Below the pieces are notes generated by a model. It worked only from the letters and a program-made list of their open reading frames with translations, was not told the origin of the DNA and searched no databases. From positions 1-64,000 of the forward strand of contig CAIZLD010000055.1 in the NCBI GenBank assembly GCA_903933715.1: DNA of 64,000 nucleotides, read 5' to 3'. Source of the DNA: an uncultured Spartobacteria bacterium (GTDB taxonomy: Bacteria > Verrucomicrobiota > Verrucomicrobiia > Chthoniobacterales > Chthoniobacteraceae). The translations under genes and the position numbers were made by a program. Every line of letters starts with the position of its first letter. Within the stretch, counting starts at the first letter, position 1. Positions 1-64,000 of this stretch are shown here, piece after piece.

Positions 1-130
1 GCTCACTTTCAGGACGTTGGACATGTCCCATTCAAACCGCCCTCAAGCGATTAAATGGAACTGTTTTCGCGTCCTACAAGTGGTGCACTTTGAAGCCTTC
101 TATTCCGCCCTCAGGTGGTGCACTTTGACT
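1..130. mobile_element. Terminal repeats of an IS21-like element (partial, runs off the left edge)
   Basis: Two identical 14-base direct repeats, GTGGTGCACTTTGA, lie at 80-93 and 115-128 (35 bases apart), and a related word GCTCACTTT opens the window. Short tandem copies of this type of word are characteristic of the ends of IS21-family (istA/istB) elements, from general knowledge of that family. No transposase gene is visible, so the body of the element would lie left of the window or be lost. The neighbouring minus-strand gene ends inside the second repeat, suggesting its original 3' end was replaced by the insertion. Confidence 0.5.
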
Positions 131-566
131 GCCCGGCAACAGACATGCCCTCTGTTGCCTCTTCGCGGTCGAAATGGGCAACGGTTTCGAAGGAGGTACG
201 TAACCGCTGCGCTCCTGTGATGTCAACAAAGCCGAGTGCCTCGGCAAGATAGATCGTGTCGCTATCTGTTAGAGCGGTATCCGGTGGCGTGCTTTCGCTG
301 ATATCCTCGCGATTAAGCATCTCAGCGAGAAACTGCATTCCAAGTTTTGCGAGACGTGCCCGCAAGCGAGACATAGCCCGTCGCCATAAATGTCCGGAGC
401 CCATTCCGTAATGGTGATTCTGAAATGCGTCTGCCAAGGCAGCGCGATCAGAGTCACGCAACGTAAGGGCATAATCGCGGACCATTACTTCGGCCTTCTC
501 GACTTTCGGCGGGATGATTACTGGCACCTGACTGTGCCATGGAACGATAGAATTAAGCTTGGGCAT
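111..566 (-). CDS. Hypothetical protein, 151 aa, probably 3'-truncated by an IS end
   Basis: I do not recognise the family. The protein is helical and charged, with no signal peptide or membrane segment. Its start overlaps the end of the upstream gene by 14 bases, so the two are either translationally coupled or pieces of one frameshifted gene. The last residues (SKCTT) and the stop codon are encoded by the IS21-like terminal repeat at 115-128, so the native C-terminus is probably missing. The three small genes here form a tight minus-strand group downstream of yifB. Confidence 0.45.
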   Translation of the reverse strand: MPKLNSIVPWHSQVPVIIPPKVEKAEVMVRDYALTLRDSDRAALADAFQNHHYGMGSGHLWRRAMSRLRARLAKLGMQFLAEMLNREDISESTPPDTALTDSDTIYLAEALGFVDITGAQRLRTSFETVAHFDREEATEGMSVAGQSKCTT

Positions 567-846
567 TTTCCGGGTAGATTTTTGTCTGTCCGTCTTGAGA
601 ACACATAAATGCGGCCTGCACGAATTTAAAATCCTTTAGCGCGAGAAAGGCGCGCGTACGTGCGCCACCAGCTACACCACTTCGGCCCCCGGTGTTAGGA
701 ACGTGGATGTTGTAGCCCAGTATTTGGCCTTGGGTAGAAAAGATGGTCACAAGATCGCATTCTACCATCCGGCGGCTAAGGTCGTTCCAATATTTCTCCG
801 CATACCACTGTCTCCACAGGGAAGATAGGAGCAACGCATGCCTCAA
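553..846 (-). CDS. Hypothetical protein, 97 aa, middle of a three-gene overlapping group
   Basis: No family recognised. The ATG at 846 lies inside the upstream reading frame and the two overlap by 71 bases, which is long for independent genes. The composition (AEKYWNDLSRRM, GGARTRAFLALKDF) looks like genuine folded protein. A single frameshift near 840 joining this frame to the upstream one is a plausible alternative, making the two one broken gene. It ends 14 bases into the following gene. Confidence 0.4.
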   Translation of the reverse strand: MRHALLLSSLWRQWYAEKYWNDLSRRMVECDLVTIFSTQGQILGYNIHVPNTGGRSGVAGGARTRAFLALKDFKFVQAAFMCSQDGQTKIYPENAQA

Positions 847-1036
847 GATTTGAGGTTAGAATGATTTCTGGATAAATTGACCGCCCTTCCTCGCGACAGT
901 CTTCCAGAGCCCGGAGAATTTCCACTAAGTCGTCCTTATCAGCATCAGAGCCCGAAAATTTCGCATCAAACAGAAATTCGGCTGCCGTTGAGGCAATTGA
1001 ACGCAATTCTGTCTGCCTGTCGATTGGATTAGTCAC
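776..1036 (-). CDS. Hypothetical protein, 86 aa, first gene of the overlapping group
   Basis: An acidic, helical N-terminal region (residues 1-65) looks like real coding sequence. The last 20 residues overlap the next frame and look less convincing, so this may be the 5' part of a frameshifted gene continuing in the 846-553 frame. No recognisable domain. Starts about 90 bases downstream of the yifB stop on the same strand and could be co-transcribed with it. Confidence 0.4.
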   Translation of the reverse strand: MTNPIDRQTELRSIASTAAEFLFDAKFSGSDADKDDLVEILRALEDCREEGRSIYPEIILTSNLEACVAPIFPVETVVCGEILERP

Positions 1037-1128
1037 CTTGAATTTAGTGGGCGTTTTCTTGCACCGGGAGCGGTGTCCTATTGTGGAGATTTTGACATCT
1101 TCTCATCCATATTTCTCCATAAATTATC

Positions 1129-2658
1129 CTAAACCCATAAATTCCGATCCAGCGTCCGGTATTGAATGGCCTCGCTCAGGTGTGTAGCGGTGATATCGGG
1201 GGCGGTTTCAAGGTCGGCAATGGTGCGGGCGACTTTGAGGATGCGATCATGGGCGCGGGCGCTCAAGTTGAGTTCGTGCATGGCCATGCGCAGCAGTTCA
1301 CGGGAATCCTCGTCGAGCGCGCAGTGGGCCTTGAGTGCTTTACTGCTCATCCGGGCGTTACACCGGATTTTCGGAGTCGCTGCAAACCGCTCTTGCTGGA
1401 TCGTTCGTGCGGCAAGGACACGATCCCGGATGGCGGCGGATGATTCAGCGGGCTGAGTCGATGTCAGTTCTTTGAAGTGGACGGCGGGAACTTCGACGTG
1501 GATGTCAATGCGGTCGAGAAGCGGGCCGGAAATCCGCTGGCGATAACGCTGCACCTGCACGGCGGAGCATCTGCATTCCCTCCGTAAATCTCCAAAAAAT
1601 CCACACGGACATGGATTAAGAGCACCTACTAGAACGAATTCTGCTGGATAAGTCACTGATCCTGAGGCTCTTGAAATAGTGACGTTGCCATCCTCCAAAG
1701 GCTGCCTCATGACCTCCAAAGTCGAGCGTTTGAATTCGGGAAGTTCGTCGAGGAATAGCACGCCGTGGTGTGCCAACGTGACTTCGCCGGGGCTGGGGTT
1801 CGTGCCGCCGCCGAGAAGGCCCGCGTCGGAAATGGTGTGGTGGGGAGAACGGAATGGCCTCAGCGAAAGGAACGAACGCTTGGCCGCAAGGAATCCGCAA
1901 ATGCTGTGGATTTTCGTCGTCTCGATGGCTTCGTCAAAAGTCATCGGCGGCATGATGGTAGGGATGCGTTTGGCCAGCATCGACTTCCCGGAACCGGGAG
2001 GGCCAACCATGATGAGATTGTGCCCGCCCGCCACGGCGACTTCCACCGCGCGCTTGGCGGCGTGCTGGCCACGCACGTCGGCGAAATCGACTTCGTAATC
2101 CTGATGTGCCTCGAACAACGGCTCGGCAACGATGGGCGTGAGCGTTTCATTGCCGCGCAAAAACTCGAAGGCTTGTCGTAAGTTGCGCACGCCATAGGTG
2201 GTGATGCCTTCGACAATGGCGGCTTCTTGGGCGTTTCCTTCCGGCACGACGATTGCACGTTTTCCGCACCGCTTGGCTTCGAGGGCTACAGGTAGTACGC
2301 CATTGACTGTACGCACGCCGCCGTCGAGTGCCAGCTCGCCCACGAAGCAATATTGGCCAAAATCGCGCAATTCGATCTGCTCGGAGGCAGCGATCATGGC
2401 GAGCGCGATGGGTAAATCAAAGCTCGGTCCCTCTTTTTTTACGTCAGCGGGAGCAAGGTTAATGGTGGTGCGGCCCTTGGGCCAACGGTAGCCGCTGTTT
2501 GCAACAGCAGTGGTCACGCGGTCCTTGCTTTCTTTAACGGCGGCATCTGGCAGCCCAACGACGACGATTACCGGGTTGCCCGAACTTGCATTCACCTCGA
2601 TTTCGACTTCGTAGGCATCCACGCCATAGACCGCCGCTGAATAGACCTTTGCCAACAT
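1129..2658 (-). CDS. yifB: YifB/ComM-family Mg-chelatase-like AAA+ ATPase (intact copy 1)
   Basis: Full-length 509 aa. Domain order is typical: an N-terminal ribosomal-S5/Lon-protease-like domain (about 1-175), then the Mg-chelatase AAA+ core with Walker A GPPGSGKS at 219-226 and Walker [10 protein letters not shown] at 301-309, then a C-terminal helical domain. Characterised ComM proteins are hexameric helicases promoting branch migration during natural transformation; the role here is inferred. The DNA around codons 348-352 (ALNPCPCG) matches the point where the second copy is split, so this gene contains an unused copy of the same recombination target. It lies 58 bases downstream of a truncated conjugative ATPase, as in copy 2. 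Confidence 0.95.
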
Positions 2659-4928
2659 GGAATTATCTTGGCAAAGATACGGGCCTATGGGAAGAGGGAA
2701 TAGAATTTAGCAAGGTTCACGATGCCCCTTTTGCCTTCTTGCGCATCTTTCCAGTGATCATCTTGAGCGCGGCATCTTCTCGCGCTTTTGATTCCTCAGG
2801 GGAAAGCGCGACAAACGAACGCTTTACCTTGTAACCTCGTCGTATCTCGGGGGCTGTGGCTGCTTCCACGGATGGCTGAATTTCCTCCAGCGCCAAGTTT
2901 TGGAGGAAGGAGATAAAGGCGTCCGGTGAATAGAACCCAACCTGCTTGCTTTGAACCGGCGCAAGACACCCGTTTACCGCTTCCTCCAATCGGGCAAGTC
3001 TTTCCGGCCTTGGGCAAATAACCGCAACTCGGGAGAACCTTGCTTTGAGACATTTCGTGACGTTTCCAACTTCGTAGTCAACGGTGGATGTGACGTTGAT
3101 TTCACAGGCAATTCCGATGTTTCCTCCGACTTTTTCAAGCACAAGATCAATGCTGCCCTGGCCGTCGAGAACCGATTTCTCGATGGTTGCCTTGTAACCA
3201 AGGTTTTCCGCCACGGCTTTGATTCGCTGTTGGATTGATTGGTGTTGTGCGCCTCCGCGTCCAAGGTCTACCGATAACGATGTCTCCGGCTTTGGTTCCG
3301 AACCCACTGTCGGAAGGTGTTTGTTATCCGCATCCTTGCTGGGGAGATTCTGGGTTTTCTCCGGCTGAGATTTTTCAGAAGACGGCTGCTCTGGCAAAGC
3401 CGACTTTGACGCAATGCCTTGGGGTGCTGGTTCCGTCTTTGCCGGGGGAATCGCTTTCGGAGCCGTTTCCTTTTTTTCTGTGGGTGGCGACGTGTAGAGC
3501 GCCTCCCGAAGTTTTGCTTCCACCTCGGTGCGCCGTGCGCCATAGCGGGAGCGTGATGCTTCAATCACGCGTTTCCGCATATCGGTTGCAGTCGCGGCGT
3601 CGGGCTCCTCGGGGAGCGGGATTGTGATGTTGAAATCGTGGTCGCTCCGTTCCACCCGGCATACCGCTTCGCCACCGGCGAGGCTTTGGAGGTCTTCGGC
3701 AGCGAACGAGACGAATCCATCGGCGAGCGTCCGGGCATCGGCGTCTCCCACGCGGAATACCACCCGCGTATAGGGATTGGAAAGCGTTGCGCTTGCGACT
3801 TCGGCATCGCGCTGGAGTTGTCGCAATTCCTGGTGGGCGAGCACTAGCGCCACGCGATACTTGCGTGCGCCGGAGAGCATTTCGCCAAGTGACGGGGTGA
3901 TAAAGTGGTGAAATTCGTCTAGGTAGAGTGAAAAGAAATTTCGATCTTCCTCCCGAAGCCGTTGTCGGGACATGGCTGCTTGTTGGAATTTGGCGACGAG
4001 CAGCGAACCGAGCAGATAGGAATTCTCCCGGCCAATCTCTCCCTGGGGTAACTTGGCGAGGAAGATTTTCCGCTCGTCCATGATGCGGGAGAAATCGAGT
4101 TTGTTCTCGCGCTGTGAGACCATGAAGCGAATTGGCTTCGGCGCAAGAAAGGTGTCGAGTCGGGTGACAACCGGGCCGATTGATTTGTTGCCGGTCAGTT
4201 GAGGGAACGCCTTGCGCCAGTAATAAACAACCTCGGGATCGGATACTCTCTCCAAGAAACTCGCTCGGAATGCCGGGTCGATGAGGAATCGCCGGAGATC
4301 GGCAAGCGTCCCGCCTTGTTCGCTTTCAAGAAAGGCGAGGATTGCGTTTCGCAAAACGGCGTTCATGGAGTCGCCCCAACTTGTTGAAAGCCGCTCGAAG
4401 GCTGAAATGAGGTCAGACGCGAGAACGGTTTTTTCAAGATCAGAATGCGCCGAGAGGATGTTGAACCCGACCGAAAACTCTTCATCTGAGGGATCAAGGA
4501 GCACGACATCGCCGATGCGTTCTTTGGGAACGACGGACAAGATGCGCTCGATCAAATCGCCATGCGGATCAAGGACAGCAAGCCCCTCGCCTCGGTCAAT
4601 GTCCTCACGAATCAGATTGAAGAGGAGTGTCGATTTGCCGGTGCCGGATGCGCCAACGATGTGCATGTGCCGGACGCGCTCTTGGTGCGATAGATACACT
4701 GGGATTTCTCTTCCGGCGTGGCTGTTCCATCCAAGGAAAACGCCCTGGCTGCTCGTCAGTTCCTTCGGCGCGGTTTTCGTTCGGCCAGACTGTGTGCCGA
4801 GTTTTGCGGGTTGAATATCGGGCGACGGTAGGTGAACAAAGCCCGCGAGTTCTTCTGCATTGAGAAGCATCCCCGTTCGGCGGGTCTGGCGAAGAATGAT
4901 GTCCTCTTCGCGTTCGCGGGGCGGATAC
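1129..4928. repeat. Large direct repeat (copy 1) of the yifB-ATPase block
   Basis: This block is repeated in the same orientation at about 23461-26765 (with the yifB 3' half displaced to 17838-18320). The repeat covers all of yifB, the intergenic spacer and the C-terminal 730 or so residues of the ATPase. Proteins are roughly 90% identical by eye, so the copies are paralogous or from related elements rather than a very recent duplication. Similarity stops abruptly after GGATAC near 4928, where the ATPase sequence is replaced by unrelated DNA. Confidence 0.8.
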
Positions 4929-4966
4929 TCCAGATGATGTGCAAGAGAACAAAGCGCCTTCGGCAT
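2717..4966 (-). pseudogene. 5'-truncated conjugative coupling-type ATPase (copy 1)
   Basis: Collinear with the C-terminal part of the 1046-aa ATPase at 24565-27705, starting at its residue 314 or so (YPPRERE). It keeps the P-loop GASGTGKST, the Walker B region LYLDEFHHF and the C-terminal nuclease-like region, but has lost the 313-residue N-terminal domain. The first 13 residues (MPKALCSLAHHLE) come from unrelated DNA. The ATPase core could still be made from this or an internal start, but the natural start and promoter are gone, so I call it a truncated duplicate. Confidence 0.75.
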
Positions 4967-5067
4967 GGCTCAACGCCCAGAAAAAACGTTGGGAAAGGTT
5001 GAGCGCCGAACAGAAGCAGCGATTGATCGCGCTGGACGATTCTATCTGCCCTACGGAAGAGAAGTGA
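4933..5067 (+). pseudogene. Remnant 3' end of an unidentified gene at the duplication junction
   Basis: An open frame without a start begins right at the truncation point of the ATPase copy and runs 44 codons to a TGA at 5065-5067. The translation contains AWLNAQKKRWERLSAEQKQR, which resembles helicase-associated or other W/Q/R-rich helical C-termini. It is too short to identify. Its position exactly at the break suggests that the left duplication was joined into an existing gene whose 5' part was lost. Confidence 0.35.
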
Positions 5068-5376
5068 GGGATCGTTCCTTTCGCAAGTTCCGTCAGATCG
5101 GGCCTTTTCGCTCTAGCCGCCGCAGTTTATCCGGTCTTTTCAAAAAATATTGTTGTCTCGACTTGCGGAAAACCCGTAACCTGCCTAAATGGATCACCGT
5201 TTGAATGTTCAGGGAAACGCCTCGGCTGGCATACCCTTCCTGCCGGAAGGTGATCTTTTTGCGGCTGCATTCACAAGCAGTCCGCCACCTCAATCCACGT
5301 TCTGAAACGCAACCCGGTGAATGGAACTCGCACGATAAAATTGCCAAGATTTACGAAAAAGACGGGGGGCGTCTCA
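5068..5376. other. Intergenic region upstream of the LamG/TSP3 protein gene
   Basis: About 310 bases with short open frames but no convincing gene. It presumably contains the promoter of the following secreted-protein gene; I see no clear consensus promoter or terminator. Confidence 0.4.
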
Positions 5377-8300
5377 ATGCGCCTTCTCCTTCTGGGAATC
5401 GCCCTCGCGTTTATCCCCCTGGTTCTGATGGCGCAAGCGCCGCAATGGTGGACAGATCGCGGAGTGCAGAACGGCAATCCTGCGAACGACTATGCCGCCA
5501 TCAACCAAGGGCAGCTCAAGAACATTGCCACCCGAGCCGTTGCTGAACTGAATGAGAAGCTGCCGGGCGCGCCCTCCGGGGCTGGCGCAACGCTAAACCA
5601 ACTCGCCGTTACCCTGTCTTCGACCTCCGCAAGAACTAACGATTACGCCGCAGTCAATCTTGGGCAACTCAAGACAATAGCTAAACCACTCTTCGATAGG
5701 CTCTTAGATGTGGGATATCAGGGGCGTCCGCTCGAATCCGGCACCTACCCCTGGGTCGGACGTTCAGCTAACGATTACGCAATGGCCAATATCGGACAGG
5801 TCAAGAATCTTTTCAGCTTTGACCTGAGTGACTTTCTGCCCGTTAGCTGGCTGACTGCCAACGGCTTGGACCCGAACGATCTTAATGTGGCCATTGAAGA
5901 CCCGGATGGGGACGGGGTCTCGAACCTGGCCGAATACCGGATCGGGACAAATCCGCAGCAGGCCCTTGACCTCAATAATAACGGCATCCCTGATGACTGG
6001 GAGACTTTCCATGCTAATAGCTTTGCTGCATGGCCCGCTAGGCTTAGCCTCCAATTAGCTCGGCAGCAATCGGGAGCGCAAAAGCTCATTCTGAACAATT
6101 CAACAGCCCATCCCGTTCAATATAGCGTAACATTGACCAACGATACGGCGCAGGGTTATTCGTTTCGGGATTCGAAAACAGGAGGTGTGCCTTTCGTTTG
6201 GGAGGATATAAGAACAACTGGGGGGACACAATTGACAGGCGGATTGGCTACCGACGACGGCTCAGAGCCCGTCAACCTAAGCGGGTTCGTGTTCCCGTTC
6301 TATGGTCAGAGCTTTTCGACTGTTCATGTCTGCTCAAATGGGTTGCTAACCTTTGGGAATGATTCCACATCCTACAGCAATACCCCCATCCCCAGCGCCG
6401 ATGCTCCACTCAATATGATTGCAGCGCTGTGGGACGATCTTACCCTTGATCCTTCTAGCGGGGGTAGCGTTTATTACAAGGAAACTGCGGGGGCTTTGGT
6501 TATTCAGTATCAGGACGTTCCCGCTTTAGGCGGATATGGAACGTACACGTTCCAGATTGTCCTTTCCAGCGACGGCACTATTGAATTCCGCTATAACAAT
6601 ATTGAGGGAGATTCAACTTCTTGCACCGTAGGAATCCAAAATGCTGATGGCGCAGAAGGTCTTCAGGTTGCGTGCAATCAACCATATTTGGAAAGCAGCA
6701 GGGCCATTCGCATCAGCCCCGTCTCTCGCTTTGTAGATGTAGCGCCGTTGTCAGGGACTGTGGCTGCGAATACCAGAGGACAGCTTAATGCCACCTTTTA
6801 CAGCCTGAGTCTTTCACCCGGCACTTACACCGCGAACATTCAAATTACCCCTGATGCGGGGGCCCCTGTGTTGAATATTCCAGCAACGCTAGAGGTGCTC
6901 AAACTTCTGATTACCACTCCATCCACTGGGTTAATACTGCTGGAAGGACATCCCTTCAAAATTACTGCCACCGCTAATCCTGATACGGACATCCAAAGGG
7001 TCGAATTTTATGATGGCGCGGCGAAAATCGGTGAAACAAACGTAAGCGAAGGTGGTAAATACAGTATTACGTGGAATGGTTTGACTACAGGGTCTCATGC
7101 TATCACGGCGCGGTCCGTCGATGCTTTAGGACAGTCTGTACCTTCCGCGCCCATTACAATAATTGGCTCGCCTGATACAGATCACGACGGTATGCCTGAT
7201 GCATGGGAAACCGCGCACGGCCTCAACCCAAATGATCCGACGGATGCCTTTGTTGATTCTGATGGAGATGGCTACCCTAATTTGTACGAGTACAACCACA
7301 ATACAAATCCGCAAAGCGCGAATTCAAAACCCGAAGCGGACTTGGTCGTGGACCAGTCATCGGGCACATATCAGAATATTCAGAATGCAATCGACGCCGT
7401 CACTGAAGACTATCAAGTTATCAAGGTCAACCCAGGGACGTATTACGGGAATCTATCCATTTCAGCACATCCTGTGATGCTTGTCTCCGCTAGCGGCGCG
7501 GCTGTAACGGCTATAAATTGTAGCTACTACAGTGCAATTTCTGTAAGCAATAGCAGCATTATAGATGGATTTTCCTTCCTTGGGGGTTACGTGTATCCCG
7601 ATAGTGGAACAAACAAAGGCGGAATCTGGAAGATTTCAGGCGGCAGCCCTCGCTTCTCGAACTGCATCATAGCGGAAAACTATGCATACAGCGGAGCTTC
7701 AATTATTTACAACAGCGGAGGAAATCCCGTCGTTTCTCAATGCACGGTTGCGAACAACAACTCATATTCTAGCCCTGCGGTGTTGAGTGAATCGGGGACA
7801 CTCAATCTTGTAAATTCAATTGTATGGAACCCTGCAACGCAAGTGGAGTTGAGCGCGACCGATTGCGCGGTTTCGTATAGCGATGTTCGCGGAGGAGTTT
7901 CCGGAACTGGAAATTTGAATAGCGATCCACAGTTCTATTCCGCGAACTCCCCATATAACTATCATATCACCGTTTCATCGCCTTGCTTGGGACACGCCAA
8001 TCCCGCATTTTCGTCAGCGACCGATATGGATGGCGAGTTGCGCGACTCAGCGCCTGACATCGGCGCTGATGAGTATGTTGATAGCAATGGGAATCAGCTC
8101 CCGAATTGGTGGGAGATGAAGTATTTTGGAGTTTTGGATGTAGATCCTTCGGGGATCGCTCCTCGTGGCGATGGGCTTACCAATTTGCAGGCATATCAAC
8201 AGAAAAAGAATCCGATCGACTATTGGGATGGAGTCTCTCCGTCTTTGTCTATTGTGTCTGGTAATCAGCAAGTCGGAAAACCGGGTTCCATGTCTACAAA

Positions 8301-9609
8301 TCCTTGCACGATATTGGCTCGGTATTGGAACGGCTCCGTATGGACTCCTTGCGTAAGCGGTCCTGTCCATTTCCAAATTCAATCCGGCGATGGCAAATTG
8401 TTAGCCACGAGCACATCTGTAGATGTTACTGAATTGGAAGTCAGAACTGACGGACAAGGACAGGCGCAGGTTTTGTTCCGAAATCCGCCAACTCTTAGCG
8501 CAACAACAACTATCAGGGTCACTGCTGGTTCTGCTTCGACATACTTCACCTTGCGGACCTGTTCAACGCCGCTCGTTGGTTCATGGAAGTTAACGGAGGG
8601 GAACGGAACTAGCGCAACGGATAAAAGCGATTTCGGCAACAATGGCCAGCTAATCGGTAATCCGACTTGGTCGGTGGAAAGCATCGCCGGAAATATGCTT
8701 TCTTTGAATGGTTCTACCCAGTGGGTGGAAATGCCAAGCTCCAGCGCTTATACCTTTGCCGCCGCCGAGCCATTTTCAGCAACAGCTTGGGTTCGCCTGC
8801 CCTCGGGCACGTTGCCAACCGGCGATATGCCGATCATTTTCAGGGGAGTTGCGAACGCTTCATTGTTTGAATTGGCATTGACGCCCACCGCGCAAAACAA
8901 CGCTGTCTATGCGCGTCTCTTTGACGGGACAAACTATGTCACTACCCAAGGAGGCGCTGGAAACCCATTCCAGGATCGCAATTGGCATCATGTCGCCTTC
9001 GTGCGGGATGCTGATGGAAAAGGAACTCTTTACGTGGACGGTGTCGCCTATTCCCAAAACAATTCGATGGTATATCCCACCGCGTCGGCTGGTTCACTCC
9101 TCATCGGTAAGAACGCATCGGGGGCGTTCTTCGATGGCGCAGTGCAATGGATAACCATCCAAGCAAAAGCTCTGACTCAGGCCGAAATCGCATCCCAGGT
9201 TGCAGACCGGGACGGTGACGGTTTACCGGACGCTTGGGAAATGCAGTATTTCGGTAATCTCAAACAGGGGCCCAATGATGACTTCGATGGCGACGGCCTG
9301 ACCAATCAGGAGGAACTCCAACAAGGCACCAATCCGGCCCTTGTTGATACGAATGGCGATGGCTTATCTGACCTCGAAGATATTCTCAAGAACATCAGCC
9401 CGACAAACAACGATGTTGATGGAGATGGTATCTCCAACGCCGATGAATACCGCATGGGCACCAACCCGTTCGTTGCAGATACGGATGGAGACGGCGTGAA
9501 CGATGGCCAGGACGCATTCCCCTTGGACCCGACCCGCTCCACTTCGCCAGGATCGCACGCCCCGGTTCTCATTATCACAAATCCTTCACAGGGCGTCACA
9601 CCCCTTTAG
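5377..9609 (+). CDS. Large secreted multidomain protein (GQLK repeats, TSP3, beta-helix, LamG)
   Basis: About 1410 aa from ATG 5377; an in-frame ATG at 5317 would put 20 residues before the signal peptide. Order: signal peptide (MRLLLLGIALAFIPLVLMAQ), three NDYAxxNxGQLK-type repeats typical of Verrucomicrobiota, a TSP3-type calcium-binding stretch (DPDGDGVSNLAEY), a nidogen-like all-beta region, an Ig-like segment, a second TSP3 block, a parallel beta-helix region ending in the PDIGADEY motif of choice-of-anchor proteins, a LamG/concanavalin-like domain, and C-terminal TSP3 repeats. Probably a cell-surface or extracellular glycan-binding or adhesion protein; substrate unknown. Followed after 92 bases by the RHS gene, suggesting a functional pair. 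Confidence 0.85.
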   Translation: MRLLLLGIALAFIPLVLMAQAPQWWTDRGVQNGNPANDYAAINQGQLKNIATRAVAELNEKLPGAPSGAGATLNQLAVTLSSTSARTNDYAAVNLGQLKTIAKPLFDRLLDVGYQGRPLESGTYPWVGRSANDYAMANIGQVKNLFSFDLSDFLPVSWLTANGLDPNDLNVAIEDPDGDGVSNLAEYRIGTNPQQALDLNNNGIPDDWETFHANSFAAWPARLSLQLARQQSGAQKLILNNSTAHPVQYSVTLTNDTAQGYSFRDSKTGGVPFVWEDIRTTGGTQLTGGLATDDGSEPVNLSGFVFPFYGQSFSTVHVCSNGLLTFGNDSTSYSNTPIPSADAPLNMIAALWDDLTLDPSSGGSVYYKETAGALVIQYQDVPALGGYGTYTFQIVLSSDGTIEFRYNNIEGDSTSCTVGIQNADGAEGLQVACNQPYLESSRAIRISPVSRFVDVAPLSGTVAANTRGQLNATFYSLSLSPGTYTANIQITPDAGAPVLNIPATLEVLKLLITTPSTGLILLEGHPFKITATANPDTDIQRVEFYDGAAKIGETNVSEGGKYSITWNGLTTGSHAITARSVDALGQSVPSAPITIIGSPDTDHDGMPDAWETAHGLNPNDPTDAFVDSDGDGYPNLYEYNHNTNPQSANSKPEADLVVDQSSGTYQNIQNAIDAVTEDYQVIKVNPGTYYGNLSISAHPVMLVSASGAAVTAINCSYYSAISVSNSSIIDGFSFLGGYVYPDSGTNKGGIWKISGGSPRFSNCIIAENYAYSGASIIYNSGGNPVVSQCTVANNNSYSSPAVLSESGTLNLVNSIVWNPATQVELSATDCAVSYSDVRGGVSGTGNLNSDPQFYSANSPYNYHITVSSPCLGHANPAFSSATDMDGELRDSAPDIGADEYVDSNGNQLPNWWEMKYFGVLDVDPSGIAPRGDGLTNLQAYQQKKNPIDYWDGVSPSLSIVSGNQQVGKPGSMSTNPCTILARYWNGSVWTPCVSGPVHFQIQSGDGKLLATSTSVDVTELEVRTDGQGQAQVLFRNPPTLSATTTIRVTAGSASTYFTLRTCSTPLVGSWKLTEGNGTSATDKSDFGNNGQLIGNPTWSVESIAGNMLSLNGSTQWVEMPSSSAYTFAAAEPFSATAWVRLPSGTLPTGDMPIIFRGVANASLFELALTPTAQNNAVYARLFDGTNYVTTQGGAGNPFQDRNWHHVAFVRDADGKGTLYVDGVAYSQNNSMVYPTASAGSLLIGKNASGAFFDGAVQWITIQAKALTQAEIASQVADRDGDGLPDAWEMQYFGNLKQGPNDDFDGDGLTNQEELQQGTNPALVDTNGDGLSDLEDILKNISPTNNDVDGDGISNADEYRMGTNPFVADTDGDGVNDGQDAFPLDPTRSTSPGSHAPVLIITNPSQGVTPL

Positions 9610-9701
9610 ACATTCCTCCCTTCCATCACGCTTGTGAGGAATGACCTCAAAACCTTCTAAGTTCCACATTTTCCTGAAATCACTCCTTTTTTGAACACAC
9701 C

Positions 9702-12700
9702 ATGAAGTCATTCGTAAAACAAATCGTCCGCGCGCTGCTCTCCGGACTTATCGGCGGTGTTCGTTTTATCGCCGTCCTTCCGGGAATCATTTCTCTCGTC
9801 TTGCCTCCAACCGGCTTTTCTATCCTTGTTTTTGCGGCTCAGGCTCGTGCTGAGTCGGCATCTAGCGTTGAAGCGAGCACGATGGCCGCCGACGTATCAC
9901 AAGTCAAACCGCTGCCAATCAAACGGGACCACCCAAAGGCTACTGAGTTTCTTCGCAGCACCGACAAACGAGTCAAGGCCCACGGTGGCCGCATCTCTTT
10001 GAGGCACCTAGACCTCACGAGACCCCCCACAGAAGAAGAACTATGCCAATCAGGACAGCTTGGGAGCCGGTTGTCTCCGACCCATTCTGCCGATTCGACG
10101 AAAATTCACGACCGCAAAAAACGCAAAGCGCAAGAAGAGGACAATCTTCTTTTCGGCAAGGCGATGCAGAAATGGAATGAGCACCATTATGACGATGCCG
10201 TGCAGATTCTCCAAAAGCATCGGCAAGACTTTCCAGACAGTCCCTGGGCTGGCGAGGCACAACTCCACCTCGGCTGTCAGGCACAGTTTAGTGGGAACTG
10301 GGAAGGGGCGAAGTTCTCGTTTGAGTGGATCTTAGGAAATCTCGAAAAAGGCTCGGATATTTGGCAGAAAGCTAAACTTCGCCGTGGTGTGCTCTACTTC
10401 GAGCAAGGTGAACTGGAGAAAGCATCGGCGGCATTTTCCGAACAACTGAAAACAGAAAAGAGTTGGGAGCGGAAAACTTATGCACAGGCGTGGTTCATCA
10501 AGCTCAATCAGGTCAAGAGCCAACAAATCGCTCTGCGCGTTTGCGGACGAGATAGCATCGCCTGCGTGCTTGAGGAACGTGGCGACAAGGACGGAGCGGA
10601 AACGGCTCGCAAGGAATTGGCACCCAGTGAACGCGGCTTCTCACTCGGCGAACTCCAACAATTCGCTCGCCAAATGAGCTTGCCAGCTACGGCGGTGCGC
10701 GTTGATCCGAGCAGTGTTGTCCGTTTGGCATTCCCTTTTGTTGCCCACTATAAAGATGAGCATTTTGTGACCGTAACAGGTATCGATGGATCGGGAGGCG
10801 TGAAGATTTTCGATTCGCGATTGGGCCGGACTACCCTCCTCACGCCGGATCAGTTTGCCGCCCAGTGGTCCGGTTTGGCGCTAATCTTTGATAAGATCCC
10901 GGAAGGCGTCCGTTTGGCATCTACCACAGAGTTGGATCAGGAAATTGGTGGATGCTGCGGCTTGCCTCGCCCGCCGTCAAAAAAGGGCGATTGTGATAAG
11001 CCGGAAGGATCTGGTGGCGGAGCAGGAGACTGTGCGGGCTGTGGTGAGGGGCCTTCGAGCGAATACGGCTATGCGATGCCCGTGTGGCAGGTGAATCCGG
11101 TAAATCTGAATATCATCGTAAACGATATTCCGATCTGGATTAAGCCCCCGATTGGTCCGCGAATGGAAATTCGGTTGACCTATAATAGCCAGGATTCGCT
11201 TAACCAATACCGGCCATTCGGGAACAAATGGTCGTTCAATTACACGAGCACCGCGGTAGAATCTCCAGCGCAGGGTGGCGATGGTTCGGTTTTGATCACA
11301 ATGCCAAATGGGCGCGAAGATGTCTTTGCTCCTCTTCAAAACGGACTGTATACTAGCCCCAGCGGCGTTTTTAACCAACTGACGAAGACTGCCCCCTACA
11401 CATGGCAGCTCACCTTCCCTGATGGGACAATTTACAGCTACGGCATTCCCTCGACCATGAGCGGGTCGAGTGCCACATCGCTATTGCTTTCCATCACAGA
11501 TAAGCAGGGTTTCTCTACCACGATGGGTTACGATGAGGATGGGAAAATCCAGAGCGTTCAGGATGCCCAAGGGCACGAGTTTGCCTTTAGCTACAACACT
11601 GCTGGTTACGTCAGTCGCGTGGATGATTCTTTTGGACGGAACGCCACGTTTACCTATGACGAAACAGGCAATCTCGTCGCCCAAACCGATATGGGCGGAC
11701 TTTCTTACGGCTACAACTACGATGCAGATGTTTACCTAAAAAATATCTACAAACCATCAGGAACCTGGGAGTTTTACGTCGAACCTGCACAAGACGCCAT
11801 TTCTAACGGCTCCAATCCATATCCCGCGCCGGGCGGTGCGATGTGGTCAAACTATCGCATCACCGTCACCAATCCACTAGGTCTCAAAGAGGAATATTAT
11901 TTCAACGGTTACTCAGCGTATGGTTGGCATCGCAACCCTGTGCAGTATCGTTCCACATTGGCTGCATTGAACGCGCCGAAGACAAAATACTACTACACCA
12001 CCATTGGGGGCGAAGGGGTCGTTCGTCAGACAGTCGACGCAAATGGCATCAGCCGCACCGAAGGGAATTATAACGCGAATCGCCAACCGGGATCGATTTC
12101 GGACGAAAACGGCCACACCGAGTACCTGACCTACAATGCTCAAGGCTCCGTGCTAACTAGGAGAAATGCGCGCGGATACACGACAACCTACGAGTATGAG
12201 ACCAACGGCAACGACGTAAAACGGGTCAAAGATAATTCCGGGCTCGTCCTGACCGAGTATACCTACGATGGAAACGGCAATCGCCTCACCACCACAAATG
12301 CGCTCAACCAAACGGTAACCAATACGTATAACCAGTATGGCCAGCTTGAAACCGTCACACTGCCGGACTCCACCGTCCAAAGCTACGTTTACAACGCCCA
12401 GCATCAACTGACGAGCATTATGCAGGGCACCACGGTGTTTAGCCAGTTCACCTATGACGCAATCGGGCGCAAGGCAACAGAGACCGACCGCAAGGGCCAA
12501 ACCCGCGCCTTCGAATACGACGGTCTCAATCGGCTTACACGCATCGTTTATCCCGATGGCACCGCAGAGGAAAGCCAGTGGGGTTGTTGCAAGATCGAGA
12601 GGCAAACCGACCGCAACGGCCTCTCCACCCAAATGGTTTACAACGAAGCCGGGCGACTCATTGTCAAGCGCGATCCGCAAGGAACGCTCACCCAGTTCCG

Positions 12701-14840
12701 TTACGACCCGAACGGAAAACTCCTTCAGCTAATCGACGGACGCGGAACCGCCACGAACTGGGCTTACGACATCATGGGGCGAGTCAGCAGCAAAACCTTC
12801 GCTGACGGAGCCACCCACCGTTACACGTATGACAATGTCGGCAACCTCTTGACGGAAACCGACCCGATGGGGCACACCACCACCTACACTTACGACGCAA
12901 ACAATAATCTGGCCAGCGTCGTCACGCAGGGAGTCGCCACCGTCACCTTCACCTATGATGAATCCGACCGCCGCAAGACCCTGACCGACGGCATCGGCAC
13001 CACCACATGGAGTTACGATGTCGCAGGGCGTCCAATAGGGCTTTCCCTCGTCGCCAGTGGCAATGCGTGGACGGACACCGTCAGCTTCGGCTACGACACT
13101 CAGGGGCGGCTCAACAGCCGCACTGCCAACGGTGCCAGCAGCACCGTACATTACGACAGCATCGGCAGGCTCGATTGGAAGGATACGCAGGCCGGACGCT
13201 ACCTCTATGCTTACTCGGACGCGGTATCCACCAAGCTCGCTTCCGTTACCTACCCGAACGGCCAAATCACCACGTATGGATACGAAACCGCAAACGCTAA
13301 CCAACGACTGCAAACAATTTGGAACAAAGTCGGAAGCGCAGAAACAGACCCAACCCTATCCCGGTTTGACTACCAATACAGTGCTGCCGGTCAGATCAAC
13401 CGCTGGCAACAGCAATCGGGTGCAGTAACGCCGAGTGCGTACGACTTTGAAAACGACGTAACGGGCCAGCTTACCGGTGCTGTGCTTATGACTGGTACGA
13501 TCCCAAAAACCTACCGTTACTCCTACGATCCTGCGGGAAACCGCACCAGCGAAACCATCGACTCAGCTGTGACGCAGGATGTCCACAACAATATCAACCA
13601 ACTCACGCAACGAACCAGCGGAGGAGCTATTCCCTTCGGGGGCAGTTCCGACGTGCCACTTTCAAGCGTTACAGTGAACGAAAATCCAGCGGTCATTAGC
13701 GGAGGAACCAACTTCACCGGCCTGGCAAATGTGGTGAGCGGGTCTAATACCGTAACGGTGGTGGCGAAAGACCAATCAAACCCGCCGAATGTCACCACGA
13801 ACAACTACGGCGTGACCGTTGCCAGCGGTACGGCCACTGTAGTGACACTCAACTACGATTTGAACGGAAACATCCTTGGTGACGGCACGCGGACATTTGA
13901 ATGGGATGCCCGAAATCGGCTTACCGCCGTGAACAAGGGAACGCACCGGACAGAGTTTGCTTACAACGGCCTCAGCCAGCGAGTCCGCGTCATCGAAAAG
14001 GAGAACGGAACCATCCAGAGCAACAAGCGGTTGGTGTGGGTAGATACCCAGATTGTGGAAGAAAGGGACGGCGTGACAAACGCGCTTAACAAGCGTTATA
14101 ATTTGTACGAAATGGTCGTTGCTGCAGGAACCAACGCAGGCACTTATTTCTACACTCGAGACCACCTCGGGAGCGTGCGAGAATTAACAGATGCCTCCAA
14201 GACGGTTCGAGCAAGATACGTTTATGATCCTCACGGACGCCGTTCGACCAACCAAATCACGTTGAATGCGGTGGAGGCAGATTTTGGGTTCACAGGACAT
14301 TATCTCAATGCCCCAACAGGTCTAAACCTAGCTTTCTACCGCGCTTATGACGCGGATTTGGGGAGATGGCTGAGCCGCGACCCGCTTCCTAACGCGGAAA
14401 TGCGCCAAGGGCCGAATCTGTATGCGTATGTTTGGAATAGGCCGATAAATTCGGTCGACCCATTGGGACTAGATGTTTGGGTGGAAAACACAAACGCGAT
14501 TTTTGGATTACATAAACGAGTATGCGTTACCACTTGGGATAAATGTTGCAAAAACCGAACAGGTAAATATTGCATTAGCTTTTTTAACAGAGAACGCATG
14601 TCGCCGGGGCGCATTCTTGGCGTAGGAAGAGTCGAGGGGGATTCAGATGCTGATGGCTATTGGGGCGAAGGGAGTGACTACGGTTTTTACCATTTACAAG
14701 GATGCAAGGACGACAAGGCGACGCTTGATTGGCTCAAATCGTTGGAAGGCTCCACCATGAGTTATGTTGCTGGGATGCAAGACTGTAGAACATTTAGCTG
14801 GGAAACATTCAGCCGTTCGGTAAACAGTGATAGATTCTAA
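9702..14840 (+). CDS. RHS/YD-repeat protein with N-terminal TPR and C39-like peptidase domain
   Basis: 1712 aa. An N-terminal signal or anchor region (about 1-50) is followed by a TPR-like helical region (150-270), a C39-like cysteine peptidase domain (candidate Cys281 in VCGRDSIACVL, His354 in KDEHFVTV, Asp371 in IFDSRLG), an RHS/YD shell (about 470-1560) and the core ending DPLGLD. The last 120 residues are unrelated, Cys-rich and variable-looking, the position of the toxin domain in polymorphic RHS toxins. RHS repeats form a closed beta-cocoon around the C-terminal cargo. The small membrane-anchored gene that follows 1 base later fits an immunity role. Toxin activity is inferred, not recognised. 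Confidence 0.88.
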   Translation: MKSFVKQIVRALLSGLIGGVRFIAVLPGIISLVLPPTGFSILVFAAQARAESASSVEASTMAADVSQVKPLPIKRDHPKATEFLRSTDKRVKAHGGRISLRHLDLTRPPTEEELCQSGQLGSRLSPTHSADSTKIHDRKKRKAQEEDNLLFGKAMQKWNEHHYDDAVQILQKHRQDFPDSPWAGEAQLHLGCQAQFSGNWEGAKFSFEWILGNLEKGSDIWQKAKLRRGVLYFEQGELEKASAAFSEQLKTEKSWERKTYAQAWFIKLNQVKSQQIALRVCGRDSIACVLEERGDKDGAETARKELAPSERGFSLGELQQFARQMSLPATAVRVDPSSVVRLAFPFVAHYKDEHFVTVTGIDGSGGVKIFDSRLGRTTLLTPDQFAAQWSGLALIFDKIPEGVRLASTTELDQEIGGCCGLPRPPSKKGDCDKPEGSGGGAGDCAGCGEGPSSEYGYAMPVWQVNPVNLNIIVNDIPIWIKPPIGPRMEIRLTYNSQDSLNQYRPFGNKWSFNYTSTAVESPAQGGDGSVLITMPNGREDVFAPLQNGLYTSPSGVFNQLTKTAPYTWQLTFPDGTIYSYGIPSTMSGSSATSLLLSITDKQGFSTTMGYDEDGKIQSVQDAQGHEFAFSYNTAGYVSRVDDSFGRNATFTYDETGNLVAQTDMGGLSYGYNYDADVYLKNIYKPSGTWEFYVEPAQDAISNGSNPYPAPGGAMWSNYRITVTNPLGLKEEYYFNGYSAYGWHRNPVQYRSTLAALNAPKTKYYYTTIGGEGVVRQTVDANGISRTEGNYNANRQPGSISDENGHTEYLTYNAQGSVLTRRNARGYTTTYEYETNGNDVKRVKDNSGLVLTEYTYDGNGNRLTTTNALNQTVTNTYNQYGQLETVTLPDSTVQSYVYNAQHQLTSIMQGTTVFSQFTYDAIGRKATETDRKGQTRAFEYDGLNRLTRIVYPDGTAEESQWGCCKIERQTDRNGLSTQMVYNEAGRLIVKRDPQGTLTQFRYDPNGKLLQLIDGRGTATNWAYDIMGRVSSKTFADGATHRYTYDNVGNLLTETDPMGHTTTYTYDANNNLASVVTQGVATVTFTYDESDRRKTLTDGIGTTTWSYDVAGRPIGLSLVASGNAWTDTVSFGYDTQGRLNSRTANGASSTVHYDSIGRLDWKDTQAGRYLYAYSDAVSTKLASVTYPNGQITTYGYETANANQRLQTIWNKVGSAETDPTLSRFDYQYSAAGQINRWQQQSGAVTPSAYDFENDVTGQLTGAVLMTGTIPKTYRYSYDPAGNRTSETIDSAVTQDVHNNINQLTQRTSGGAIPFGGSSDVPLSSVTVNENPAVISGGTNFTGLANVVSGSNTVTVVAKDQSNPPNVTTNNYGVTVASGTATVVTLNYDLNGNILGDGTRTFEWDARNRLTAVNKGTHRTEFAYNGLSQRVRVIEKENGTIQSNKRLVWVDTQIVEERDGVTNALNKRYNLYEMVVAAGTNAGTYFYTRDHLGSVRELTDASKTVRARYVYDPHGRRSTNQITLNAVEADFGFTGHYLNAPTGLNLAFYRAYDADLGRWLSRDPLPNAEMRQGPNLYAYVWNRPINSVDPLGLDVWVENTNAIFGLHKRVCVTTWDKCCKNRTGKYCISFFNRERMSPGRILGVGRVEGDSDADGYWGEGSDYGFYHLQGCKDDKATLDWLKSLEGSTMSYVAGMQDCRTFSWETFSRSVNSDRF

Positions 14841-14841
14841 A

Positions 14842-15273
14842 ATGAGAAAAATCCTGAAAATTTGCGTTGCGATTATACTGCTAATTGCAACTAGTTTGCT
14901 GTATTGTTTGCCATCGCGTTATTATTTGATTGGCTTTCCCATTTTTGAGCTGCCAAAAGATTTTTATGCGGCAGAGTCGTGGTTTGTCTCCAAGAACAAA
15001 ACTTTAACAAAATTAAATCCTGAAAAGACAATGCTAATCAAGACGTGGATTGATAAAAATAGGAGAGGATGGGCGAGCACTATTTCATACGCTCCACCTG
15101 CTGATTTGTTTTTTGTTTCTGGAAACGCTAGTTTAAATTTCGACTTCAAAAACTTATTAGTCTCCGCGTCATTCCCAATATCAGCCCGTGGAACTCGGGT
15201 TCAACTTGATCATCCGATCACAATTGACGATCGGAATTTGCTTCTGAAAGAATTCACACAAAATCAACCCTAA
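14842..15273 (+). CDS. Membrane-anchored hypothetical protein, candidate RHS immunity protein
   Basis: About 143 aa from ATG 14842, one base after the RHS stop; an upstream ATG at 14827 would overlap it. One N-terminal hydrophobic segment (KICVAIILLIATSLLYCL) anchors a soluble domain of about 110 residues. No family recognised. Position directly downstream of the variable RHS C-terminus, lower GC than the RHS shell, and the membrane anchor together suggest an immunity protein acting at the envelope. Confidence 0.6.
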   Translation: MRKILKICVAIILLIATSLLYCLPSRYYLIGFPIFELPKDFYAAESWFVSKNKTLTKLNPEKTMLIKTWIDKNRRGWASTISYAPPADLFFVSGNASLNFDFKNLLVSASFPISARGTRVQLDHPITIDDRNLLLKEFTQNQP

Positions 15274-15333
15274 GTAAAACTTTACCCCCCCGGACCCTCT
15301 AGTTATTACTCCGGCTGGAGGAGGAGGTATTTA

Positions 15334-15576
15334 TTGAACAACGAAAATCCATTGTTTGTCTACCGTGATGGGACGACAGTTCAACTCGGAGATGTGATTA
15401 TTGCGGCATCACAGCCTGCGAAAATTGAAATGATCCTTATTCCAGGTACTATTGATGCACAGAATTTTAGCTGTGCGGATACCGGCGGTCTGTTGTTGAA
15501 ATTTGACAACGGAGATATGCAATTGTGGCCATCGGTTAATGAGGATCTGGAGCTTGTCCGGCGCAAGACAGAATAG
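15334..15576 (+). CDS. Small hypothetical protein, 80 aa, possible second immunity protein
   Basis: The start is TTG at 15334, fixed by a very strong GGAGGAGGAGG purine run ending about 5 bases upstream; no ATG lies nearby. The protein is soluble with a beta-rich pattern (GGLLLKFDNGDMQLWPS, EDLELVRR) resembling small proteins I associate with RHS loci. Function unknown; the location after the RHS toxin-like gene is the main clue. Confidence 0.55.
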   Translation: MNNENPLFVYRDGTTVQLGDVIIAASQPAKIEMILIPGTIDAQNFSCADTGGLLLKFDNGDMQLWPSVNEDLELVRRKTE

Positions 15577-15714
15577 GGCAACAGGGATATATCGGGAACG
15601 GTCAGTAATCTCCTTCCGTCTCTGTCATTGCTCGCCTTGCGCTAATCGTGCAAATAAGGCATCGATGCCTGCTCAACCAAGAACTTCCGCTTAACCCCAA
15701 CATTGTTTCCTAAG

Positions 15715-16389
15715 GTGAAAATCTGGTTTGGTTCATGCTTGGTTGCGTCGTTTCTGGCTGTTTTACCGGTTTCTGTGCATGGCCAGCAACTCTTGTGGGA
15801 GGGCGAAGACCTGCAGTTCAATCCCTCGCCAGCGGATAAGACGGTTGTCGGACATTTCAAATTCAAGAACATTGGACAGGTGGCTGCGCGGATTACGTCC
15901 GTCACGAGTTCGTGTAGTTGCACGACGGTGGATTTCCCCAAGAAAAGTGTTGTCCCAAATGAATCGGGGGAGATAACAGCGACTTTCACCATTGGCGCTC
16001 GCACAGGGAATCAGGAAAAAACAATCATGGTGGAGAGCAATGATCGCAAACGCCCGGTGACGGTGTTGCTCATGAAGGTCGCTATACCGGAGATCGCGCA
16101 AATGCGCCCAAGCTTTCTTTTCTGGTCGCAAGGGGAACCGCTCGATCCGAAGGAAATCAGTTTCAAAATAATGAACGGCTTTCCGGTAAAGGCGATTGCG
16201 GTTGAGTCGTCAAACCCGAAGATCACGGCCAAAGTCGAGCCGGTGAAGCCTGGCCAAGAATACAGGATCATCGTGACCCCAAGCGAAACTGATCAGCAAA
16301 TCATGGCGATGTTGAGTATCAAGACGGATTATCCACCGGGAAACCCAAAAATATTCTACGCCAACGTGCGAGTGCAGCCAAAGAAATGA
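15715..16389 (+). CDS. DUF1573-domain secreted protein
   Basis: About 224 aa from GTG 15715 (TTG 15703 is in frame 4 codons upstream). Signal peptide ending near VSVHGQ, then a DUF1573/immunoglobulin-like domain with GHFKFKNIGQ and the characteristic SSCSCTTVDFP cysteine motif. DUF1573 proteins are exported; their biochemical role is not established. The stop overlaps the start of the rhodanese gene (ATGA), indicating translational coupling and a shared operon with rhodanese and MauE genes. Confidence 0.85.
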   Translation: MKIWFGSCLVASFLAVLPVSVHGQQLLWEGEDLQFNPSPADKTVVGHFKFKNIGQVAARITSVTSSCSCTTVDFPKKSVVPNESGEITATFTIGARTGNQEKTIMVESNDRKRPVTVLLMKVAIPEIAQMRPSFLFWSQGEPLDPKEISFKIMNGFPVKAIAVESSNPKITAKVEPVKPGQEYRIIVTPSETDQQIMAMLSIKTDYPPGNPKIFYANVRVQPKK

Positions 16390-16805
16390 AGAAGCTACTG
16401 CGTCAATTCGTAATATTGATGATGATAGCCGCGATTCCTGCATCGGCTTCCGCATGGTTGCAATGGGAACGAGGAAAATGGGATGCGTTCCGCGATTACT
16501 CGGTTCTGATTTCGGAGATTTTGCAATGGAAGGAACAGGTTTTGTGGGTGGACTCCCGCTCGGCTGCTGATTTCTCAGTCGCGCATGTTCCCGGCGCGGT
16601 GCGATTGACGGAGGATGATTGGAACGAACTGCTGCCAGAATTGTTGAAGACGTGGGAAGCCGAACGCGTGGTGATGGTCTATTGCAGCAGCCGCAAATGC
16701 CACGCGAGCGAGGAAGTGGCCAAGCGATTGCGTGAAGAGGTTGGTTTGAAGCCGGTATACGTTCTTCGTGGCGGTTGGGAGGCATGGAAAGGAGCGCAAC
16801 GATGA
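16386..16805 (+). CDS. Exported rhodanese-like sulfurtransferase
   Basis: 139 aa. N-terminal signal-like segment (LRQFVILMMIAAIPASASA), then a rhodanese domain with WVDSRSAADFSVAHVPGA and the active-site loop VYCSSRKCHAS, where the first cysteine is the predicted persulfide-forming residue. It overlaps DUF1573 upstream and the MauE-like gene downstream by 4 bases each, so all three are probably made together. The grouping suggests extracytoplasmic sulfur or thiol chemistry; the substrate is unknown. Confidence 0.85.
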   Translation: MKKLLRQFVILMMIAAIPASASAWLQWERGKWDAFRDYSVLISEILQWKEQVLWVDSRSAADFSVAHVPGAVRLTEDDWNELLPELLKTWEAERVVMVYCSSRKCHASEEVAKRLREEVGLKPVYVLRGGWEAWKGAQR

Positions 16806-17248
16806 GTGGAAAGATCAGATATGCGTTCGCTTTCCTCTTGGGAGCACTTTTCGTCTACGCCGGAATTACCAAGGTGTTGGACCCGGTCCGTTTTTTCACG
16901 GATATTCAAAACTACGGCATCATCCCCTGGCGAGCCGTGACCGTTGCCTTTGCGTTCTATCTCCCCTGGCTGGAAATCATCTCCGGCATGGCGGTAGTCG
17001 TAAGACCTCTTCGGGCAGGTGCATTGGCAATTATGGTCGTAATGCTCCTAATTTTCACCGTTGCCTTGGGGCAGGCTTGGGCGAGAGGGCTAGACATCTC
17101 TTGCGGATGTTTCGGTGGCACGAGCGATCATCCGCATTACCTACTTTGGCTGGGACGAGACTTGGGGTTACTCATCGCTGCTCTGATGTTGGCGATTTCT
17201 GAGTGGATATCCGAACAAATACACCTCCACGCAACTTCCACCACATGA
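16802..17248 (+). CDS. MauE/DoxX-type integral membrane redox protein
   Basis: 148 aa from ATG 16802, overlapping the rhodanese stop by 4 bases. Four hydrophobic segments (about 5-25, 42-65, 68-90, 115-138) and the motif DISCGCFGG between segments 3 and 4, typical of MauE/DoxX-like membrane proteins that carry paired cysteines. In methylamine dehydrogenase clusters MauE assists periplasmic disulfide formation; here the DUF1573-rhodanese-MauE operon may do related thiol handling (inference). Confidence 0.85.
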   Translation: MSGKIRYAFAFLLGALFVYAGITKVLDPVRFFTDIQNYGIIPWRAVTVAFAFYLPWLEIISGMAVVVRPLRAGALAIMVVMLLIFTVALGQAWARGLDISCGCFGGTSDHPHYLLWLGRDLGLLIAALMLAISEWISEQIHLHATSTT

Positions 17249-17379
17249 CACATATTCCGTTACCATCAAAAGCGCTCCTATCTCGGGTGTTTGCGAGGTC
17301 GACGAACCGAGTTAAAAACGCGACGCCCCAGATTGGGGAGATTTTTGGTGTGGATTTCAGTTGTGCGCGGTATTTATCG

Positions 17380-17844
17380 TCATTTTCTGGCGGACATTAC
17401 CGCGATAACGCGCGTGCGAAATCGCCCCTTTGGCTCTCGTTCGCCTCGCTCCCACTTCGCGAGCGTGCTCGGATCAATCCCGAGTTCACGGGCAAAATTC
17501 TTCTGCGTGAGCCCGCGTGCTTTCCGGTGTGCGACGAGTTGCTCGGCGACAGTGGCTCCAGTTGGCAGGGGATTGTATCCAAGGAATTCGACCACTTTTG
17601 CCATGTGAATGACGCGCGGAGTAGAGTGTCCCTTTTCCCAATTTACGACCGACATCTGGTCGCAACCGATCCTCTCTGCTACGTCACTCTGCCGAAGGTT
17701 AAGGTCGAGACGGCGTTTGCGGATTGCCTCGCCGATGGTCTTTGGGGTGGACGGATAGCCCTTTGTCTCTGTAAAATATGGCCCGTGGGGAATCCTTGCG
17801 GCTTTTAAAGTCACCTTGCAAAAAGGCAACGCATCCATGTCCAT
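17380..17844 (-). CDS. Tandem XRE-type helix-turn-helix regulator adjoining the recombination site
   Basis: 154 aa if started at 17844; the ATG at 17838 is the more likely original start, because the six bases upstream of it belong to yifB. The ATG lies inside the 7-bp recombination core (17833-17839). Two helix-turn-helix domains are visible: about 36-90 (AIRKRRLDLNLRQSDVAERIG) and 97-140 (LTQKNFARELGIDPSTLAKW). Reconstructing the un-recombined site joins this gene in frame to residue 500 of the serine recombinase. In the present arrangement it instead starts back to back with the yifB 3' half. Probably a regulator of the mobile element. Confidence 0.82.
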   Translation of the reverse strand: MDMDALPFCKVTLKAARIPHGPYFTETKGYPSTPKTIGEAIRKRRLDLNLRQSDVAERIGCDQMSVVNWEKGHSTPRVIHMAKVVEFLGYNPLPTGATVAEQLVAHRKARGLTQKNFARELGIDPSTLAKWERGEREPKGRFRTRVIAVMSARK

Positions 17845-17850
17845 GTGGAT
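17825..17850. other. Left hybrid recombination site (att-type) between the HTH gene and yifB
   Basis: The arm GGCAACGCATCC (17825-17836) belongs to the palindromic parent site; sequence from about 17838 on belongs to yifB codon 350 onward. The shared core ATCCATG spans 17833-17839 and occurs inverted at 23459-23465. Joining this arm to the complement of the right arm gives an inverted repeat, 11 of 12 positions paired, around a central ATGA, as expected for a serine-integrase site. Confidence 0.8.
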
Positions 17851-18320
17851 TTTTTGGGGATATCAAGAGAGAATGCAGATGTTCCGCCGTACAGGTGCAG
17901 CGGTATCGGCAGCGGGTTTCGGGTCCGCTCCTTGACCGCATCGACATCCATGTGGAAGTACCTGCCGTGCCTTTCAAGGAACTCATCGGCAATCATTCCA
18001 GCGAGCCCTCCAGTGCTATTCGTGAGCGGGTGCTCGCCGCCCGCGCCATCCAGCAAAAACGCTTTGCTGATTCCCCTCAGACCCGCTGCAACGCTCGAAT
18101 GACAAGCAAAGCACTAAAAGCTCATTGCACTATCGACGAGGAATCACGAGAACTCCTGCGCATGGCAATGCACGAACTGAATCTAAGTGCCCGTGCCCAT
18201 GACCGCATACTCAAAGTTGCCCGCACCATCTCTGATCTCGAAGCCGCCCCTGATATTACCGCCACGCACCTGAGTGAGGCGATTCAATACCGGACACTGG
18301 ACAGGAATTTGTGGATGTGA
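17838..18320 (+). pseudogene. yifB: 3' half of the second yifB (codons 350-509), displaced and inverted
   Basis: Encodes 160 residues beginning CPCGFFGD, collinear with residues 350-509 of the intact YifB at 1129-2658 and ending TLDRNLWM. The 5' half is on the opposite strand at 23458-24507. N-half 349 plus C-half 160 equals 509 residues exactly, with no bases lost or gained. There is no start codon at the break, so the fragment is not expected to be translated as YifB, though open sequence continues a short way upstream. Confidence 0.9.
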
Positions 18321-18379
18321 GGCTTCCATCTCATCGCGGGTATTGCTTTTTTCACCACCACCGTTTACACGGATGAAGT

Positions 18380-19558
18380 ATGAAAAACCACCGATCACCT
18401 GCGGGGGAGGGCAGAAAGCGCCCCCAGTTGGATATCGAAATTGAGCGCCTTGAACTCGATGTCCAAAATCCTCGCCTACCAGAGGAGGCCCAAGGGGGAT
18501 CCAACGATGAGGTGCTTCGTCATCTCTATGACCACTTTGATCTGGATGAACTCGCCGATTCGATGACTCAAAACGGATATTTTGATGAAGAGCCTTTGGT
18601 AGCTATTCCAATTGATTTACCCGCCGGTTTAAAGATTTCGGCGAAGTCGCAACATTATATCGATTTTATCAATTCCCCAACCACGCGGTTCACTGTGGTT
18701 GAAGGCAATCGAAGGCTAGCCACGGCGAAATTACTCTTATCGGCAGAGTTGAGGCGGCTTGTTGGTGCTCGCTCATGGAAGGAACCGCACGAAACCGTGG
18801 CAAGCGACCTCGCTCTTCTCCCTGTCATCGTGTATCCGACCCGTCATGAGGTGCTTCCCTATTTAGGCGTGCGACATATCGCGGGCATCAAAAAATGGGA
18901 AAGTTATGCGAGGGCTCGATACATCGCGGAAATGTTGAGAGAAGGCATTTCTGTGGAAGAAATTCAAAAACAAATTGGAGACCGGGCCGGAGCGGTTCGC
19001 CTTCATGCACTCTGCTATCACCTACTGCGGGTAGCGAGAGAGGAATTGGGGATCAATATCAAAGCGGCAACGAATGACTTTTCTCTTTTGCAATTGGCCA
19101 TCGGCCAAGCTCCTGTAAAACATTTCTTGGGCTGGGTCAAACCTGATCCAAAGCGCGAAGGCCAGATCAAGTCTCTATCGCTGGCAGAGGTGGATCTCGA
19201 TGATCCTGTTGGTGAACCATATCAACAGAATCTTGCTGATCTTTTGTCGTTCCTGTATGGAGATGCACGGGGCAAAAGCAAAGTCATTACCGAGTCCCGC
19301 GATATTACCAAGAAGCTTTGCCCTGTATTGGCGAATTCGATGGCTACACAATCCCTGCGCGAGCATAGAAATCTGGAAGCCGCTTACGTGATTTCTGATG
19401 GTGAAGAAACGATGATGAAACGCTCATTGATCCTTGCATCCAGCCACCTTCAAAGCGCGCTGGGTGTTGCTCACCGCAATCGCACACCGGACATTGTAAA
19501 TGAGGCAGAGAAATGTGCTGATACCGCACAGCGCGTTTATAAGGCAGTGACCGAATAA
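18380..19558 (+). CDS. ParB/sulfiredoxin-like nuclease-domain protein
   Basis: 392 aa. An N-terminal ParB-like domain is marked by IERLELDVQNPRLP (about 21-34), DELADSMTQNGYFDEEPLVAI, and VVEGNRRLATAKLLL at 106-120, the typical ParB motif. A helical HTH-like middle (IRYIAEMLREGISVEEIQKQIG region) follows. The C-terminal part is unrecognised. It is the first gene of a plus-strand operon with a PD-(D/E)XK-like gene and a C5 methyltransferase (gaps 4 and 6 bases). ParB-fold proteins are common in plasmid partition and phage defence; here association with a methyltransferase favours a restriction-modification or defence role (inference). Confidence 0.8.
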   Translation: MKNHRSPAGEGRKRPQLDIEIERLELDVQNPRLPEEAQGGSNDEVLRHLYDHFDLDELADSMTQNGYFDEEPLVAIPIDLPAGLKISAKSQHYIDFINSPTTRFTVVEGNRRLATAKLLLSAELRRLVGARSWKEPHETVASDLALLPVIVYPTRHEVLPYLGVRHIAGIKKWESYARARYIAEMLREGISVEEIQKQIGDRAGAVRLHALCYHLLRVAREELGINIKAATNDFSLLQLAIGQAPVKHFLGWVKPDPKREGQIKSLSLAEVDLDDPVGEPYQQNLADLLSFLYGDARGKSKVITESRDITKKLCPVLANSMATQSLREHRNLEAAYVISDGEETMMKRSLILASSHLQSALGVAHRNRTPDIVNEAEKCADTAQRVYKAVTE

Positions 19559-19562
19559 GACG

Positions 19563-20417
19563 ATGTTTGAGTTGCCATATACGACGGACTATACGTTACT
19601 CGCCGACTGGGTTGAACTCCAACTAACAATTGAAGAAAGCCATATGTCGAGATCAGCTTTGTCCCGGCGTATAGAGATGCTCACGGGAGATTTTTCTGAA
19701 CACTTGGCAGGTGAAGTATGGGCAGAGCTTGAGCGGCGCGCCCATGCTTACTCTCCAGAGCGCATACGTGTTGTTGACGATCTAGTTTATCCCCCTCAGT
19801 CCAATGCAATTACGCCAACTTACGTTGCCTGCCTCCTGTTCTCGCTTTATGGTTTTGACCGCGAACATAGGACAGATCCTAAGCTTTTCGAGCGTTTGGT
19901 AGGAGAAGCTTTGGCGCGCTATCTTGGTGGCGAGGTTTTTATTTTTGGCTGGCCAGTAATGTCTGGCCAGTCAGCAGATATCCGGCAACGTATCCGCGAA
20001 TTGGCATCTCGTATCTGCGAGCATTTTATCGAAGAACCTGCATCCACATACAAAGACCGAGGCGTGGATGTTATCGGATGGAGACCATTTCCAGAAAAAG
20101 TCCCGGACAATCATCGCGGCAGTCAAGTTGTTGTTCTAACACAGTGTGCAACCGGAGCGAATTGGGAGGACAAAACCACCGAACTGCCGTTGGAGGCATG
20201 GATGGATTATCTTCACTGGAAATCAAGGCCGATCAAGAGCTTTGCTGTCCCGAAGGTCATCCCTCAAAATCGCTGGCATGATATTTCCAAAGAAGGAGGG
20301 TTGCTTTTCGACAGAATCCGTATTGTGAATCTGATCGCCGATAATTTATCAGACCCGTGCCTATTGACTGAATTGACTGATTGGACAAATGAAGAAACTC
20401 TGGGTGCTCGCGGCTGA
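19563..20417 (+). CDS. Putative PD-(D/E)XK-like nuclease of the ParB-methyltransferase operon
   Basis: 284 aa, no named family recognised. A possible nuclease core is suggested by Glu115 in LVGEALARYLGG, Asp169 in GVDVIGW, then a hydrophobic strand VVVLTQCATG with Gln194 and WEDK with Lys204: an order E...D...Q...K that fits degenerate Mrr-like PD-(D/E)XK enzymes. The Gln-to-Lys spacing is unusually long, so assignment is tentative. Lies 4 bases after the ParB-like gene and 6 before the C5 methyltransferase, the position expected for a cognate restriction enzyme. Confidence 0.65.
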   Translation: MFELPYTTDYTLLADWVELQLTIEESHMSRSALSRRIEMLTGDFSEHLAGEVWAELERRAHAYSPERIRVVDDLVYPPQSNAITPTYVACLLFSLYGFDREHRTDPKLFERLVGEALARYLGGEVFIFGWPVMSGQSADIRQRIRELASRICEHFIEEPASTYKDRGVDVIGWRPFPEKVPDNHRGSQVVVLTQCATGANWEDKTTELPLEAWMDYLHWKSRPIKSFAVPKVIPQNRWHDISKEGGLLFDRIRIVNLIADNLSDPCLLTELTDWTNEETLGARG

Positions 20418-20423
20418 AAACCA

Positions 20424-21716
20424 ATGAGCTTTACATTCGTTGACCTTTTTGCCGGTCTTGGGGGATTCCATATGGCTGCGAGTTCCTTGGGTGGGCGTTG
20501 CGTATTCGCATGCGAGATCAATCCTTGTTTGCAGGAAGTTTATCAAAATAATTTTGGGCTGAAACCGGCTGGTGATATTCGTACCATTGAGCCGACAAAA
20601 GTGCCAGAACACGACCTGCTGTGTGCCGGATTTCCTTGCCAGCCCTTTTCCAAAGCGGGTGACCAGATGGGCTGGGACGATCCTGTTAGAGGTACAGTTT
20701 TTTGGAACATCATCGAAATCATTCGGCTTCGGCGGCCTAAAATGGTTTTACTTGAGAACGTCGCCCACTTTGTGCGACACGACTCGGGAAACACCTATAA
20801 CAAGGTGCGGACGTCATTGGAAAGTTTGGGATATGTGGTGGATTATAAACAATTTTCGCCACATCAATTCGGCGTTCCGCAAATCCGTGAGCGCATCTAC
20901 ATGGTAGGTCACCTTGGCATTGCAGACTATTTCCCTTGGCCCCAACCTTCTCAAGGTTTGGATGTCAGCATCAGAAGTGTTTTAGATGAAAATCCTGTGG
21001 AAGCCACTCCATTGAGCGATCAAGTTGAACAGTGTCTTAGAGTGTGGCAAGAATTTCTGGATATCTTTCCTGAAAACCTGAAACTGCCTTCATTTCCGAT
21101 TTGGAGCATGGAGTTTGGAGCGACCTATCCCTACCGATTTGATTCGCTCTGTCGAGCACCATTGGATGTTCTGCACGCTAGCTGCGGCTCGTTTGGTGCC
21201 AGTTTGAGGGGACTTCCCCGTCCGCAAATATATGCTGCCGTCCCTAGCCATGCGAGAGAGATGCGCAGAGCTTTTCCTCAATGGAAGCAAGATTTCATTC
21301 GGCAAAATCGGGCATTCTATGAAGAGCACCGAGCACGCATCGACCAATGGCTTCCAAAAATACGTCGATTCCCCTCGAGTCTTCAGAAACTGGAATGGAA
21401 TTGCCAAGGGGAAGAACGTAATATTTCCCATTGCGTCATTCAATTTCGAGCCTCAGGAGTGCGCCTCAAACGAGCCACGACAGCTCCTTCCCTAGTCGCC
21501 ATGACGACGACACAAGTGCCCATTATCGGATGGGAAAAGCGATATATGACCGCGCGTGAATGTGCACGTTTACAGTCCATGGACAGTATTACTCATCTGC
21601 CAATAGGAATCGCTGCGTATAAAGCGTTGGGAAATGCCGTAAACGTGACAGTAGTTCGCCAGATTCTTGCTCCTTGGGTAACTAGGTTACGCAAAAAATT
21701 CAGAAACCGGGTGTGA
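20424..21716 (+). CDS. C5-type DNA cytosine methyltransferase
   Basis: 430 aa with the classical motif order: motif I FVDLFAGLGGF (5-15), motif IV GFPCQPFS (69-76; catalytic Cys72), motif VI ENV (111-113), motif VIII QIRER (153-157), and late motifs IX-X (ALGNAVNVTVV near the C-terminus). The 200 or so residues between VIII and IX form the target-recognition region, whose specificity cannot be read from sequence. Transfers methyl from S-adenosylmethionine to cytosine C5. Third gene of the ParB-nuclease-methyltransferase operon. Confidence 0.95.
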   Translation: MSFTFVDLFAGLGGFHMAASSLGGRCVFACEINPCLQEVYQNNFGLKPAGDIRTIEPTKVPEHDLLCAGFPCQPFSKAGDQMGWDDPVRGTVFWNIIEIIRLRRPKMVLLENVAHFVRHDSGNTYNKVRTSLESLGYVVDYKQFSPHQFGVPQIRERIYMVGHLGIADYFPWPQPSQGLDVSIRSVLDENPVEATPLSDQVEQCLRVWQEFLDIFPENLKLPSFPIWSMEFGATYPYRFDSLCRAPLDVLHASCGSFGASLRGLPRPQIYAAVPSHAREMRRAFPQWKQDFIRQNRAFYEEHRARIDQWLPKIRRFPSSLQKLEWNCQGEERNISHCVIQFRASGVRLKRATTAPSLVAMTTTQVPIIGWEKRYMTARECARLQSMDSITHLPIGIAAYKALGNAVNVTVVRQILAPWVTRLRKKFRNRV

Positions 21717-21721
21717 CCCTG

Positions 21722-21910
21722 TTATAATTTTCTAGCTGCATCAAGCAGAACACCCCGAACCCAAGTTGTCTTGCTTTTTCCGTTACGCTTGATCGCTTCC
21801 TCGATTTCTTGAAGCTCTTGGGGCAATAATCGCGTCGAAATGAATTTCGAGAGAGATTTCTCTTTTGGGAGCTTGGGGCGGCCTGTCCGTTTTTTTTGTT
21901 GTTGTGACAC
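21722..21910 (-). CDS. Ribbon-helix-helix (CopG-like) small DNA-binding protein
   Basis: 62 aa. Basic N-terminus with GRPKLPKE (AT-hook-like GRPK), then LSKFISTRLLPQELQEIEEAI followed by a second helix (KTTWVRGVLLDAARKL), the beta-helix-helix pattern of CopG/MetJ-type regulators. Divergent from the serine recombinase, sharing the 50-base region that contains a palindrome over the recombinase promoter, so it is a likely repressor of the recombinase and of itself. Convergent with the methyltransferase, 6 bases apart. Confidence 0.7.
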   Translation of the reverse strand: MSQQQKKRTGRPKLPKEKSLSKFISTRLLPQELQEIEEAIKRNGKSKTTWVRGVLLDAARKL

Positions 21911-21924
21911 GAGAAGTCCTTGCT

Positions 21925-21961
21925 TTTACAGCACTTTCTGTGTCACATATACAGGCTGTAT
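21925..21961 (+). promoter_or_regulatory. Recombinase promoter with overlapping palindromic operator; leaderless start
   Basis: TTTACA (21925-21930), a 17-base spacer and TATACA (21948-21953) form a near-consensus sigma-70 promoter. The predicted transcription start falls on the recombinase ATG at 21960, so the mRNA would be leaderless; no Shine-Dalgarno is present. A perfect palindrome ATACAG-G-CTGTAT (21949-21961) covers the -10 to the start codon and is a good candidate operator for the divergent ribbon-helix-helix protein. Confidence 0.65.
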
Positions 21962-23531
21962 GCAAGCCTCGAAATTCCCGGAAATTTCTCAACAACGCGG
22001 CAAGCCTGTCGGTATCTGGATTCGCGTCTCGACCGAAGACCAAGCCCAGGGGGATAGCCCGCAGCACCACGAGGCGCGGGCGCGTCACTACGCCGCTGCC
22101 AAAGGATGGACAGTAAAGGAAGTTTATGACCTTGCCGGAGTATCCGGCAAATCCGTCATGGAACATCACGAAACGAAGCGGATGCTTGGCGACGTCCAGA
22201 ATGGGCACATTACCGCCCTGGTGTTTTCCAAGCTCGCCCGACTCACCCGCAACGCACGAGAACTCATGGATTTTGCGGACATCTTCCGCGAGCGCAATGC
22301 CGACCTCATTTCGTTGCAGGAAAATCTTGATACAAGCACCCCATCGGGTCGCCTCTTTTTCAATATGGTTTCCATAATGGCGCAATGGGAACGTGAGGAG
22401 ATCACCGACCGCGTAAAGGCGTCGGTGGCTATCCGAGCAAAACTTGGCAAGCCGCTCGGTGGCAAGGCTCCCTATGGCTACGTGTGGCAGGGCAACGATA
22501 TGGTTCCACATTCGGAGGAAGCGCCAGTGAGGAGGCTCATGTATGAACTTTTTGCCGAGCATCGGCGGAAAAAGGCCGTGGCCCGCATTCTCAATGAGCG
22601 TGGATTTCGCACCCGGAATGGCTCCAAGTTCTCCGACACCACCATCACTCGCCTTCTCCAAGACCCGACTGCCAAGGGTGTTCGACGCTCCAACTACACC
22701 CGCAGCAACGGCGAGGGTAAAACATGGGCTCTCAAGCCTGAACATGAGTGGGTTTTCCACGAAGTTCCCGCCATCGTCACTGAGGAGCTTTGGGATCAAT
22801 GCAATGCTCTTCTTGAGGGGCGAAAAGGCACCCGCCAGAAACCCGGCAAACGCCCGGTGCATCTTTTTGCGGGAATCGTGGTCTGCGAATGCGGGCAAAA
22901 AATGTATGTGCCGAGCAGCACGCCGAAATACGTTTGTGCCAAGTGCCGCAACCGGATTCCAATCGTTGACCTTGAGGCGATCTTTTTGGAGGAACTCAAA
23001 AACTATCTTCTTTCTCCCGAACAAATCGGCGAATACCTCGCTGCCGCTCACTCCACCATCGACGAAAAATCGCACCTCCTTGAAACGCTCACGAAGGAGT
23101 TGGAACATGTGAAAGCCGAAGCCGACAGGGTGTTTCGTCTCTACATGGACGAAAAGATCGACGGGGATGGATTCAAACAGCGAAATGATCCGCTCTCTGC
23201 CCGTCGAAAGCAGATCGAAGAGGAAATCCCAAAGGCTGAGGCCGAGGTTTCGCTTTTGAAAATCGACGGCCTATCGAGCGAATATATCCGGGACGAAGCC
23301 GCCGACCTCTACTCCTCATGGCCTTCCATGACCACCGATGAAAAGCGACGCATCGTTGAACTGCTGGCAAAACGCATCACCATCTCGAAAGACGAAATCG
23401 ACATAAGTCTCTGTTACTTACCGTCTTTCAGAGAAACGACAAATAGGCAACACATCCTCATGGATTTAAGGCGGCTACCATTACAAATTCTGACGGGTAA
23501 GTCACTGATCCAGAGGCTCTTGAGATTGTAA
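21960..23531 (+). CDS. Large serine recombinase (site-specific integrase)
   Basis: 523 aa from ATG 21960. Catalytic N-domain with Ser24 in IRVSTEDQ, the recombinase domain ([23 protein letters not shown]), a zinc-ribbon (CECGQKM, CAKCRNR) and a long coiled coil, as in large serine integrases. The last 23 residues (from Met501, ATG 23460) are encoded by antisense yifB sequence beyond the recombination core, so this C-terminus is not native. Before recombination the frame would have continued into the tandem-HTH gene, giving a fused frame of about 652 codons. It is the obvious candidate for the rearrangement that split yifB. Confidence 0.92.
23446..23470. other. Right hybrid recombination site (att-type) between recombinase and yifB
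   Basis: The arm GGCAACACATCC (23446-23457) lies in the 3' end of the recombinase gene; CATGGAT (23459-23465) is the inverted shared core, and yifB codon 349 (antisense) begins at 23463. The arm differs from the left one at a single position. Together they reconstitute the palindromic parent site and an intact yifB. Confidence 0.8.
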
Positions 23532-24507
23532 CCCTACCATCTTCCAGTGGCTGGCGGAGGACTTCGAGGGTGGAGCGTTTGAACTCGGGAAGCTCGTCCA
23601 AAAAGAGAACGCCATGATGGGCAAGCGTTACCTCGCCAGGGGCGGGATTGCTCCCGCCGCCTAATAGCCCGGCATCGGAAATTGTGTGGTGTGGGGATCG
23701 GAAGGGGCGAAGGGATAGGAAGGAACGTTTGCCGCTCAGAAAGCCACAAATGCTGTGAATCTTGGTCGTTTCAATGGCCTCATCGAAGCTCATCGGTGGC
23801 ATGATGGTCGGGATGCGCTTTGCAAGCATCGATTTTCCCGAGCCCGGAGGACCGATCATCAGGAGGTTATGACCTCCGGCGATCGCCACCTCCACGGCTC
23901 GCTTCGCGGCGTGCTGGCCGCGCACATCAGCGAAATCGACTTCGTAATCCTGATAAGCCTCAAACAATGGCTCGGCAACGATAGGCGTAAGCTGTTCATT
24001 GCCGCGCAAAAACTCGAAGGCTTGTCGAAGATTGCGCACGCCGTAGGTAGTGATGCCTTCGACGATGGCTGCTTCCTGGGCGTTCCCTTCTGGCACGACG
24101 ATGGCCTTCTTCCCGCAGCGCTTTGCTTCAATGGCAACGGATAACACGCCGTTGACGGTGCGCACCCCGCCATCGAGCGCCAGTTCGCCGACAAAGCAGT
24201 ATTGGTCAAAGGCAGGCAAATCGATGTGCTCGGAGGCGGCGATCATGGCCAGCGCGATGGGCAAATCGAAGCTCGGCCCCTCCTTTTTCACGTCGGCGGG
24301 GGCAAGATTGATGGTGGTGCGGCCCTTGGGCCAACGATAGCCGCTGTTGGCAACCGCAGTGGTTACCCGGTCCTTGCTTTCTTTTACGGCGGCATCCGGC
24401 AGCCCGACGACGACTATCACCGGATTGCCTGTGCTTGCGTTGACTTCAATTTCGACCTCGAAGGCGTCCACGCCATAAACCGCCGCTGAATAGACCTTTG
24501 CCAACAT
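23458..24507 (-). pseudogene. yifB: 5' half of the second yifB (codons 1-349)
   Basis: Encodes 349 residues, collinear with intact YifB from [20 protein letters not shown] through Walker A GPPGSGKS and Walker [10 protein letters not shown], then stops right after ALNP because the recombination junction supplies a TGA (complement of 23458-23460). It lacks the end of the AAA+ domain and the C-terminal helical domain. A truncated protein could be made, since the start region and upstream ATPase gene are intact. The missing part lies at 17838-18320. Confidence 0.9.
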
Positions 24508-24564
24508 GGAATTATCTTGGCAAAGATACGGGCTTATGGGAAGCGGGAAGAGAATTTAGAAGGT

Positions 24565-27500
24565 TCACGATGCCCCTTTTGCCTTCTTCCGCATCTTTCC
24601 AGTGATCATCTTGAGCGCGGCGTCTTCCCGCGCTTTTGATTCCTCAGGGGAAAGCGCGACAAACGAACGCTTTACCTTGTAGCCTCGTCGTATCTCTGGG
24701 GCTGGGGCTACTTCCTCGGAAGGCTGAATTTCCTCCAGCGCCAAGTTTTGGAGAAAGGAGATAAAGGCATCCGGTGAATAGAATCCAACCTGTTTGCTTT
24801 GAATAGGCGCGAGACATCCGTTTACCGCTTCCTCCAATCGGGCGAGTCTTTCTGACCTTGGGCAAATAACTGCGACTCGGGAGAATCCTGCTTTGAGGCA
24901 TTTCGTGACGTTTCCAACTTCGTAGTCAACGGTGGATGTGACGTTGATCTCGCAGGCAATTCCGCTACCACCCCCGACTTTTTCAAGCACAAGATCAATG
25001 CTGCCCTGGCCCTCGAGAACCGATTTCTCGATGGTTGCCTTGTAACCAAGGTTTTCCGCCACTGCTTTGATACGCTGTTGGATTGCTTGGTGTTGCGCGC
25101 CTCCGCGTCCAAGGTCTCCCGGTAATGATGTCTCCGGCTTCGCTTCCGAACCCGCTTTCGGAAGATGCTTGTTATCCGCATCCTTGCTGGGGATGTTCTG
25201 GGTTTTCTCCGGCTCAGAAGGCGACTGGTCGGGTAAAGCCGACTTTGAAGCGGTGTCCAAGGGTGATGCTTCTGCTCTTGCCGGAGCCGCTGTTTTCGGA
25301 GCCGTTTCCTTTTTCTCTGTAGGCGGTGACGTGTAAAGCGCCTCTCGAAGTTTTGTCTCAATATCGGTGCGCTTTGCACCGTAGCGGGAGCGTGATGCTT
25401 CAATCACGCGCTGTCGCGTATCCGCCGCAGTCGCTGTGTCCTGTTCCTCGGGGAGCGGGATTGTGATGTTGAAATCGTGGTCGCTCCGCTCCACCCGGCA
25501 CACTGCTTCGCCGATACCGAGGCTTTGGAGGTCTTCGGGAGCGAATGAGGCGAAGCCATCGGCGAGTGTCCGGGCATCGGCGTCTCCCACGCGAAATACC
25601 ACCCGCGTGTAGGGATTGGAAAGTGTTGCGCTTGCGACTTCGGCGTCGCGTTGAAGTTGACGCAATTCCTGATGAGCGAGGACGAGCGCCACGCGATACT
25701 TGCGTGCGCCGGAAAGCATCTCGGCAAGTGACGGGGTGATGAAATGGTGAAATTCGTCGAGGTAGAGTGAAAAGAAATTTCGATCTTCTTCCCGAAGCCG
25801 TTGTCGAGACATCGCGGCTTGTTGGAATTTGGCGACAAGAAGGGAGCCGAGGAGATAGGAATTCTCTCGGCCAATCTCTCCCTGGGGCAACTTGGCGAGG
25901 AAGATTTTCCGTTCGTCCATGATGCGGGAAAAATCGAGCTTGTTCTCGCGCTGCGAGACCATGAAGCGGATTGGCTTCGGCGCGAGAAAGGTATCGAGTC
26001 GCGTAACAACCGGGCCGATTGATTTGTTGCCGGTCAGTTGAGGGAACGCCTTGCGCCAGTAATAGACAACTTCGGGATCGGAAACGCTCTCAAGGAAGCT
26101 CGCGCGGAATGCTGGGTCAATGAGGAATCGGCGTAGGTCGGCAAGCGTTCCGCCTTGTTCGCTTTCAAGAAAGGCAAGGATTGCGTTTCGCAAAACGGCG
26201 TTCATGGAGTCGCCCCAGCTTGTTGAAAGCCGCTCGAAGACGGAGATCAGGTCGGACGCGAGAACGGTTTTTTCAAGATCGGAGTGTGCCGAGAGGATGT
26301 TGAAGCCGACGGAAAATTCTTCGTCTGAGGGATCGAGGAGCACAACGTCCCCAATGCGCTCATTGGGAATTACGGACAAAATGCGCTCGATTAAATCGCC
26401 GTGCGGATCAAGGACGGCAAGCCCCTCACCTCGTTCGATGTCATTGCAAATCAGATTGAAGAGGAGTGTCGATTTTCCGGTGCCGGATGCTCCAACAATG
26501 TGCATGTGCCGGACGCGCTCTTGGTGTGATAGATAGACTGGTGTTTCTCTTCCGGCATGGATGTTCCATCCAAGAAAGACGCCTTGGCTGTTCGTGAGTT
26601 CCTTCGGCGCACTTTTCGTCCGGCCTGATTGAGTGCCAAGTTTCGCGGGTTGGATTTCGGGAGACGGCAGGTGAACGAATCCCGCGAGTTCTTCTGCGTT
26701 GAGCAGCATCCCGGTTCGCCGGGTCTGGCGAAGAATGATGTCTTCCTCCCGTTCGCGGGGAGGATACCCTTCGCTGCCGAGCAAGCCGAGTTCGTTTCCA
26801 TCTGGCCGGGAAAACGCTTGGAAGGGCGATGCCATTTCTGAAACGAGATTCCATGCACGTTCTTCGCTTGCTGAACATGCGACCACCCGAACACTTGCCG
26901 CATACAGGGGTTGCGAGATTTTCTTCCGCGCGTGTGCAACAAGATCGGGACGGTTCACAAAGAATGATCCGCCCTCGCCGTCGGTCACGGCGCGAAGGGC
27001 ACTTTCGCTCCATGCGTGACTCACGGGTTGGAAAATCACTTGGTAAAGTGCAAGCTCTCCTTCGTGTAGGTCGGCGGCGACCCCAATCAGGCCGGTAAAC
27101 ACGTCATGCTTGGGTAAGCCAAGGGGGAGCATGAATTCCCGCTCAAGGGCAAATTCAGTGACCGCGATATGCGGCTCGGATTCCTGCCATGCCAAAAGCA
27201 GGGTATCGTGCTGTTCTACGCATTCGACACCAGGGAAGTGGGCGGAAACCTGACGGGCAACCGTGGCGGCGTCTTCGGGGTTGCATGCAAACTGGATGGC
27301 GATGCGGGAATGATCCGCCAACACTTCAAATGAAATCGGGGATTGGCACGCGCCGAGCGCAATCATACACGCCTGCATGTCCGCTGCGCTGAAGTGCCCA
27401 CGCTTCGGAAGTGAGAGCTTCACTTCGACAACCGCACTGCGCTCGAACGTCTCCGGTTCGGCTTGTTCCTCTTCTTCCTCGGCGGCTGGCGACTCCGCTG

Positions 27501-27705
27501 CGTGGCTGCTGAAAAACGACAGGAAGCGGCTTCCGATGCTCTGTCGCTGCCCCTCATCAACAGCATTCCCTTGTGGTAGAAAATGGCCGGGGAAGGGATA
27601 GAACGGCGGCTCTGGCGATACCGGCATGTCGAAGAGAAGCCCGCCACGACCGCGCATTTCCCAGCGGTAGAACTGCTCGGTCAACTGCTCGTCGATCTGT
27701 CCCAT
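24565..27705 (-). CDS. Conjugative coupling-type ATPase (VirD4/TraD-like) with C-terminal nuclease-like domain
   Basis: 1046 aa, full-length version of the gene truncated at 2717-4966. An N-terminal domain of 310 residues is followed by the motor: Walker A GASGTGKST (405-413), AVLDPHGDLIERI, and Walker B FFSLYLDEFHHF. A Pro/Lys/Glu-rich linker leads to a C-terminal region (about 890-980) with GSIDLVLEKV and IACEINVTSTVDYEVGN, resembling the D...E core of PD-(D/E)XK-type domains (tentative). Probably pumps DNA in conjugative transfer or a related DNA translocation step. Encoded 58 bases upstream of yifB and 4 bases after a membrane protein gene. Confidence 0.85.
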   Translation of the reverse strand: MGQIDEQLTEQFYRWEMRGRGGLLFDMPVSPEPPFYPFPGHFLPQGNAVDEGQRQSIGSRFLSFFSSHAAESPAAEEEEEQAEPETFERSAVVEVKLSLPKRGHFSAADMQACMIALGACQSPISFEVLADHSRIAIQFACNPEDAATVARQVSAHFPGVECVEQHDTLLLAWQESEPHIAVTEFALEREFMLPLGLPKHDVFTGLIGVAADLHEGELALYQVIFQPVSHAWSESALRAVTDGEGGSFFVNRPDLVAHARKKISQPLYAASVRVVACSASEERAWNLVSEMASPFQAFSRPDGNELGLLGSEGYPPREREEDIILRQTRRTGMLLNAEELAGFVHLPSPEIQPAKLGTQSGRTKSAPKELTNSQGVFLGWNIHAGRETPVYLSHQERVRHMHIVGASGTGKSTLLFNLICNDIERGEGLAVLDPHGDLIERILSVIPNERIGDVVLLDPSDEEFSVGFNILSAHSDLEKTVLASDLISVFERLSTSWGDSMNAVLRNAILAFLESEQGGTLADLRRFLIDPAFRASFLESVSDPEVVYYWRKAFPQLTGNKSIGPVVTRLDTFLAPKPIRFMVSQRENKLDFSRIMDERKIFLAKLPQGEIGRENSYLLGSLLVAKFQQAAMSRQRLREEDRNFFSLYLDEFHHFITPSLAEMLSGARKYRVALVLAHQELRQLQRDAEVASATLSNPYTRVVFRVGDADARTLADGFASFAPEDLQSLGIGEAVCRVERSDHDFNITIPLPEEQDTATAADTRQRVIEASRSRYGAKRTDIETKLREALYTSPPTEKKETAPKTAAPARAEASPLDTASKSALPDQSPSEPEKTQNIPSKDADNKHLPKAGSEAKPETSLPGDLGRGGAQHQAIQQRIKAVAENLGYKATIEKSVLEGQGSIDLVLEKVGGGSGIACEINVTSTVDYEVGNVTKCLKAGFSRVAVICPRSERLARLEEAVNGCLAPIQSKQVGFYSPDAFISFLQNLALEEIQPSEEVAPAPEIRRGYKVKRSFVALSPEESKAREDAALKMITGKMRKKAKGAS

Positions 27706-27709
27706 GTGT

Positions 27710-28405
27710 TTACTTCCGAATTTGTTTCAGAAAGGTGGCGACAGTCTCCTGCGCTTGCCTCGGGTCGTTCTTGAAATCAACGAGCTTCACGCCTTTGGCA
27801 GCGGTGACTTCCTCCACCTTGGCCTTGACGATCCGCTCCACGAGATCGCAATACATGAGGCGGGTGTCTTCCCTGTAATAGCTCTCTTTCCGCAGAAATG
27901 CCTCGTAGCACGCGCCCAAGACGGGAATGCGTAAAAGCACCGCATCAAGATCATGAAGACCTATTGCGAGCGCGTTATTGAGAAACACAAGAAGCGCGAG
28001 AGCTGTTAAGCCAAAAACGATCCCACCAATCACAGGGCCAAAGACATAGATGTAAAGGAGCACGATCCCGGCAAGGAGCGACAAGAGCACAAGCACTTCC
28101 CAATAGCGGAGCACGAACGGGATTTCTGCAAAACGCCAACTGAAAAACCAACCCGTTCCGAACGGAGCGGAGCAAATATCAAAGACGAGCCGCTCGCGGC
28201 GCATGCGCAAATATTCGCGCTTGAAAGAAAGTAATCCTCCCTCGGCGAATTCCTCCCGACTTATTGCAAGCCCTGGGACTTTTGCATCTGCGAGTTCTTT
28301 CTCGACCCCCGCATAGAAGTCCGCCGTGGAGGATTCGAAATTGGGCACGAGCGCATACCAGTGTGTGAACACTTCGGGTTTCTTGGGTTTCCAGATGCCG
28401 AACAT
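27710..28405 (-). CDS. Membrane protein of the transfer region
   Basis: 231 aa. A soluble N-terminal part with WYALVPNFESSTADFYAGVEKEL, a paired hydrophobic region at about 101-145, then a cytoplasmic-type helical tail ending ATFLKQIRK. I do not recognise a named family. It lies between the 803-aa membrane protein (5-base gap) and the coupling ATPase (4-base gap), so the three are one operon; a role as membrane partner of the ATPase is inferred. Confidence 0.75.
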   Translation of the reverse strand: MFGIWKPKKPEVFTHWYALVPNFESSTADFYAGVEKELADAKVPGLAISREEFAEGGLLSFKREYLRMRRERLVFDICSAPFGTGWFFSWRFAEIPFVLRYWEVLVLLSLLAGIVLLYIYVFGPVIGGIVFGLTALALLVFLNNALAIGLHDLDAVLLRIPVLGACYEAFLRKESYYREDTRLMYCDLVERIVKAKVEEVTAAKGVKLVDFKNDPRQAQETVATFLKQIRK

Positions 28406-28410
28406 ATTGG

Positions 28411-30822
28411 CTATCCTTTCTCCTTTTCAAATTGTTTGACGATCTTCGGTCCGTCAGGCGTGATCTGGATTTCCAGATGCATCTCGCACACGCCGCTTGA
28501 TTCGCCTCCTTGCATGCTTTCATTATGAAAACGGAGCGTGTAGACGGCTATGAACCGCGTTGGCGATATTTCTTTCACCCCGACTTCGCCTAGAATCACA
28601 TTCAAGCTTTGGACAGAGTCACCGTGGAATCGGAGTTGCTCCATGTTGATTTCCTGCCGGGTTAAGTTTCGACCGAAATATTCCACGCGGTCGGCGTAGT
28701 CGGAAACAATCCCGTCAATATTATGCTTTGTGACGCTTTGATGGTGATTGCGAATGAACGTGCGAACTTGGTTGGCCCTTGCGATTTCCGCCGCAGACGG
28801 TGTCTTGACTGGAACCGGTGTAAGAGCAGGTGTGGCGGCTGGTAGCGGTGTGCTTGTCGGTTGCGGAGGTGATGCTTGCGTTTCTGTAGGCGCAGTTGAG
28901 ACCGGAGGAGGGCTCTTCTGCTTCACCGGATTCAGCCCAACAAATACAAGGTGCCCGGTTCTTGTTTTGAACTCTGGATTATATGCAAAACCGGCAGCTT
29001 CGCTCCGCGCATTTTTTGGAAGCGGCGTGTCTGCCGAGAGCATGGATGAGATTCTCATCCAGTCATTGCCAACCACGTTGAATCCGCCATTCAGGAAATA
29101 GTTGGGATCAACAATGACATCGGATGAAGAAATCGGCTGCCAATCCTGAACGATCCATCCGCACGCCTCTGTTCCTTTCCACGAGTCGAACCGCATAAGC
29201 GCATGCACCTGGCTCCGGTCTGCATCCACCACCTTTTGATTGAGCGGGTTAATGACTGGCGGGCAGACGAACCCGCGCAGTTCATGCATCTTCAAGATTT
29301 CACTCACCTGCTCGAACGCATTCTCTTTTTCAAATTCCGTTCGTGATGCGAATGCGAGGCTGCGCGGGGGAACATCGCGCAAGCCGAAATAGAACACGTC
29401 CACGTCCTCGCCCCGTGCCCTCACAAAAATGCTTCCATCCTCGGTCGAAAGAAGAACGTCGTTTGAAGAGAATCCGATTTCCGGGAAGAATCGGAGATAT
29501 GCGCCATCGCTTGAATCGAGAGCAAGTGTCGCTTGGGAATTCACAGCGCACGCGCGATTGTTATTGATGAGGGAATAATTAATGGAGCGCGGAAGCACCG
29601 TCATGCTCCAGTGTTGGTTGCCGGGCAGGACGTATGTGGGCGTCTCGATGATGCGCTTGCGGTCGGCCTCGCTTAAACTTTTCCACTTTTCGGATTGGGC
29701 AACTGGAAGAACTCGCAACGAGTCGAGGGAGAAAATTCGTGGTTCTTCGGACACCTTGATCAAGACCTCCTCTTCTGCCCACCAAAGCAGATTGCCCTTC
29801 GGCCAGTTATACGAAGCCATTTTGTTGACCGGGAGCGGAATGGAGCGATGCGACGGAAGATCGAGCACGGTTAACGCCGCCTGAGCGCCGGAGCCGACAC
29901 AAAGAATCCGCTTTGAATCCGGCGACCATGCGAGGTGTTCGATTGACTCGGATGCATCCACGAAGCGAACCGTGGCGAGAGTCGTTATATCAACTATCGT
30001 GACGGCTGGATTGGACGAGCCTCCGGTACAGTAGGCGAGAAGTTTGCCGTCTGGAGCCAAGGCAATAGGCGAAACTGAAATCCGTCCAGTAAGTGATTTG
30101 ATTGCAATGACCGTTACGCGCGAAGCATCCGCATCCGCAAAACCCTCCGGTTTTGAATATTGAAATGGAATCGGAGTAGGTGCGGGTTGCACATTGGTAG
30201 CAATGCGTGTGGGTGCGACTGGTGCAGGCTTGGGCCGCGCCCTAAACCAAACGGGGAAAAACGGTGAGAGGAATGCCGTTGCGACAAGAAGTGTGAGGAG
30301 AATGCCAGGAACATTCGGCAGGAACTTTCTTGGTTCAGCGCTATGTGTGGTCGCTCTCGGGATGTCACGCGCAAACGAAGCTGGCGAGCGCAATAGCACT
30401 GCAAGCAAAGCACCGAATGATCCCGTAGCAATTCCAGGCACAATGGACATACACGCGCTCAGGAGAGGAAAGAAGTCCGTTACGGTTACAAAGCCATTCC
30501 TTCGTGAGATCGCTGCGCTTCCAATGAGAATACAAGCAGCTGCCACCACACTGCCTACTATCCCGGCACGCGAACCGCAGGCAAGCCCCATCCGCACCCC
30601 GTCTCTCGCTGGTATTGCACGCCAGTTGAGAAAGAGCGTGGCGATGAGTCCTCCAAAAAAAGAAAAACCGCACACCAAAGAAAGTGTGCGGAGAGAGGGG
30701 GGAAGATAATTCCCGGGAGCAAGGGAGAGGTATGAAACCAAAAATGCTCCAGAGGAAATAAACGCGGCGATCACTCCGGCTTTATAGCGAGCCGAAACAG
30801 GTTCAGGGGGCGAAATGGGCAT
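28411..30822 (-). CDS. Membrane protein with WD40/TolB-like propeller and NTF2-like tail
   Basis: 803 aa. About five hydrophobic segments within residues 12-190, then a Pro-rich linker and a beta-propeller-like region (ALAPDGKLLAYCTGGS; HLAWSPDSKRILCVGSG), a second Pro/Thr-rich linker, and a C-terminal 110-residue region (VRTFIRNHHQSVTKHNIDGI) with an NTF2/SnoaL-like pattern. No conserved catalytic motif seen. First gene of the minus-strand operon leading to the coupling ATPase; likely an envelope or extracytoplasmic component of the same element. Confidence 0.75.
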   Translation of the reverse strand: MPISPPEPVSARYKAGVIAAFISSGAFLVSYLSLAPGNYLPPSLRTLSLVCGFSFFGGLIATLFLNWRAIPARDGVRMGLACGSRAGIVGSVVAAACILIGSAAISRRNGFVTVTDFFPLLSACMSIVPGIATGSFGALLAVLLRSPASFARDIPRATTHSAEPRKFLPNVPGILLTLLVATAFLSPFFPVWFRARPKPAPVAPTRIATNVQPAPTPIPFQYSKPEGFADADASRVTVIAIKSLTGRISVSPIALAPDGKLLAYCTGGSSNPAVTIVDITTLATVRFVDASESIEHLAWSPDSKRILCVGSGAQAALTVLDLPSHRSIPLPVNKMASYNWPKGNLLWWAEEEVLIKVSEEPRIFSLDSLRVLPVAQSEKWKSLSEADRKRIIETPTYVLPGNQHWSMTVLPRSINYSLINNNRACAVNSQATLALDSSDGAYLRFFPEIGFSSNDVLLSTEDGSIFVRARGEDVDVFYFGLRDVPPRSLAFASRTEFEKENAFEQVSEILKMHELRGFVCPPVINPLNQKVVDADRSQVHALMRFDSWKGTEACGWIVQDWQPISSSDVIVDPNYFLNGGFNVVGNDWMRISSMLSADTPLPKNARSEAAGFAYNPEFKTRTGHLVFVGLNPVKQKSPPPVSTAPTETQASPPQPTSTPLPAATPALTPVPVKTPSAAEIARANQVRTFIRNHHQSVTKHNIDGIVSDYADRVEYFGRNLTRQEINMEQLRFHGDSVQSLNVILGEVGVKEISPTRFIAVYTLRFHNESMQGGESSGVCEMHLEIQITPDGPKIVKQFEKEKG

Positions 30823-30920
30823 AGGGAAGAGGCTCCTTTCCGATCACCTTACATAGAATCGCAATTCCCAAGCTTTGCAATTCTATTTTACTCTGCACGA
30901 CTTTGTGTTATTTTGGAAAA

Positions 30921-31133
30921 ATGAACGCAGAGAAAAACTGGCAGCAAGTCGCTGAAAGGCTCGCCGAAAACGGTTGGTCGTGGAAATACCGAAATTTTTC
31001 TGATCGGAACGGTCACTCGTTCCACATGGCGGAAGCGCATGACATTGAAGGAGTGACTCACGCGGTTTTCGCTGAGAGTGTCACCCCCGCATTTGTCGCC
31101 TTGGAACAATCGATTAAGGCGGCGGGAAAATAA
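30921..31133 (+). CDS. Small conserved hypothetical protein, 70 aa
   Basis: ATG at 30921 is preferred over the upstream in-frame ATG because the protein begins naturally with MNAEKNWQQVAERLAENG. The pattern (WSWKYRNFSDRNGHSFHMAEAHDIEG, FVALEQSIKAAG) resembles short proteins frequent in Verrucomicrobiota genomes. Function unknown. Divergent from the 803-aa membrane protein gene and followed by a terminator at 31146. Confidence 0.65.
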   Translation: MNAEKNWQQVAERLAENGWSWKYRNFSDRNGHSFHMAEAHDIEGVTHAVFAESVTPAFVALEQSIKAAGK

Positions 31134-31145
31134 GAACAGCAAATG

Positions 31146-31183
31146 AAAACACCCTCTCCTTTCGAGGAAGGTGTTGTTTTTTT
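31146..31183. terminator. Rho-independent terminator, bidirectional
   Basis: AACACC (31148-31153) pairs with GGTGTT (31170-31175), with a partly paired interior and a T7 run afterwards; As precede it on the other side. It ends the small plus-strand gene and faces the degenerate minus-strand gene that follows. A close copy lies at 34102-34138. Confidence 0.75.
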
Positions 31184-31437
31184 AGTAATCCTCGGGGAGC
31201 AGAACGGTGGTTACTGATCTATCCCACTCGGTGATTACGTAGAATTTGACGCGGTAAACCGAGAAGAGGTGGATCGCTGGATGCATGGGCATCCTCGTTG
31301 GCTTTCCAGTCCTCTCCGCAGAGTTCGCCCCAGTCGCTGATAATGTGACGATTCAGGGCTTTTAGGATTTTGTCTGCAGGTATGGAGCGGATGGCATTCT
31401 GGGTTGCCATGATTTGCCCTAGAGCAAACTTTGGCAC
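31182..31437 (-). pseudogene. Degenerate copy of the 98-aa plasmid-type protein
   Basis: Matches the intact gene at 34137-34433 (MPKFALGQIMAT, SDWGELCGEDWKANEDA). A frameshift and a small deletion near 31260 break the frame, while the end in another frame still reads VKFYVITEWDRSVTTVLLPEDY-like sequence up to the stop at 31182. The adjacent terminator is duplicated too, so a block of about 300 bases was copied. Confidence 0.7.
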
Positions 31438-31709
31438 CCCGGTCTTTCACCTGCTCGAAGAGAGAGTTGCCTCAAGTCAAAATGACACCTGGGAGCAAAA
31501 GAGGCGACGACTTTTTCTACCAGCTTGACTTTTCGTAAAACCAGATCTATCAACTGCCAAAAGTTATCTCCTTTCATGACTGAATTTCTACCAGGAACCG
31601 AACGCCAATCTCAGGGGAGGGCTTTATTGCCAATTCTTAGGAATTGCTGTTTTTTCAAAAAATCCAGCTGCGTTTATTTCCTGTCATCAGGAAGAACTTT
31701 CTGAAGTGC
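31438..31709. other. Intergenic region upstream of the HD-domain gene
   Basis: About 270 bases with no convincing gene. AT content rises toward the HD gene; it presumably holds its promoter, but I see no consensus promoter I would defend. Confidence 0.4.
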
Positions 31710-33716
31710 ATGACCACTCCCTTTAGAAATTCAGCGAAAGTCAGCTCCATAACTGATTTCGTCCACGGGCAAATTTTCTTTTCGAAACTAGAAAAAAGTT
31801 TGATTGCAACGGCCGAATTTAATCGCCTTCATAACATTTTACAAAATTCAACAGTTTACTTCACGTATCCTTCCAATCGGACATCCCGATTTAATCATTC
31901 TTTGGGTTGTGCCAAAATTGCGGGAGATATTTTTCGGTGTTCGTTACTCAACGCAAATCGAGATGACGCGCAGTCATTTTTTCAGTTTGCAAAGAAGGAG
32001 TTGGAGGAGATCAAGGCCACCCTTGAATTTAAGACGGATACTAATATCCGAATCCGTAATAATACCCCCCAGTCATTGATTGAGGTCCTAGATGTCGACA
32101 CCTTTGCTGATCCATTTTACAATGCAGTAGCTGTTCCTGAATTAAACCAGAATGACAGCTGTTATTTTGTAATATTTCTACAGGCGATCCGGTTTGTGGC
32201 TCTCTTGCATGACGTTGGACATCCGCCATTTTCCCATGTTAGTGAAAACGCAATTAGTAAAATTTACGAGAAAATTGTTGATGGAGACATCGATGCAGAT
32301 TCAATAGATGCCAAAAACAGAATCCAAGACTTAAAGTGCAAATTAGAAAAGTTTTTTAAGCAGCTTAAATCTGCGTTTCATGAAAGTCTGGGCATGGAAA
32401 TATCGCGGCATCTCTTAGATGAGGTCATTGCCAGCGTAGAGAGAACAAATAACGGAAAGTTAACGTATCTCATGCTGCTGATTAAGCACCTGACATTAAG
32501 AATTTTTGAGGAAATTACGCCTTTTTGTGCCGCTCTTCATAGAATAGTTGACAGTGATTTGGATTCCGACCGTTTGGACTATGTTCTTAGAGATATGGCG
32601 ATGTCTGGCTTTCCAAAAGAGCCATTCATGCTCGACAGGCTTGTGCAGTCCTTTGTCTTGATAGTCGATGAAGATGCGCAGTTGAATTTCCTTCCTTCCT
32701 CTAGAGCTCTGAGCTCGATCGAGGATTTTTTCAATCGGAGATTTCAACTATATCGGTATGTTATTTACCACCATCGCGTTGTAAAGTTCGATGCATTGCT
32801 TGAGCAATGCATAATAAAACTAGCTGAACGAGAATTAACATCTGCTGCACCTCAATCCGAAGAGCCGGGTTCTGTTGCTTTGTCCAGATCGATTTCTGGA
32901 CTCTGGCAGATTCTTGATGACGATGTTGGGTCGTTTGCTCATACGAGAATAAGTTATTACATTCAGTGGGATGATGCATGGCTTCTTTCTACGCTTAGAG
33001 TCTCCTACTTGGAGTTGAGCTCTCGAAATAAGATTTCCCCCGAGGAGGCTATTTTAAAAAATCAACTCAGTGAACTTGTTTCGAACGAGAAAGCTTATTT
33101 TTCCTTATTCAAGCGTGTCGATTCTTTCCTTGATGTTGATAATGCATTTTTCGAAGATCTGGCAAAAATGCCTGATGCCAATTGGGATTTGTTGGAAAAC
33201 ACTTTTCAACGTGGTTTGAGGTCTCAATTGCGAATGTTTAGATCGTACGTTGAAGACCGTCGCTCTAAAGCAAAAGATTTGAGGCAGAAAAAGGTCCTCG
33301 CTGGTGAAGGCCTTTGCCTTACGCGGCTTCTGCGCCTTATTCGCGAGGGGTGTGGGTCAAGTTTGGACGGTGATGATTTTGTTAAAAGCGCAGTTATTGA
33401 ATTAAAGAAGAAATTCAAACTTAATGATGTTCTATTCATTCCGAAAAAGATTAAAGCAGGTTTGGAGCCTGAATTTTCATTGGCCTGTCACGACGGCAGT
33501 ATAAGACCACTGTCTGAGATGTCTACGGTGTTTAATGACATGCAAAAAGCGGCTTTGGTTTTTCCTCCTTTCTTTGTGTTCATAGATATCGGCAGCAAGC
33601 CGAATAATTCTGCACAGATCGAAAAAATAAGATGTTCCCTTGGGAAACTCATCTGGAAAGCATTTGACAATAATATTAAACTAACTAATAATAAAGCCGG
33701 AGGCAATAGAAAATAA
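31710..33716 (+). CDS. HD-superfamily phosphohydrolase (dNTPase/SAMHD1-like)
   Basis: 668 aa from ATG 31710; open sequence extends upstream without a better start. HD-domain signatures: RFNHSLGCAKIA (first His), LLHDVGHPPFSH (His-Asp pair), FHESLG, and the late DLDSDRLDYVLRD motif typical of dGTPase/SAMHD1-like proteins. These enzymes hydrolyse dNTPs or related phosphoesters with a metal; several act in phage defence by nucleotide depletion. The extended helical insertions and C-terminal 250 residues are unrecognised. The gene is clearly richer in A+T than its neighbours, suggesting separate acquisition. The stop overlaps the next ATG (TAATG). Confidence 0.85.
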   Translation: MTTPFRNSAKVSSITDFVHGQIFFSKLEKSLIATAEFNRLHNILQNSTVYFTYPSNRTSRFNHSLGCAKIAGDIFRCSLLNANRDDAQSFFQFAKKELEEIKATLEFKTDTNIRIRNNTPQSLIEVLDVDTFADPFYNAVAVPELNQNDSCYFVIFLQAIRFVALLHDVGHPPFSHVSENAISKIYEKIVDGDIDADSIDAKNRIQDLKCKLEKFFKQLKSAFHESLGMEISRHLLDEVIASVERTNNGKLTYLMLLIKHLTLRIFEEITPFCAALHRIVDSDLDSDRLDYVLRDMAMSGFPKEPFMLDRLVQSFVLIVDEDAQLNFLPSSRALSSIEDFFNRRFQLYRYVIYHHRVVKFDALLEQCIIKLAERELTSAAPQSEEPGSVALSRSISGLWQILDDDVGSFAHTRISYYIQWDDAWLLSTLRVSYLELSSRNKISPEEAILKNQLSELVSNEKAYFSLFKRVDSFLDVDNAFFEDLAKMPDANWDLLENTFQRGLRSQLRMFRSYVEDRRSKAKDLRQKKVLAGEGLCLTRLLRLIREGCGSSLDGDDFVKSAVIELKKKFKLNDVLFIPKKIKAGLEPEFSLACHDGSIRPLSEMSTVFNDMQKAALVFPPFFVFIDIGSKPNNSAQIEKIRCSLGKLIWKAFDNNIKLTNNKAGGNRK

Positions 33717-33931
33717 TGTGCAAACGTTTCGACGAGAATCGTAGAAAACTCGCAAGCTTGGTTCTTTCTAAAAAAGCTGCTTTTACAACGCAGGGGATTA
33801 TTGACGAATTCATGAAAACGAACGGAGACATCCTTATCGATGGAAATCAAACCATCGGTGGGTATATAAGGTTGCTGCGTGAGGATGGAATTCTTCGATA
33901 TAAAAACGGAAAATATCAGCTTGCGACATAG
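33716..33931 (+). CDS. Small winged-helix-like protein coupled to the HD phosphohydrolase
   Basis: 71 aa. Reads as a compact winged helix: helices (LASLVLSKKAAFTTQGIIDEF; TIGGYIRLLREDGIL) followed by a small beta wing (RYKNGKYQLAT). Its ATG overlaps the stop of the HD gene by one base, so the two are translationally coupled. A regulatory or partner role for the HD enzyme is inferred. Followed by a strong terminator. Confidence 0.7.
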   Translation: MCKRFDENRRKLASLVLSKKAAFTTQGIIDEFMKTNGDILIDGNQTIGGYIRLLREDGILRYKNGKYQLAT

Positions 33932-33951
33932 TCACTATGTGAGTTGCAGTG

Positions 33952-33983
33952 AAGGGTTGGCTTTAATGCCAGCCCTTTTTTTG
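33952..33983 (+). terminator. Rho-independent terminator after the HD/winged-helix pair
   Basis: AGGGTTGGC and GCCAGCCCT form a stem around the loop TTTAAT, followed by a run of seven Ts. Perfectly placed 20 bases after the winged-helix stop. Confidence 0.85.
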
Positions 33984-34101
33984 TGTGCGCTTGGCGGGGC
34001 GCACTGGAACATTGAACCGTTTTGTCGAGGGAGTTGTCAGCGGTTATACTTTGGCATGGTAGTGGATAAGACATGCCTGTAGTATTTCGATCTTTTACTG
34101 C

Positions 34102-34138
34102 AAAAACACCCTCCTCTTTCGGGGAAGGTGTTGCTTTT
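34102..34138. terminator. Bidirectional terminator, second copy
   Basis: AAAAACACC pairs with GGTGTT around CTCCTCTTTCGGGGAA, with As on one side and Ts on the other. Nearly identical to 31146-31183. It terminates the minus-strand primase operon. Confidence 0.7.
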
Positions 34139-34433
34139 AGTAATCCTCGGGGAGCAGAACGGTGGTGACCGATCTATCCCACTCGGTGATTACGTAGAAT
34201 TTGACGCCGCCCTTGGTATGGTAAACAGAGAGGAGGCGTCCCTCGGATGCAAGGGCATCCTCGTTCAACTTCCAGTCCTCTTCGCAGAGATCGCCCCAGT
34301 CGCCAACAACGTGTCGATTGAGGGCGTGCAGGATTTCAAGGGCTGGCAGCGTGTCCACTGCATTCCGCGTGGCCATGATTTGCCCTGGGGCAAACTTTGG
34401 CATCCTGTCTTTTGGATCGGGCTCTATGCTCAT
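34137..34433 (-). CDS. Plasmid-type small conserved protein
   Basis: 98 aa with the conserved sequence pattern MPKFAPGQIMATRNAV, HVVGDWGDLCEEDWKLNEDAL, and an end in ITEWDRSVTTVLLPEDY. This is a widespread small protein of plasmids and integrated elements that often carries unhelpful annotations; its function is not known to me. Its start overlaps the primase stop (ATGA), so it is the second gene of that operon. A broken copy lies at 31182-31437. Confidence 0.8.
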   Translation of the reverse strand: MSIEPDPKDRMPKFAPGQIMATRNAVDTLPALEILHALNRHVVGDWGDLCEEDWKLNEDALASEGRLLSVYHTKGGVKFYVITEWDRSVTTVLLPEDY

Positions 34434-35506
34434 GGGAGCCTCCCTTCGGGAAAGGGAAGCAAGGCACGAAGCTCGTCGGGAGACAAATGTTCTGGCTGAA
34501 CTTCGCGGCTTCCAAGATCGACAGTGTGGACGTAGAGACGTTTGGAGAGTCGTATGAGCGCATCTGCTTGGCCTTTGCGCCCGGCTTCGTCGTTGTCGAA
34601 GAAGAGAACCACTCGCTCGTCTGCTTCACAGAGACGATACAAGCACGCTTCCTGTTCCGTAGAAAGAGACGATCCCATGACGGCGACAACTCTCTCGTAT
34701 CCGGCTTGGTGGAGCTTGATTGCATCAAGGTAGCCTTCAACAACCACGAGCGGCGAATCGCTGTCACACGATGCCGCCCGGTGCTGGTTGAAAAGCTCAA
34801 TATTCTTTCTGAATCCTTGGGGCAGCTTGTATTTGCCGACTCCTTCTTCCGGCGTTCCCGGCCAGCGCCCTGCGTAGGCCACAAGCTCTCCCTCCATATT
34901 ATGGATGGGAATCGCTATGTAACCGCGCAGAAGCCCTTTGCCGCAGTAGCCAAGGCCGAATGCCGCAATCGCCTCCTCGGTAAGCCCGCGCTCCCGAAGA
35001 TACGGATGCGTCGCGTCGAGTTTGTTCAGCGCGAATTTCAGCACCTTGTTCGTGGCTTCGTCGGCCATTTCATCTGATGCGCTTTCCGAAGCCTCTTTCA
35101 GCACGGGGATGGGGCTGGTTTCTGAAACTACCGGGGCAACAACCATCGTCGTTTGCCGTTCGGGTGCCGCAACCGCTGTCTGCTGCGTCTTCGATACACT
35201 GAGGAACCACTTTTGGATGAGCACCGCCGCGTCGCGGAACTCAATGCCTTCCTTCTTTGCCACGAAGTCGATGATGTTGCCGCCGCTTTGGCATTGGCCA
35301 AAGCAGTTCCAGCAATTCTTCGACACGCTGACGCGGAAATGCGTTTTGTTGGAGCCGCCATGGATCGGGCATGCACCGCTGAGACGGTCGCCGTTTCCGC
35401 TTTTGGCAAGAGTCTGGAAAACGCCGTAACGCTCCAGAATTTGTGCTATGGATACCTGCGATTTGATCGCTTTGAAATCAACCCACGCTGCTTTTGCTTG
35501 GGCCAT
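34430..35506 (-). CDS. DNA primase (CHC2 zinc finger plus TOPRIM)
   Basis: 358 aa. N-terminal CHC2 zinc-binding site Cys46-x2-His49 ... Cys65-x2-Cys68 (CPIHGG; CWNCFG), then a DnaG-like core with the TOPRIM motifs VVVEGYLDAIKLHQAG (Glu) and VVLFFDNDEAGRKG (DxD). No helicase-binding C-domain, as in plasmid and phage primases. Makes RNA primers, probably for element replication. An AGGAG precedes the ATG at a suitable distance, and an extended -10 lies 64 bases upstream. Translationally coupled to the 98-aa gene. Confidence 0.9.
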   Translation of the reverse strand: MAQAKAAWVDFKAIKSQVSIAQILERYGVFQTLAKSGNGDRLSGACPIHGGSNKTHFRVSVSKNCWNCFGQCQSGGNIIDFVAKKEGIEFRDAAVLIQKWFLSVSKTQQTAVAAPERQTTMVVAPVVSETSPIPVLKEASESASDEMADEATNKVLKFALNKLDATHPYLRERGLTEEAIAAFGLGYCGKGLLRGYIAIPIHNMEGELVAYAGRWPGTPEEGVGKYKLPQGFRKNIELFNQHRAASCDSDSPLVVVEGYLDAIKLHQAGYERVVAVMGSSLSTEQEACLYRLCEADERVVLFFDNDEAGRKGQADALIRLSKRLYVHTVDLGSREVQPEHLSPDELRALLPFPEGRLP

Positions 35507-35569
35507 AATGAACTACTCCTGTTAAGTTTTGGTTTTTTGTGCTGCACGAGTGCGCAACGGATCGTCGTA

Positions 35570-35580
35570 ATTATACCATA
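35570..35580 (-). promoter_or_regulatory. Extended -10 promoter for the primase operon
   Basis: On the minus strand TGGTATAAT gives a perfect extended -10 (TATAAT complementary to 35570-35575), 64 bases before the primase ATG. The same element precedes the replication-relaxation gene. No good -35 is evident, which is normal for extended -10 promoters. Confidence 0.55.
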
Positions 35581-36464
35581 CAACGTAATATCTCCTGAGC
35601 CCTGGTGCGCATCTCATCGTGGATAACGAAGAGGAATAGGGAAGAACCGCTGCCCTGGACGGTTCGGCACACTTCCCTCATCCGTTCCAACCGATCTTTG
35701 GAACGAACCACGAAAAGGACCTTGAATCCTGGGATGCCGAATCGCCTTTTCAAAATCCCGCTTTTGAAGCTGCGCGAGTAGGCGAGAGCTTTGCGATGGA
35801 TGGAAGACTGAGCAAGGCTCTTGCGGGTGAGCGGCATGGTTCCACGATCCACTTCGAGAAAGTAATAAAAGCGCCGGAAAGCGCCGGAATCCCCTTGTCG
35901 TTCAGCGGCAAACACGGCATCGGGAATCACGCCGACTTCCTCAGATTCACTCCCGGATTTTACAGTGACTCGCCATTGCAAGCGTCTCGTGGATTCCTTG
36001 CTGCTGACGGAATCAAGAATGGCTTGCTCGTCGAAAAACTGAATGCCTGACAGCTTGCACGCCGTCTCGATGGAGATCAGCGCTTCCGATACGGAAAGGG
36101 TGTGTGCGACGGAAAGGGAAGAGATCGGCTTGCATTCTTTTCCCGAAGCCGTTTCACCGTCAGCAGCAGCCGTAACCGTGGCGGCTTTACGTGTCGGAGC
36201 ATACGCCAACTCGAAAAGCTCTCCCGTATAACGAAGCGGCAGTTGTGTCTTGGGCCGGTCCAGAAATCCTGCGTGATAGAGGAGCTGCAAACGCCGCACG
36301 ATGTTTTGCCTGCTCCCTGGCACCAGCGAAAGAATCTGGCTGGTGGTGAGGAGGCGGTATTTTCGGACAGCCGAAAGGATCGCCTTGTCCCGGTCGGTAA
36401 GGCGAATGGGGTCTGAAATGGTGACGCGCTTAAAACGTGGCCTCCGGGCTACGTTTTCCTGCAT
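35571..36464 (-). CDS. Replication-relaxation family protein
   Basis: 297 aa. N-terminal winged helix (TDRDKAILSAVRKYRLLTTSQILSLVPGSRQNIVRRLQLLYHAGFL region) followed by a nuclease-like alpha/beta domain with VGVIPDAVFA and YYFLEVDRGTMPLTRK; this arrangement is characteristic of plasmid replication-relaxation proteins (PF13814-type). They act in plasmid replication or mobilisation. The predicted transcript is leaderless: the -10 hexamer ends 7 bases before the ATG. Confidence 0.85.
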   Translation of the reverse strand: MQENVARRPRFKRVTISDPIRLTDRDKAILSAVRKYRLLTTSQILSLVPGSRQNIVRRLQLLYHAGFLDRPKTQLPLRYTGELFELAYAPTRKAATVTAAADGETASGKECKPISSLSVAHTLSVSEALISIETACKLSGIQFFDEQAILDSVSSKESTRRLQWRVTVKSGSESEEVGVIPDAVFAAERQGDSGAFRRFYYFLEVDRGTMPLTRKSLAQSSIHRKALAYSRSFKSGILKRRFGIPGFKVLFVVRSKDRLERMREVCRTVQGSGSSLFLFVIHDEMRTRAQEILRCMV

Positions 36465-36470
36465 CTGACT

Positions 36471-36480
36471 ATTATACCAT
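36471..36480 (-). promoter_or_regulatory. Extended -10 promoter giving a leaderless replication-relaxation mRNA
   Basis: TGGTATAAT on the minus strand; the TATAAT (complement of 36471-36476) ends 7 bases from the ATG at 36464, placing the transcription start at or next to the start codon. There is no room for a Shine-Dalgarno. Confidence 0.6.
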
Positions 36481-36481
36481 T

Positions 36482-37306
36482 TTAACCTGTTTGCTGTTGG
36501 GCATCCTTAATCAGACCATTCTTTATAATCTCTTCAATACAGGTGACCTTCCAGACGACTCCTAGTTGTGCCTTGAATGGATCATTTCCAACACGCCCTG
36601 AATAGATTCCAAGGAATCTTCGTCCCGTGCCTAAGACTGCATCGTCCATTCTATCCTTGTCTTCTGGAGTCCAGAATCCTGTTTCTTGAGCAAAAACAGG
36701 AGAACCAGACATTCCTTCGCGAGTGGCTGTGTCTACATATAGTTTCGGAAGGCCATCAATATCGACATCTGGCTCAGTTGCAATACTTCCTCTCTTCCAG
36801 ATTGGAAAATGCGCTCCACCACTTATTCCTATCGGAAAGCCTAGAATGAATACATCTAGTCCTGGACGAAGTTGAAGCCGATCCAGCCCAAGTTTCTCTT
36901 CATTTGCAGCTAGAACAGCTGTCTTTTCCAATTCAGAGATTGGAATTGTAACTACATCTATCCGGTGCTGGAAAATTGGGTGTTCGTTCCAAACAGGTTT
37001 TTCCATATTTTCATCGTCATAGAGGTTTAGCACCCTCCAATCCCATTGGATAACTGGAATTTCATCTTTTATTGAGTTCATCGGGAATCCTATAGCAACC
37101 CGATCAGGGATGCCTCCCTCCGAGTGCAAACATTTACCCGTCTCAGGGTGCTTTCCAGATACATTGTGCCAGTTCGTTACAAGGTGGGTAGAGCCCATGA
37201 ACCGATAGAAGAAACCGGTTCCCACAGCCAGTTCGGTGTCCCCAAATTGCATCCGCAGCTTAACTGCGACAAAATTAAGTTTTTCAGAGATTTTTATTGG
37301 ACGCAT
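36482..37306 (-). CDS. Cytoplasmic trypsin-like serine protease
   Basis: 274 aa with no signal peptide. Trypsin-fold catalytic triad is visible: His47 in LVTNWHNVSG, Asp117 in HRIDVVTIPI, and Ser200 in REGMSGSPVF, with the structural FILGFPIGI. No transmembrane or PDZ domain, unlike HtrA/DegP. Stand-alone trypsin-like proteases of this sort are found in mobile and defence loci, where a partner is cleaved; no partner is obvious here. Monocistronic, with its own near-leaderless promoter. Confidence 0.85.
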   Translation of the reverse strand: MRPIKISEKLNFVAVKLRMQFGDTELAVGTGFFYRFMGSTHLVTNWHNVSGKHPETGKCLHSEGGIPDRVAIGFPMNSIKDEIPVIQWDWRVLNLYDDENMEKPVWNEHPIFQHRIDVVTIPISELEKTAVLAANEEKLGLDRLQLRPGLDVFILGFPIGISGGAHFPIWKRGSIATEPDVDIDGLPKLYVDTATREGMSGSPVFAQETGFWTPEDKDRMDDAVLGTGRRFLGIYSGRVGNDPFKAQLGVVWKVTCIEEIIKNGLIKDAQQQTG

Positions 37307-37315
37307 AGTATTTCG

Positions 37316-37344
37316 ATTATAAACCAGCGTACAGTAATTCAGAA
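37316..37344 (-). promoter_or_regulatory. Promoter of the trypsin-like gene, near-leaderless
   Basis: Minus-strand TATAAT (complement of 37316-37321) with a weak -35-like TTCTGA 17 bases upstream. The -10 ends 9 bases before the ATG at 37306, leaving a leader of about 0-3 bases. Confidence 0.5.
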
Positions 37345-37419
37345 ATATAAATATTGAATCGAATGATTAAGCACCAGAGGGCATGCAATTTACGTAGCAG
37401 CCTGGTACGCCGGAATCCC

Positions 37420-38709
37420 TTATTCTTGTTCCCAGCGCTCCACCCAGCGCCGAAGTTTCTCTTCCACAGTCGCGCGGACGGTGGTGTAGCGCTGCCGCGA
37501 GGTGCGCACAATCATGTCTTTACTTCTGGTGCGTGAGGCTGCGCACGGGTGTGTCCTTCCGCGAAAGGGTTGCTCCGCCCCATCAATCGCACACGGCTTC
37601 ACCAGGATGTGGAAACGCTCCCGGTCAACAAAATGACTCGGTGCAAAGGAATCCGCGTATTCCTTTGCCAATAGCTCCGCATCCGAAAATCCCGTCTGGA
37701 ATGCGATGATGGTACCAGCATTCCCGAAAACCGCATCGCGGATGTTCGGCTGAAGCTGACTCGTGAACTGGTGGGAAAGCACCAGCGAGAGGCGAAACTT
37801 TCGTGCCTCCGAAAGGATGGACGCAAAGGCTCCCGTGGTGAAGTTTTGAAACTCGTCGATGATGAGGCAGAAATTCCGGCGCATGGATTCCGGCGAGGAG
37901 GCACGGGACATGGCTGCCCGCTGAAATTCTGAGACAAGCAGCGAGCCGATAAGATTCGCCGGGGCTTCGCCGATGGCTCCCTTGGCGAGGTTTGCGATGA
38001 AAATACCGCCGTTATTCATCAGGAACGGCAGGTCGAGTTTGCGCTTCACCTGGCCCAGCATGTTCCGCAATACCGGATTCGTCACAAGCGCGCCAATTTT
38101 GTTTTGAATTGGAGCAATTGCCTCCTGCCGGAATCGTTGGTCGTATCCTTCAAACTCCTCTGTCCAAAATGCCTGCACGAACGGGTCTTCGATCTGGCGA
38201 ACCACCCACGCGCGGTAGGTGTCGTTCGTCAACATCTTGGAAAGCCCGAGAAGAGTCGTGTGATCGGCGTCCAACAACGCACGGATGCCGTTGTAGAGGA
38301 TGTATTCGAGACGAGGCCCCCACGAATCGCCCCACACGTTCTTGAGGGCCGAAACGATTCCGGCTGCAACCGTGGGTCGCTCGTCAACCGGGACATCGGC
38401 GACAATGTTCCATGCGATGGGGTGCGCCTGATCGGACGGATTGAAATACGTGACCCGCGCGGCATCGCGGCGGGGAAGCAGGTCGAGCAGGGAAGAGGCG
38501 AGGTCGCCATGTGGGTCAATCAAAGCCACGCCATGGCCGGACTGCACCAGTTCCAGAAAGAGATTTTTGAGTAGGGTCGTTTTACCAGTGCCGGTTTTCC
38601 CGACAACATAAAGATGCCGCTGCAAAGCGGCCTGCGAAAGCTGAAAGGGCGATTCAACACCGCCCCACCCCTGGCGCATGCCAAGGGAAATGTATGGTCG
38701 TTTTGGCAT
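37420..38709 (-). CDS. Second conjugative coupling-type ATPase (VirD4/TraD-like)
   Basis: 429 aa. Walker A GKTGTGKTT at 37-45, ALIDPHGDLASSL, Walker B NFCLIIDEFQNF, and the conserved LSEARKFRLSLVLSHQF. It is the motor domain only, about half the size of the ATPase at 24565-27705 and only distantly related to it. No N-terminal membrane anchor, so it may need a separate membrane partner. The form with SFAxILSEARKYRL-type motif is common in conjugative elements and in Patescibacteria. Probably moves DNA during transfer of this element. Confidence 0.88.
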   Translation of the reverse strand: MPKRPYISLGMRQGWGGVESPFQLSQAALQRHLYVVGKTGTGKTTLLKNLFLELVQSGHGVALIDPHGDLASSLLDLLPRRDAARVTYFNPSDQAHPIAWNIVADVPVDERPTVAAGIVSALKNVWGDSWGPRLEYILYNGIRALLDADHTTLLGLSKMLTNDTYRAWVVRQIEDPFVQAFWTEEFEGYDQRFRQEAIAPIQNKIGALVTNPVLRNMLGQVKRKLDLPFLMNNGGIFIANLAKGAIGEAPANLIGSLLVSEFQRAAMSRASSPESMRRNFCLIIDEFQNFTTGAFASILSEARKFRLSLVLSHQFTSQLQPNIRDAVFGNAGTIIAFQTGFSDAELLAKEYADSFAPSHFVDRERFHILVKPCAIDGAEQPFRGRTHPCAASRTRSKDMIVRTSRQRYTTVRATVEEKLRRWVERWEQE

Positions 38710-38897
38710 ATCTCGAAGACAGCCTCCATTCCGAAAGCTCGTGCAGCCCTTGTTCGCACGAAAAAACTACCGGCATCCGCCTTGTTTGGTCGAGCCGGGA
38801 AGGCAATGAAGACTGTCTGCGAAACCCGAAGGCACTGCCTTCGGTGACACGTCCACCCCTAATTATACCGCGAAACGGGGCAAGACGGTGAACGATG
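38710..38897. other. Intergenic region with promoter for the second coupling ATPase
   Basis: Contains a minus-strand GGTATAAT -10 (complement of 38862-38869), about 150 bases upstream of the ATPase start. The long leader could hold regulatory sequence; CGAAGGCA-TTGCCTTCG-type words near 38827-38841 can form a small stem. Confidence 0.4.
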
Positions 38898-39158
38898 TTA
38901 CGACTTCGTACGGCGTTTTGCCTTGGAGCTTGCCTCTTGGATCAGTTTCCAAAGCTCAATTTCAAGAACATCCGCAATACGAAGAAGGCTTTCAAAGCTC
39001 GGACTGCGAATGCCTCGCTCGATGTAGCTGATCGTGGTCAGGCCAAGACCGGCTTTTTGGGAAAGCTGATTTTTGGAGAGACCCTTCTGTATTCTCCGGT
39101 CGGTCAGAAGGTGAGCCAACTCTTCGGTGATCGCCGAGCGGATGTTGTTTTGTGACAC
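38898..39158 (-). CDS. XRE-family transcriptional regulator
   Basis: 86 aa single HTH-3 domain: LLTDRRIQKGLSKNQLSQKAGLG, TISYIERGIRSPSF, LLRIADVLEIELWKLI, then a basic tail. Length and layout match phage and plasmid Cro/C1-type regulators. Divergent from the membrane-protein gene that starts at 39391, whose promoter is covered by a palindrome (39301-39317), a candidate operator for this protein. Confidence 0.85.
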   Translation of the reverse strand: MSQNNIRSAITEELAHLLTDRRIQKGLSKNQLSQKAGLGLTTISYIERGIRSPSFESLLRIADVLEIELWKLIQEASSKAKRRTKS

Positions 39159-39300
39159 AGTGGGAGCATTTACCAGACATCACGCTTGACAGCGCATTTC
39201 ACAAATGTGAAAAGACCCACCAATGAGCGCATGTGAAATGGCTGTCGAAAATCAAGGCGAGCGCGGCGGCGTATCTCCAACCGCCCTTTCCAAAATAAAA

Positions 39301-39317
39301 GTATTATGTTATAATAC
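39301..39317. promoter_or_regulatory. Palindrome overlapping a -10 element
   Basis: GTATTAT and ATAATAC are perfect inverted arms around GTT. The right arm includes a plus-strand TATAAT (39310-39315), so a dimer bound here would block transcription of the downstream membrane-protein gene. The XRE gene 140 bases to the left is the likely source of the binding protein. Confidence 0.55.
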
Positions 39318-39390
39318 CCTAAGGCCGAAAAAGGTATTTCGCCTGATTCGGAAAGGCAAAAATCTTGCCCAAATAGAAAGGAGGTGCTCG

Positions 39391-39963
39391 GTGAGCACTG
39401 AAAAGTTCGTTAAAAGGTTGCTGCAAGTGGGCACCGGGTGGAGTCTCTACTCGGCTTGGGCATGGATATATGACAATCCTCTATGGCTTGCCGCCATAGG
39501 CTGGCTTGGAATCGGCACCGGTTCCGCAATTCTTACCCTTGGGGCCATTGCGAACAATTTCGTTTTCCTGGTGCTATACCAGAGAAATGAAAGTGACTGG
39601 CTTGGTGTCAACGGGTTCGAGCGACTGAAAGAGGATGGTGATAGATGGGCGCAAAAGGCACAAAGCCACGCCAATCTGCTGATCCGTACGCTTCTCTGGG
39701 TGCCAGTCACATTCTTTCGTCTCCTCGTGTGGGCTGTGCGGAAAAACAATATCCTGGCATTTGTCGTGCTTTCCATACACGGAGACTCGTTCATCACAAC
39801 GGCGTTTCTTCGTGGAAGAGTGGGAGGCATGCTCACGGCGAAAGATTACGCAACATTTCTGGCAAGCACGGCCACCGGCTGCGCTTACTGGAGTTTCCGA
39901 AACGGTGCCATTCTCATTCTCCTCAAAGGTGGATGGGAAATAGGCAAGCAACTCATGCATTAA
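39391..39963 (+). CDS. Multi-spanning membrane protein, 190 aa
   Basis: GTG start at 39391, set by an AAAGGAGGT Shine-Dalgarno 6-8 bases upstream, one of few strong ones in the window. Two or three N-terminal hydrophobic segments (AAIGWLGIGTGSAILTLGAI; NFVFLVLY) and further ones at LLWVPVTFFRLLVWAV and ILAFVVLSI. No family recognised; proteins of this look occur in Patescibacteria-type and plasmid gene sets. Ends at a strong terminator. Confidence 0.7.
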   Translation: MSTEKFVKRLLQVGTGWSLYSAWAWIYDNPLWLAAIGWLGIGTGSAILTLGAIANNFVFLVLYQRNESDWLGVNGFERLKEDGDRWAQKAQSHANLLIRTLLWVPVTFFRLLVWAVRKNNILAFVVLSIHGDSFITTAFLRGRVGGMLTAKDYATFLASTATGCAYWSFRNGAILILLKGGWEIGKQLMH

Positions 39964-39965
39964 CC

Positions 39966-40000
39966 AAAACCGCCTCCTGGCATAAGGAGGCGGTTTTCCC
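39966..40000 (+). terminator. Strong rho-independent terminator
   Basis: A perfect 13-bp stem AAAACCGCCTCCT / AGGAGGCGGTTTT with loop GGCATA, directly after the membrane-protein stop. Its flanking As and Ts would allow function in both directions. Confidence 0.9.
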
Positions 40001-40019
40001 ATTTATACTCATTATCTGT

Positions 40020-40033
40020 TATACTACTTAGTA
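40020..40033 (+). promoter_or_regulatory. -10 element giving a leaderless mRNA
   Basis: TATACT at 40020-40025 ends 7 bases before the ATG at 40033, so the mRNA for the Cys-rich membrane protein should begin at its start codon. This matches the leaderless pattern of the recombinase, replication-relaxation and protease genes. Confidence 0.5.
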
Positions 40034-40407
40034 TGCTTTCGGCTATTAAAAAAATCAATTCGAATGGCTTTTTATTCGCGCTATTGCTGATCGGCTCCGT
40101 AGTCGCCATCGGAGCGAGCTTTTGGAAATATTACTACACGAAAGACTATGACTTCATTGTAGAAGCATCTTGTGAACCGCAGATCGAATATTGCTTTTTC
40201 CGGGACTGCGAAGCCAATCCAGATTCATGTCCTCCGAATGGATTATCGAACTACAAGGTGTTCAACATCAAAGCATACGACTTTGACAAATGCGCCGACA
40301 ACTCCTGCAAGGTGGAGTGTGAGTCAAACAAGATCGCCTGCACGCAAGTCGAATGCGACAGCAGCAATGAAGATGTGTGCAGTTCTCCAGAGGGCACGCT
40401 CAAATAA
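40033..40407 (+). CDS. Membrane-anchored cysteine-rich protein
   Basis: 124 aa. One N-terminal membrane segment (FLFALLLIGSVVAIGASF), then an exported domain with ten or so cysteines (SCEPQIEYCFFRDCEANPDSC; CADNSCKVECESNKIACTQ), probably disulfide-bonded outside the membrane. No family recognised. First gene of a plus-strand run leading to the histidine kinase. Confidence 0.7.
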   Translation: MLSAIKKINSNGFLFALLLIGSVVAIGASFWKYYYTKDYDFIVEASCEPQIEYCFFRDCEANPDSCPPNGLSNYKVFNIKAYDFDKCADNSCKVECESNKIACTQVECDSSNEDVCSSPEGTLK

Positions 40408-40420
40408 TTGGCACAAAATC

Positions 40421-41296
40421 ATGGATTCCGAAAGCACGCACATTGCAAACGCTGAGTTGGAAAGCCTGATCACCGGCACACCGGCAGATACCATTGATTT
40501 TGATTCGCTGGACATCGACGCTATTGTCGCCGACCGGAAGAAGTTTGATGAGTTTGTGTATACCCCGGTGCTGGATGCGGTCAGGCAACTCAGGGAGAGA
40601 GCCGAGAACCGAAGCATCAGAATCAGCCACGACCTGCCTAAAATCTTCGACCGGAAATATAACCTCGTTCTGGCGAGGCATGTTGCCACTCCTAACTTCG
40701 AGATGCTCAGGTTCATGGCAGCGGTCGATGCGCTGGAGATGGAGCCGATTCTTCTGGAATATCTGGATGACATGCTGGCCTTGGAGAACAAGTCGAAATA
40801 CTTTCTCTGCAAATTGACGTTTTTCGAAGGATTCGGAAAGCACGGGGGATTGAAAACGACAAAAATTCCGGTGGTGGACTTCAACGCGGCAAGCGGGAAG
40901 TCGATCTCCTCCATATCGACAGGGCAGCAGTCCTTGGTCGAAATGCATCACGAATTCTTCCGACAGGCATTCGGAAGGTTCGCAGATAATGTGTGCGACA
41001 TTTCGCCGTGGTACAAGGAAAACGGTGGATGCGCATCGCAATACTATGATTTCTTCCTGTCGCTTTTCGTGAAGAATGGCATTTTGTTCGAGAACTTCCT
41101 TTTGGCCAAGGCAGAGATCAACTTCACAAGAGACATTTTTCTCACGGCATTTATCAGGGTATGGCAACGGACGGGATATAAACCGCTGATCGTGGCGCTG
41201 GAGCCAACCACCATCGAAGGCGATGAATTTCTATACTACTATCCCAGGGAATATATGAATTTATTTAAGAAGGTGTATAATGAAAAACATTCATGA
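40421..41296 (+). CDS. Hypothetical protein preceding the histidine kinase
   Basis: 291 aa from ATG 40421, 14 bases after the previous stop. Acidic N-terminus, then a helical domain (FEMLRFMAAVDALEMEPILLEYLDDM) and a conserved-looking core (KYFLCKLTFFEGFGKHGGLKT). No recognised motif. Its last codons overlap the histidine kinase start (ATGA), so it is probably the kinase's partner or input protein (inference). Confidence 0.7.
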   Translation: MDSESTHIANAELESLITGTPADTIDFDSLDIDAIVADRKKFDEFVYTPVLDAVRQLRERAENRSIRISHDLPKIFDRKYNLVLARHVATPNFEMLRFMAAVDALEMEPILLEYLDDMLALENKSKYFLCKLTFFEGFGKHGGLKTTKIPVVDFNAASGKSISSISTGQQSLVEMHHEFFRQAFGRFADNVCDISPWYKENGGCASQYYDFFLSLFVKNGILFENFLLAKAEINFTRDIFLTAFIRVWQRTGYKPLIVALEPTTIEGDEFLYYYPREYMNLFKKVYNEKHS

Positions 41297-42933
41297 ACAC
41301 TTGTATCGCATTACAGGAATTAACGCATACAAATCCACTGGCATATTTCTCGCATCTGGTTCCTGTATTTCTGTCCGCAGTGCTTTCCGTATATTTGCTG
41401 AAGGAAAGCAAAATGTCTTTTTTGGCAAAAGTATTCGCGCTATTTGTTGCGGCATTCGATGTCTGGCTTCTCATTGATCTCTTTGTTTGGGTTGGCAGCA
41501 ATTATTCCGTTATCAATTTCCTGTGGTCGTTTTTTGACTACATCAACATTTTGTTCTTTTTGTTCGGCCTGTATTTTTTCGCGGTTTATATTTTCAAAAA
41601 GGATGTCGAGTCCATCTACAAATGGCTGGCACTCCTTGTCATCGCTCCTGCGCTTGTGCAGGTGATTACGGGCAACTCCATCCATGAGTTTAACCAGGCG
41701 GTCTGCGAATCCAGCAACGACGCTTTTTTGAACACCTACAAAAATACCGTCGAAGCGTTGGTAATTTTGTTCATTGCGTTCTTTGGCATCAGAGGCTTCA
41801 TCAGAGAAAAAGAGATGAGTGTTCGGAAAGGCATTTTGTCCATCACAAGTGCCGTTCTGTTATTCTTCATCACCTTCGCACTGACGGATTACCTGAGCGT
41901 TTCCAGCGATTATTATGAGTATGGTCTCTATGGCCTGTTCGTGCTCCCGGTTTTTCTTGCTCTTGTGGTTTACAGCATCACGGCTTTCAGGGCTTTCAAT
42001 GTCCGGCTTATCGGTGCGCAGGCGCTAGTAATCACGTTGGTTGTCCTGGTAGCTTCCAAATTGTTTACGGCGGAGAACGGGGGAAACCGCACGATCACCG
42101 TTATTTCCCTCTTGTTCATTTCGGTTTTCGGTTACTTCCTGATGCGGAGCATCAAAACGGAAGCAGAGGCTCGGGAGAGAATCGAAAAGCTCGCCGACCA
42201 GCTTGAACAAGCCGCCCACACTTTGGACGCCGCCAATAGCGGTCAAAAAAATCTGATCCACGTCATGAACCACCAGATCAAGGGATACCTGGGCGTCAAC
42301 CGGAACATTTTCGCGGAGCTTCTCCAAACCACCGACTACGGGGAAATGCCGGAAGCGGCAAAGCCGCTCCTTGCAAAGGGGCTGGAAAGCACAGCGGCGG
42401 GCGTGGAGTATGTCCAGAGCATTTTGGTTGGCTCCAGTGCTGCGGATGGAACCTTGCGCTACAACATGAAGGTGATGGATGTGAAGGAACTTTGCGAGAG
42501 GCTCATTCCCCAGCAACGAGAAATCGCCGAGCATGCGGACTTGTCCTTCGAGGCAAATATTGAAGATGGGAACTACCGCATTATGGGTGACGCAACCCAA
42601 CTGGAAGAGGCTTTCAAAAATCTGATTACCAATGCGATCAAATACAACAGTCCCCACGGATTGATTCTCGTAAGACTTGCAAGGGAACCGGAAAAGATTG
42701 TCTTTTCCGTGAAAGATTCAGGGGTCGGTATTTCGGAGGAGGATAAGCCAAGGCTGTTCACGGCTGGCGGAAGAGGGAAAGATTCGATCCAATACAACAC
42801 CGACAGTTCGGGATTTGGTCTCGCCTTCGTGAAAGGTGTTGTCGAAACGCACAAGGGTGTAGTGTCCTACAAATCCAACAACCCGGAGAAAGGCACGACG
42901 TTCGTAGCGGAAATTCCGGCTGCGAAGAACTAA
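41293..42933 (+). CDS. Membrane sensor histidine kinase
   Basis: 546 aa. About eight hydrophobic segments in residues 20-285 form a 7TM-like sensor without a periplasmic loop domain. The transmitter follows: coiled-coil linker, H-box NHQIKGYL with predicted phospho-His327, N-box NLITNAIKYNSP, G1 KDSGVGIS, and G2 GFGLAFVKGV. No response regulator gene is adjacent. This architecture is frequent in Patescibacteria and some plasmids. Overlaps the upstream gene by 4 bases. Confidence 0.9.
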   Translation: MNTCIALQELTHTNPLAYFSHLVPVFLSAVLSVYLLKESKMSFLAKVFALFVAAFDVWLLIDLFVWVGSNYSVINFLWSFFDYINILFFLFGLYFFAVYIFKKDVESIYKWLALLVIAPALVQVITGNSIHEFNQAVCESSNDAFLNTYKNTVEALVILFIAFFGIRGFIREKEMSVRKGILSITSAVLLFFITFALTDYLSVSSDYYEYGLYGLFVLPVFLALVVYSITAFRAFNVRLIGAQALVITLVVLVASKLFTAENGGNRTITVISLLFISVFGYFLMRSIKTEAEARERIEKLADQLEQAAHTLDAANSGQKNLIHVMNHQIKGYLGVNRNIFAELLQTTDYGEMPEAAKPLLAKGLESTAAGVEYVQSILVGSSAADGTLRYNMKVMDVKELCERLIPQQREIAEHADLSFEANIEDGNYRIMGDATQLEEAFKNLITNAIKYNSPHGLILVRLAREPEKIVFSVKDSGVGISEEDKPRLFTAGGRGKDSIQYNTDSSGFGLAFVKGVVETHKGVVSYKSNNPEKGTTFVAEIPAAKN

Positions 42934-42977
42934 AAACGCGGCTTGACAGTGTGTCGCTGCCTCTTCAGTTTGCCGTC

Positions 42978-43403
42978 ATGGCAAAGCAAACTTTTTCAAT
43001 TGCCTTTGGCGGATACTGGCGCGAACCAAATATTTCCGGGGTGCCATCCCATTCTGGAGTTTATTGCGTATACACATGCACGCATAATATTGAGGCGAAC
43101 AACCTTACACTTCACCGCCTCATTTATATAGGCGAAGCTGGTGATGTAAATAGCCGCCTTGCTAATCACGAAGGTTGGGATGCATGGAAAACCTATCTGA
43201 AGCAGGGCCAAGTTCTATGCGTGTCCACTGCCCCAGCGGAATCGGCTTCAAGAGTGCGTATTGAGGCTGCTTGCATTAAATATCACCAACCACCATCGAA
43301 CACGGAATACAAGGATGCGTTTCCCCATGATGAAACAACCGTAACTACGTCAGGGGAAAATATATTTCTTGCCCCTTGCTTCACGGTTCAGCGGCAGGAT
43401 TGA
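42978..43403 (+). CDS. GIY-YIG-type nuclease-like protein
   Basis: 141 aa from ATG 42978; an upstream in-frame start at 42951 adds nine residues. GVYCVYTCTH (GIY-like strand) and LIYIGEAGDVNSRLANHE (YIG strand and Arg) give the GIY-YIG core; ASRVRIEAACIKYHQPPSNTEY supplies the conserved Glu and the terminal Asn. Possible cytosolic single-domain nuclease. The 3' end overlaps the convergent ADP-ribosyltransferase-like gene by 23 bases. Confidence 0.75.
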   Translation: MAKQTFSIAFGGYWREPNISGVPSHSGVYCVYTCTHNIEANNLTLHRLIYIGEAGDVNSRLANHEGWDAWKTYLKQGQVLCVSTAPAESASRVRIEAACIKYHQPPSNTEYKDAFPHDETTVTTSGENIFLAPCFTVQRQD

Positions 43404-43809
43404 TTTTATTGCAAGCTGAGTCTATCTGCGAGTGGGACATCGGCCTGAAACGATCCAAATGGATCGGATTTACAATCACGTCGAGTACGCCAACATTCAT
43501 TGGATCGTGTCCAATGACCGCATCCCAACCTTTTGAGAAAAACTGAATCCACAACATTCCTTCTGAAGTAATGCCGCGCTCGATAGCGGCTTCCATGTCG
43601 CTCACTGAAACAAGAGTGATCTTACAGCGCGCTGGCAATCTTCCGGCGAGAAGAACGTCACCGAAATTCTTTGCCCAATCCTTGTCAGTAGTAAAATGCA
43701 ATCCTCCTTGGTTTGTATCATTCTCGCCGCGATACAATGGGAAAGCTTCCGGGTTCGAAATGAACCGCTGCACAACGCCGTCTATTTTCGCAACGCGCTC
43801 TGTATTCAC
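43381..43809 (-). CDS. ADP-ribosyltransferase-like protein (tentative)
   Basis: 142 aa. The order LYRGENDTNQGGLHFTTDKDWAKNFGD, then KITLVSV, then GWDAVIGHDPMNVG and a final beta strand VLDVIVNPIHLDRFRP resembles small ART-fold proteins (Arg in the first strand, Tyr/Trp-rich second part). A catalytic Glu is not clearly placed, so activity is uncertain. Convergent with and overlapping the GIY-YIG gene. No antitoxin-like neighbour is evident. Confidence 0.5.
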   Translation of the reverse strand: MNTERVAKIDGVVQRFISNPEAFPLYRGENDTNQGGLHFTTDKDWAKNFGDVLLAGRLPARCKITLVSVSDMEAAIERGITSEGMLWIQFFSKGWDAVIGHDPMNVGVLDVIVNPIHLDRFRPMSHSQIDSACNKINPAAEP

Positions 43810-43920
43810 CGACCGATTTTATCACATTTGCGCCTATCGTTCCATTGGATGTGCGGATTGATAGCCTGTGGAATTTCCTGCCCGCTGATGAGGCAGCGGA
43901 AAGGAGCCAATTATTAAGAC

Positions 43921-44080
43921 TCGTTCTCGCGCCTTCTGCATGAGCAGAGGGCGCGATAAAACGTAGTTGTGGCGGCAGGTGTGCCACACGCTTTGATTTT
44001 GCTCTGGGTTTCCCCAGCAAAATCAAAGGGTGTGGACGGCGGGGGAGCGCGCGACCAGTCGTTCCGCGAATGGCGCGGAA
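43921..44080. repeat. Cluster of three strong inverted repeats
   Basis: Hairpin A 43927-43956: TCGCGCC/GGCGCGA with an inner TCTGC/GCAGA around ATGA. Hairpin B 43984-44035: two 20-base arms (19 pairs) starting CCACACG and ending GGGTGTGG around a 12-base loop. Hairpin C 44062-44080: TTCCGCG/CGCGGAA. Hairpins A and C are each preceded by TCGTTC, a word also found before a hairpin at 45673. No credible protein-coding gene covers this region. Confidence 0.7.
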
Positions 44081-44161
44081 GTAGTCCCCCGACAACCCAA
44101 CCAACCAATAAACCGAACGCAGAATTTACACGGTAATCCCAACCCCCAATTGATAAAGTTT

Positions 44162-44383
44162 CTACGCTAATTCTTCGGCAGCATCAATTCGCACTTTGCT
44201 CGTGCTACAACTCAGTGTTCCAACCCTGACAATGGCTCCCGGTTCGCTTGCCTGATTCAGCAGAGTTTCGACTCGACTCTGGGATGGATCATCAAATCTT
44301 CCGCTCGTTGTAAAAAGGTCGAGTTCGACCGATGCGTAGTGTCGCGCGTTTACAACGGTTACAAATGGCTTCTGTGCTTTCAT
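44162..44383 (-). CDS. Small hypothetical protein, 73 aa (weak)
   Basis: Short open frame beginning MKAQKPFVTVVNARHYASVELDLF, 55 bases left of the IS630 insertion. A soluble beta-strand pattern is possible, but there is no family match or strong start signal. Its upstream region could have been cut off by the IS. Confidence 0.3.
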   Translation of the reverse strand: MKAQKPFVTVVNARHYASVELDLFTTSGRFDDPSQSRVETLLNQASEPGAIVRVGTLSCSTSKVRIDAAEELA

Positions 44384-44438
44384 GCAGATCGAGCATTGAC
44401 GGTTTCTGTCCGAGGTAAGGTTTCTCCGGTTCGTAATA

Positions 44439-45561
44439 TTAACCCGGCGATAAAAAGGGTATTACAAGCGCGTTTGTTCTGCTTTATTTGTCGTGCATGA
44501 AAGAAGACGCACGAAAGCTGGATCAAAAAACGCAGGCAACGCTTCGTCGGCGGGCGGATGCCATGCATAAACAGGGCAAGAGCCGCCGCGATGTTGCCGC
44601 CGCGCTTGGAGTCAACATCGGCACAGTAGACCGTTGGCGCAGGGATCGCAAAAAGCTGGGCAAGGCAGCGCTGCAAGTCAACAAGCGGGGCAGGAAGGTG
44701 GGCACGCACAGGGATCTCACGCTGGAGCAGGAAGCGGAAATCCAGATGAGGATTGCCGAGAAGACGCCCGACCAACTCAAGCTTGCGTTCGCGCTTTGGA
44801 CGCGCAAAGCGGTGTGCGAACTCATTCTCAAAGATTACAAGATCAAGATGCCGGTGCGCACTTGCGGCGAATATCTCAAACGATGGGGTTTCACCCCGCA
44901 GAAGCCCGCTCGCCGCGCCTACGAGCAGAATCCCAACGCCGTAAAGCAATGGATGGAGGAGACCTATCCAGAGATCGAGAGGAAGGCCAAAGCCGAAGGG
45001 GCCGAAATCCACTGGGGAGACGAAACGGGCGTGCGCAGTGACTGTCAGCATGGCCGCTGTTATGCGCCGAAGGGGAAGACTCCGGTTGTCAGACTCAGGG
45101 GGAAGCGATTTTCCACCAATATGATCTCCAGTATTACCAACCAAGGCAAAGTGCGCTGGATGATTTATCGGGACACGCTTAACAGCGAGGTCTTTATCCG
45201 GTTTTTGGACCGCCTAGCCAAAGACTCCAAGCGGAAGGTTTTTCTGATCGTGGACAATCTCCGGGTTCACCACAGCGCACCTGTGAAAGAGTGGTTGGCA
45301 CTGAATGCTCACCGCATCGAACTATACTTCCTGCCTTCCTATAGCCCGGAAAGAAATCCCGATGAATATCTCAACGGCGATTTGAAGGGGGCGCTGGGGC
45401 GGATGCCGCCGCCCGCAGATCGCGATCAATTGGAACGCAATCTGAAAGTCCAGATGCAAAGGCTCAACAAGTTGCCCAAGCATGTGGCTTCATATTTTGA
45501 CAACCAATTTGTCCATTATGCCAAGGCATCTTGATTGCTATCCATTAAATTGCCGGAGTAA
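44439..45561 (+). mobile_element. IS630-family insertion sequence with TA target duplication
   Basis: About 1123 bases. The ends are imperfect inverted repeats (left TTAACCCGGCGAT, right complement TTACTCCGGCAAT) and are flanked by TA at 44437-44438 and 45562-45563, the target duplication of the IS630/Tc1 group. It contains one transposase gene. It sits between two hairpin-rich regions. Confidence 0.75.
44497..45534 (+). CDS. IS630-family transposase
   Basis: 345 aa from ATG 44497 (a TTG three codons upstream is possible). N-terminal HTH (RRDVAAALGVNIGTVDRWRRD), then the DDE domain: HWGDETGV (first Asp), VFLIVDNLRVHHS (second Asp), LYFLPSYSPERNPDEYLN (final acidic residue), exactly as in IS630. 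Full length and apparently intact. Confidence 0.95.
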   Translation: MKEDARKLDQKTQATLRRRADAMHKQGKSRRDVAAALGVNIGTVDRWRRDRKKLGKAALQVNKRGRKVGTHRDLTLEQEAEIQMRIAEKTPDQLKLAFALWTRKAVCELILKDYKIKMPVRTCGEYLKRWGFTPQKPARRAYEQNPNAVKQWMEETYPEIERKAKAEGAEIHWGDETGVRSDCQHGRCYAPKGKTPVVRLRGKRFSTNMISSITNQGKVRWMIYRDTLNSEVFIRFLDRLAKDSKRKVFLIVDNLRVHHSAPVKEWLALNAHRIELYFLPSYSPERNPDEYLNGDLKGALGRMPPPADRDQLERNLKVQMQRLNKLPKHVASYFDNQFVHYAKAS

Positions 45562-45641
45562 TAATGTAGGTGTTCATCAGCAAACCTGCCAAACACACTA
45601 TAAAATCGTTTACAATAGAAAAATCAATCAGTTCGCTACGA

Positions 45642-46044
45642 CCCGGAATTCGGGGTTGAGCAAAGAACGCCTCGTTCCGCAATTACGCGGAAATAGTTAT
45701 CGAAGTAGTTCCCAGGTGTCGGTCCTGGCCTTGCGGGCCGACTTGCCCATTTTTGGTGTGCCATGTCCGATAGGGAATGGACACACCCGGCTAGCCGAAG
45801 GAAAAATGGGCAAGTCGGGCCGTGAGGCCGACACCTGGGAATTTGTTCTACCCTTGATTTACAAGGGTATTTTGTCGTTATGGCGGCAGTTGCCGCTACA
45901 TAGCTGGTTTGTAGGGGCAAACATAGGTGTGGATAACACCGGTTTGACGTACAGATATAGTACGTTACCATCAATACGGGAGCGATGAAGAACATTGACA
46001 AATGTGAGGATTTATGTTGTTATATTTACAGCCCCGCGCAGGGG
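45642..46044. repeat. Array of seven hairpins upstream of the tyrosine recombinase
   Basis: Seven separate inverted repeats in 400 bases: CCCG/CGGG (45642-45654); TTCCGC/GCGGAA (45675-45692); a 134-base hairpin (45709-45842) with 14-bp outer arms TTCCCAGGTGTCGG and further matching inner arms; TACCCTTG/CAAGGGTA (45849-45869); GCGGC/GCCGC (45883-45896); GGTGT/ACACC (45926-45940); CCCC/GGGG (46032-46044). No credible gene overlaps. Candidate origin, recombination site or structured RNA. Confidence 0.65.
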
Positions 46045-46102
46045 TTTCTTGCTGAATAATCAAGGATCGCTCTTAGCGTTTATTAGTTAATGATCCAGCA
46101 TC

Positions 46103-47059
46103 ATGAACAACATTAGTTTTGCGGTTCGCTCTATCATCGGCGAATCGTACCTCACTTCATCGAATAACCATGAACTTGTAGAGGAATATCTTTCGTGGAA
46201 GGGGTCGTATGCTTTAGCCGCATCGCGGTGTTATCGACTTTGGGTGGAACGCTTTCAGGCTTTTGTAAATAAACCACCAGAAGCTCTCAGTCATATTGAC
46301 TACGCCGCGTTTGCGAAAAGCATCAGCGGTCGTCATGCTCCGAAGGGCATTCAATTTGCCCTGAACATCGTCCACAATTACCTGCGGTTTTACTCCGAGC
46401 AGGGACGGTTGCGTTTTCCTCTTTATCTTGCTCAGGTTCCGAAGGCACGCTCGAATTCACATGCGGCGATTACGGAAGGCGAATATCAACGCCTCGTCGC
46501 ATATCTAAGGTCGTGTCGTCCATTACCGCTTCGTGATCTCGCCATCGTCATGTTGCTTCATGACACGGGGATGCGCATTGGGGAACTCTTGAGCTTGGAA
46601 ATTGAAGACATAGAGCAAGATCGTTCGGCGGTCGTAAAGACAGAAAAGACCGTTCGGGAACGGCGCGTCTTTTGGAATCCCGATACGGATTCGATCTTGC
46701 ATCAATACCTGGTCGAGCGAATCAATCATGGCTCGACAGAATGCGAAGCGCTGTTCACAGGGAATGGACATCATTTTGATCACGTAATTACTCGCCGGGG
46801 CGTTGGACACATGCTCAAGAGAAACCTCCTGCGTGCGGGAATCGAAAAGAAGATTTGCCTGCATTCATTTCGGCACACATTCATCCACCGTCTGGCTCGA
46901 CTCAGCGTCCCCGATGCTATCATTGCGCAACTGGTAGGGCATAGCACACCTGCAACGATTGCCCATTACACCAAACTGAGTCGTCCTGAATTCCGTGAAT
47001 ACGCAGAAAAGCAACTCGGCTGCGTTGGCGACCTCTCGACGAGTTATCCACAGGTTTGA
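46103..47059 (+). CDS. Tyrosine recombinase (XerC/XerD-like integrase)
   Basis: 318 aa. N-terminal SAM-like core-binding domain (ASRCYRLWVERFQAFV), catalytic domain with Arg158 (TGMRIGELLSL), His254-x-x-Arg257 (LHSFRHTF), His280 (LVGHSTP) and the nucleophile Tyr289 (AHYTKL). All catalytic residues present. It lacks the extra helix I would expect of integron integrases. Immediately downstream of the hairpin array, which may contain its site. Probably integrates or resolves the plasmid-like element. Confidence 0.92.
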   Translation: MNNISFAVRSIIGESYLTSSNNHELVEEYLSWKGSYALAASRCYRLWVERFQAFVNKPPEALSHIDYAAFAKSISGRHAPKGIQFALNIVHNYLRFYSEQGRLRFPLYLAQVPKARSNSHAAITEGEYQRLVAYLRSCRPLPLRDLAIVMLLHDTGMRIGELLSLEIEDIEQDRSAVVKTEKTVRERRVFWNPDTDSILHQYLVERINHGSTECEALFTGNGHHFDHVITRRGVGHMLKRNLLRAGIEKKICLHSFRHTFIHRLARLSVPDAIIAQLVGHSTPATIAHYTKLSRPEFREYAEKQLGCVGDLSTSYPQV

Positions 47060-47693
47060 CCCCCTTGTACAATTTTCAAAGCTGTACTATACTATCCGGT
47101 ATCAGAGATCATTCAAAAGGGAATAGGAGTTTGTCGGATTTTGAGGCATTCAAACAGATCCCGCCACCCGGCGGGAATAAGAAGGACAGGTTCATGTCGC
47201 ACAATATAGCTTTTAGGAAAAAGCCCGTGCATTTGATGAGGTGGAATGCAAAAAAACCGACAAAATTTGTCGGTTTTTTTGCTTGGGGGAACATGCGGGT
47301 TCGGCCAGAGACGCCAGATGCATCTCGTTGGGCTATGATGCCCGCATGTTTCCCTGCGCAAATCAGGGATGGTCGATTTTATCAGTTTCTTAATCACGTT
47401 TCTTTATGCCAGATCGACGGGAAATGGAATATGTGCCGATTGGCTGCGAGGCCGCAAGGCGACGCAATTGTGGCCTCCGGTCATTGATCGAGCGTTGGCT
47501 TTTGCGGATGCCCCGGCATTCGTGCGTGTGTCCGGCCTGTCGTAGGTTGCGGGATGCAGAGGCAGAGGAAAAGGTGATCGAGTTTTAACCTTGCTCAAAT
47601 CTGGTCGGCGGATTTTGGAATTTATACTGGGGGATGTATCTACGTGATCTCTCCTGGGTGACTCAAAATTCGTCTTCCTGATGCGGGCACATC
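47060..47693. other. Long region without a convincing gene, containing a terminator
   Basis: About 630 bases. Several short frames exist; 47406-47588 (60 codons, ending with CPACRRLRDAEAEE) could be a small zinc-binding protein but lacks other support. A strong terminator lies at 47251-47280. The rest may be the leader of the following replication gene. Confidence 0.45.
47251..47280. terminator. Symmetric rho-independent terminator
   Basis: AAAAAACCGACAAA and TTTGTCGGTTTTTT pair perfectly around AT, with A and T tracts allowing termination in both directions. Separates the recombinase from the replication genes. Confidence 0.85.
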
Positions 47694-48221
47694 ATGAGTG
47701 TGGCAAAGCAACGGATCGTCAACACGAAGTTTTGGGATGACTCGTATATCGCGGGTCTCAAACCCATGGAAAAACTGGTCTTCCTTTACCTTCTTACAAA
47801 TCCCTTAACCAACATCTCTGGTGTCTATGAGCTACCCTTAAAACGGGTGGCTTTTGACACTGGCATCGCAGCGGAAAGGATCGAGGGGGTGCTCAAGAAG
47901 CTGGAGAAGGACGAGAAGGTGGTGCTTTCAGCGGGGTGGATCGGCATCGTCAATTTCATCAAACACCAGACGCTCAATCCCAAGGTAAAACAGGGGATCG
48001 TTTCGGAACTCAAACGCGCGCCAAAGGCGATAACGGATAGACTATCCATAGACTATCAGACGCTATGCATAGGCTTTGATAACCTATCGCATTCTAATTC
48101 TAATCTTAATACAAATTCTAATCCGAATCCGAATGCATTCCCATTAAGGGAATTATCCACAGGTCTTCCACAGGACATTCAGGAAAAGCGGAAATTCCTT
48201 GTGAGCAAGTGGCAAGTATGA
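47694..48221 (+). CDS. Phage/plasmid replication-organiser-like protein
   Basis: 175 aa. Starts MSVAKQRIVNTKFWDDSYI and continues PMEKLVFLYLLTNPLTNISGVYELPLKRVAFDTGI, the winged-helix start shared by phage replisome organisers and DnaD-like replication proteins. A low-complexity Asn/Ser/Pro stretch (residues 132-147) follows, encoded by a TTCTAAT/CCGAAT hexamer-like repeat, then a short tail. Probably binds the origin or loads helicase for element replication. Confidence 0.75.
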   Translation: MSVAKQRIVNTKFWDDSYIAGLKPMEKLVFLYLLTNPLTNISGVYELPLKRVAFDTGIAAERIEGVLKKLEKDEKVVLSAGWIGIVNFIKHQTLNPKVKQGIVSELKRAPKAITDRLSIDYQTLCIGFDNLSHSNSNLNTNSNPNPNAFPLRELSTGLPQDIQEKRKFLVSKWQV

Positions 48222-48308
48222 GGCGAGCGCCTCGTGGCTGTCACAGTGAAGTCCATCTCAGGTGAAACGGGCTTCTCGTGATAACCACAAAAAAGGAGTT
48301 CTTTTGAA

Positions 48309-49229
48309 ATGAAAACAACACAGTTCATTGCCCCGTACACGCTCGTGACGGAAGCCATCATCGCTCAACTCGAAAAAGGGGTCGTGCCCTGGCATTGCCC
48401 GTGGCGGCGGAATATTGGCCGCCCTCGGAATTTTCATTCAGGTCAGGAGTATCGAGGCATCAACGTCCTTCTCCTCGGTATCCAGCATTTCGCCTCCCCG
48501 TATTGGTTGACTTGGAACCAGATCAAACAGCGCGGAGGCAGCGTGAAGAAAGGCGAACATGGTTCGCTCGTCGTGAAATACGGAAAGTTCGAAAAGAAGA
48601 CCGGCGAAGAAGACGATGCGGGCAAGGAGAAAACAAAGGGGAGCGCATTCCTCAAGGGCTACAAGGTCTTCAACGCACTGCAAATTGAGGGACTCCAGTT
48701 TCCGCTGCCCCCGAGTTTGCCAAGCGTGAGCGAACCGGAAAGGATTGCGCGTGCGGAGGCAATTGTAAGAGCGATGCCATCCCCTCCGGTCATTCGGGAG
48801 GGAAGACACACCAACGCAGGCTACAAACGCGCCACGGACACGGTGGAGATGCCCAGAATGGAGAGTTTTGAAAGCAGTGAAGCATTTTACCTCACCCTCT
48901 TTCATGAGCTTGTCCATGCCACCGGGAGTCATTCCCGCCTCAACCGGAAAACCGTCGTCGAAAACGATGGCTTCGGTGGTGAGATTTATTCCCAAGAGGA
49001 GCTTGTCGCCGAGATGGGGGCAGCCTTTCTTGGAGCGGAAGCGGATATTGTTCGTGACGATCACGAGCAATCCGCTGCGTATCTCCGGTGCTGGCTCGAT
49101 TCCCTCAAGGACAAGGATCACAAACGATGGATCGTCAAGGCTGCAAATCAGGCGGAGAAAGCCGCCGATTTCATCCTTGGTCGTTTGCCCACCATTCAGT
49201 CAGCACCTCAAGCCGTTGCATCAGCTTAA
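48309..49229 (+). CDS. ArdC-like antirestriction protein
   Basis: 306 aa. An N-terminal ssDNA-binding-type domain (VVPWHCPWRRNIGRPRNF, WLTWNQIKQRGGSVKKGEHG) precedes a zincin metallopeptidase-like domain with HELVHATGSH (199-208) and EELVAEMGAAFLG. Both are hallmarks of ArdC proteins, which protect incoming conjugative DNA from host restriction. The metal-binding residues are intact. Consistent with the conjugative nature of the element. Confidence 0.88.
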   Translation: MKTTQFIAPYTLVTEAIIAQLEKGVVPWHCPWRRNIGRPRNFHSGQEYRGINVLLLGIQHFASPYWLTWNQIKQRGGSVKKGEHGSLVVKYGKFEKKTGEEDDAGKEKTKGSAFLKGYKVFNALQIEGLQFPLPPSLPSVSEPERIARAEAIVRAMPSPPVIREGRHTNAGYKRATDTVEMPRMESFESSEAFYLTLFHELVHATGSHSRLNRKTVVENDGFGGEIYSQEELVAEMGAAFLGAEADIVRDDHEQSAAYLRCWLDSLKDKDHKRWIVKAANQAEKAADFILGRLPTIQSAPQAVASA

Positions 49230-49280
49230 TGCCAAACGGGACCGAGTTTCCAATCTATTGTTCTTTATATGACTAACACG

Positions 49281-49320
49281 CAGCCTCTTTTGATTCGTCG
49301 GAAGAGGCTGATTTTTTATC
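49281..49320 (+). terminator. Rho-independent terminator
   Basis: CAGCCTCTT (49281-49289) pairs with AAGAGGCTG (49302-49310), followed by a T6 run. It closes the antirestriction gene and also separates it from the convergent hydrolase gene. Confidence 0.85.
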
Positions 49321-49323
49321 TTG

Positions 49324-50151
49324 TTACGGTTTATTGATCGCTTTCCATGAATCAAATAGCTCCGCATCGGGCAGCCATCCTGTCAGGGATGGCTGTTCTT
49401 TTTGCAACACTTCGGAAGCGGAAGTTTCAAGGTCGACGTCTATCCAGAGTCCCTTGGTGTGGGATTGCTTCAGGACTGCGGTAAAATATTGCCGGATGAA
49501 TTCTTCCAGTGGAGGGGAAGAAGCATGGCCAATGTTGGGAAGGCTAATCCATAACCACGGTTTGCCTACGGCACGGCCTTGTTTGAAGTAGATCATTGTT
49601 GCGCCGTAACGTGGGTCGGCATCTCCACACGCCACAATTCCGGGGGGATTGGCCGAGGCTTTTTGTGGCGTATCCCACCAACCGGCTGAATAAGTGCACC
49701 AGGAAATGACCTGGGTTGGTTTCCATTCTACGAATCCGCTGGTGTAATGAGCCCCGCCCGAAAATCCATAAAGCAGGAGAGGGAGATCGTGACCGTAAAT
49801 TTTCTGGATCGCATCAAGAAGAATCTGTCCAGAGCCCTTAGCAGCGCAGTAGTATCCGCGTCCGCAATCGCTCAGAAACTCTCCATCCGAAGCGAAAGAT
49901 AGTCCCACCAATCCCAGATGTTGCTCGCGCGCGAACTCTTGCCATTCTTTCTGGCGGATCATTCCTTCCCCGTTGCCATTTGCACCTGGGCAAAGGACCA
50001 ATACGGCGCGGGGTGTCCATGAGGTTTTTAACGCGTAGACATCCGCTCTGTTCATGTCCTCCGGGGGCGGGAACGAAAATTTCTGGATATCCTCGGCATC
50101 GACGATCAGCGGGATGAGAAGGGCGAAGGTAATGCTCCATGCGGTTTTCAT
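49324..50151 (-). CDS. Secreted alpha/beta-hydrolase-like protein
   Basis: 275 aa from ATG 50151, which starts a good signal peptide (MKTAWSITFALLIPLIVDA); an upstream ATG at 50184 overlaps the next gene. LVLCPGANGNGEG resembles the oxyanion region and LLYGFSGGAHYTSGF the nucleophile elbow (GFSGG, Ser). The C-terminal His is likely in NIGHASSPP. Probably a periplasmic or extracellular esterase/peptidase of unknown substrate. Confidence 0.8.
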   Translation of the reverse strand: MKTAWSITFALLIPLIVDAEDIQKFSFPPPEDMNRADVYALKTSWTPRAVLVLCPGANGNGEGMIRQKEWQEFAREQHLGLVGLSFASDGEFLSDCGRGYYCAAKGSGQILLDAIQKIYGHDLPLLLYGFSGGAHYTSGFVEWKPTQVISWCTYSAGWWDTPQKASANPPGIVACGDADPRYGATMIYFKQGRAVGKPWLWISLPNIGHASSPPLEEFIRQYFTAVLKQSHTKGLWIDVDLETSASEVLQKEQPSLTGWLPDAELFDSWKAINKP

Positions 50152-50155
50152 CGTT

Positions 50156-51481
50156 TTATCGAGTGAGGAGATTGATGACCGCATCTACAGCTGTTTTGGC
50201 TTTTTCCTGGAGCACGGGTTTTTGGGGTGTGAATTGAGCCGATTGGGTTGTAGCGGGAGTTAGCAAAGCGGCGAGCATTTCCTGAAAAAGCTGTTCCGGC
50301 GTGGTTTCAAGACTCAATGAGGTCCATTTGAATTTTTCGTCCAATCCATCTCCTGTGGCTGGCTGACCGACGGAAAGGGCAAACTGCTTGGCGATTCCCA
50401 GTTTTAGATCGGCTTTGAGCTTCGCCCCTTGGCTGCAACTGAGATTGCCTTCCATTGCGAAAAGATTGATCTTCTTTATGGCGAGCTTGGATAGCGTCCA
50501 ATGTTCTTGTGTTAGAGACAGCATGCCGGTGGCAGAATCGAGTTGGATCACACCGCCGGGGTTCGTCCCGTTGACCAGCGACAACATCTGCGCCGCCGCT
50601 CCGAATTTCAGTGCGCCGTCCTTTAACGCAAAACTTCCCATAACGGTTCCGCCTTGCCATCGGATTGGGTCTCCTTTGTAGCTGAAGGTTCCAGATACCG
50701 CGCCGTAAACCGCATTGCACCAAGCCGGTGCGACGGAGGCCAGTTGAAGTGAGTCCACTTGAAGATCGAGAGAGGTCATTCCATCGTCGGAGCGCCACCC
50801 ATTGCCGGAAATAGCGCCTTCTTTAAGATTGCACCGAAATTCCGCCACGCGGGTTCCTTGGGTTTCAGTGGAGAATCCAATTTGAATATGAGTTAGCGGA
50901 AGCGGCTCTGGCCCAAGGGATTCCGCTGTTAGTTCTCCGTGCCAACCCGCGATGCCGCGACGGGCGGTGAAAGCCAATCCAGAAGCCAATGCGGGGCGGT
51001 TCGATCCGTCAATAATCGTGACATTCCTTGCAGTCAACGCGGTGAGCGCGATTTTGGGTTTGGCCGTGGTGGATTGATCTGGTGCTGTTGGAATGGCCGT
51101 TGTCGCTGGTTGCTGGAGATGAATCTGTTCTTTTAAAAGACGAAGTCGCTCGCCTTGGCGCAGGCTTACTGAGCAATCTTCAAGCGTCACTTCCATCGGG
51201 ATAATGCCCGAATTCCACTCTGTCCAAAGGATATGGCCCGAAGCATTTGCCACAGTTGCTTGTTCCCAGAGGGTGGCTGGTGTGCGTGAAATTAGGACTA
51301 TCCCTTGAAGACTCACGCGGCCCGCGAAAAACTCCACGTTCACCGCTTTTGCTTCTGCTCTCGCCCCTGTAGCAGATTCGATGGCTCGCAATGTCTGGGC
51401 GCAAATCCAACTTCGCACCACGAGCCAGAGGACCATTCCTGCAACCAAACAAATTCCTGAGCCAATAAGCAGCTTTTTCAT
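50156..51481 (-). CDS. AsmA-like inner-membrane-anchored protein
   Basis: 441 aa from ATG 51481 (MKKLLIGSGICLVAGMVLWLVV), with one N-terminal membrane anchor followed by a long beta-rich periplasmic domain (VNVEFFAGRVSLQGIVL; ALKDGALKF; SLQMDS-like strands). This fits AsmA/DUF748-like envelope proteins, some of which transport or organise lipids. No catalytic motif. Divergent from the plus-strand ABC operon. Confidence 0.7.
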   Translation of the reverse strand: MKKLLIGSGICLVAGMVLWLVVRSWICAQTLRAIESATGARAEAKAVNVEFFAGRVSLQGIVLISRTPATLWEQATVANASGHILWTEWNSGIIPMEVTLEDCSVSLRQGERLRLLKEQIHLQQPATTAIPTAPDQSTTAKPKIALTALTARNVTIIDGSNRPALASGLAFTARRGIAGWHGELTAESLGPEPLPLTHIQIGFSTETQGTRVAEFRCNLKEGAISGNGWRSDDGMTSLDLQVDSLQLASVAPAWCNAVYGAVSGTFSYKGDPIRWQGGTVMGSFALKDGALKFGAAAQMLSLVNGTNPGGVIQLDSATGMLSLTQEHWTLSKLAIKKINLFAMEGNLSCSQGAKLKADLKLGIAKQFALSVGQPATGDGLDEKFKWTSLSLETTPEQLFQEMLAALLTPATTQSAQFTPQKPVLQEKAKTAVDAVINLLTR

Positions 51482-51572
51482 CCAGCAGCAGGTTCTACGG
51501 GGGAGCGCGGCCGATGAAAAGCCTAAAACCTTCCTTGATTTTGTAATACATTCTATGCCATACCTCCCGGCC

Positions 51573-52052
51573 ATGTCGCCTCAGGATGATCTCCAGTCAG
51601 AAAGCACTCGCGGAAGAGTCGCCTCCCCATTCGCGCAAACGGAAGTTACTTTACCCGCTGCACCGCGCCGCCTTCACCGCACAATTTTATGGATCACTCT
51701 TGGGGTGGCCTTGATGATTGCAGGGGGATTGGGAGGAACTTATGTCACGCGTTTTTTGAACGATCCGTTGCGGACTATGGAAGCGTTACCGGCAGGCAAG
51801 TATTTCGATAATTACCATTCCCTGGCTGGAGCGAAGTTTAAGGGAGAACTCCGGGTTGAAGCTGACTTGGGCTGGAAGGAAGGCGTGGGCCGTATGATGC
51901 TCTTTTCCACGCCTGCCGACAGTCGGCCCATCGCGGTGTTTATTCCCGGAAATCTGGCGAACATCTATTTTATCAAAGGCCAAACGTATCTGGCCGAATT
52001 GGAAGTCAAAGAAGGAGGACTCGTTTATGCAAACTCTTGCAAAAAGAATTAA
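51573..52052 (+). CDS. Single-pass membrane protein of the ABC transporter operon
   Basis: 159 aa from ATG 51573 (MSPQDDLQSESTRGRV); an ATG six codons upstream is also possible. One membrane segment (ILWITLGVALMIAGGLGGTYV), then a beta-rich extracytoplasmic domain (FKGELRVEADLGW, IAVFIPGNLANIYFIKGQTY). No recognised family. Overlaps the start region of the following gene, so co-translated with it. Confidence 0.7.
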   Translation: MSPQDDLQSESTRGRVASPFAQTEVTLPAAPRRLHRTILWITLGVALMIAGGLGGTYVTRFLNDPLRTMEALPAGKYFDNYHSLAGAKFKGELRVEADLGWKEGVGRMMLFSTPADSRPIAVFIPGNLANIYFIKGQTYLAELEVKEGGLVYANSCKKN

Positions 52053-52059
52053 TTTCAAG

Positions 52060-54015
52060 ATGGGGGTCCTGAAAGCGGCAGCCTGCCTGCTTGCGCTGAC
52101 TGTGCCTACGATGGCTCAAGATCCCTCACCACAACCTTCTTCATCATCCCAGCCTCAACCTGCATCTGTTGCTCCAACAGCGACTCCACCTGCGGGCGCT
52201 CCTGCTGGAACCTCGGCTACTGGGGGTGGTTCGGCTGCCGCTTTGGATTATCTTTTCAACCGTAAACCTCAGGACGGCTCCGTTGCAAAGCAAGCGGCAG
52301 CATCTCAGGCCCGTGTTGCTGACAAATCTGTAGCGGCAGATGCCCTTGGGCTGACCCGCATGGAAGATCCGCAAATGCGCGCCCGGTTCGACCGCTACCT
52401 TGGGATGCCGGAAGTCACGCCAGATGAATCGGAGGCGTATGCTGCACAACTCGAAAAGGTAAGCGATCTCCTCAAGAAAGACCAAGTCTTTGAAGCGTGG
52501 AAGCAACTACTTATTTTGGCGGGTTTTGATAAGATTGATGCCGGAGTTAGCCGGGAATTAGCCAATCGAATCGAAGCTATTTGGAATACGGATCGTGCAT
52601 CCAGCAATATTGAGGGAAACAACCATAAGCTTCAGCAGGAAATTCGAAAATCCAACTGGAGCGCCGATTCTCGGATTGATTCAATCCGCCAACAGGAGGC
52701 TCGGTGGAAACAAATTGATCGGCAAACCGGAGGAGCAAAGAAGAATTCCAAAACGAACAACGGCGGTGTTCCCCAGGCGGACCAGCCTGCAGAAGGAGAT
52801 GGCGGTGGCGGAAGCTCTGCCGCAAATATGGCTGGGCTGGAAGGAAAGTTGCAGCTCACCGAGGAATATCTTCATTCGCTTGAAGCCAAGGCAAAGATTA
52901 AGCTCAACGAACTCAAGATTCAGAAGCTGTTCGATTTGGCTAAATCCGATTTTTCGTCTTACATCGGCACTCTGTATGGCAGCCACCGGCATCAGCATGT
53001 CGTTTTGGCAGCCGATTTCTATCGGCGCATATTTAAAGAAGATGCCTATCCGGTGGAATTGGCCAATCAGGTCAATGCCTCGCTGGAAGTTGCCCGCGAT
53101 GTTCAGAACGACATTGAGGCCTTCAACTACAAACTCGGGCGCAACGAGTTGGCCGGGGCAACGGACCGCCTTCAAGAAGCCTTTGTTGCCAGTGAGTTCA
53201 ATCCTGCGGTTCTCGCAGTAAGCCGCACACTCAAGGAGCGCGTCGCAGACTTCACCTCGCGTCTCAGCCGGATGCAAAGCTTAATTGAAGCCCATGATTT
53301 TGGAGGCTTGGAGACGCTGCTCCAAGAAACAAAAGCTTTGGCTTTGGATTTCAACCCCTCCAAACCGCTAGCCATCGTCAACGCTGTAAAATTAGAGAGC
53401 CGCCTTCGTCTCGGAAAAGCAAAGCTTGCCGCACAACAGGGCGATCTGAAGTTGGCGATGGAAGAGTTTCAGGCTGCCGCCGAGGCGTGGCCTGCAAATC
53501 CAGCACTGGAAGATTCTGCCGGAACTTTCTTTGACACGCAGGACGTCAAGAATAAGTCGCTTACAGAATTCGACCGATTGGTTGCCGACCAGAACATTCG
53601 AGCGATTTTTGAGAAACAACTGGCATTCGCCACCGCGATTCACGGGGATTCCAAACGCGAAGAACAACTCAAAAAGGCGCTCGAACAAATCAAAAGTGCT
53701 GAAATCGCTTACGAAAAGGCCAATCTTATGCGCAATGCAGGTGATGTTTTCGGCGCATGGGAAACGATTGAAGGTGCTGCAGCAGATCTTCCCAACGACA
53801 ACAAGCTCAACATGTTGCGCGCTGAACTCTCTGGGAAAGGGGCCGAGTTTGTGGCTGTCATCAACAAAGCCAAGGATGCCGAAGCGAAAAAGGAACTCGG
53901 TTATAGCCTGTCCTGTTATGCCGTTGCCCAACGTTACTATCCTGCCAGCACGATTGCCAATGCAGGTCTTCAGCGGCTCTCGCAGCAAATTCTCGCTAGC
54001 GGCAAGGCTCTCTAG
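52060..54015 (+). CDS. Secreted helical repeat protein of the ABC transporter operon
   Basis: 651 aa from ATG 52060 (an ATG at 52027 inside the preceding gene adds 11 residues). Signal peptide MGVLKAAACLLALTVPTMAQ, a Pro/Ser/Thr-rich linker, then mainly helical sequence with TPR-like segments (LAAQQGDLKLAMEEFQAAAE; SLSCYAVAQRYYPASTIA). Likely a periplasmic scaffold. 15 bases before the ABCG-like transporter. Confidence 0.7.
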   Translation: MGVLKAAACLLALTVPTMAQDPSPQPSSSSQPQPASVAPTATPPAGAPAGTSATGGGSAAALDYLFNRKPQDGSVAKQAAASQARVADKSVAADALGLTRMEDPQMRARFDRYLGMPEVTPDESEAYAAQLEKVSDLLKKDQVFEAWKQLLILAGFDKIDAGVSRELANRIEAIWNTDRASSNIEGNNHKLQQEIRKSNWSADSRIDSIRQQEARWKQIDRQTGGAKKNSKTNNGGVPQADQPAEGDGGGGSSAANMAGLEGKLQLTEEYLHSLEAKAKIKLNELKIQKLFDLAKSDFSSYIGTLYGSHRHQHVVLAADFYRRIFKEDAYPVELANQVNASLEVARDVQNDIEAFNYKLGRNELAGATDRLQEAFVASEFNPAVLAVSRTLKERVADFTSRLSRMQSLIEAHDFGGLETLLQETKALALDFNPSKPLAIVNAVKLESRLRLGKAKLAAQQGDLKLAMEEFQAAAEAWPANPALEDSAGTFFDTQDVKNKSLTEFDRLVADQNIRAIFEKQLAFATAIHGDSKREEQLKKALEQIKSAEIAYEKANLMRNAGDVFGAWETIEGAAADLPNDNKLNMLRAELSGKGAEFVAVINKAKDAEAKKELGYSLSCYAVAQRYYPASTIANAGLQRLSQQILASGKAL

Positions 54016-54030
54016 TTTGGGTCTAAGTTC

Positions 54031-55752
54031 ATGGAAGAGTTGATCGAAAACACGGCTGATATTCCCAACGCGCTGGCCGCAGGAATCTCCGTGCGTGACC
54101 TCCTCGTTCAGACGGATCGCCGCGCCACCCGCAAAGTCCTTCTGTCAGGCGTTTCACTGGACATACCTCGCGGGCATTTCGCCACTATTATCGGGCCGTC
54201 CGGTTGTGGAAAAAGCACGCTTATTCGAAGTCTTGGCGGTATCCAGCCCATCAGCAAAGGAACCATCCATCTCGCGGGCTACCCAGTCGATTCATTGCGC
54301 CAGGAATACCCGTTGGCCATTGGTTATCTGGCCCAGTTCGGCGCATTCCACCCCGAACTTACCGTTCGCGAGAACCTTGCCAATGCCGTTGCACTGCGCC
54401 TACCAAAAAGCGTCCCCTCGCATGTCAAATCTGAGTGGGTTGAGCACATCACCCAGCTTGCGGGCATCCAGCACGTCCTCACTCAGCCTTACAATACGCT
54501 CTCCGGGGGGCAGATGCGCCGTGTCGCCCTTGCTGAGGAACTGATTGGCGATCCCAGTTTCCTCCTCCTCGACGAACTCACCAGCGGCCTCGACGAATAC
54601 TCCGACCAAGAGATGATGCTCTGGTTGCGGGATCTGGCGCATTCCTACGGAAAGACCATCCTGCTCGTCACTCATGCCACCTATCATCTGCACCTTGCGG
54701 ACAGCGTCATTTTTCTGCACTCCGGTCGGCTCATCCAGCATGGCAGCCTTGAAGAAATACTCCACACTCATGGCGTTTCTTCAACCGCCGGACTCCTCGG
54801 ACTTTATAGCGGCGAATCAGCGCCAAAAGCACCTTATCCCGAATATCTCGGACCGCCACCCTCGCAGCAAATGCCACTCAAAACAGCCAAGCCGCCAAGC
54901 GGTTGGCGGCAGTTTCCGTGTCTTGTTGTGCGCCAATTCCAGCTCTTCAAACGAGACAGCGGCCAATGGTGGATGCACCTCGCGCTCGTCGTCACTTTCC
55001 CTGCCATAGTCGCCGTATTCGCCACACGCGGCCTGCCGCAAGTGCGCAGCCTCACCCTTTCCTTGGACACCAACATCCTGCAAACCATGCAGGAGCAGAT
55101 GCTCTACTTGAAGGAATCCTTCAAAGCCGCATCCCTCATCTCGGGGCTAGCCATGTTCCAAGTCGTCCTGCTCACCCTCATGGGAGCCAACAACAGCGCG
55201 CGCGAGATCGCCAAAGAGCGTGACATCCTCAACAAAGAACTTCGCGCTGGGCTTTCTCCCACGGCCTACGTCGCGAGCAAATTTCTCCAAGTCCTATTTC
55301 TCTGTGCCCTTCAAGCAGGCTGGATGACATGGTTTGTAAAAACCCTATGCGGATTTCCCGGCTCGGCCCTCGCGCAATACGGTATCCTCTTTGCGACCAC
55401 GCTAGCGATGAGCACCACATGTCTGGCGATCTCCGCAGGCACTCGCTCACCCGAACGCGCCTCGCTATTATCGATCTACCTAGTCGGATTTCAAATGCCC
55501 CTCTCCGGCGCAGCCCTTGCTCTACCCGACTGGCTCAATGGCATCTGCCGACCATTCATCGCCGCCTACTGGGGGTGGAGCGGATACCTGAAAACCTTCG
55601 ACGCCACCCGCCACTACGACATCGTCAAGCAGTCCACGAAGACCTTCATCGCCTCCTACGACGTGAGCATTACGGTGCTCGGGCTCCATGTTCTCCTGAG
55701 CCTCGCCGCTGCCATTTATTTTTCGAGAAAAAAACAAATTAGTAATATCTAA
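54031..55752 (+). CDS. ABCG-type half-transporter (ABC ATPase fused to ABC2 membrane domain)
   Basis: 573 aa. ATPase: Walker A GPSGCGKST at 55-63, signature LSGGQMRRVALAEEL, Walker B LLLDELTSGLD, H-loop LLVTHATYH. Six predicted membrane segments follow (from about residue 310), as in ABC-2/ABCG exporters. Nucleotide-binding domain before membrane domain is the ABCG order. The substrate may be a lipid or small molecule; the periplasmic proteins upstream are likely partners. Confidence 0.9.
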   Translation: MEELIENTADIPNALAAGISVRDLLVQTDRRATRKVLLSGVSLDIPRGHFATIIGPSGCGKSTLIRSLGGIQPISKGTIHLAGYPVDSLRQEYPLAIGYLAQFGAFHPELTVRENLANAVALRLPKSVPSHVKSEWVEHITQLAGIQHVLTQPYNTLSGGQMRRVALAEELIGDPSFLLLDELTSGLDEYSDQEMMLWLRDLAHSYGKTILLVTHATYHLHLADSVIFLHSGRLIQHGSLEEILHTHGVSSTAGLLGLYSGESAPKAPYPEYLGPPPSQQMPLKTAKPPSGWRQFPCLVVRQFQLFKRDSGQWWMHLALVVTFPAIVAVFATRGLPQVRSLTLSLDTNILQTMQEQMLYLKESFKAASLISGLAMFQVVLLTLMGANNSAREIAKERDILNKELRAGLSPTAYVASKFLQVLFLCALQAGWMTWFVKTLCGFPGSALAQYGILFATTLAMSTTCLAISAGTRSPERASLLSIYLVGFQMPLSGAALALPDWLNGICRPFIAAYWGWSGYLKTFDATRHYDIVKQSTKTFIASYDVSITVLGLHVLLSLAAAIYFSRKKQISNI

Positions 55753-56151
55753 TAGTTTCGTAAATTATGACGCCTCAGGGTTTACCTGATGTTCTGATGT
55801 AATCTCCTGATAATGGGCGACTTATTAGATAATATCAGGGATATGTCACGAAATCGTAACGCTGTTCCAACCAGTTTTTTCTTGAATTCAAACGAAATAA
55901 ATTTAGAAAAGCACCCGTCAACGGCTTCCGGAGCCAGACAAATCCAGGAATAACGGAAAATATGAACTCACTAACTTTTTTAAGAAAATCAGGGACGATG
56001 AAGTCGTGGTAAAACGCGTGACCAGTCGCCGGATCGTCTGATTTCACGCCCACGGAAAACACATTGTTCACGCAGCCTAAAAATTCGCTCACCTTTTCGG
56101 CTGAAACATTTTTAATCACCACTTTTTCTCAAACCCATAAAAATTCAAAAA
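55753..56151. other. Region between the ABC operon and the small Cys-rich peptide gene
   Basis: About 400 AT-rich bases. CCTGAT (55797-55802 area) and ATCAGG (55834-55839 area) can pair and may form a terminator-like structure. A 95-codon minus-strand frame (55835-56122) is possible but has no recognised domain or good start signal, and I regard it as doubtful. Confidence 0.35.
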
Positions 56152-56295
56152 ATGAAAAAAATCTTACTACTCATGCTGATACTGGCAGCGATCACTCTGG
56201 CTGGCACCCGCGCAGCTCGCGCGGATGGTTGCTGCTGCCCTCCAGATCAAAATCACACTGCGGATTGGTGGGATACGAAAGGGACCTGCGAATAA
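56152..56295 (+). CDS. Small secreted cysteine-rich peptide (47 aa precursor)
   Basis: ATG 56152 to TAA 56293-56295. The first 24 residues form a classical signal peptide (MKKILLLMLILAAITLAG then TRAARA), leaving a 23-residue mature peptide beginning DGCCCPPDQNH and ending DTKGTCE, with four cysteines and a WW pair. Ends 21 bases before the YD-repeat-like gene, with which it is probably co-transcribed. Function unknown; the CCCPP motif recalls the CCPEP start of the secreted protein at 57708. Confidence 0.7.
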   Translation: MKKILLLMLILAAITLAGTRAARADGCCCPPDQNHTADWWDTKGTCE

Positions 56296-56316
56296 ACTTG
56301 TTCCGATTTTAGCAGC

Positions 56317-57711
56317 GTGAAATTCCCCGCTTCTAGCTTTGCGGCTATGGGAGTCGCTCTAGTTCTGTCCACCGCATCTACTATTGGATGCGGAATTGAA
56401 TGGAGTGTCCCTTCCAACCATTTCGATGGCGTTAACGAAATGGGGGAACTCTCCTATTGGCGTGAAATCGGGAAACTTGATCTAGGAAACGACTTAAAAA
56501 TTCCTCTTATTCTTGGTTTTAAGCCGAACCGAGGGGGAGCTTCGTGCCTTAGCCGGGGTTGGCTGCTCCCAATTCTGGATTCCAATGTCGTTCAGGTAGA
56601 CGAATGTCGGTTCCTGCTCACGCAGCCTGACGGAATCACTCGGCGATTCAAACGCAAGATGCCCACCGATTCCTCTTTGGACGGGGAAGGCAATTGGAAA
56701 GGGGAGATCAGGGGAAACACGATTACGTTGTGGGCTGCATGCGGATGGAAACTAATCTTTTCCAAAGGAAGAATTGCGTCGATCACCACGCCCAAAAATC
56801 GGACTTTCAATATAGTACAGTCCAATGGGCAAGTGAGCGAGCTTCAAGAGCAGGGGCGGCCTGTGCTAAGGGTCGAGCGCGATCAGAACGGGGCGGTGAA
56901 TGGTTTAAGTTTTGGGCTGAATCGCGTGAAGATCGAAATGGGGGAGATGCCGAGAGTGGAAGTGATTCAGGGAGCGAATGTGATTGGCGGGGTTGAGAAG
57001 ACGGTTCACTCAATCACCCTTCCGGACAAAAAGCAGGCGATCTATGAATTCGGCGTGGATGAGAAGAAGCAGCCGACACTGAAAATTTCGGGCGATACCT
57101 TTCGCACATTCACTTGGGCTCCGGTAACAGGCAAGCTGTTAAAAGATGGGGAGTGGACCTATGACATCAAGCCCGGCAGAGCATGGGCAAATGCAAAGAT
57201 TGCGAGAACGAATTCCAATGGCCGAAGTGAATCATGGCATTATGATACGGCGTGCAGCGTAGAAGTTGAGGAGCGACTTAATGGAGATAAAATAGTAAAA
57301 ACATATTTCTCCAGCGGATTGCTCGCAGGACGCATTCGCTCGACGACATTTCAGAACAACGAGCAAGAGCCAAAAATTTGGCAAAATGTTTATGATGAAA
57401 AAGGTTTATTGGTGCGTGAAGAAAGAGAAGATGGACAAATTCTTCAATACACTTATGATTCATCAAGGAGATTATTGACAGCTCGAGATATAAATTCCAA
57501 TAAAAACGTTTTAGAACGTAAATATGATAGCGGTGGGCGTGAGATCTATTATCGTAACGGAAATATTGAATATATTCATTATTACAAGGACAGCCAAGTC
57601 ATTAAAGATTCACCCAAGCTGGCTAAACTATTTTCTGCTAACTCTCTATCAGAATTAATAGAGGTCATAACCCCGGGGGTTGAAACACAATATATTGATA
57701 TAAAAAAATGA
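56317..57711 (+). CDS. Secreted YD/RHS-like repeat protein
   Basis: 464 aa from GTG 56317; ATG 56347 is an alternative at the start of the signal peptide (MGVALVLSTASTIG). Beta-rich repeats of YD type (ILQYTYDSSRRLLTAR; ERKYDSGGREIYYR) and a region like the RHS N-terminal plug (LSRGWLLPILDSNVV). Too short to close an RHS cocoon and without the core motif, so it is RHS-derived rather than a full toxin. The stop overlaps the next gene's ATG. Confidence 0.7.
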   Translation: MKFPASSFAAMGVALVLSTASTIGCGIEWSVPSNHFDGVNEMGELSYWREIGKLDLGNDLKIPLILGFKPNRGGASCLSRGWLLPILDSNVVQVDECRFLLTQPDGITRRFKRKMPTDSSLDGEGNWKGEIRGNTITLWAACGWKLIFSKGRIASITTPKNRTFNIVQSNGQVSELQEQGRPVLRVERDQNGAVNGLSFGLNRVKIEMGEMPRVEVIQGANVIGGVEKTVHSITLPDKKQAIYEFGVDEKKQPTLKISGDTFRTFTWAPVTGKLLKDGEWTYDIKPGRAWANAKIARTNSNGRSESWHYDTACSVEVEERLNGDKIVKTYFSSGLLAGRIRSTTFQNNEQEPKIWQNVYDEKGLLVREEREDGQILQYTYDSSRRLLTARDINSNKNVLERKYDSGGREIYYRNGNIEYIHYYKDSQVIKDSPKLAKLFSANSLSELIEVITPGVETQYIDIKK

Positions 57712-58466
57712 AACCAATAACATTATTCGCAATATTAGCAATCGGCTTAACAACACGCTGTTTTTCGGAAGAAGAAAAACAGTGTTGTCCCGAACCAACA
57801 GGAACCAAGGTATGCTGCGAAGGCGATGTTATTGATCCTGCTCACAAGACGTCAGCGACAATTAGCCTCGATCTGAGCAGCGGCGTTCAAACAGCCAAAG
57901 ACGCAGCCAACAAATGCAAATTCCAAGGGACTGGTTTGGCATGGGAAGGCGGCACAAGCCTACAGTTTTCTGTTACTGATAGCACTTATCAAGATTGTTG
58001 CACTACGAATGGAAGCAAAAAAAAGACAAATATCAGTGAAGATGCAATTAGCGTCGATGTCGATTTTGGTAAAGGATGTGCAACTTGGAATATTACTTCG
58101 GGCTCGGTTCCTTCTTGGCTTGGCCAAGCTTATGTGCAACTTTCCGTCGGATTTAAGATCGGTATTCATGGCCTCACACTTAAAACAACATGCGCTTCAA
58201 GCGAATTTTGTGGTTCTCCTGTTAATGGTAATGCGACACTTGGTGGAGAAGTCGGCGGAGCTTTTGCTGGTGGCTACATAAAGGTCTCCGCTGGCGTTGA
58301 GGGATCAGGCACAATTGGTATGAAAATCTGTCTTAGCAGTGCAAATTCTGCATCAGTTTATCCCAAAGATATAGGTGCAACTCTTGACGGTGTAAAAGCG
58401 TATACTCGTGTGCAATGCGGTGGTATAAGCATTGATCCTTATTATGTCGATCTTATGGGTTCGTAA
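57708..58466 (+). CDS. Secreted Cys-rich protein linked to the YD-repeat protein
   Basis: 252 aa. Signal peptide MKPITLFAILAIGLTTRCFS, then a Cys-rich start (KQCCPEPTGTKVCCEGD) and a Gly/Ser/Thr-rich beta-type domain (NATLGGEVGGAFAGGYIKVSAGVEG). No recognised family. Starts inside the stop of the YD-repeat gene (ATGA), so the two are coupled; the pair plus the small peptide look like one exported assembly. Confidence 0.7.
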   Translation: MKPITLFAILAIGLTTRCFSEEEKQCCPEPTGTKVCCEGDVIDPAHKTSATISLDLSSGVQTAKDAANKCKFQGTGLAWEGGTSLQFSVTDSTYQDCCTTNGSKKKTNISEDAISVDVDFGKGCATWNITSGSVPSWLGQAYVQLSVGFKIGIHGLTLKTTCASSEFCGSPVNGNATLGGEVGGAFAGGYIKVSAGVEGSGTIGMKICLSSANSASVYPKDIGATLDGVKAYTRVQCGGISIDPYYVDLMGS

Positions 58467-58499
58467 TAGTATTTCGAAGTTGACGTCATCCTCCATAGT

Positions 58500-59132
58500 A
58501 TGAGAGTTTATTGGAATATTTCCTGTTTAGTATTAGCGTGGTGTATAGTTGTTCAATCTACCATCGCAAGTGAAATTAAAATTCAAATTGCGCCTAATAC
58601 GCAAGGTGTCAATTATCCAAAAGAAGGAGGAGCAATTTCCTTTCAAAGGGAAGGAATAATTCTTACAGACGACGTTCATTTTAAGGATGGCGAACAAATT
58701 TTTTCAAGACTAGGAGCAGCCGGTGGATTTGCTAGCCCAATAGACGCAGTGGTCGCTGTAAATTGGCTGTTTAAAGAAGGGCGCTCTGCCGAGGTGAAAA
58801 AGCTCCTCGGGCCATTCATGGCTAATCCTGACGTTCAGCTTATCTTCAAGGAGGAGACTCTAGAAGAAAGGCGTAAATTCCTTTCAACCATTGAGGATGT
58901 TGCTGGGGTTGTGGCTCTTGAAGATAAAACAGGGGCTGGAATGTGGGTGTTTTACAAAGTTAAAACGCCAATCATCAAAGTTCTATACATCGATTATCTT
59001 GTAAAGATTGGGCCTTTATACATGCCAGGATACTCTGACCTTTCCATAGATTCTGATATCCATAACTTACTTCGTGCATTGATGTTTGATACAATAAAAG
59101 GAGGCAATTCGGTTTCAATACGCGCAGATTAG
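58500..59132 (+). CDS. Secreted hypothetical protein, 210 aa
   Basis: Signal peptide (ISCLVLAWCIVVQSTIA) and an exported alpha/beta domain (GVNYPKEGGAISFQREGIIL; VVAVNWLFKEG). No motif recognised. Lower GC than the flanking host-like genes, matching the next two genes. Confidence 0.65.
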   Translation: MRVYWNISCLVLAWCIVVQSTIASEIKIQIAPNTQGVNYPKEGGAISFQREGIILTDDVHFKDGEQIFSRLGAAGGFASPIDAVVAVNWLFKEGRSAEVKKLLGPFMANPDVQLIFKEETLEERRKFLSTIEDVAGVVALEDKTGAGMWVFYKVKTPIIKVLYIDYLVKIGPLYMPGYSDLSIDSDIHNLLRALMFDTIKGGNSVSIRAD

Positions 59133-59183
59133 TTTGTAAATTTTTTATTAAAATCTGGATCATACTAGTCTATATAAGATTGC

Positions 59184-59687
59184 ATGGAGCGAAGGCCATT
59201 AATATCTCTAGCATCGTTTGTGGGAGTTCTGGTAGGAATTTCTTTGGTTTTTTCCATTGGAGAAGATTACAGCTTTGCAAGAAAAGCAACACAGTGGAAG
59301 TCGATGAGAGCAAAGGTTATTTCATTTGATGATCGGATTGTTTCAGTTGCATCAGAATCTCAATTAGTCCCAATACCCACTTACGCTTATTTTATTAATG
59401 GCGCAAGATATCTTGGAAATGGCTTGGCGACGCGTTATCTTTCACTAAATGAATATCATCAACTTCTTTCTTTTCGTGCCAATACAGAGATAGAGATATT
59501 TGTAAATCAGCAAAAAAATTCACAATCGGTCATTTTTAGAGCTTCACCAGCACGTCTCCTAATGCTGTTGATTTTTAGCTGGATTATTTTCATTGTTAGT
59601 TTTGCTATTTTTATCCATACAATCCGCCAATTTATAATTACTGTGAATTCAAGAGGTGTGGATGAGCACGTTTTTCAAGTGCGGTAA
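59184..59687 (+). CDS. DUF3592-like membrane protein
   Basis: 167 aa with two membrane segments (about 7-25 and 123-147) bracketing a small extracytoplasmic beta domain (PTYAYFINGARYLGNGLATRY; TEIEIFVN), the topology of DUF3592 proteins. Function unknown. Part of the AT-richer secreted-protein cluster. Confidence 0.65.
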   Translation: MERRPLISLASFVGVLVGISLVFSIGEDYSFARKATQWKSMRAKVISFDDRIVSVASESQLVPIPTYAYFINGARYLGNGLATRYLSLNEYHQLLSFRANTEIEIFVNQQKNSQSVIFRASPARLLMLLIFSWIIFIVSFAIFIHTIRQFIITVNSRGVDEHVFQVR

Positions 59688-59791
59688 AATAAGGTCTATA
59701 GTTATAATTGATAATGAATTTCAATGCTTACCTGATATACTAAATGATCAAAACCGGAATTCTCAATATGGGTATCCATAATTTTCGTAAC

Positions 59792-60445
59792 ATGAATATA
59801 AAACCATTTCTTTTTCTGTTATTTTTTTCCGTAAATGGAAATGCTCAAGTCACTTGGAAGAAAAGCGAGCTAGACATAGGCTTGATAAGTGAACTTGGCG
59901 ATATACCAATTAGATATGAGTTTACCAATACTGGCAATGTGCCTGTTAGAATTAAATCGTTGCACCCTGAGTGTGGGTGTACATCGGTAGTTTTGGAGAA
60001 GAGAGAGTTTGCCCCCGGAGAATCAGGAGTTATCGATTTAGTCTTTGTGCCTGGCAATAAATCCGGGTTTATTGAGAAAAAAGTTGTGGTAGAGACTACC
60101 TCAGATGCAGATCGCACCAGTAATTTAGTATTCCGAGTTCGGCTTCCTGAGCGCATTGCGCTTCGGGGAGACAAATTTATGTGGAAAGCAGGGGGAGGAG
60201 AGGAACATCAAATTGGATATGTCTCTAGCGTGAATAGCAAAGACCCCATTTCGAAGATATATCTTACAAGTAGTGATGCGACACTTTTTGGTGCAAAAGT
60301 AATCAATTTTATCAAGGATAAAGAATGGCAAATTGAGATATGGCCTTTCGACGCGTCAAACGCGATTAAAGCCACCATTGGCATCGACGTTACTTTTGCA
60401 TCAGGTGCCAAAGAGCGGAAAGAGCTAAATATTGCCGTGGAATGA
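59792..60445 (+). CDS. Second DUF1573-domain secreted protein
   Basis: 217 aa from ATG 59792 (MNIKPFLFLLFFSVNGNAQ signal peptide). An upstream ATG at 59744 gives a poor start. The DUF1573 pattern is clear: IPIRYEFTNTGNVPVRI, HPECGCTSV and FAPGESGVIDLVF. Paralogous to the protein at 15715-16389 but not close. Here it has no rhodanese or MauE neighbour. Confidence 0.8.
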   Translation: MNIKPFLFLLFFSVNGNAQVTWKKSELDIGLISELGDIPIRYEFTNTGNVPVRIKSLHPECGCTSVVLEKREFAPGESGVIDLVFVPGNKSGFIEKKVVVETTSDADRTSNLVFRVRLPERIALRGDKFMWKAGGGEEHQIGYVSSVNSKDPISKIYLTSSDATLFGAKVINFIKDKEWQIEIWPFDASNAIKATIGIDVTFASGAKERKELNIAVE

Positions 60446-60469
60446 GGCGAAACCGCAACAGTTGCCTGC

Positions 60470-60874
60470 TTGAGAGATTTTTCACAAACTCTTACCGCTT
60501 TGGGCGTTTGCCTCACGCACACGATGTCACGCAGCAGTTTTGTGGCTGCGTTCGTGGGGCTTGGTGCCGTTTTGTGGCGGATATCTCGTTCTTGGCCACG
60601 CCTCCATGTCCGAGCGGTTGTAATTGCGGTAACGATTATGTTCGGCGCCGCAGTGGGGCTTCAGACTTCAACGCGTTTTGCTCAGAGTTATCAAGATCGT
60701 TCGATTTCCAATCGCATGGAAATCTGGAAATGTGTCCCTCAAATGATCGTGGATGCACCAGAGGGTTGGGGATTGGGACAAGCTGGCAATGCGTTTTCCA
60801 ATCGGTATCAACTGACTGAAAACGGCAAGCGTTATCGAACTATCAGTCGTCAAAACGATCGATATGTATTCTAG
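60470..60874 (+). pseudogene. Fragment of an O-antigen-ligase-like membrane protein
   Basis: About 110 codons match residues 53-165 of the gene at 62928 (LGVCLTHTMSRSSFVAAFVGLGAVLW; RFAQSYQDRSISNRMEIW; WGLGQAGNAF). The copy lacks the start and everything beyond YRTI, where it runs into the signal-peptide gene at 60864. A broken duplicate, already well diverged. Confidence 0.75.
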
Positions 60875-62870
60875 AATTCTCAGAGCCAGTCTGTTTGCAT
60901 TCGTGGTCTTGCTTACAGGAGAGGTGAATGCGGCACCCCCCTTTTTCGAGATCAGAAATATTCGAGTCCTGTCTGCCCCGCTGCCGGCATCGAAGGTTTG
61001 GACAGAGATTCCAGACGCCAGATTTCGCGGTAGAATGAGAAAGGTGCTGATTAATGTTCCTTCCAAGGGTCTTTATGAGTCGGTTCCTGATCCAAAGAAG
61101 CCCGGCAAAACTATGCGGCAATTTGCACCGTGCCTTTGGATGGAAGTTCGAGCGAGAGAAAAAACAAGCACTACGGGCGGTGTCTTCGCGAAGATCTATA
61201 TTTACGATGAAGCAAAACACCTCGTTGCAACATTACCCGTCCCCTCCAATTGCTTGGGGGGGCTTCCGCCATTCCTAGAATCTGATAACGCGACCGACTT
61301 GCTCGTTCCCATCCCGAAGAACCTTCTCGGAAAACGGTGGAACGCGCTCGTGGTCATCGGCGATCAATATGAGGCTGCTGCAAAAACGCTGACAGGAAAC
61401 CTTTCCGAGTATAAATATCCAGAGCGTGAACTGGTCGCCCGCCAGGGTCGAGAGATGGTTGCAAGGCATAAAGTGGAAGACCCGGTGGTGACCTTGGCCG
61501 TAAAAACGCTTTGTCCCAAGCAGCCCGTTTTGACATTTCTAATGCGTCCGCCGAAAGGAATCTCGGACTACAGCGAGGTGGAAGGGGTTCTGTGCGCTGC
61601 CGTCTTGGCGAACAGCCCAGAGGAGATTAAGCAGATGCTTCTAGCGCAGGAAACAGAGAAGTTTGGGGACAAATTTGCCTTTGCCGATGAGCACAAGCTC
61701 GCAATTATTGCATGGGGTTCACGGAGGCTTTGGACAGGCAAAAACTACAGCGATCAAACGAAGGAAGAGATTCAGCTCGCAGATCGAGATTTTAACGATG
61801 TGGCTGATGCTTGGGAAAACGGGATAAAGCAGTTGGGAACGACGTATGGCATTCCGATGCACGATTTTCTTCTCTGGGGTATTTCGGGGGCCAGTCATTG
61901 GGCTGGTCGCATTGCACTTCGGAAGCCGGACTACTTTTTGGCTGTTCATGTTCACATCTCCCAACATTTTGATGCGCCACGAACTGAAGCAAACCGAATT
62001 CTATGGCTCCTAACCGCAGGCGAAATAGATATTGGTTACCAAAACACGATTCGATTTTTCCAAGATGCAAAGAAGCTTAATTACCCGATCATCCACAAAG
62101 GAATCGACGGTATGGGTCATGGGCGAAGCCCCATCACGGATACTCTAGGAACACATTTTTACGAGTATGCGCTATCTCTTCGTGCTGCTCGTGACGCATT
62201 CGACCAAGCGCAGAAAGATCCGCTACAGGCCAAATCGAATCTCAAGGGGCCATGGGTGGAAAGCTTTAGAAATCCTCCATTCTATGGTGATGTTGTCAAC
62301 CAAGAGAGTTGTCCTGCGGATCAGGCAGACAAGATTCCCGAAGCTTTTCGGACGGCGCTCCCGACGAAGGAGATTGCCACCGCATGGAGCTATAAGCTGA
62401 AGCCAGCTTCAGAATCCGCCGCTGAAATGAGGCCAGCCAATGCGGGAGAAAATTTGGCGCTCAACAAACCATTTGTCTGCTCGAATCCTCATCCTACGGT
62501 TCCCAAAAGCGGTGGGTTAACCGATGGTGAGTGGGATAATAAAACGAACCAGACTTTCATAACCGGCGATAGCCCGCAGTTTCCGAAGACCGCGACTATT
62601 GACTTAGTAACGGAATCAAATGTCAGCATGGTCTTTTTGGGAGTGCCTGTATATTCAGCAACAAAAACGATCATTGTTTCGGTAAGCGCCGACGGTAAAA
62701 ATTTTGCCGATGTCGGGTCATACGTGTTCGCCTACGGTAACGAGGAGCAGCACTTGTTTACTTTCCCGGCCCGGCCAACGCGATATGTCCGTTTGACCTA
62801 CCCGGATCACTATGGCCAGAGGTTTTATGTCTGTACAAGCGAAGTGGAGGTTTACGCTCCAGAAAAATAG
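60864..62870 (+). CDS. Secreted hydrolase-like protein with a discoidin (F5/8 C) domain
   Basis: 668 aa. Signal peptide (LRASLFAFVVLLTGEVNA). The middle holds an alpha/beta-hydrolase-like elbow LWGISGASHWAGRIA (Ser in GISGAS) and a late HxG motif GMGHGRSP. The last 140 residues form an F5/8-type-C/discoidin jelly roll (NLALNKPFVCSNPHP; LTDGEWDNKT; RYVRLTYPDHYGQRFYVCTSEVEVY), a carbohydrate- or lipid-binding module. Its start overlaps the ligase fragment by 11 bases, so it was inserted into or assembled next to that gene. Confidence 0.75.
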   Translation: MYSRILRASLFAFVVLLTGEVNAAPPFFEIRNIRVLSAPLPASKVWTEIPDARFRGRMRKVLINVPSKGLYESVPDPKKPGKTMRQFAPCLWMEVRAREKTSTTGGVFAKIYIYDEAKHLVATLPVPSNCLGGLPPFLESDNATDLLVPIPKNLLGKRWNALVVIGDQYEAAAKTLTGNLSEYKYPERELVARQGREMVARHKVEDPVVTLAVKTLCPKQPVLTFLMRPPKGISDYSEVEGVLCAAVLANSPEEIKQMLLAQETEKFGDKFAFADEHKLAIIAWGSRRLWTGKNYSDQTKEEIQLADRDFNDVADAWENGIKQLGTTYGIPMHDFLLWGISGASHWAGRIALRKPDYFLAVHVHISQHFDAPRTEANRILWLLTAGEIDIGYQNTIRFFQDAKKLNYPIIHKGIDGMGHGRSPITDTLGTHFYEYALSLRAARDAFDQAQKDPLQAKSNLKGPWVESFRNPPFYGDVVNQESCPADQADKIPEAFRTALPTKEIATAWSYKLKPASESAAEMRPANAGENLALNKPFVCSNPHPTVPKSGGLTDGEWDNKTNQTFITGDSPQFPKTATIDLVTESNVSMVFLGVPVYSATKTIIVSVSADGKNFADVGSYVFAYGNEEQHLFTFPARPTRYVRLTYPDHYGQRFYVCTSEVEVYAPEK

Positions 62871-62927
62871 TTGAAATTATCAAAGAAATGTTTGAACAGA
62901 AACACTTAAGCAACAAATAATACCCGC

Positions 62928-64000
62928 ATGGATATTCACTTTCAAGGGATCTGGCGCATGGACTGGGGTTTTGGAAACCCGAACAAGACTGCGGCTTTCA
63001 TTGCCCTTCTCATGATTGCAATCTGGGCGTTGCCGCTGATCCGGCGCTGGCTTTTTTGGGTTGCCCTCCCTATTTTTACAGCGTTGGGTGTTTGCCTTAT
63101 GCATACGATGTCGCGCGGCGGGTTTGTGGCCGCATTTGTGGGGCTTGGTGCTGTCTTATGGAAGCTGCCTCGTCCTTGGCCGCGTTTACATGTCCGTGCC
63201 GTTGCAGTTGCAGTGACGATCATGCTTGGCGGCGCAGTGGCGCTTCAGACGACCGCGCGTTTTGCGCAGAGCTATCAGGACCGCTCGATCACCAATCGTA
63301 TCGAGATATGGAAACGCGCTCCGCAAATGATCGTGGATGCTCCAGCAGGATGGGGCCTGGGCAATGCAGGCAACGCTTATGCCAGTTGGTATCAGCCGAT
63401 CAGTGATGGCGAGGAATATAGGACGCTCGTTAACAGCCATTTAACTTGGCTGGTCGAATTTGGCTGGCCGCTACGGATTCTATACGTTTTTGGCTGGTTT
63501 GCGGTGTTCGTTGTTTGCTATGGGGGAGCGGCACAAAGTAAAGCCGGATACGGAATTGCATTTGGGCTGTGGCTTACTTTTTTTGTCGCCAGCGCATTTA
63601 GTTCTGTTGCCGAAGTCCCCTGGCTCTGGGGTGCACCGGTCATTGGTCTTGCTGCCGTGTTGACTACGCGTTTTCGAAACCGAATTTGGCCAACCCGCCT
63701 CGCATGGGTATGTGGTATGGGGGCTGCTCTTGCGATATTAGGCACGCTCTATGGCATTGGAAGCACTGGCCCAGCAAGAAACCTATCTGTTTCCAATAGC
63801 GGTTCTATTTGCGTAGGCACGCGCAGTCCAAAGCTGTGGGTGCTTGTCAGCCCTCCGTTTGCTTTCAATACGATCTCCGCAAATTATCCACGAAACCTAC
63901 GTGAATATTGCAAGGATACCGCCAATTTGCCTGCAATCGGTTTTGCTGATTCGTTAGCCGGACTGCCGAACCTCACCGGGTGCAAGCTGGCTGTTATTGG
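62928..64000 (+). CDS. O-antigen-ligase-like polytopic membrane protein (partial, runs off the window)
   Basis: Open from ATG 62928 to the window edge (357 codons shown). Multiple membrane segments (AAFIALLMIAIWALPLI; LFWVALPIFTALGVCLM), the loop TMSRGGFVAAFVGLGAVLW, the IEIWKRAPQMIVDAPAGWGLGNAGN region and the LTWLVEFGWPLRILYVFGWF motif fit Wzy/WaaL-like O-antigen ligases. A soluble C-terminal part (APLAFN-like, NLPAIGFADSLAG) is beginning. A degenerate copy of its 5' half lies at 60470-60874. Confidence 0.8.
   Translation, partial: MDIHFQGIWRMDWGFGNPNKTAAFIALLMIAIWALPLIRRWLFWVALPIFTALGVCLMHTMSRGGFVAAFVGLGAVLWKLPRPWPRLHVRAVAVAVTIMLGGAVALQTTARFAQSYQDRSITNRIEIWKRAPQMIVDAPAGWGLGNAGNAYASWYQPISDGEEYRTLVNSHLTWLVEFGWPLRILYVFGWFAVFVVCYGGAAQSKAGYGIAFGLWLTFFVASAFSSVAEVPWLWGAPVIGLAAVLTTRFRNRIWPTRLAWVCGMGAALAILGTLYGIGSTGPARNLSVSNSGSICVGTRSPKLWVLVSPPFAFNTISANYPRNLREYCKDTANLPAIGFADSLAGLPNLTGCKLAVI

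What the first reader, a model, noticed from the sequence alone, without database searches (positions are those of the whole stretch)
18380..21716. ParB-like protein, PD-(D/E)XK-like protein and C5 methyltransferase operon: candidate new restriction or defence system
Three tightly spaced genes (gaps 4 and 6 bases) combine a ParB-fold protein, an unrecognised protein with an E...D...QCATG...WxxK pattern, and a complete C5 cytosine methyltransferase, all inside a recombining island. Classical type II systems have two genes; the added ParB-fold protein and the divergent nuclease candidate are unusual. I know no named system with this exact trio.
Basis: partly seen in the sequence, partly recalled or inferred. 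Interest (0 to 1): 0.75.

Follow-up and report, generated by a model that had tools for sequence, protein, structure and literature searches.

The report
Three-gene restriction system with ParB-like subunit
Three neighbouring genes very probably make a bacterial immune system that marks the cell's own DNA with a methyl tag and cuts untagged DNA, using a nuclease no database describes and a helper built like the chromosome-partitioning protein ParB; the same trio turns up in many bacterial phyla and in ordinary E. coli phages, but nobody seems to have named or tested it.

Summary
A and B are unrecognised by Pfam and NCBIfam; PADLOC knows A only in part and B not at all. A resembles KorB/Noc/ParB and keeps the nucleotide-binding motif. 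The A-B pair is conserved: in 80 species loci found through A, B follows directly in 74. A DNA methyltransferase (C5, N4/N6 or D12 type) is the immediate neighbour in 66 of 79 pairs, against about 1.5% further away. The trio also sits in the anti-phage hotspot of P2-like phages (WPhi in E. coli W, others) and in 139 of 5,426 complete E. coli genomes; all three insertions found inside its genes hit B, none M. Best reading: a restriction-modification system whose restriction half is A+B; a cousin of, but not, PD-Lambda-5. No paper found names it. Cleavage, specificity and phage protection are untested. The window copy lies in a segment whose inversion, probably by a serine recombinase, split comM.

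The parts
18380..19558 (+). Gene A: ParB/KorB-like protein (ParB N-domain, KorB-like DNA-binding helices, C-terminal helices)
   Evidence: AF2 pLDDT 93.4; VIA-align KorB 8qa9 Z 11.1 over 206 residues, Noc Z 9.8, ParB Z 9.1; invariant V106, E108-L113, H166, W173 in 84 homologues
18701..18715 (+). A residues 108-112 EGNRR, ParB box-II / P motif
   Evidence: invariant in 84 homologues; an arginine of the equivalent motif is needed for NTP binding in other ParB-fold proteins (PMC12704722)
19563..20417 (+). Gene B: predicted endonuclease, N-terminal winged helix (about residues 5-85) and C-terminal PD-(D/E)XK domain (about 87-275)
   Evidence: AF2 pLDDT 93.0, pTM 0.92; structural matches to nuclease domains of MspJI, BsmI, FokI, Nt.BspD6I, SdaI, AspBHI; profile match to Mrr_cat E 4.7e-6
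19890..19892 (+). B E110, first-helix glutamate of the predicted active site
   Evidence: E in 76 of 77 homologues
20067..20069 (+). B D169, predicted metal-binding aspartate
   Evidence: invariant in 77
20142..20174 (+). B Q194-C-A ... K204, predicted QxK-type site with the lysine moved
   Evidence: Q in 69 of 77; lysine at 204 only (60), 196 only (14), both (1), neither (2)
20424..21716 (+). Gene M: C5 cytosine DNA methyltransferase
   Evidence: PF00145 1.2e-62; all motifs present; 63-66% identical to the MTases of the A-B loci L018 and L023
21840..23531 (+). Large serine recombinase (CcrC/XisF-like); its reading frame runs through the right-hand core site
   Evidence: PF00239 1.1e-31, PF07508 5.2e-20; NCBIfam CcrC 1.5e-39, below that model's cut-off
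17833..17839 (+). Left core ATCCATG, followed by the comM C-terminal part
23459..23465 (-). Right core ATCCATG, preceded by the comM N-terminal part
17840..18320 (+). C-terminal part of a split comM (YifB/ChlI-like)
   Evidence: PF13335 2.7e-32, PF01078 1.7e-15; rejoining gives a full comM frame
23466..24507 (-). N-terminal part of the split comM
   Evidence: PF01078 1.4e-73, PF13541 3.6e-43

Best explanation
A, B and M form a restriction-modification system. M methylates a cytosine in a target sequence in host DNA (activity inferred from a complete motif set; target unknown). A, a nucleotide-binding ParB/KorB-type protein, and B, a winged-helix plus Mrr-like PD-(D/E)XK nuclease, together are the restriction component: A finds and holds DNA, probably under NTP control, and B cuts it where M's mark is missing (fold, motif and conserved linkage shown; the A-B complex, site finding and cutting inferred). 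Elsewhere the same A-B pair works with C5, N4/N6 or D12 methyltransferases and is carried, probably as defence cargo, by P2-like phages.
For: B has a confident nuclease-type fold, Mrr-like profile similarity well above shuffled controls (score 41.5 against at most 19.3) and conserved catalytic residues. A has a ParB/KorB fold with an invariant nucleotide motif. A-B linkage in 74 of 80 species loci; loci found independently through B also carry A directly upstream. An MTase is the immediate neighbour in 66 of 79 pairs, about 1.5% at 4 or more genes away; independent Pfam counts agree. MTase class follows the B tree (12 changes against 37.2 shuffled). The trio lies in the Q-A hotspot of P2-like phages, described as rich in anti-phage systems (PMC9122126). 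In E. coli, A-B and M were always found together, and three of three insertions inside the genes interrupt B. The homologous two-gene PD-Lambda-5 protects against phages (PMC9519451).
Against: No cleavage, methylation or phage data. Foldseek gave no PDB match to B at E <= 0.001 (best MspJI 1.2e-3), and VIA Z values (up to 7.1 for the nuclease half) lie in a range common among unrelated models; the case rests on several unrelated nucleases recurring on the same domain, plus the Mrr profile match. The nearest nucleases by structure and sequence (MspJI, Mrr) cut modified, not unmodified, DNA. The lysine shift is one evolutionary change, so it counts once. An A-B complex was not modelled.
Confidence: 0.72

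Rival explanations
1. A-B is a modification-sensing restriction arm: it recognises a methyl or other mark (foreign, or M's own mark as a switch) and then cuts, like Mrr/MspJI or the PT-sensing SspE.
For: The closest folds and sequences are of modification-dependent nucleases MspJI, AspBHI and Mrr. One A-B pair sits beside a Dnd phosphorothioation-like cluster (L009). SspE is activated by the modification (PMC11662687).
Against: An own methyltransferase stands next to 66 of 79 pairs and its class follows the B tree; an enzyme cutting its own mark would be self-toxic. DndI, also ParB-fold plus nuclease, attacks unmodified DNA (PMC11662687).
Confidence: 0.15
2. B and M alone are a Type II pair and A is mainly an autoregulator of the operon (KorB- or DndB-like), not part of the cutting machine.
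For: A's best structural match is the repressor KorB; many RM systems carry controllers; DndB is described as a regulator (PMC10853773).
Against: A is more conserved than B and immediately precedes it in nearly all loci whatever the MTase; in the related PD-Lambda-5_A the same domain is joined to its own C-terminal part.
Confidence: 0.15
3. The genes serve maintenance of a mobile element (ParB partition with an addiction RM) rather than defence.
For: The window copy is next to a serine recombinase and comM attachment-like sites; relatives occur on plasmids.
Against: No ParA gene was noticed beside the pairs examined (not searched for specifically); the pair is accompanied by a methyltransferase, not by a replicon.
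Confidence: 0.04

Closest known systems
PD-Lambda-5 (Vassallo et al. 2022, PMC9519451)
   Same: Two genes: a ParB-like protein homologous to A over about 225 N-terminal residues (hhalign 99.7%, E 1.7e-26) and a DNA methyltransferase; broad phage protection; prophage origin.
   Different: PD-Lambda-5_A is mostly 430-500 aa with another C-terminus (no similarity to B or Mrr); its MTase is D12-type; it has no separate nuclease gene. The window has B and a C5 MTase. The two systems sometimes stand side by side (L054, L055, L083, L085, L086).
GmrSD, SspE and DndI (DUF262/ParB-fold plus HNH)
   Same: ParB-fold NTPase domain steering a nuclease that senses DNA modification (PMC11662687).
   Different: One polypeptide or S/D pair with an HNH nuclease; here separate genes, a KorB-like A and a PD-(D/E)XK nuclease.
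Mrr-family and MspJI-family PD-(D/E)XK nucleases
   Same: Catalytic domain topology and a D...QxK pattern.
   Different: No Pfam match in 77 members; lysine mostly moved eight residues on; a constant ParB-like partner and, usually, a methyltransferase.
Type II restriction-modification
   Same: Methyltransferase gene next to a predicted endonuclease gene.
   Different: Third, ParB-like subunit; the methyltransferase can be C5, N4/N6 or D12 type with the same A-B.
MORC/GHKL-ATPase restriction-modification operons (Iyer et al. 2008, PMC2292703) with Z1 and DUF4420
   Same: GHKL, Z1 and DUF4420 genes stand beside A-B in L016, L017 and L077, and Z1 plus DUF4420 do in L012.
   Different: The window has none of these genes next to the trio; ParB is not mentioned in that paper.
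PADLOC candidate PDC-M38 (PDC-M38A)
   Same: N-terminal half of the 715-aa model matches A over residues 102-361.
   Different: The C-terminal half of the model matches many other reading frames across genomes, as an ATPase domain would, not B.
ParB plus DNA methylase plus HEPN operons (Anantharaman et al. 2013, PMC3710099)
   Same: ParB-like gene in operon with a DNA methylase.
   Different: Partner is a HEPN RNase, not a PD-(D/E)XK nuclease.

Membership tests
Type II-like restriction-modification | DNA methyltransferase gene with complete catalytic motifs | tested here: met
Type II-like restriction-modification | Adjacent endonuclease gene with a nuclease fold | tested here: met
   AF2 model and structural matches; Mrr profile match; prediction only
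Type II-like restriction-modification | Endonuclease cuts the same site that M protects | not testable with these tools
   needs biochemistry
PD-(D/E)XK nucleases, Mrr-like | Core fold with E, D and Q/E-x-K catalytic pattern | tested here: met
   secondary structure and conserved residues; hhalign to Mrr_cat 86%, E 4.7e-6
PD-(D/E)XK nucleases, Mrr-like | Match to a curated Mrr or other REase family model | tested here: not met
   no Pfam hit in 77 members
ParB/KorB/Noc superfamily | ParB N-domain fold with box-II P motif and following DNA-binding helices | tested here: met
   (KorB Z 11.1; KorB DNA-binding domain 1r71 Z 5.1 over 112 residues); EGNRR invariant
ParB/KorB/Noc superfamily | NTP binding and clamp formation | not testable with these tools
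   motif present only
PD-Lambda-5 | Full-length PD-Lambda-5_A | tested here: not met
   A matches only the N-terminal part of the models
PD-Lambda-5 | D12-type PD-Lambda-5_B methyltransferase | tested here: not met
   the window MTase is C5
GmrSD / SspE / DndI | HNH nuclease linked to a DUF262 domain | tested here: not met
   no DUF262 or HNH match in the window's A or B nor in 77 B homologues
PDC-M38 | PDC-M38A protein over its full 715-aa model | tested here: not met
   only positions 87-334 match

The most novel reading that the evidence does not exclude
A is an NTP-gated DNA clamp of the ParB/KorB kind that loads at or near a recognition site, slides, and licenses a separate Mrr-like nuclease; the cognate methyl mark prevents loading or triggers release. 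That would be a restriction mechanism based on a ParB clamp rather than on a helicase or on direct site recognition by the nuclease, widespread and interchangeable among C5, N4/N6 and D12 modification enzymes.
Probability: 0.28. Interest if true: 0.85.

Novelty: new variant of a known kind. Interest (0 to 1): 0.64.

Why it matters
A three-gene restriction-type system found in at least 17 named phyla, with relatives in 2.6% of complete E. coli genomes, appears not to be named in Pfam, PADLOC 2.0 or the papers reached here, and its nuclease family has no annotation. Its presence in the laboratory strain E. coli W (prophage WPhi), whose genome paper calls it 'restriction minus' (PMC3032704), makes it directly testable. 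If right, it shows how ParB-fold proteins, known from DNA segregation, are reused to control DNA cutting.

Tried and rejected
The B hits in G125 and G185 are weak and were set aside; in G125 no A-like neighbour was found. PDC-M38A as an A-B fusion was considered and rejected: its C-terminal half behaves like an ATPase domain. PD-Lambda-5_A as an A-B fusion was rejected by hhalign (no match to B or Mrr). A first Mrr comparison used wrong reading frames for several loci and was redone with a clean set and shuffled controls. The Fisher p-value for the lysine exchange (2e-12) is not used as evidence, because the exchange is one change on the tree. No sequence match of B to any solved structure. 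The PDB fold lists for B also contained ROQ domains, winged-helix regulators and Card1/Can2; these were not taken as relatives beyond the winged helix and the general nuclease fold. Searches failed on arguments or unheld papers; one search was a report in the wrong format.

Full report
The observation. The third, M, is a complete C5 methyltransferase. A and B are unknown to Pfam and NCBIfam; A hits two PADLOC families over part of its length, B none.

What B is. AlphaFold2 with an alignment of 72 sequences gives B a confident model (mean pLDDT 93, pTM 0.92): a winged-helix half (about residues 5-85) and an alpha/beta half (about 87-275). The second half matches the nuclease domains of MspJI (Z 7.1, 132 residues, 4.2 A), BsmI, FokI, Nt.BspD6I, SdaI and AspBHI. 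These Z values are individually modest and Foldseek reached only 1.2e-3, but sequence-unrelated restriction nucleases recur on the same part. A profile comparison of B's second half with Mrr_cat proteins gives 86% probability and E 4.7e-6 (one comparison); thirty column-shuffled and one reversed control scored at most 19.3 against 41.5. The alignment puts D169 on Mrr's aspartate and Q194-C-A on its QxK. In 77 homologues D169 is invariant, E110 is E in 76, Q194 is Q in 69; a lysine sits at 204 in 61 and at 196 (the Mrr position) in 15, with one protein having both and two neither. On the B tree this is one shift, so it is one supporting event, not fifteen. None of the 77 has any Pfam or PADLOC match. 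Two PHROG families of unknown function match B.

What A is. A's model (pLDDT 93.4) matches KorB (Z 11.1 over 206 residues), Noc (9.8) and ParB (9.1), covering the ParB N-domain and the KorB-like DNA-binding helices; a helical C-terminus remains. E108-G-N-R-R-L113 is invariant in 84 homologues. An arginine of that motif is required for NTP binding in other ParB-fold proteins (PMC12704722). That A binds a nucleotide, and which one, is inference.

Conservation as a unit. One scan of 84,980 species genomes with A found 383 relatives; the best 80 became loci. B lies behind A in 74 of the 80 (one of the other six ends 53 bases after A), usually overlapping or within a few bases. The loci found through B also have A directly upstream, apart from one B fragment in L013. 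Over 79 distinct pairs a DNA methyltransferase is the immediate neighbour in 66 and lies within three genes in 71; at four or more genes the rate is 5 in 337 gene slots. Because those models were seeded from neighbours, the independent Pfam counts matter: of 50 downstream genes 19 hit N6_N4_Mtase, 16 C5 and 4 D12; of 54 upstream genes 14 hit D12 and 10 C5. The MTase class follows the B tree with 12 changes against 37.2 in shuffles: the trio is inherited together, but the modification enzyme has been exchanged several times. The window's own group on the B tree, 12 rows with strong support, is all C5, and the window MTase is up to 66% identical to MTases of that group. The 80 loci span at least 17 named phyla.

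Phage and E. coli context. The pair with a convergent C5 methyltransferase is present in Pseudomonas phage vB_PaeM-D14A and in E. coli P2-like phages vB_EcoM-12474III, WPhi and a P2 isolate (checked with both profiles). In the coliphages it lies between portal gene Q and gene A, the hotspot that Rousset et al. showed to be rich in anti-phage systems (PMC9122126). The WPhi type is in 103 and a related type in 36 of 5,426 complete E. coli genomes, including E. coli W, annotated as ParB N-terminal domain protein, hypothetical protein and cytosine methyltransferase. Four insertion sequences were seen: three inside B, one upstream of A, none in M. This is what a costly nuclease with a protecting methylase would show, but the numbers are small and not all genomes were listed.

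Mechanism. Shown here: folds, conserved residues, linkage, hotspot location. Inferred: M protects a site; A and B together restrict DNA lacking the mark; A's nucleotide state controls engagement. The DndI system is the best worked-out analogue: a ParB-fold NTPase domain coupled to a nuclease, where the self mark stimulates hydrolysis and release (PMC11662687). The main rival is a modification-sensing mode, since the nearest nucleases, Mrr and MspJI, cut modified DNA; it is less likely because most pairs keep their own methyltransferase.

Known relatives. PD-Lambda-5, which protects E. coli against many phages (PMC9519451), consists of a protein sharing A's N-terminal part (hhalign 99.7%) and a D12 methyltransferase; its C-terminus is unrelated to B. 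It is a cousin, not the same system, and in some loci both stand together. Iyer 2008 (GHKL-ATPase operons) does not mention ParB; the 2013 HEPN survey lists ParB-methylase-HEPN operons. A-B stands next to GHKL-Z1-DUF4420 genes in L016, L017 and L077, next to Z1 and DUF4420 in L012, and beside a Dnd-like cluster in L009, suggesting that it can be a second restriction arm. Ten paper searches found no name for the trio; supplements, REBASE and the newest defence catalogues were out of reach, so it may be listed somewhere.

The island. The comM gene starting at 24507 is cut at an ATCCATG core; its C-terminal part stands at the far end of the segment in the opposite orientation. Joining the two parts restores a full 509-aa comM frame, and the other junction forms a palindrome AAAAAGGCAACGCATCC-ATG-AGGATGTGTTGCCTATTT with 15 of 17 arm positions matching. 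The segment with the trio and the serine recombinase has thus been inverted relative to comM, most simply by that recombinase acting on an attP-like site and a site in comM.

Noticed in passing
window 17833-23465: Site-specific inversion: comM is split at an ATCCATG core and the trio plus serine recombinase lie between the two halves; rejoined ends give an intact comM frame and an attP-like palindrome.
   Followed up: partly
window 1129-2658 (-) and 23466-24507 (-): Two comM copies in the window, 93% identical over 348 residues, each next to a copy of a large ATPase (2717-4966 and 24565-27705), and a further copy on contig C45: a segmental duplication.
   Followed up: no
window 17380-17844 (-): Two-domain XRE regulator next to the trio's upstream end; weak PADLOC similarity to RM control proteins. 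In the present orientation it may regulate the trio.
   Followed up: no
L016, L017, L077, L012: A-B sits beside GHKL-Z1-DUF4420 restriction-modification genes (GHKL not seen in L012), in L017 in one gene run with a C5 methyltransferase.
   Followed up: partly
L009 6877-8924: A-B convergent to a Dnd phosphorothioation-like cluster, the only pair seen with that modification.
   Followed up: no
L054, L055, L086: A-B and PD-Lambda-5 A and B genes form joint four-gene clusters.
   Followed up: partly
NC_017664.1 4335184-4338354 (E. coli W): E. coli W is called restriction minus in its genome paper (PMC3032704) but carries the intact trio in its WPhi prophage.
   Followed up: partly
L152, L154, L155: Three E. 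coli strains have an IS5-like element inserted in gene B with A and M intact.
   Followed up: partly
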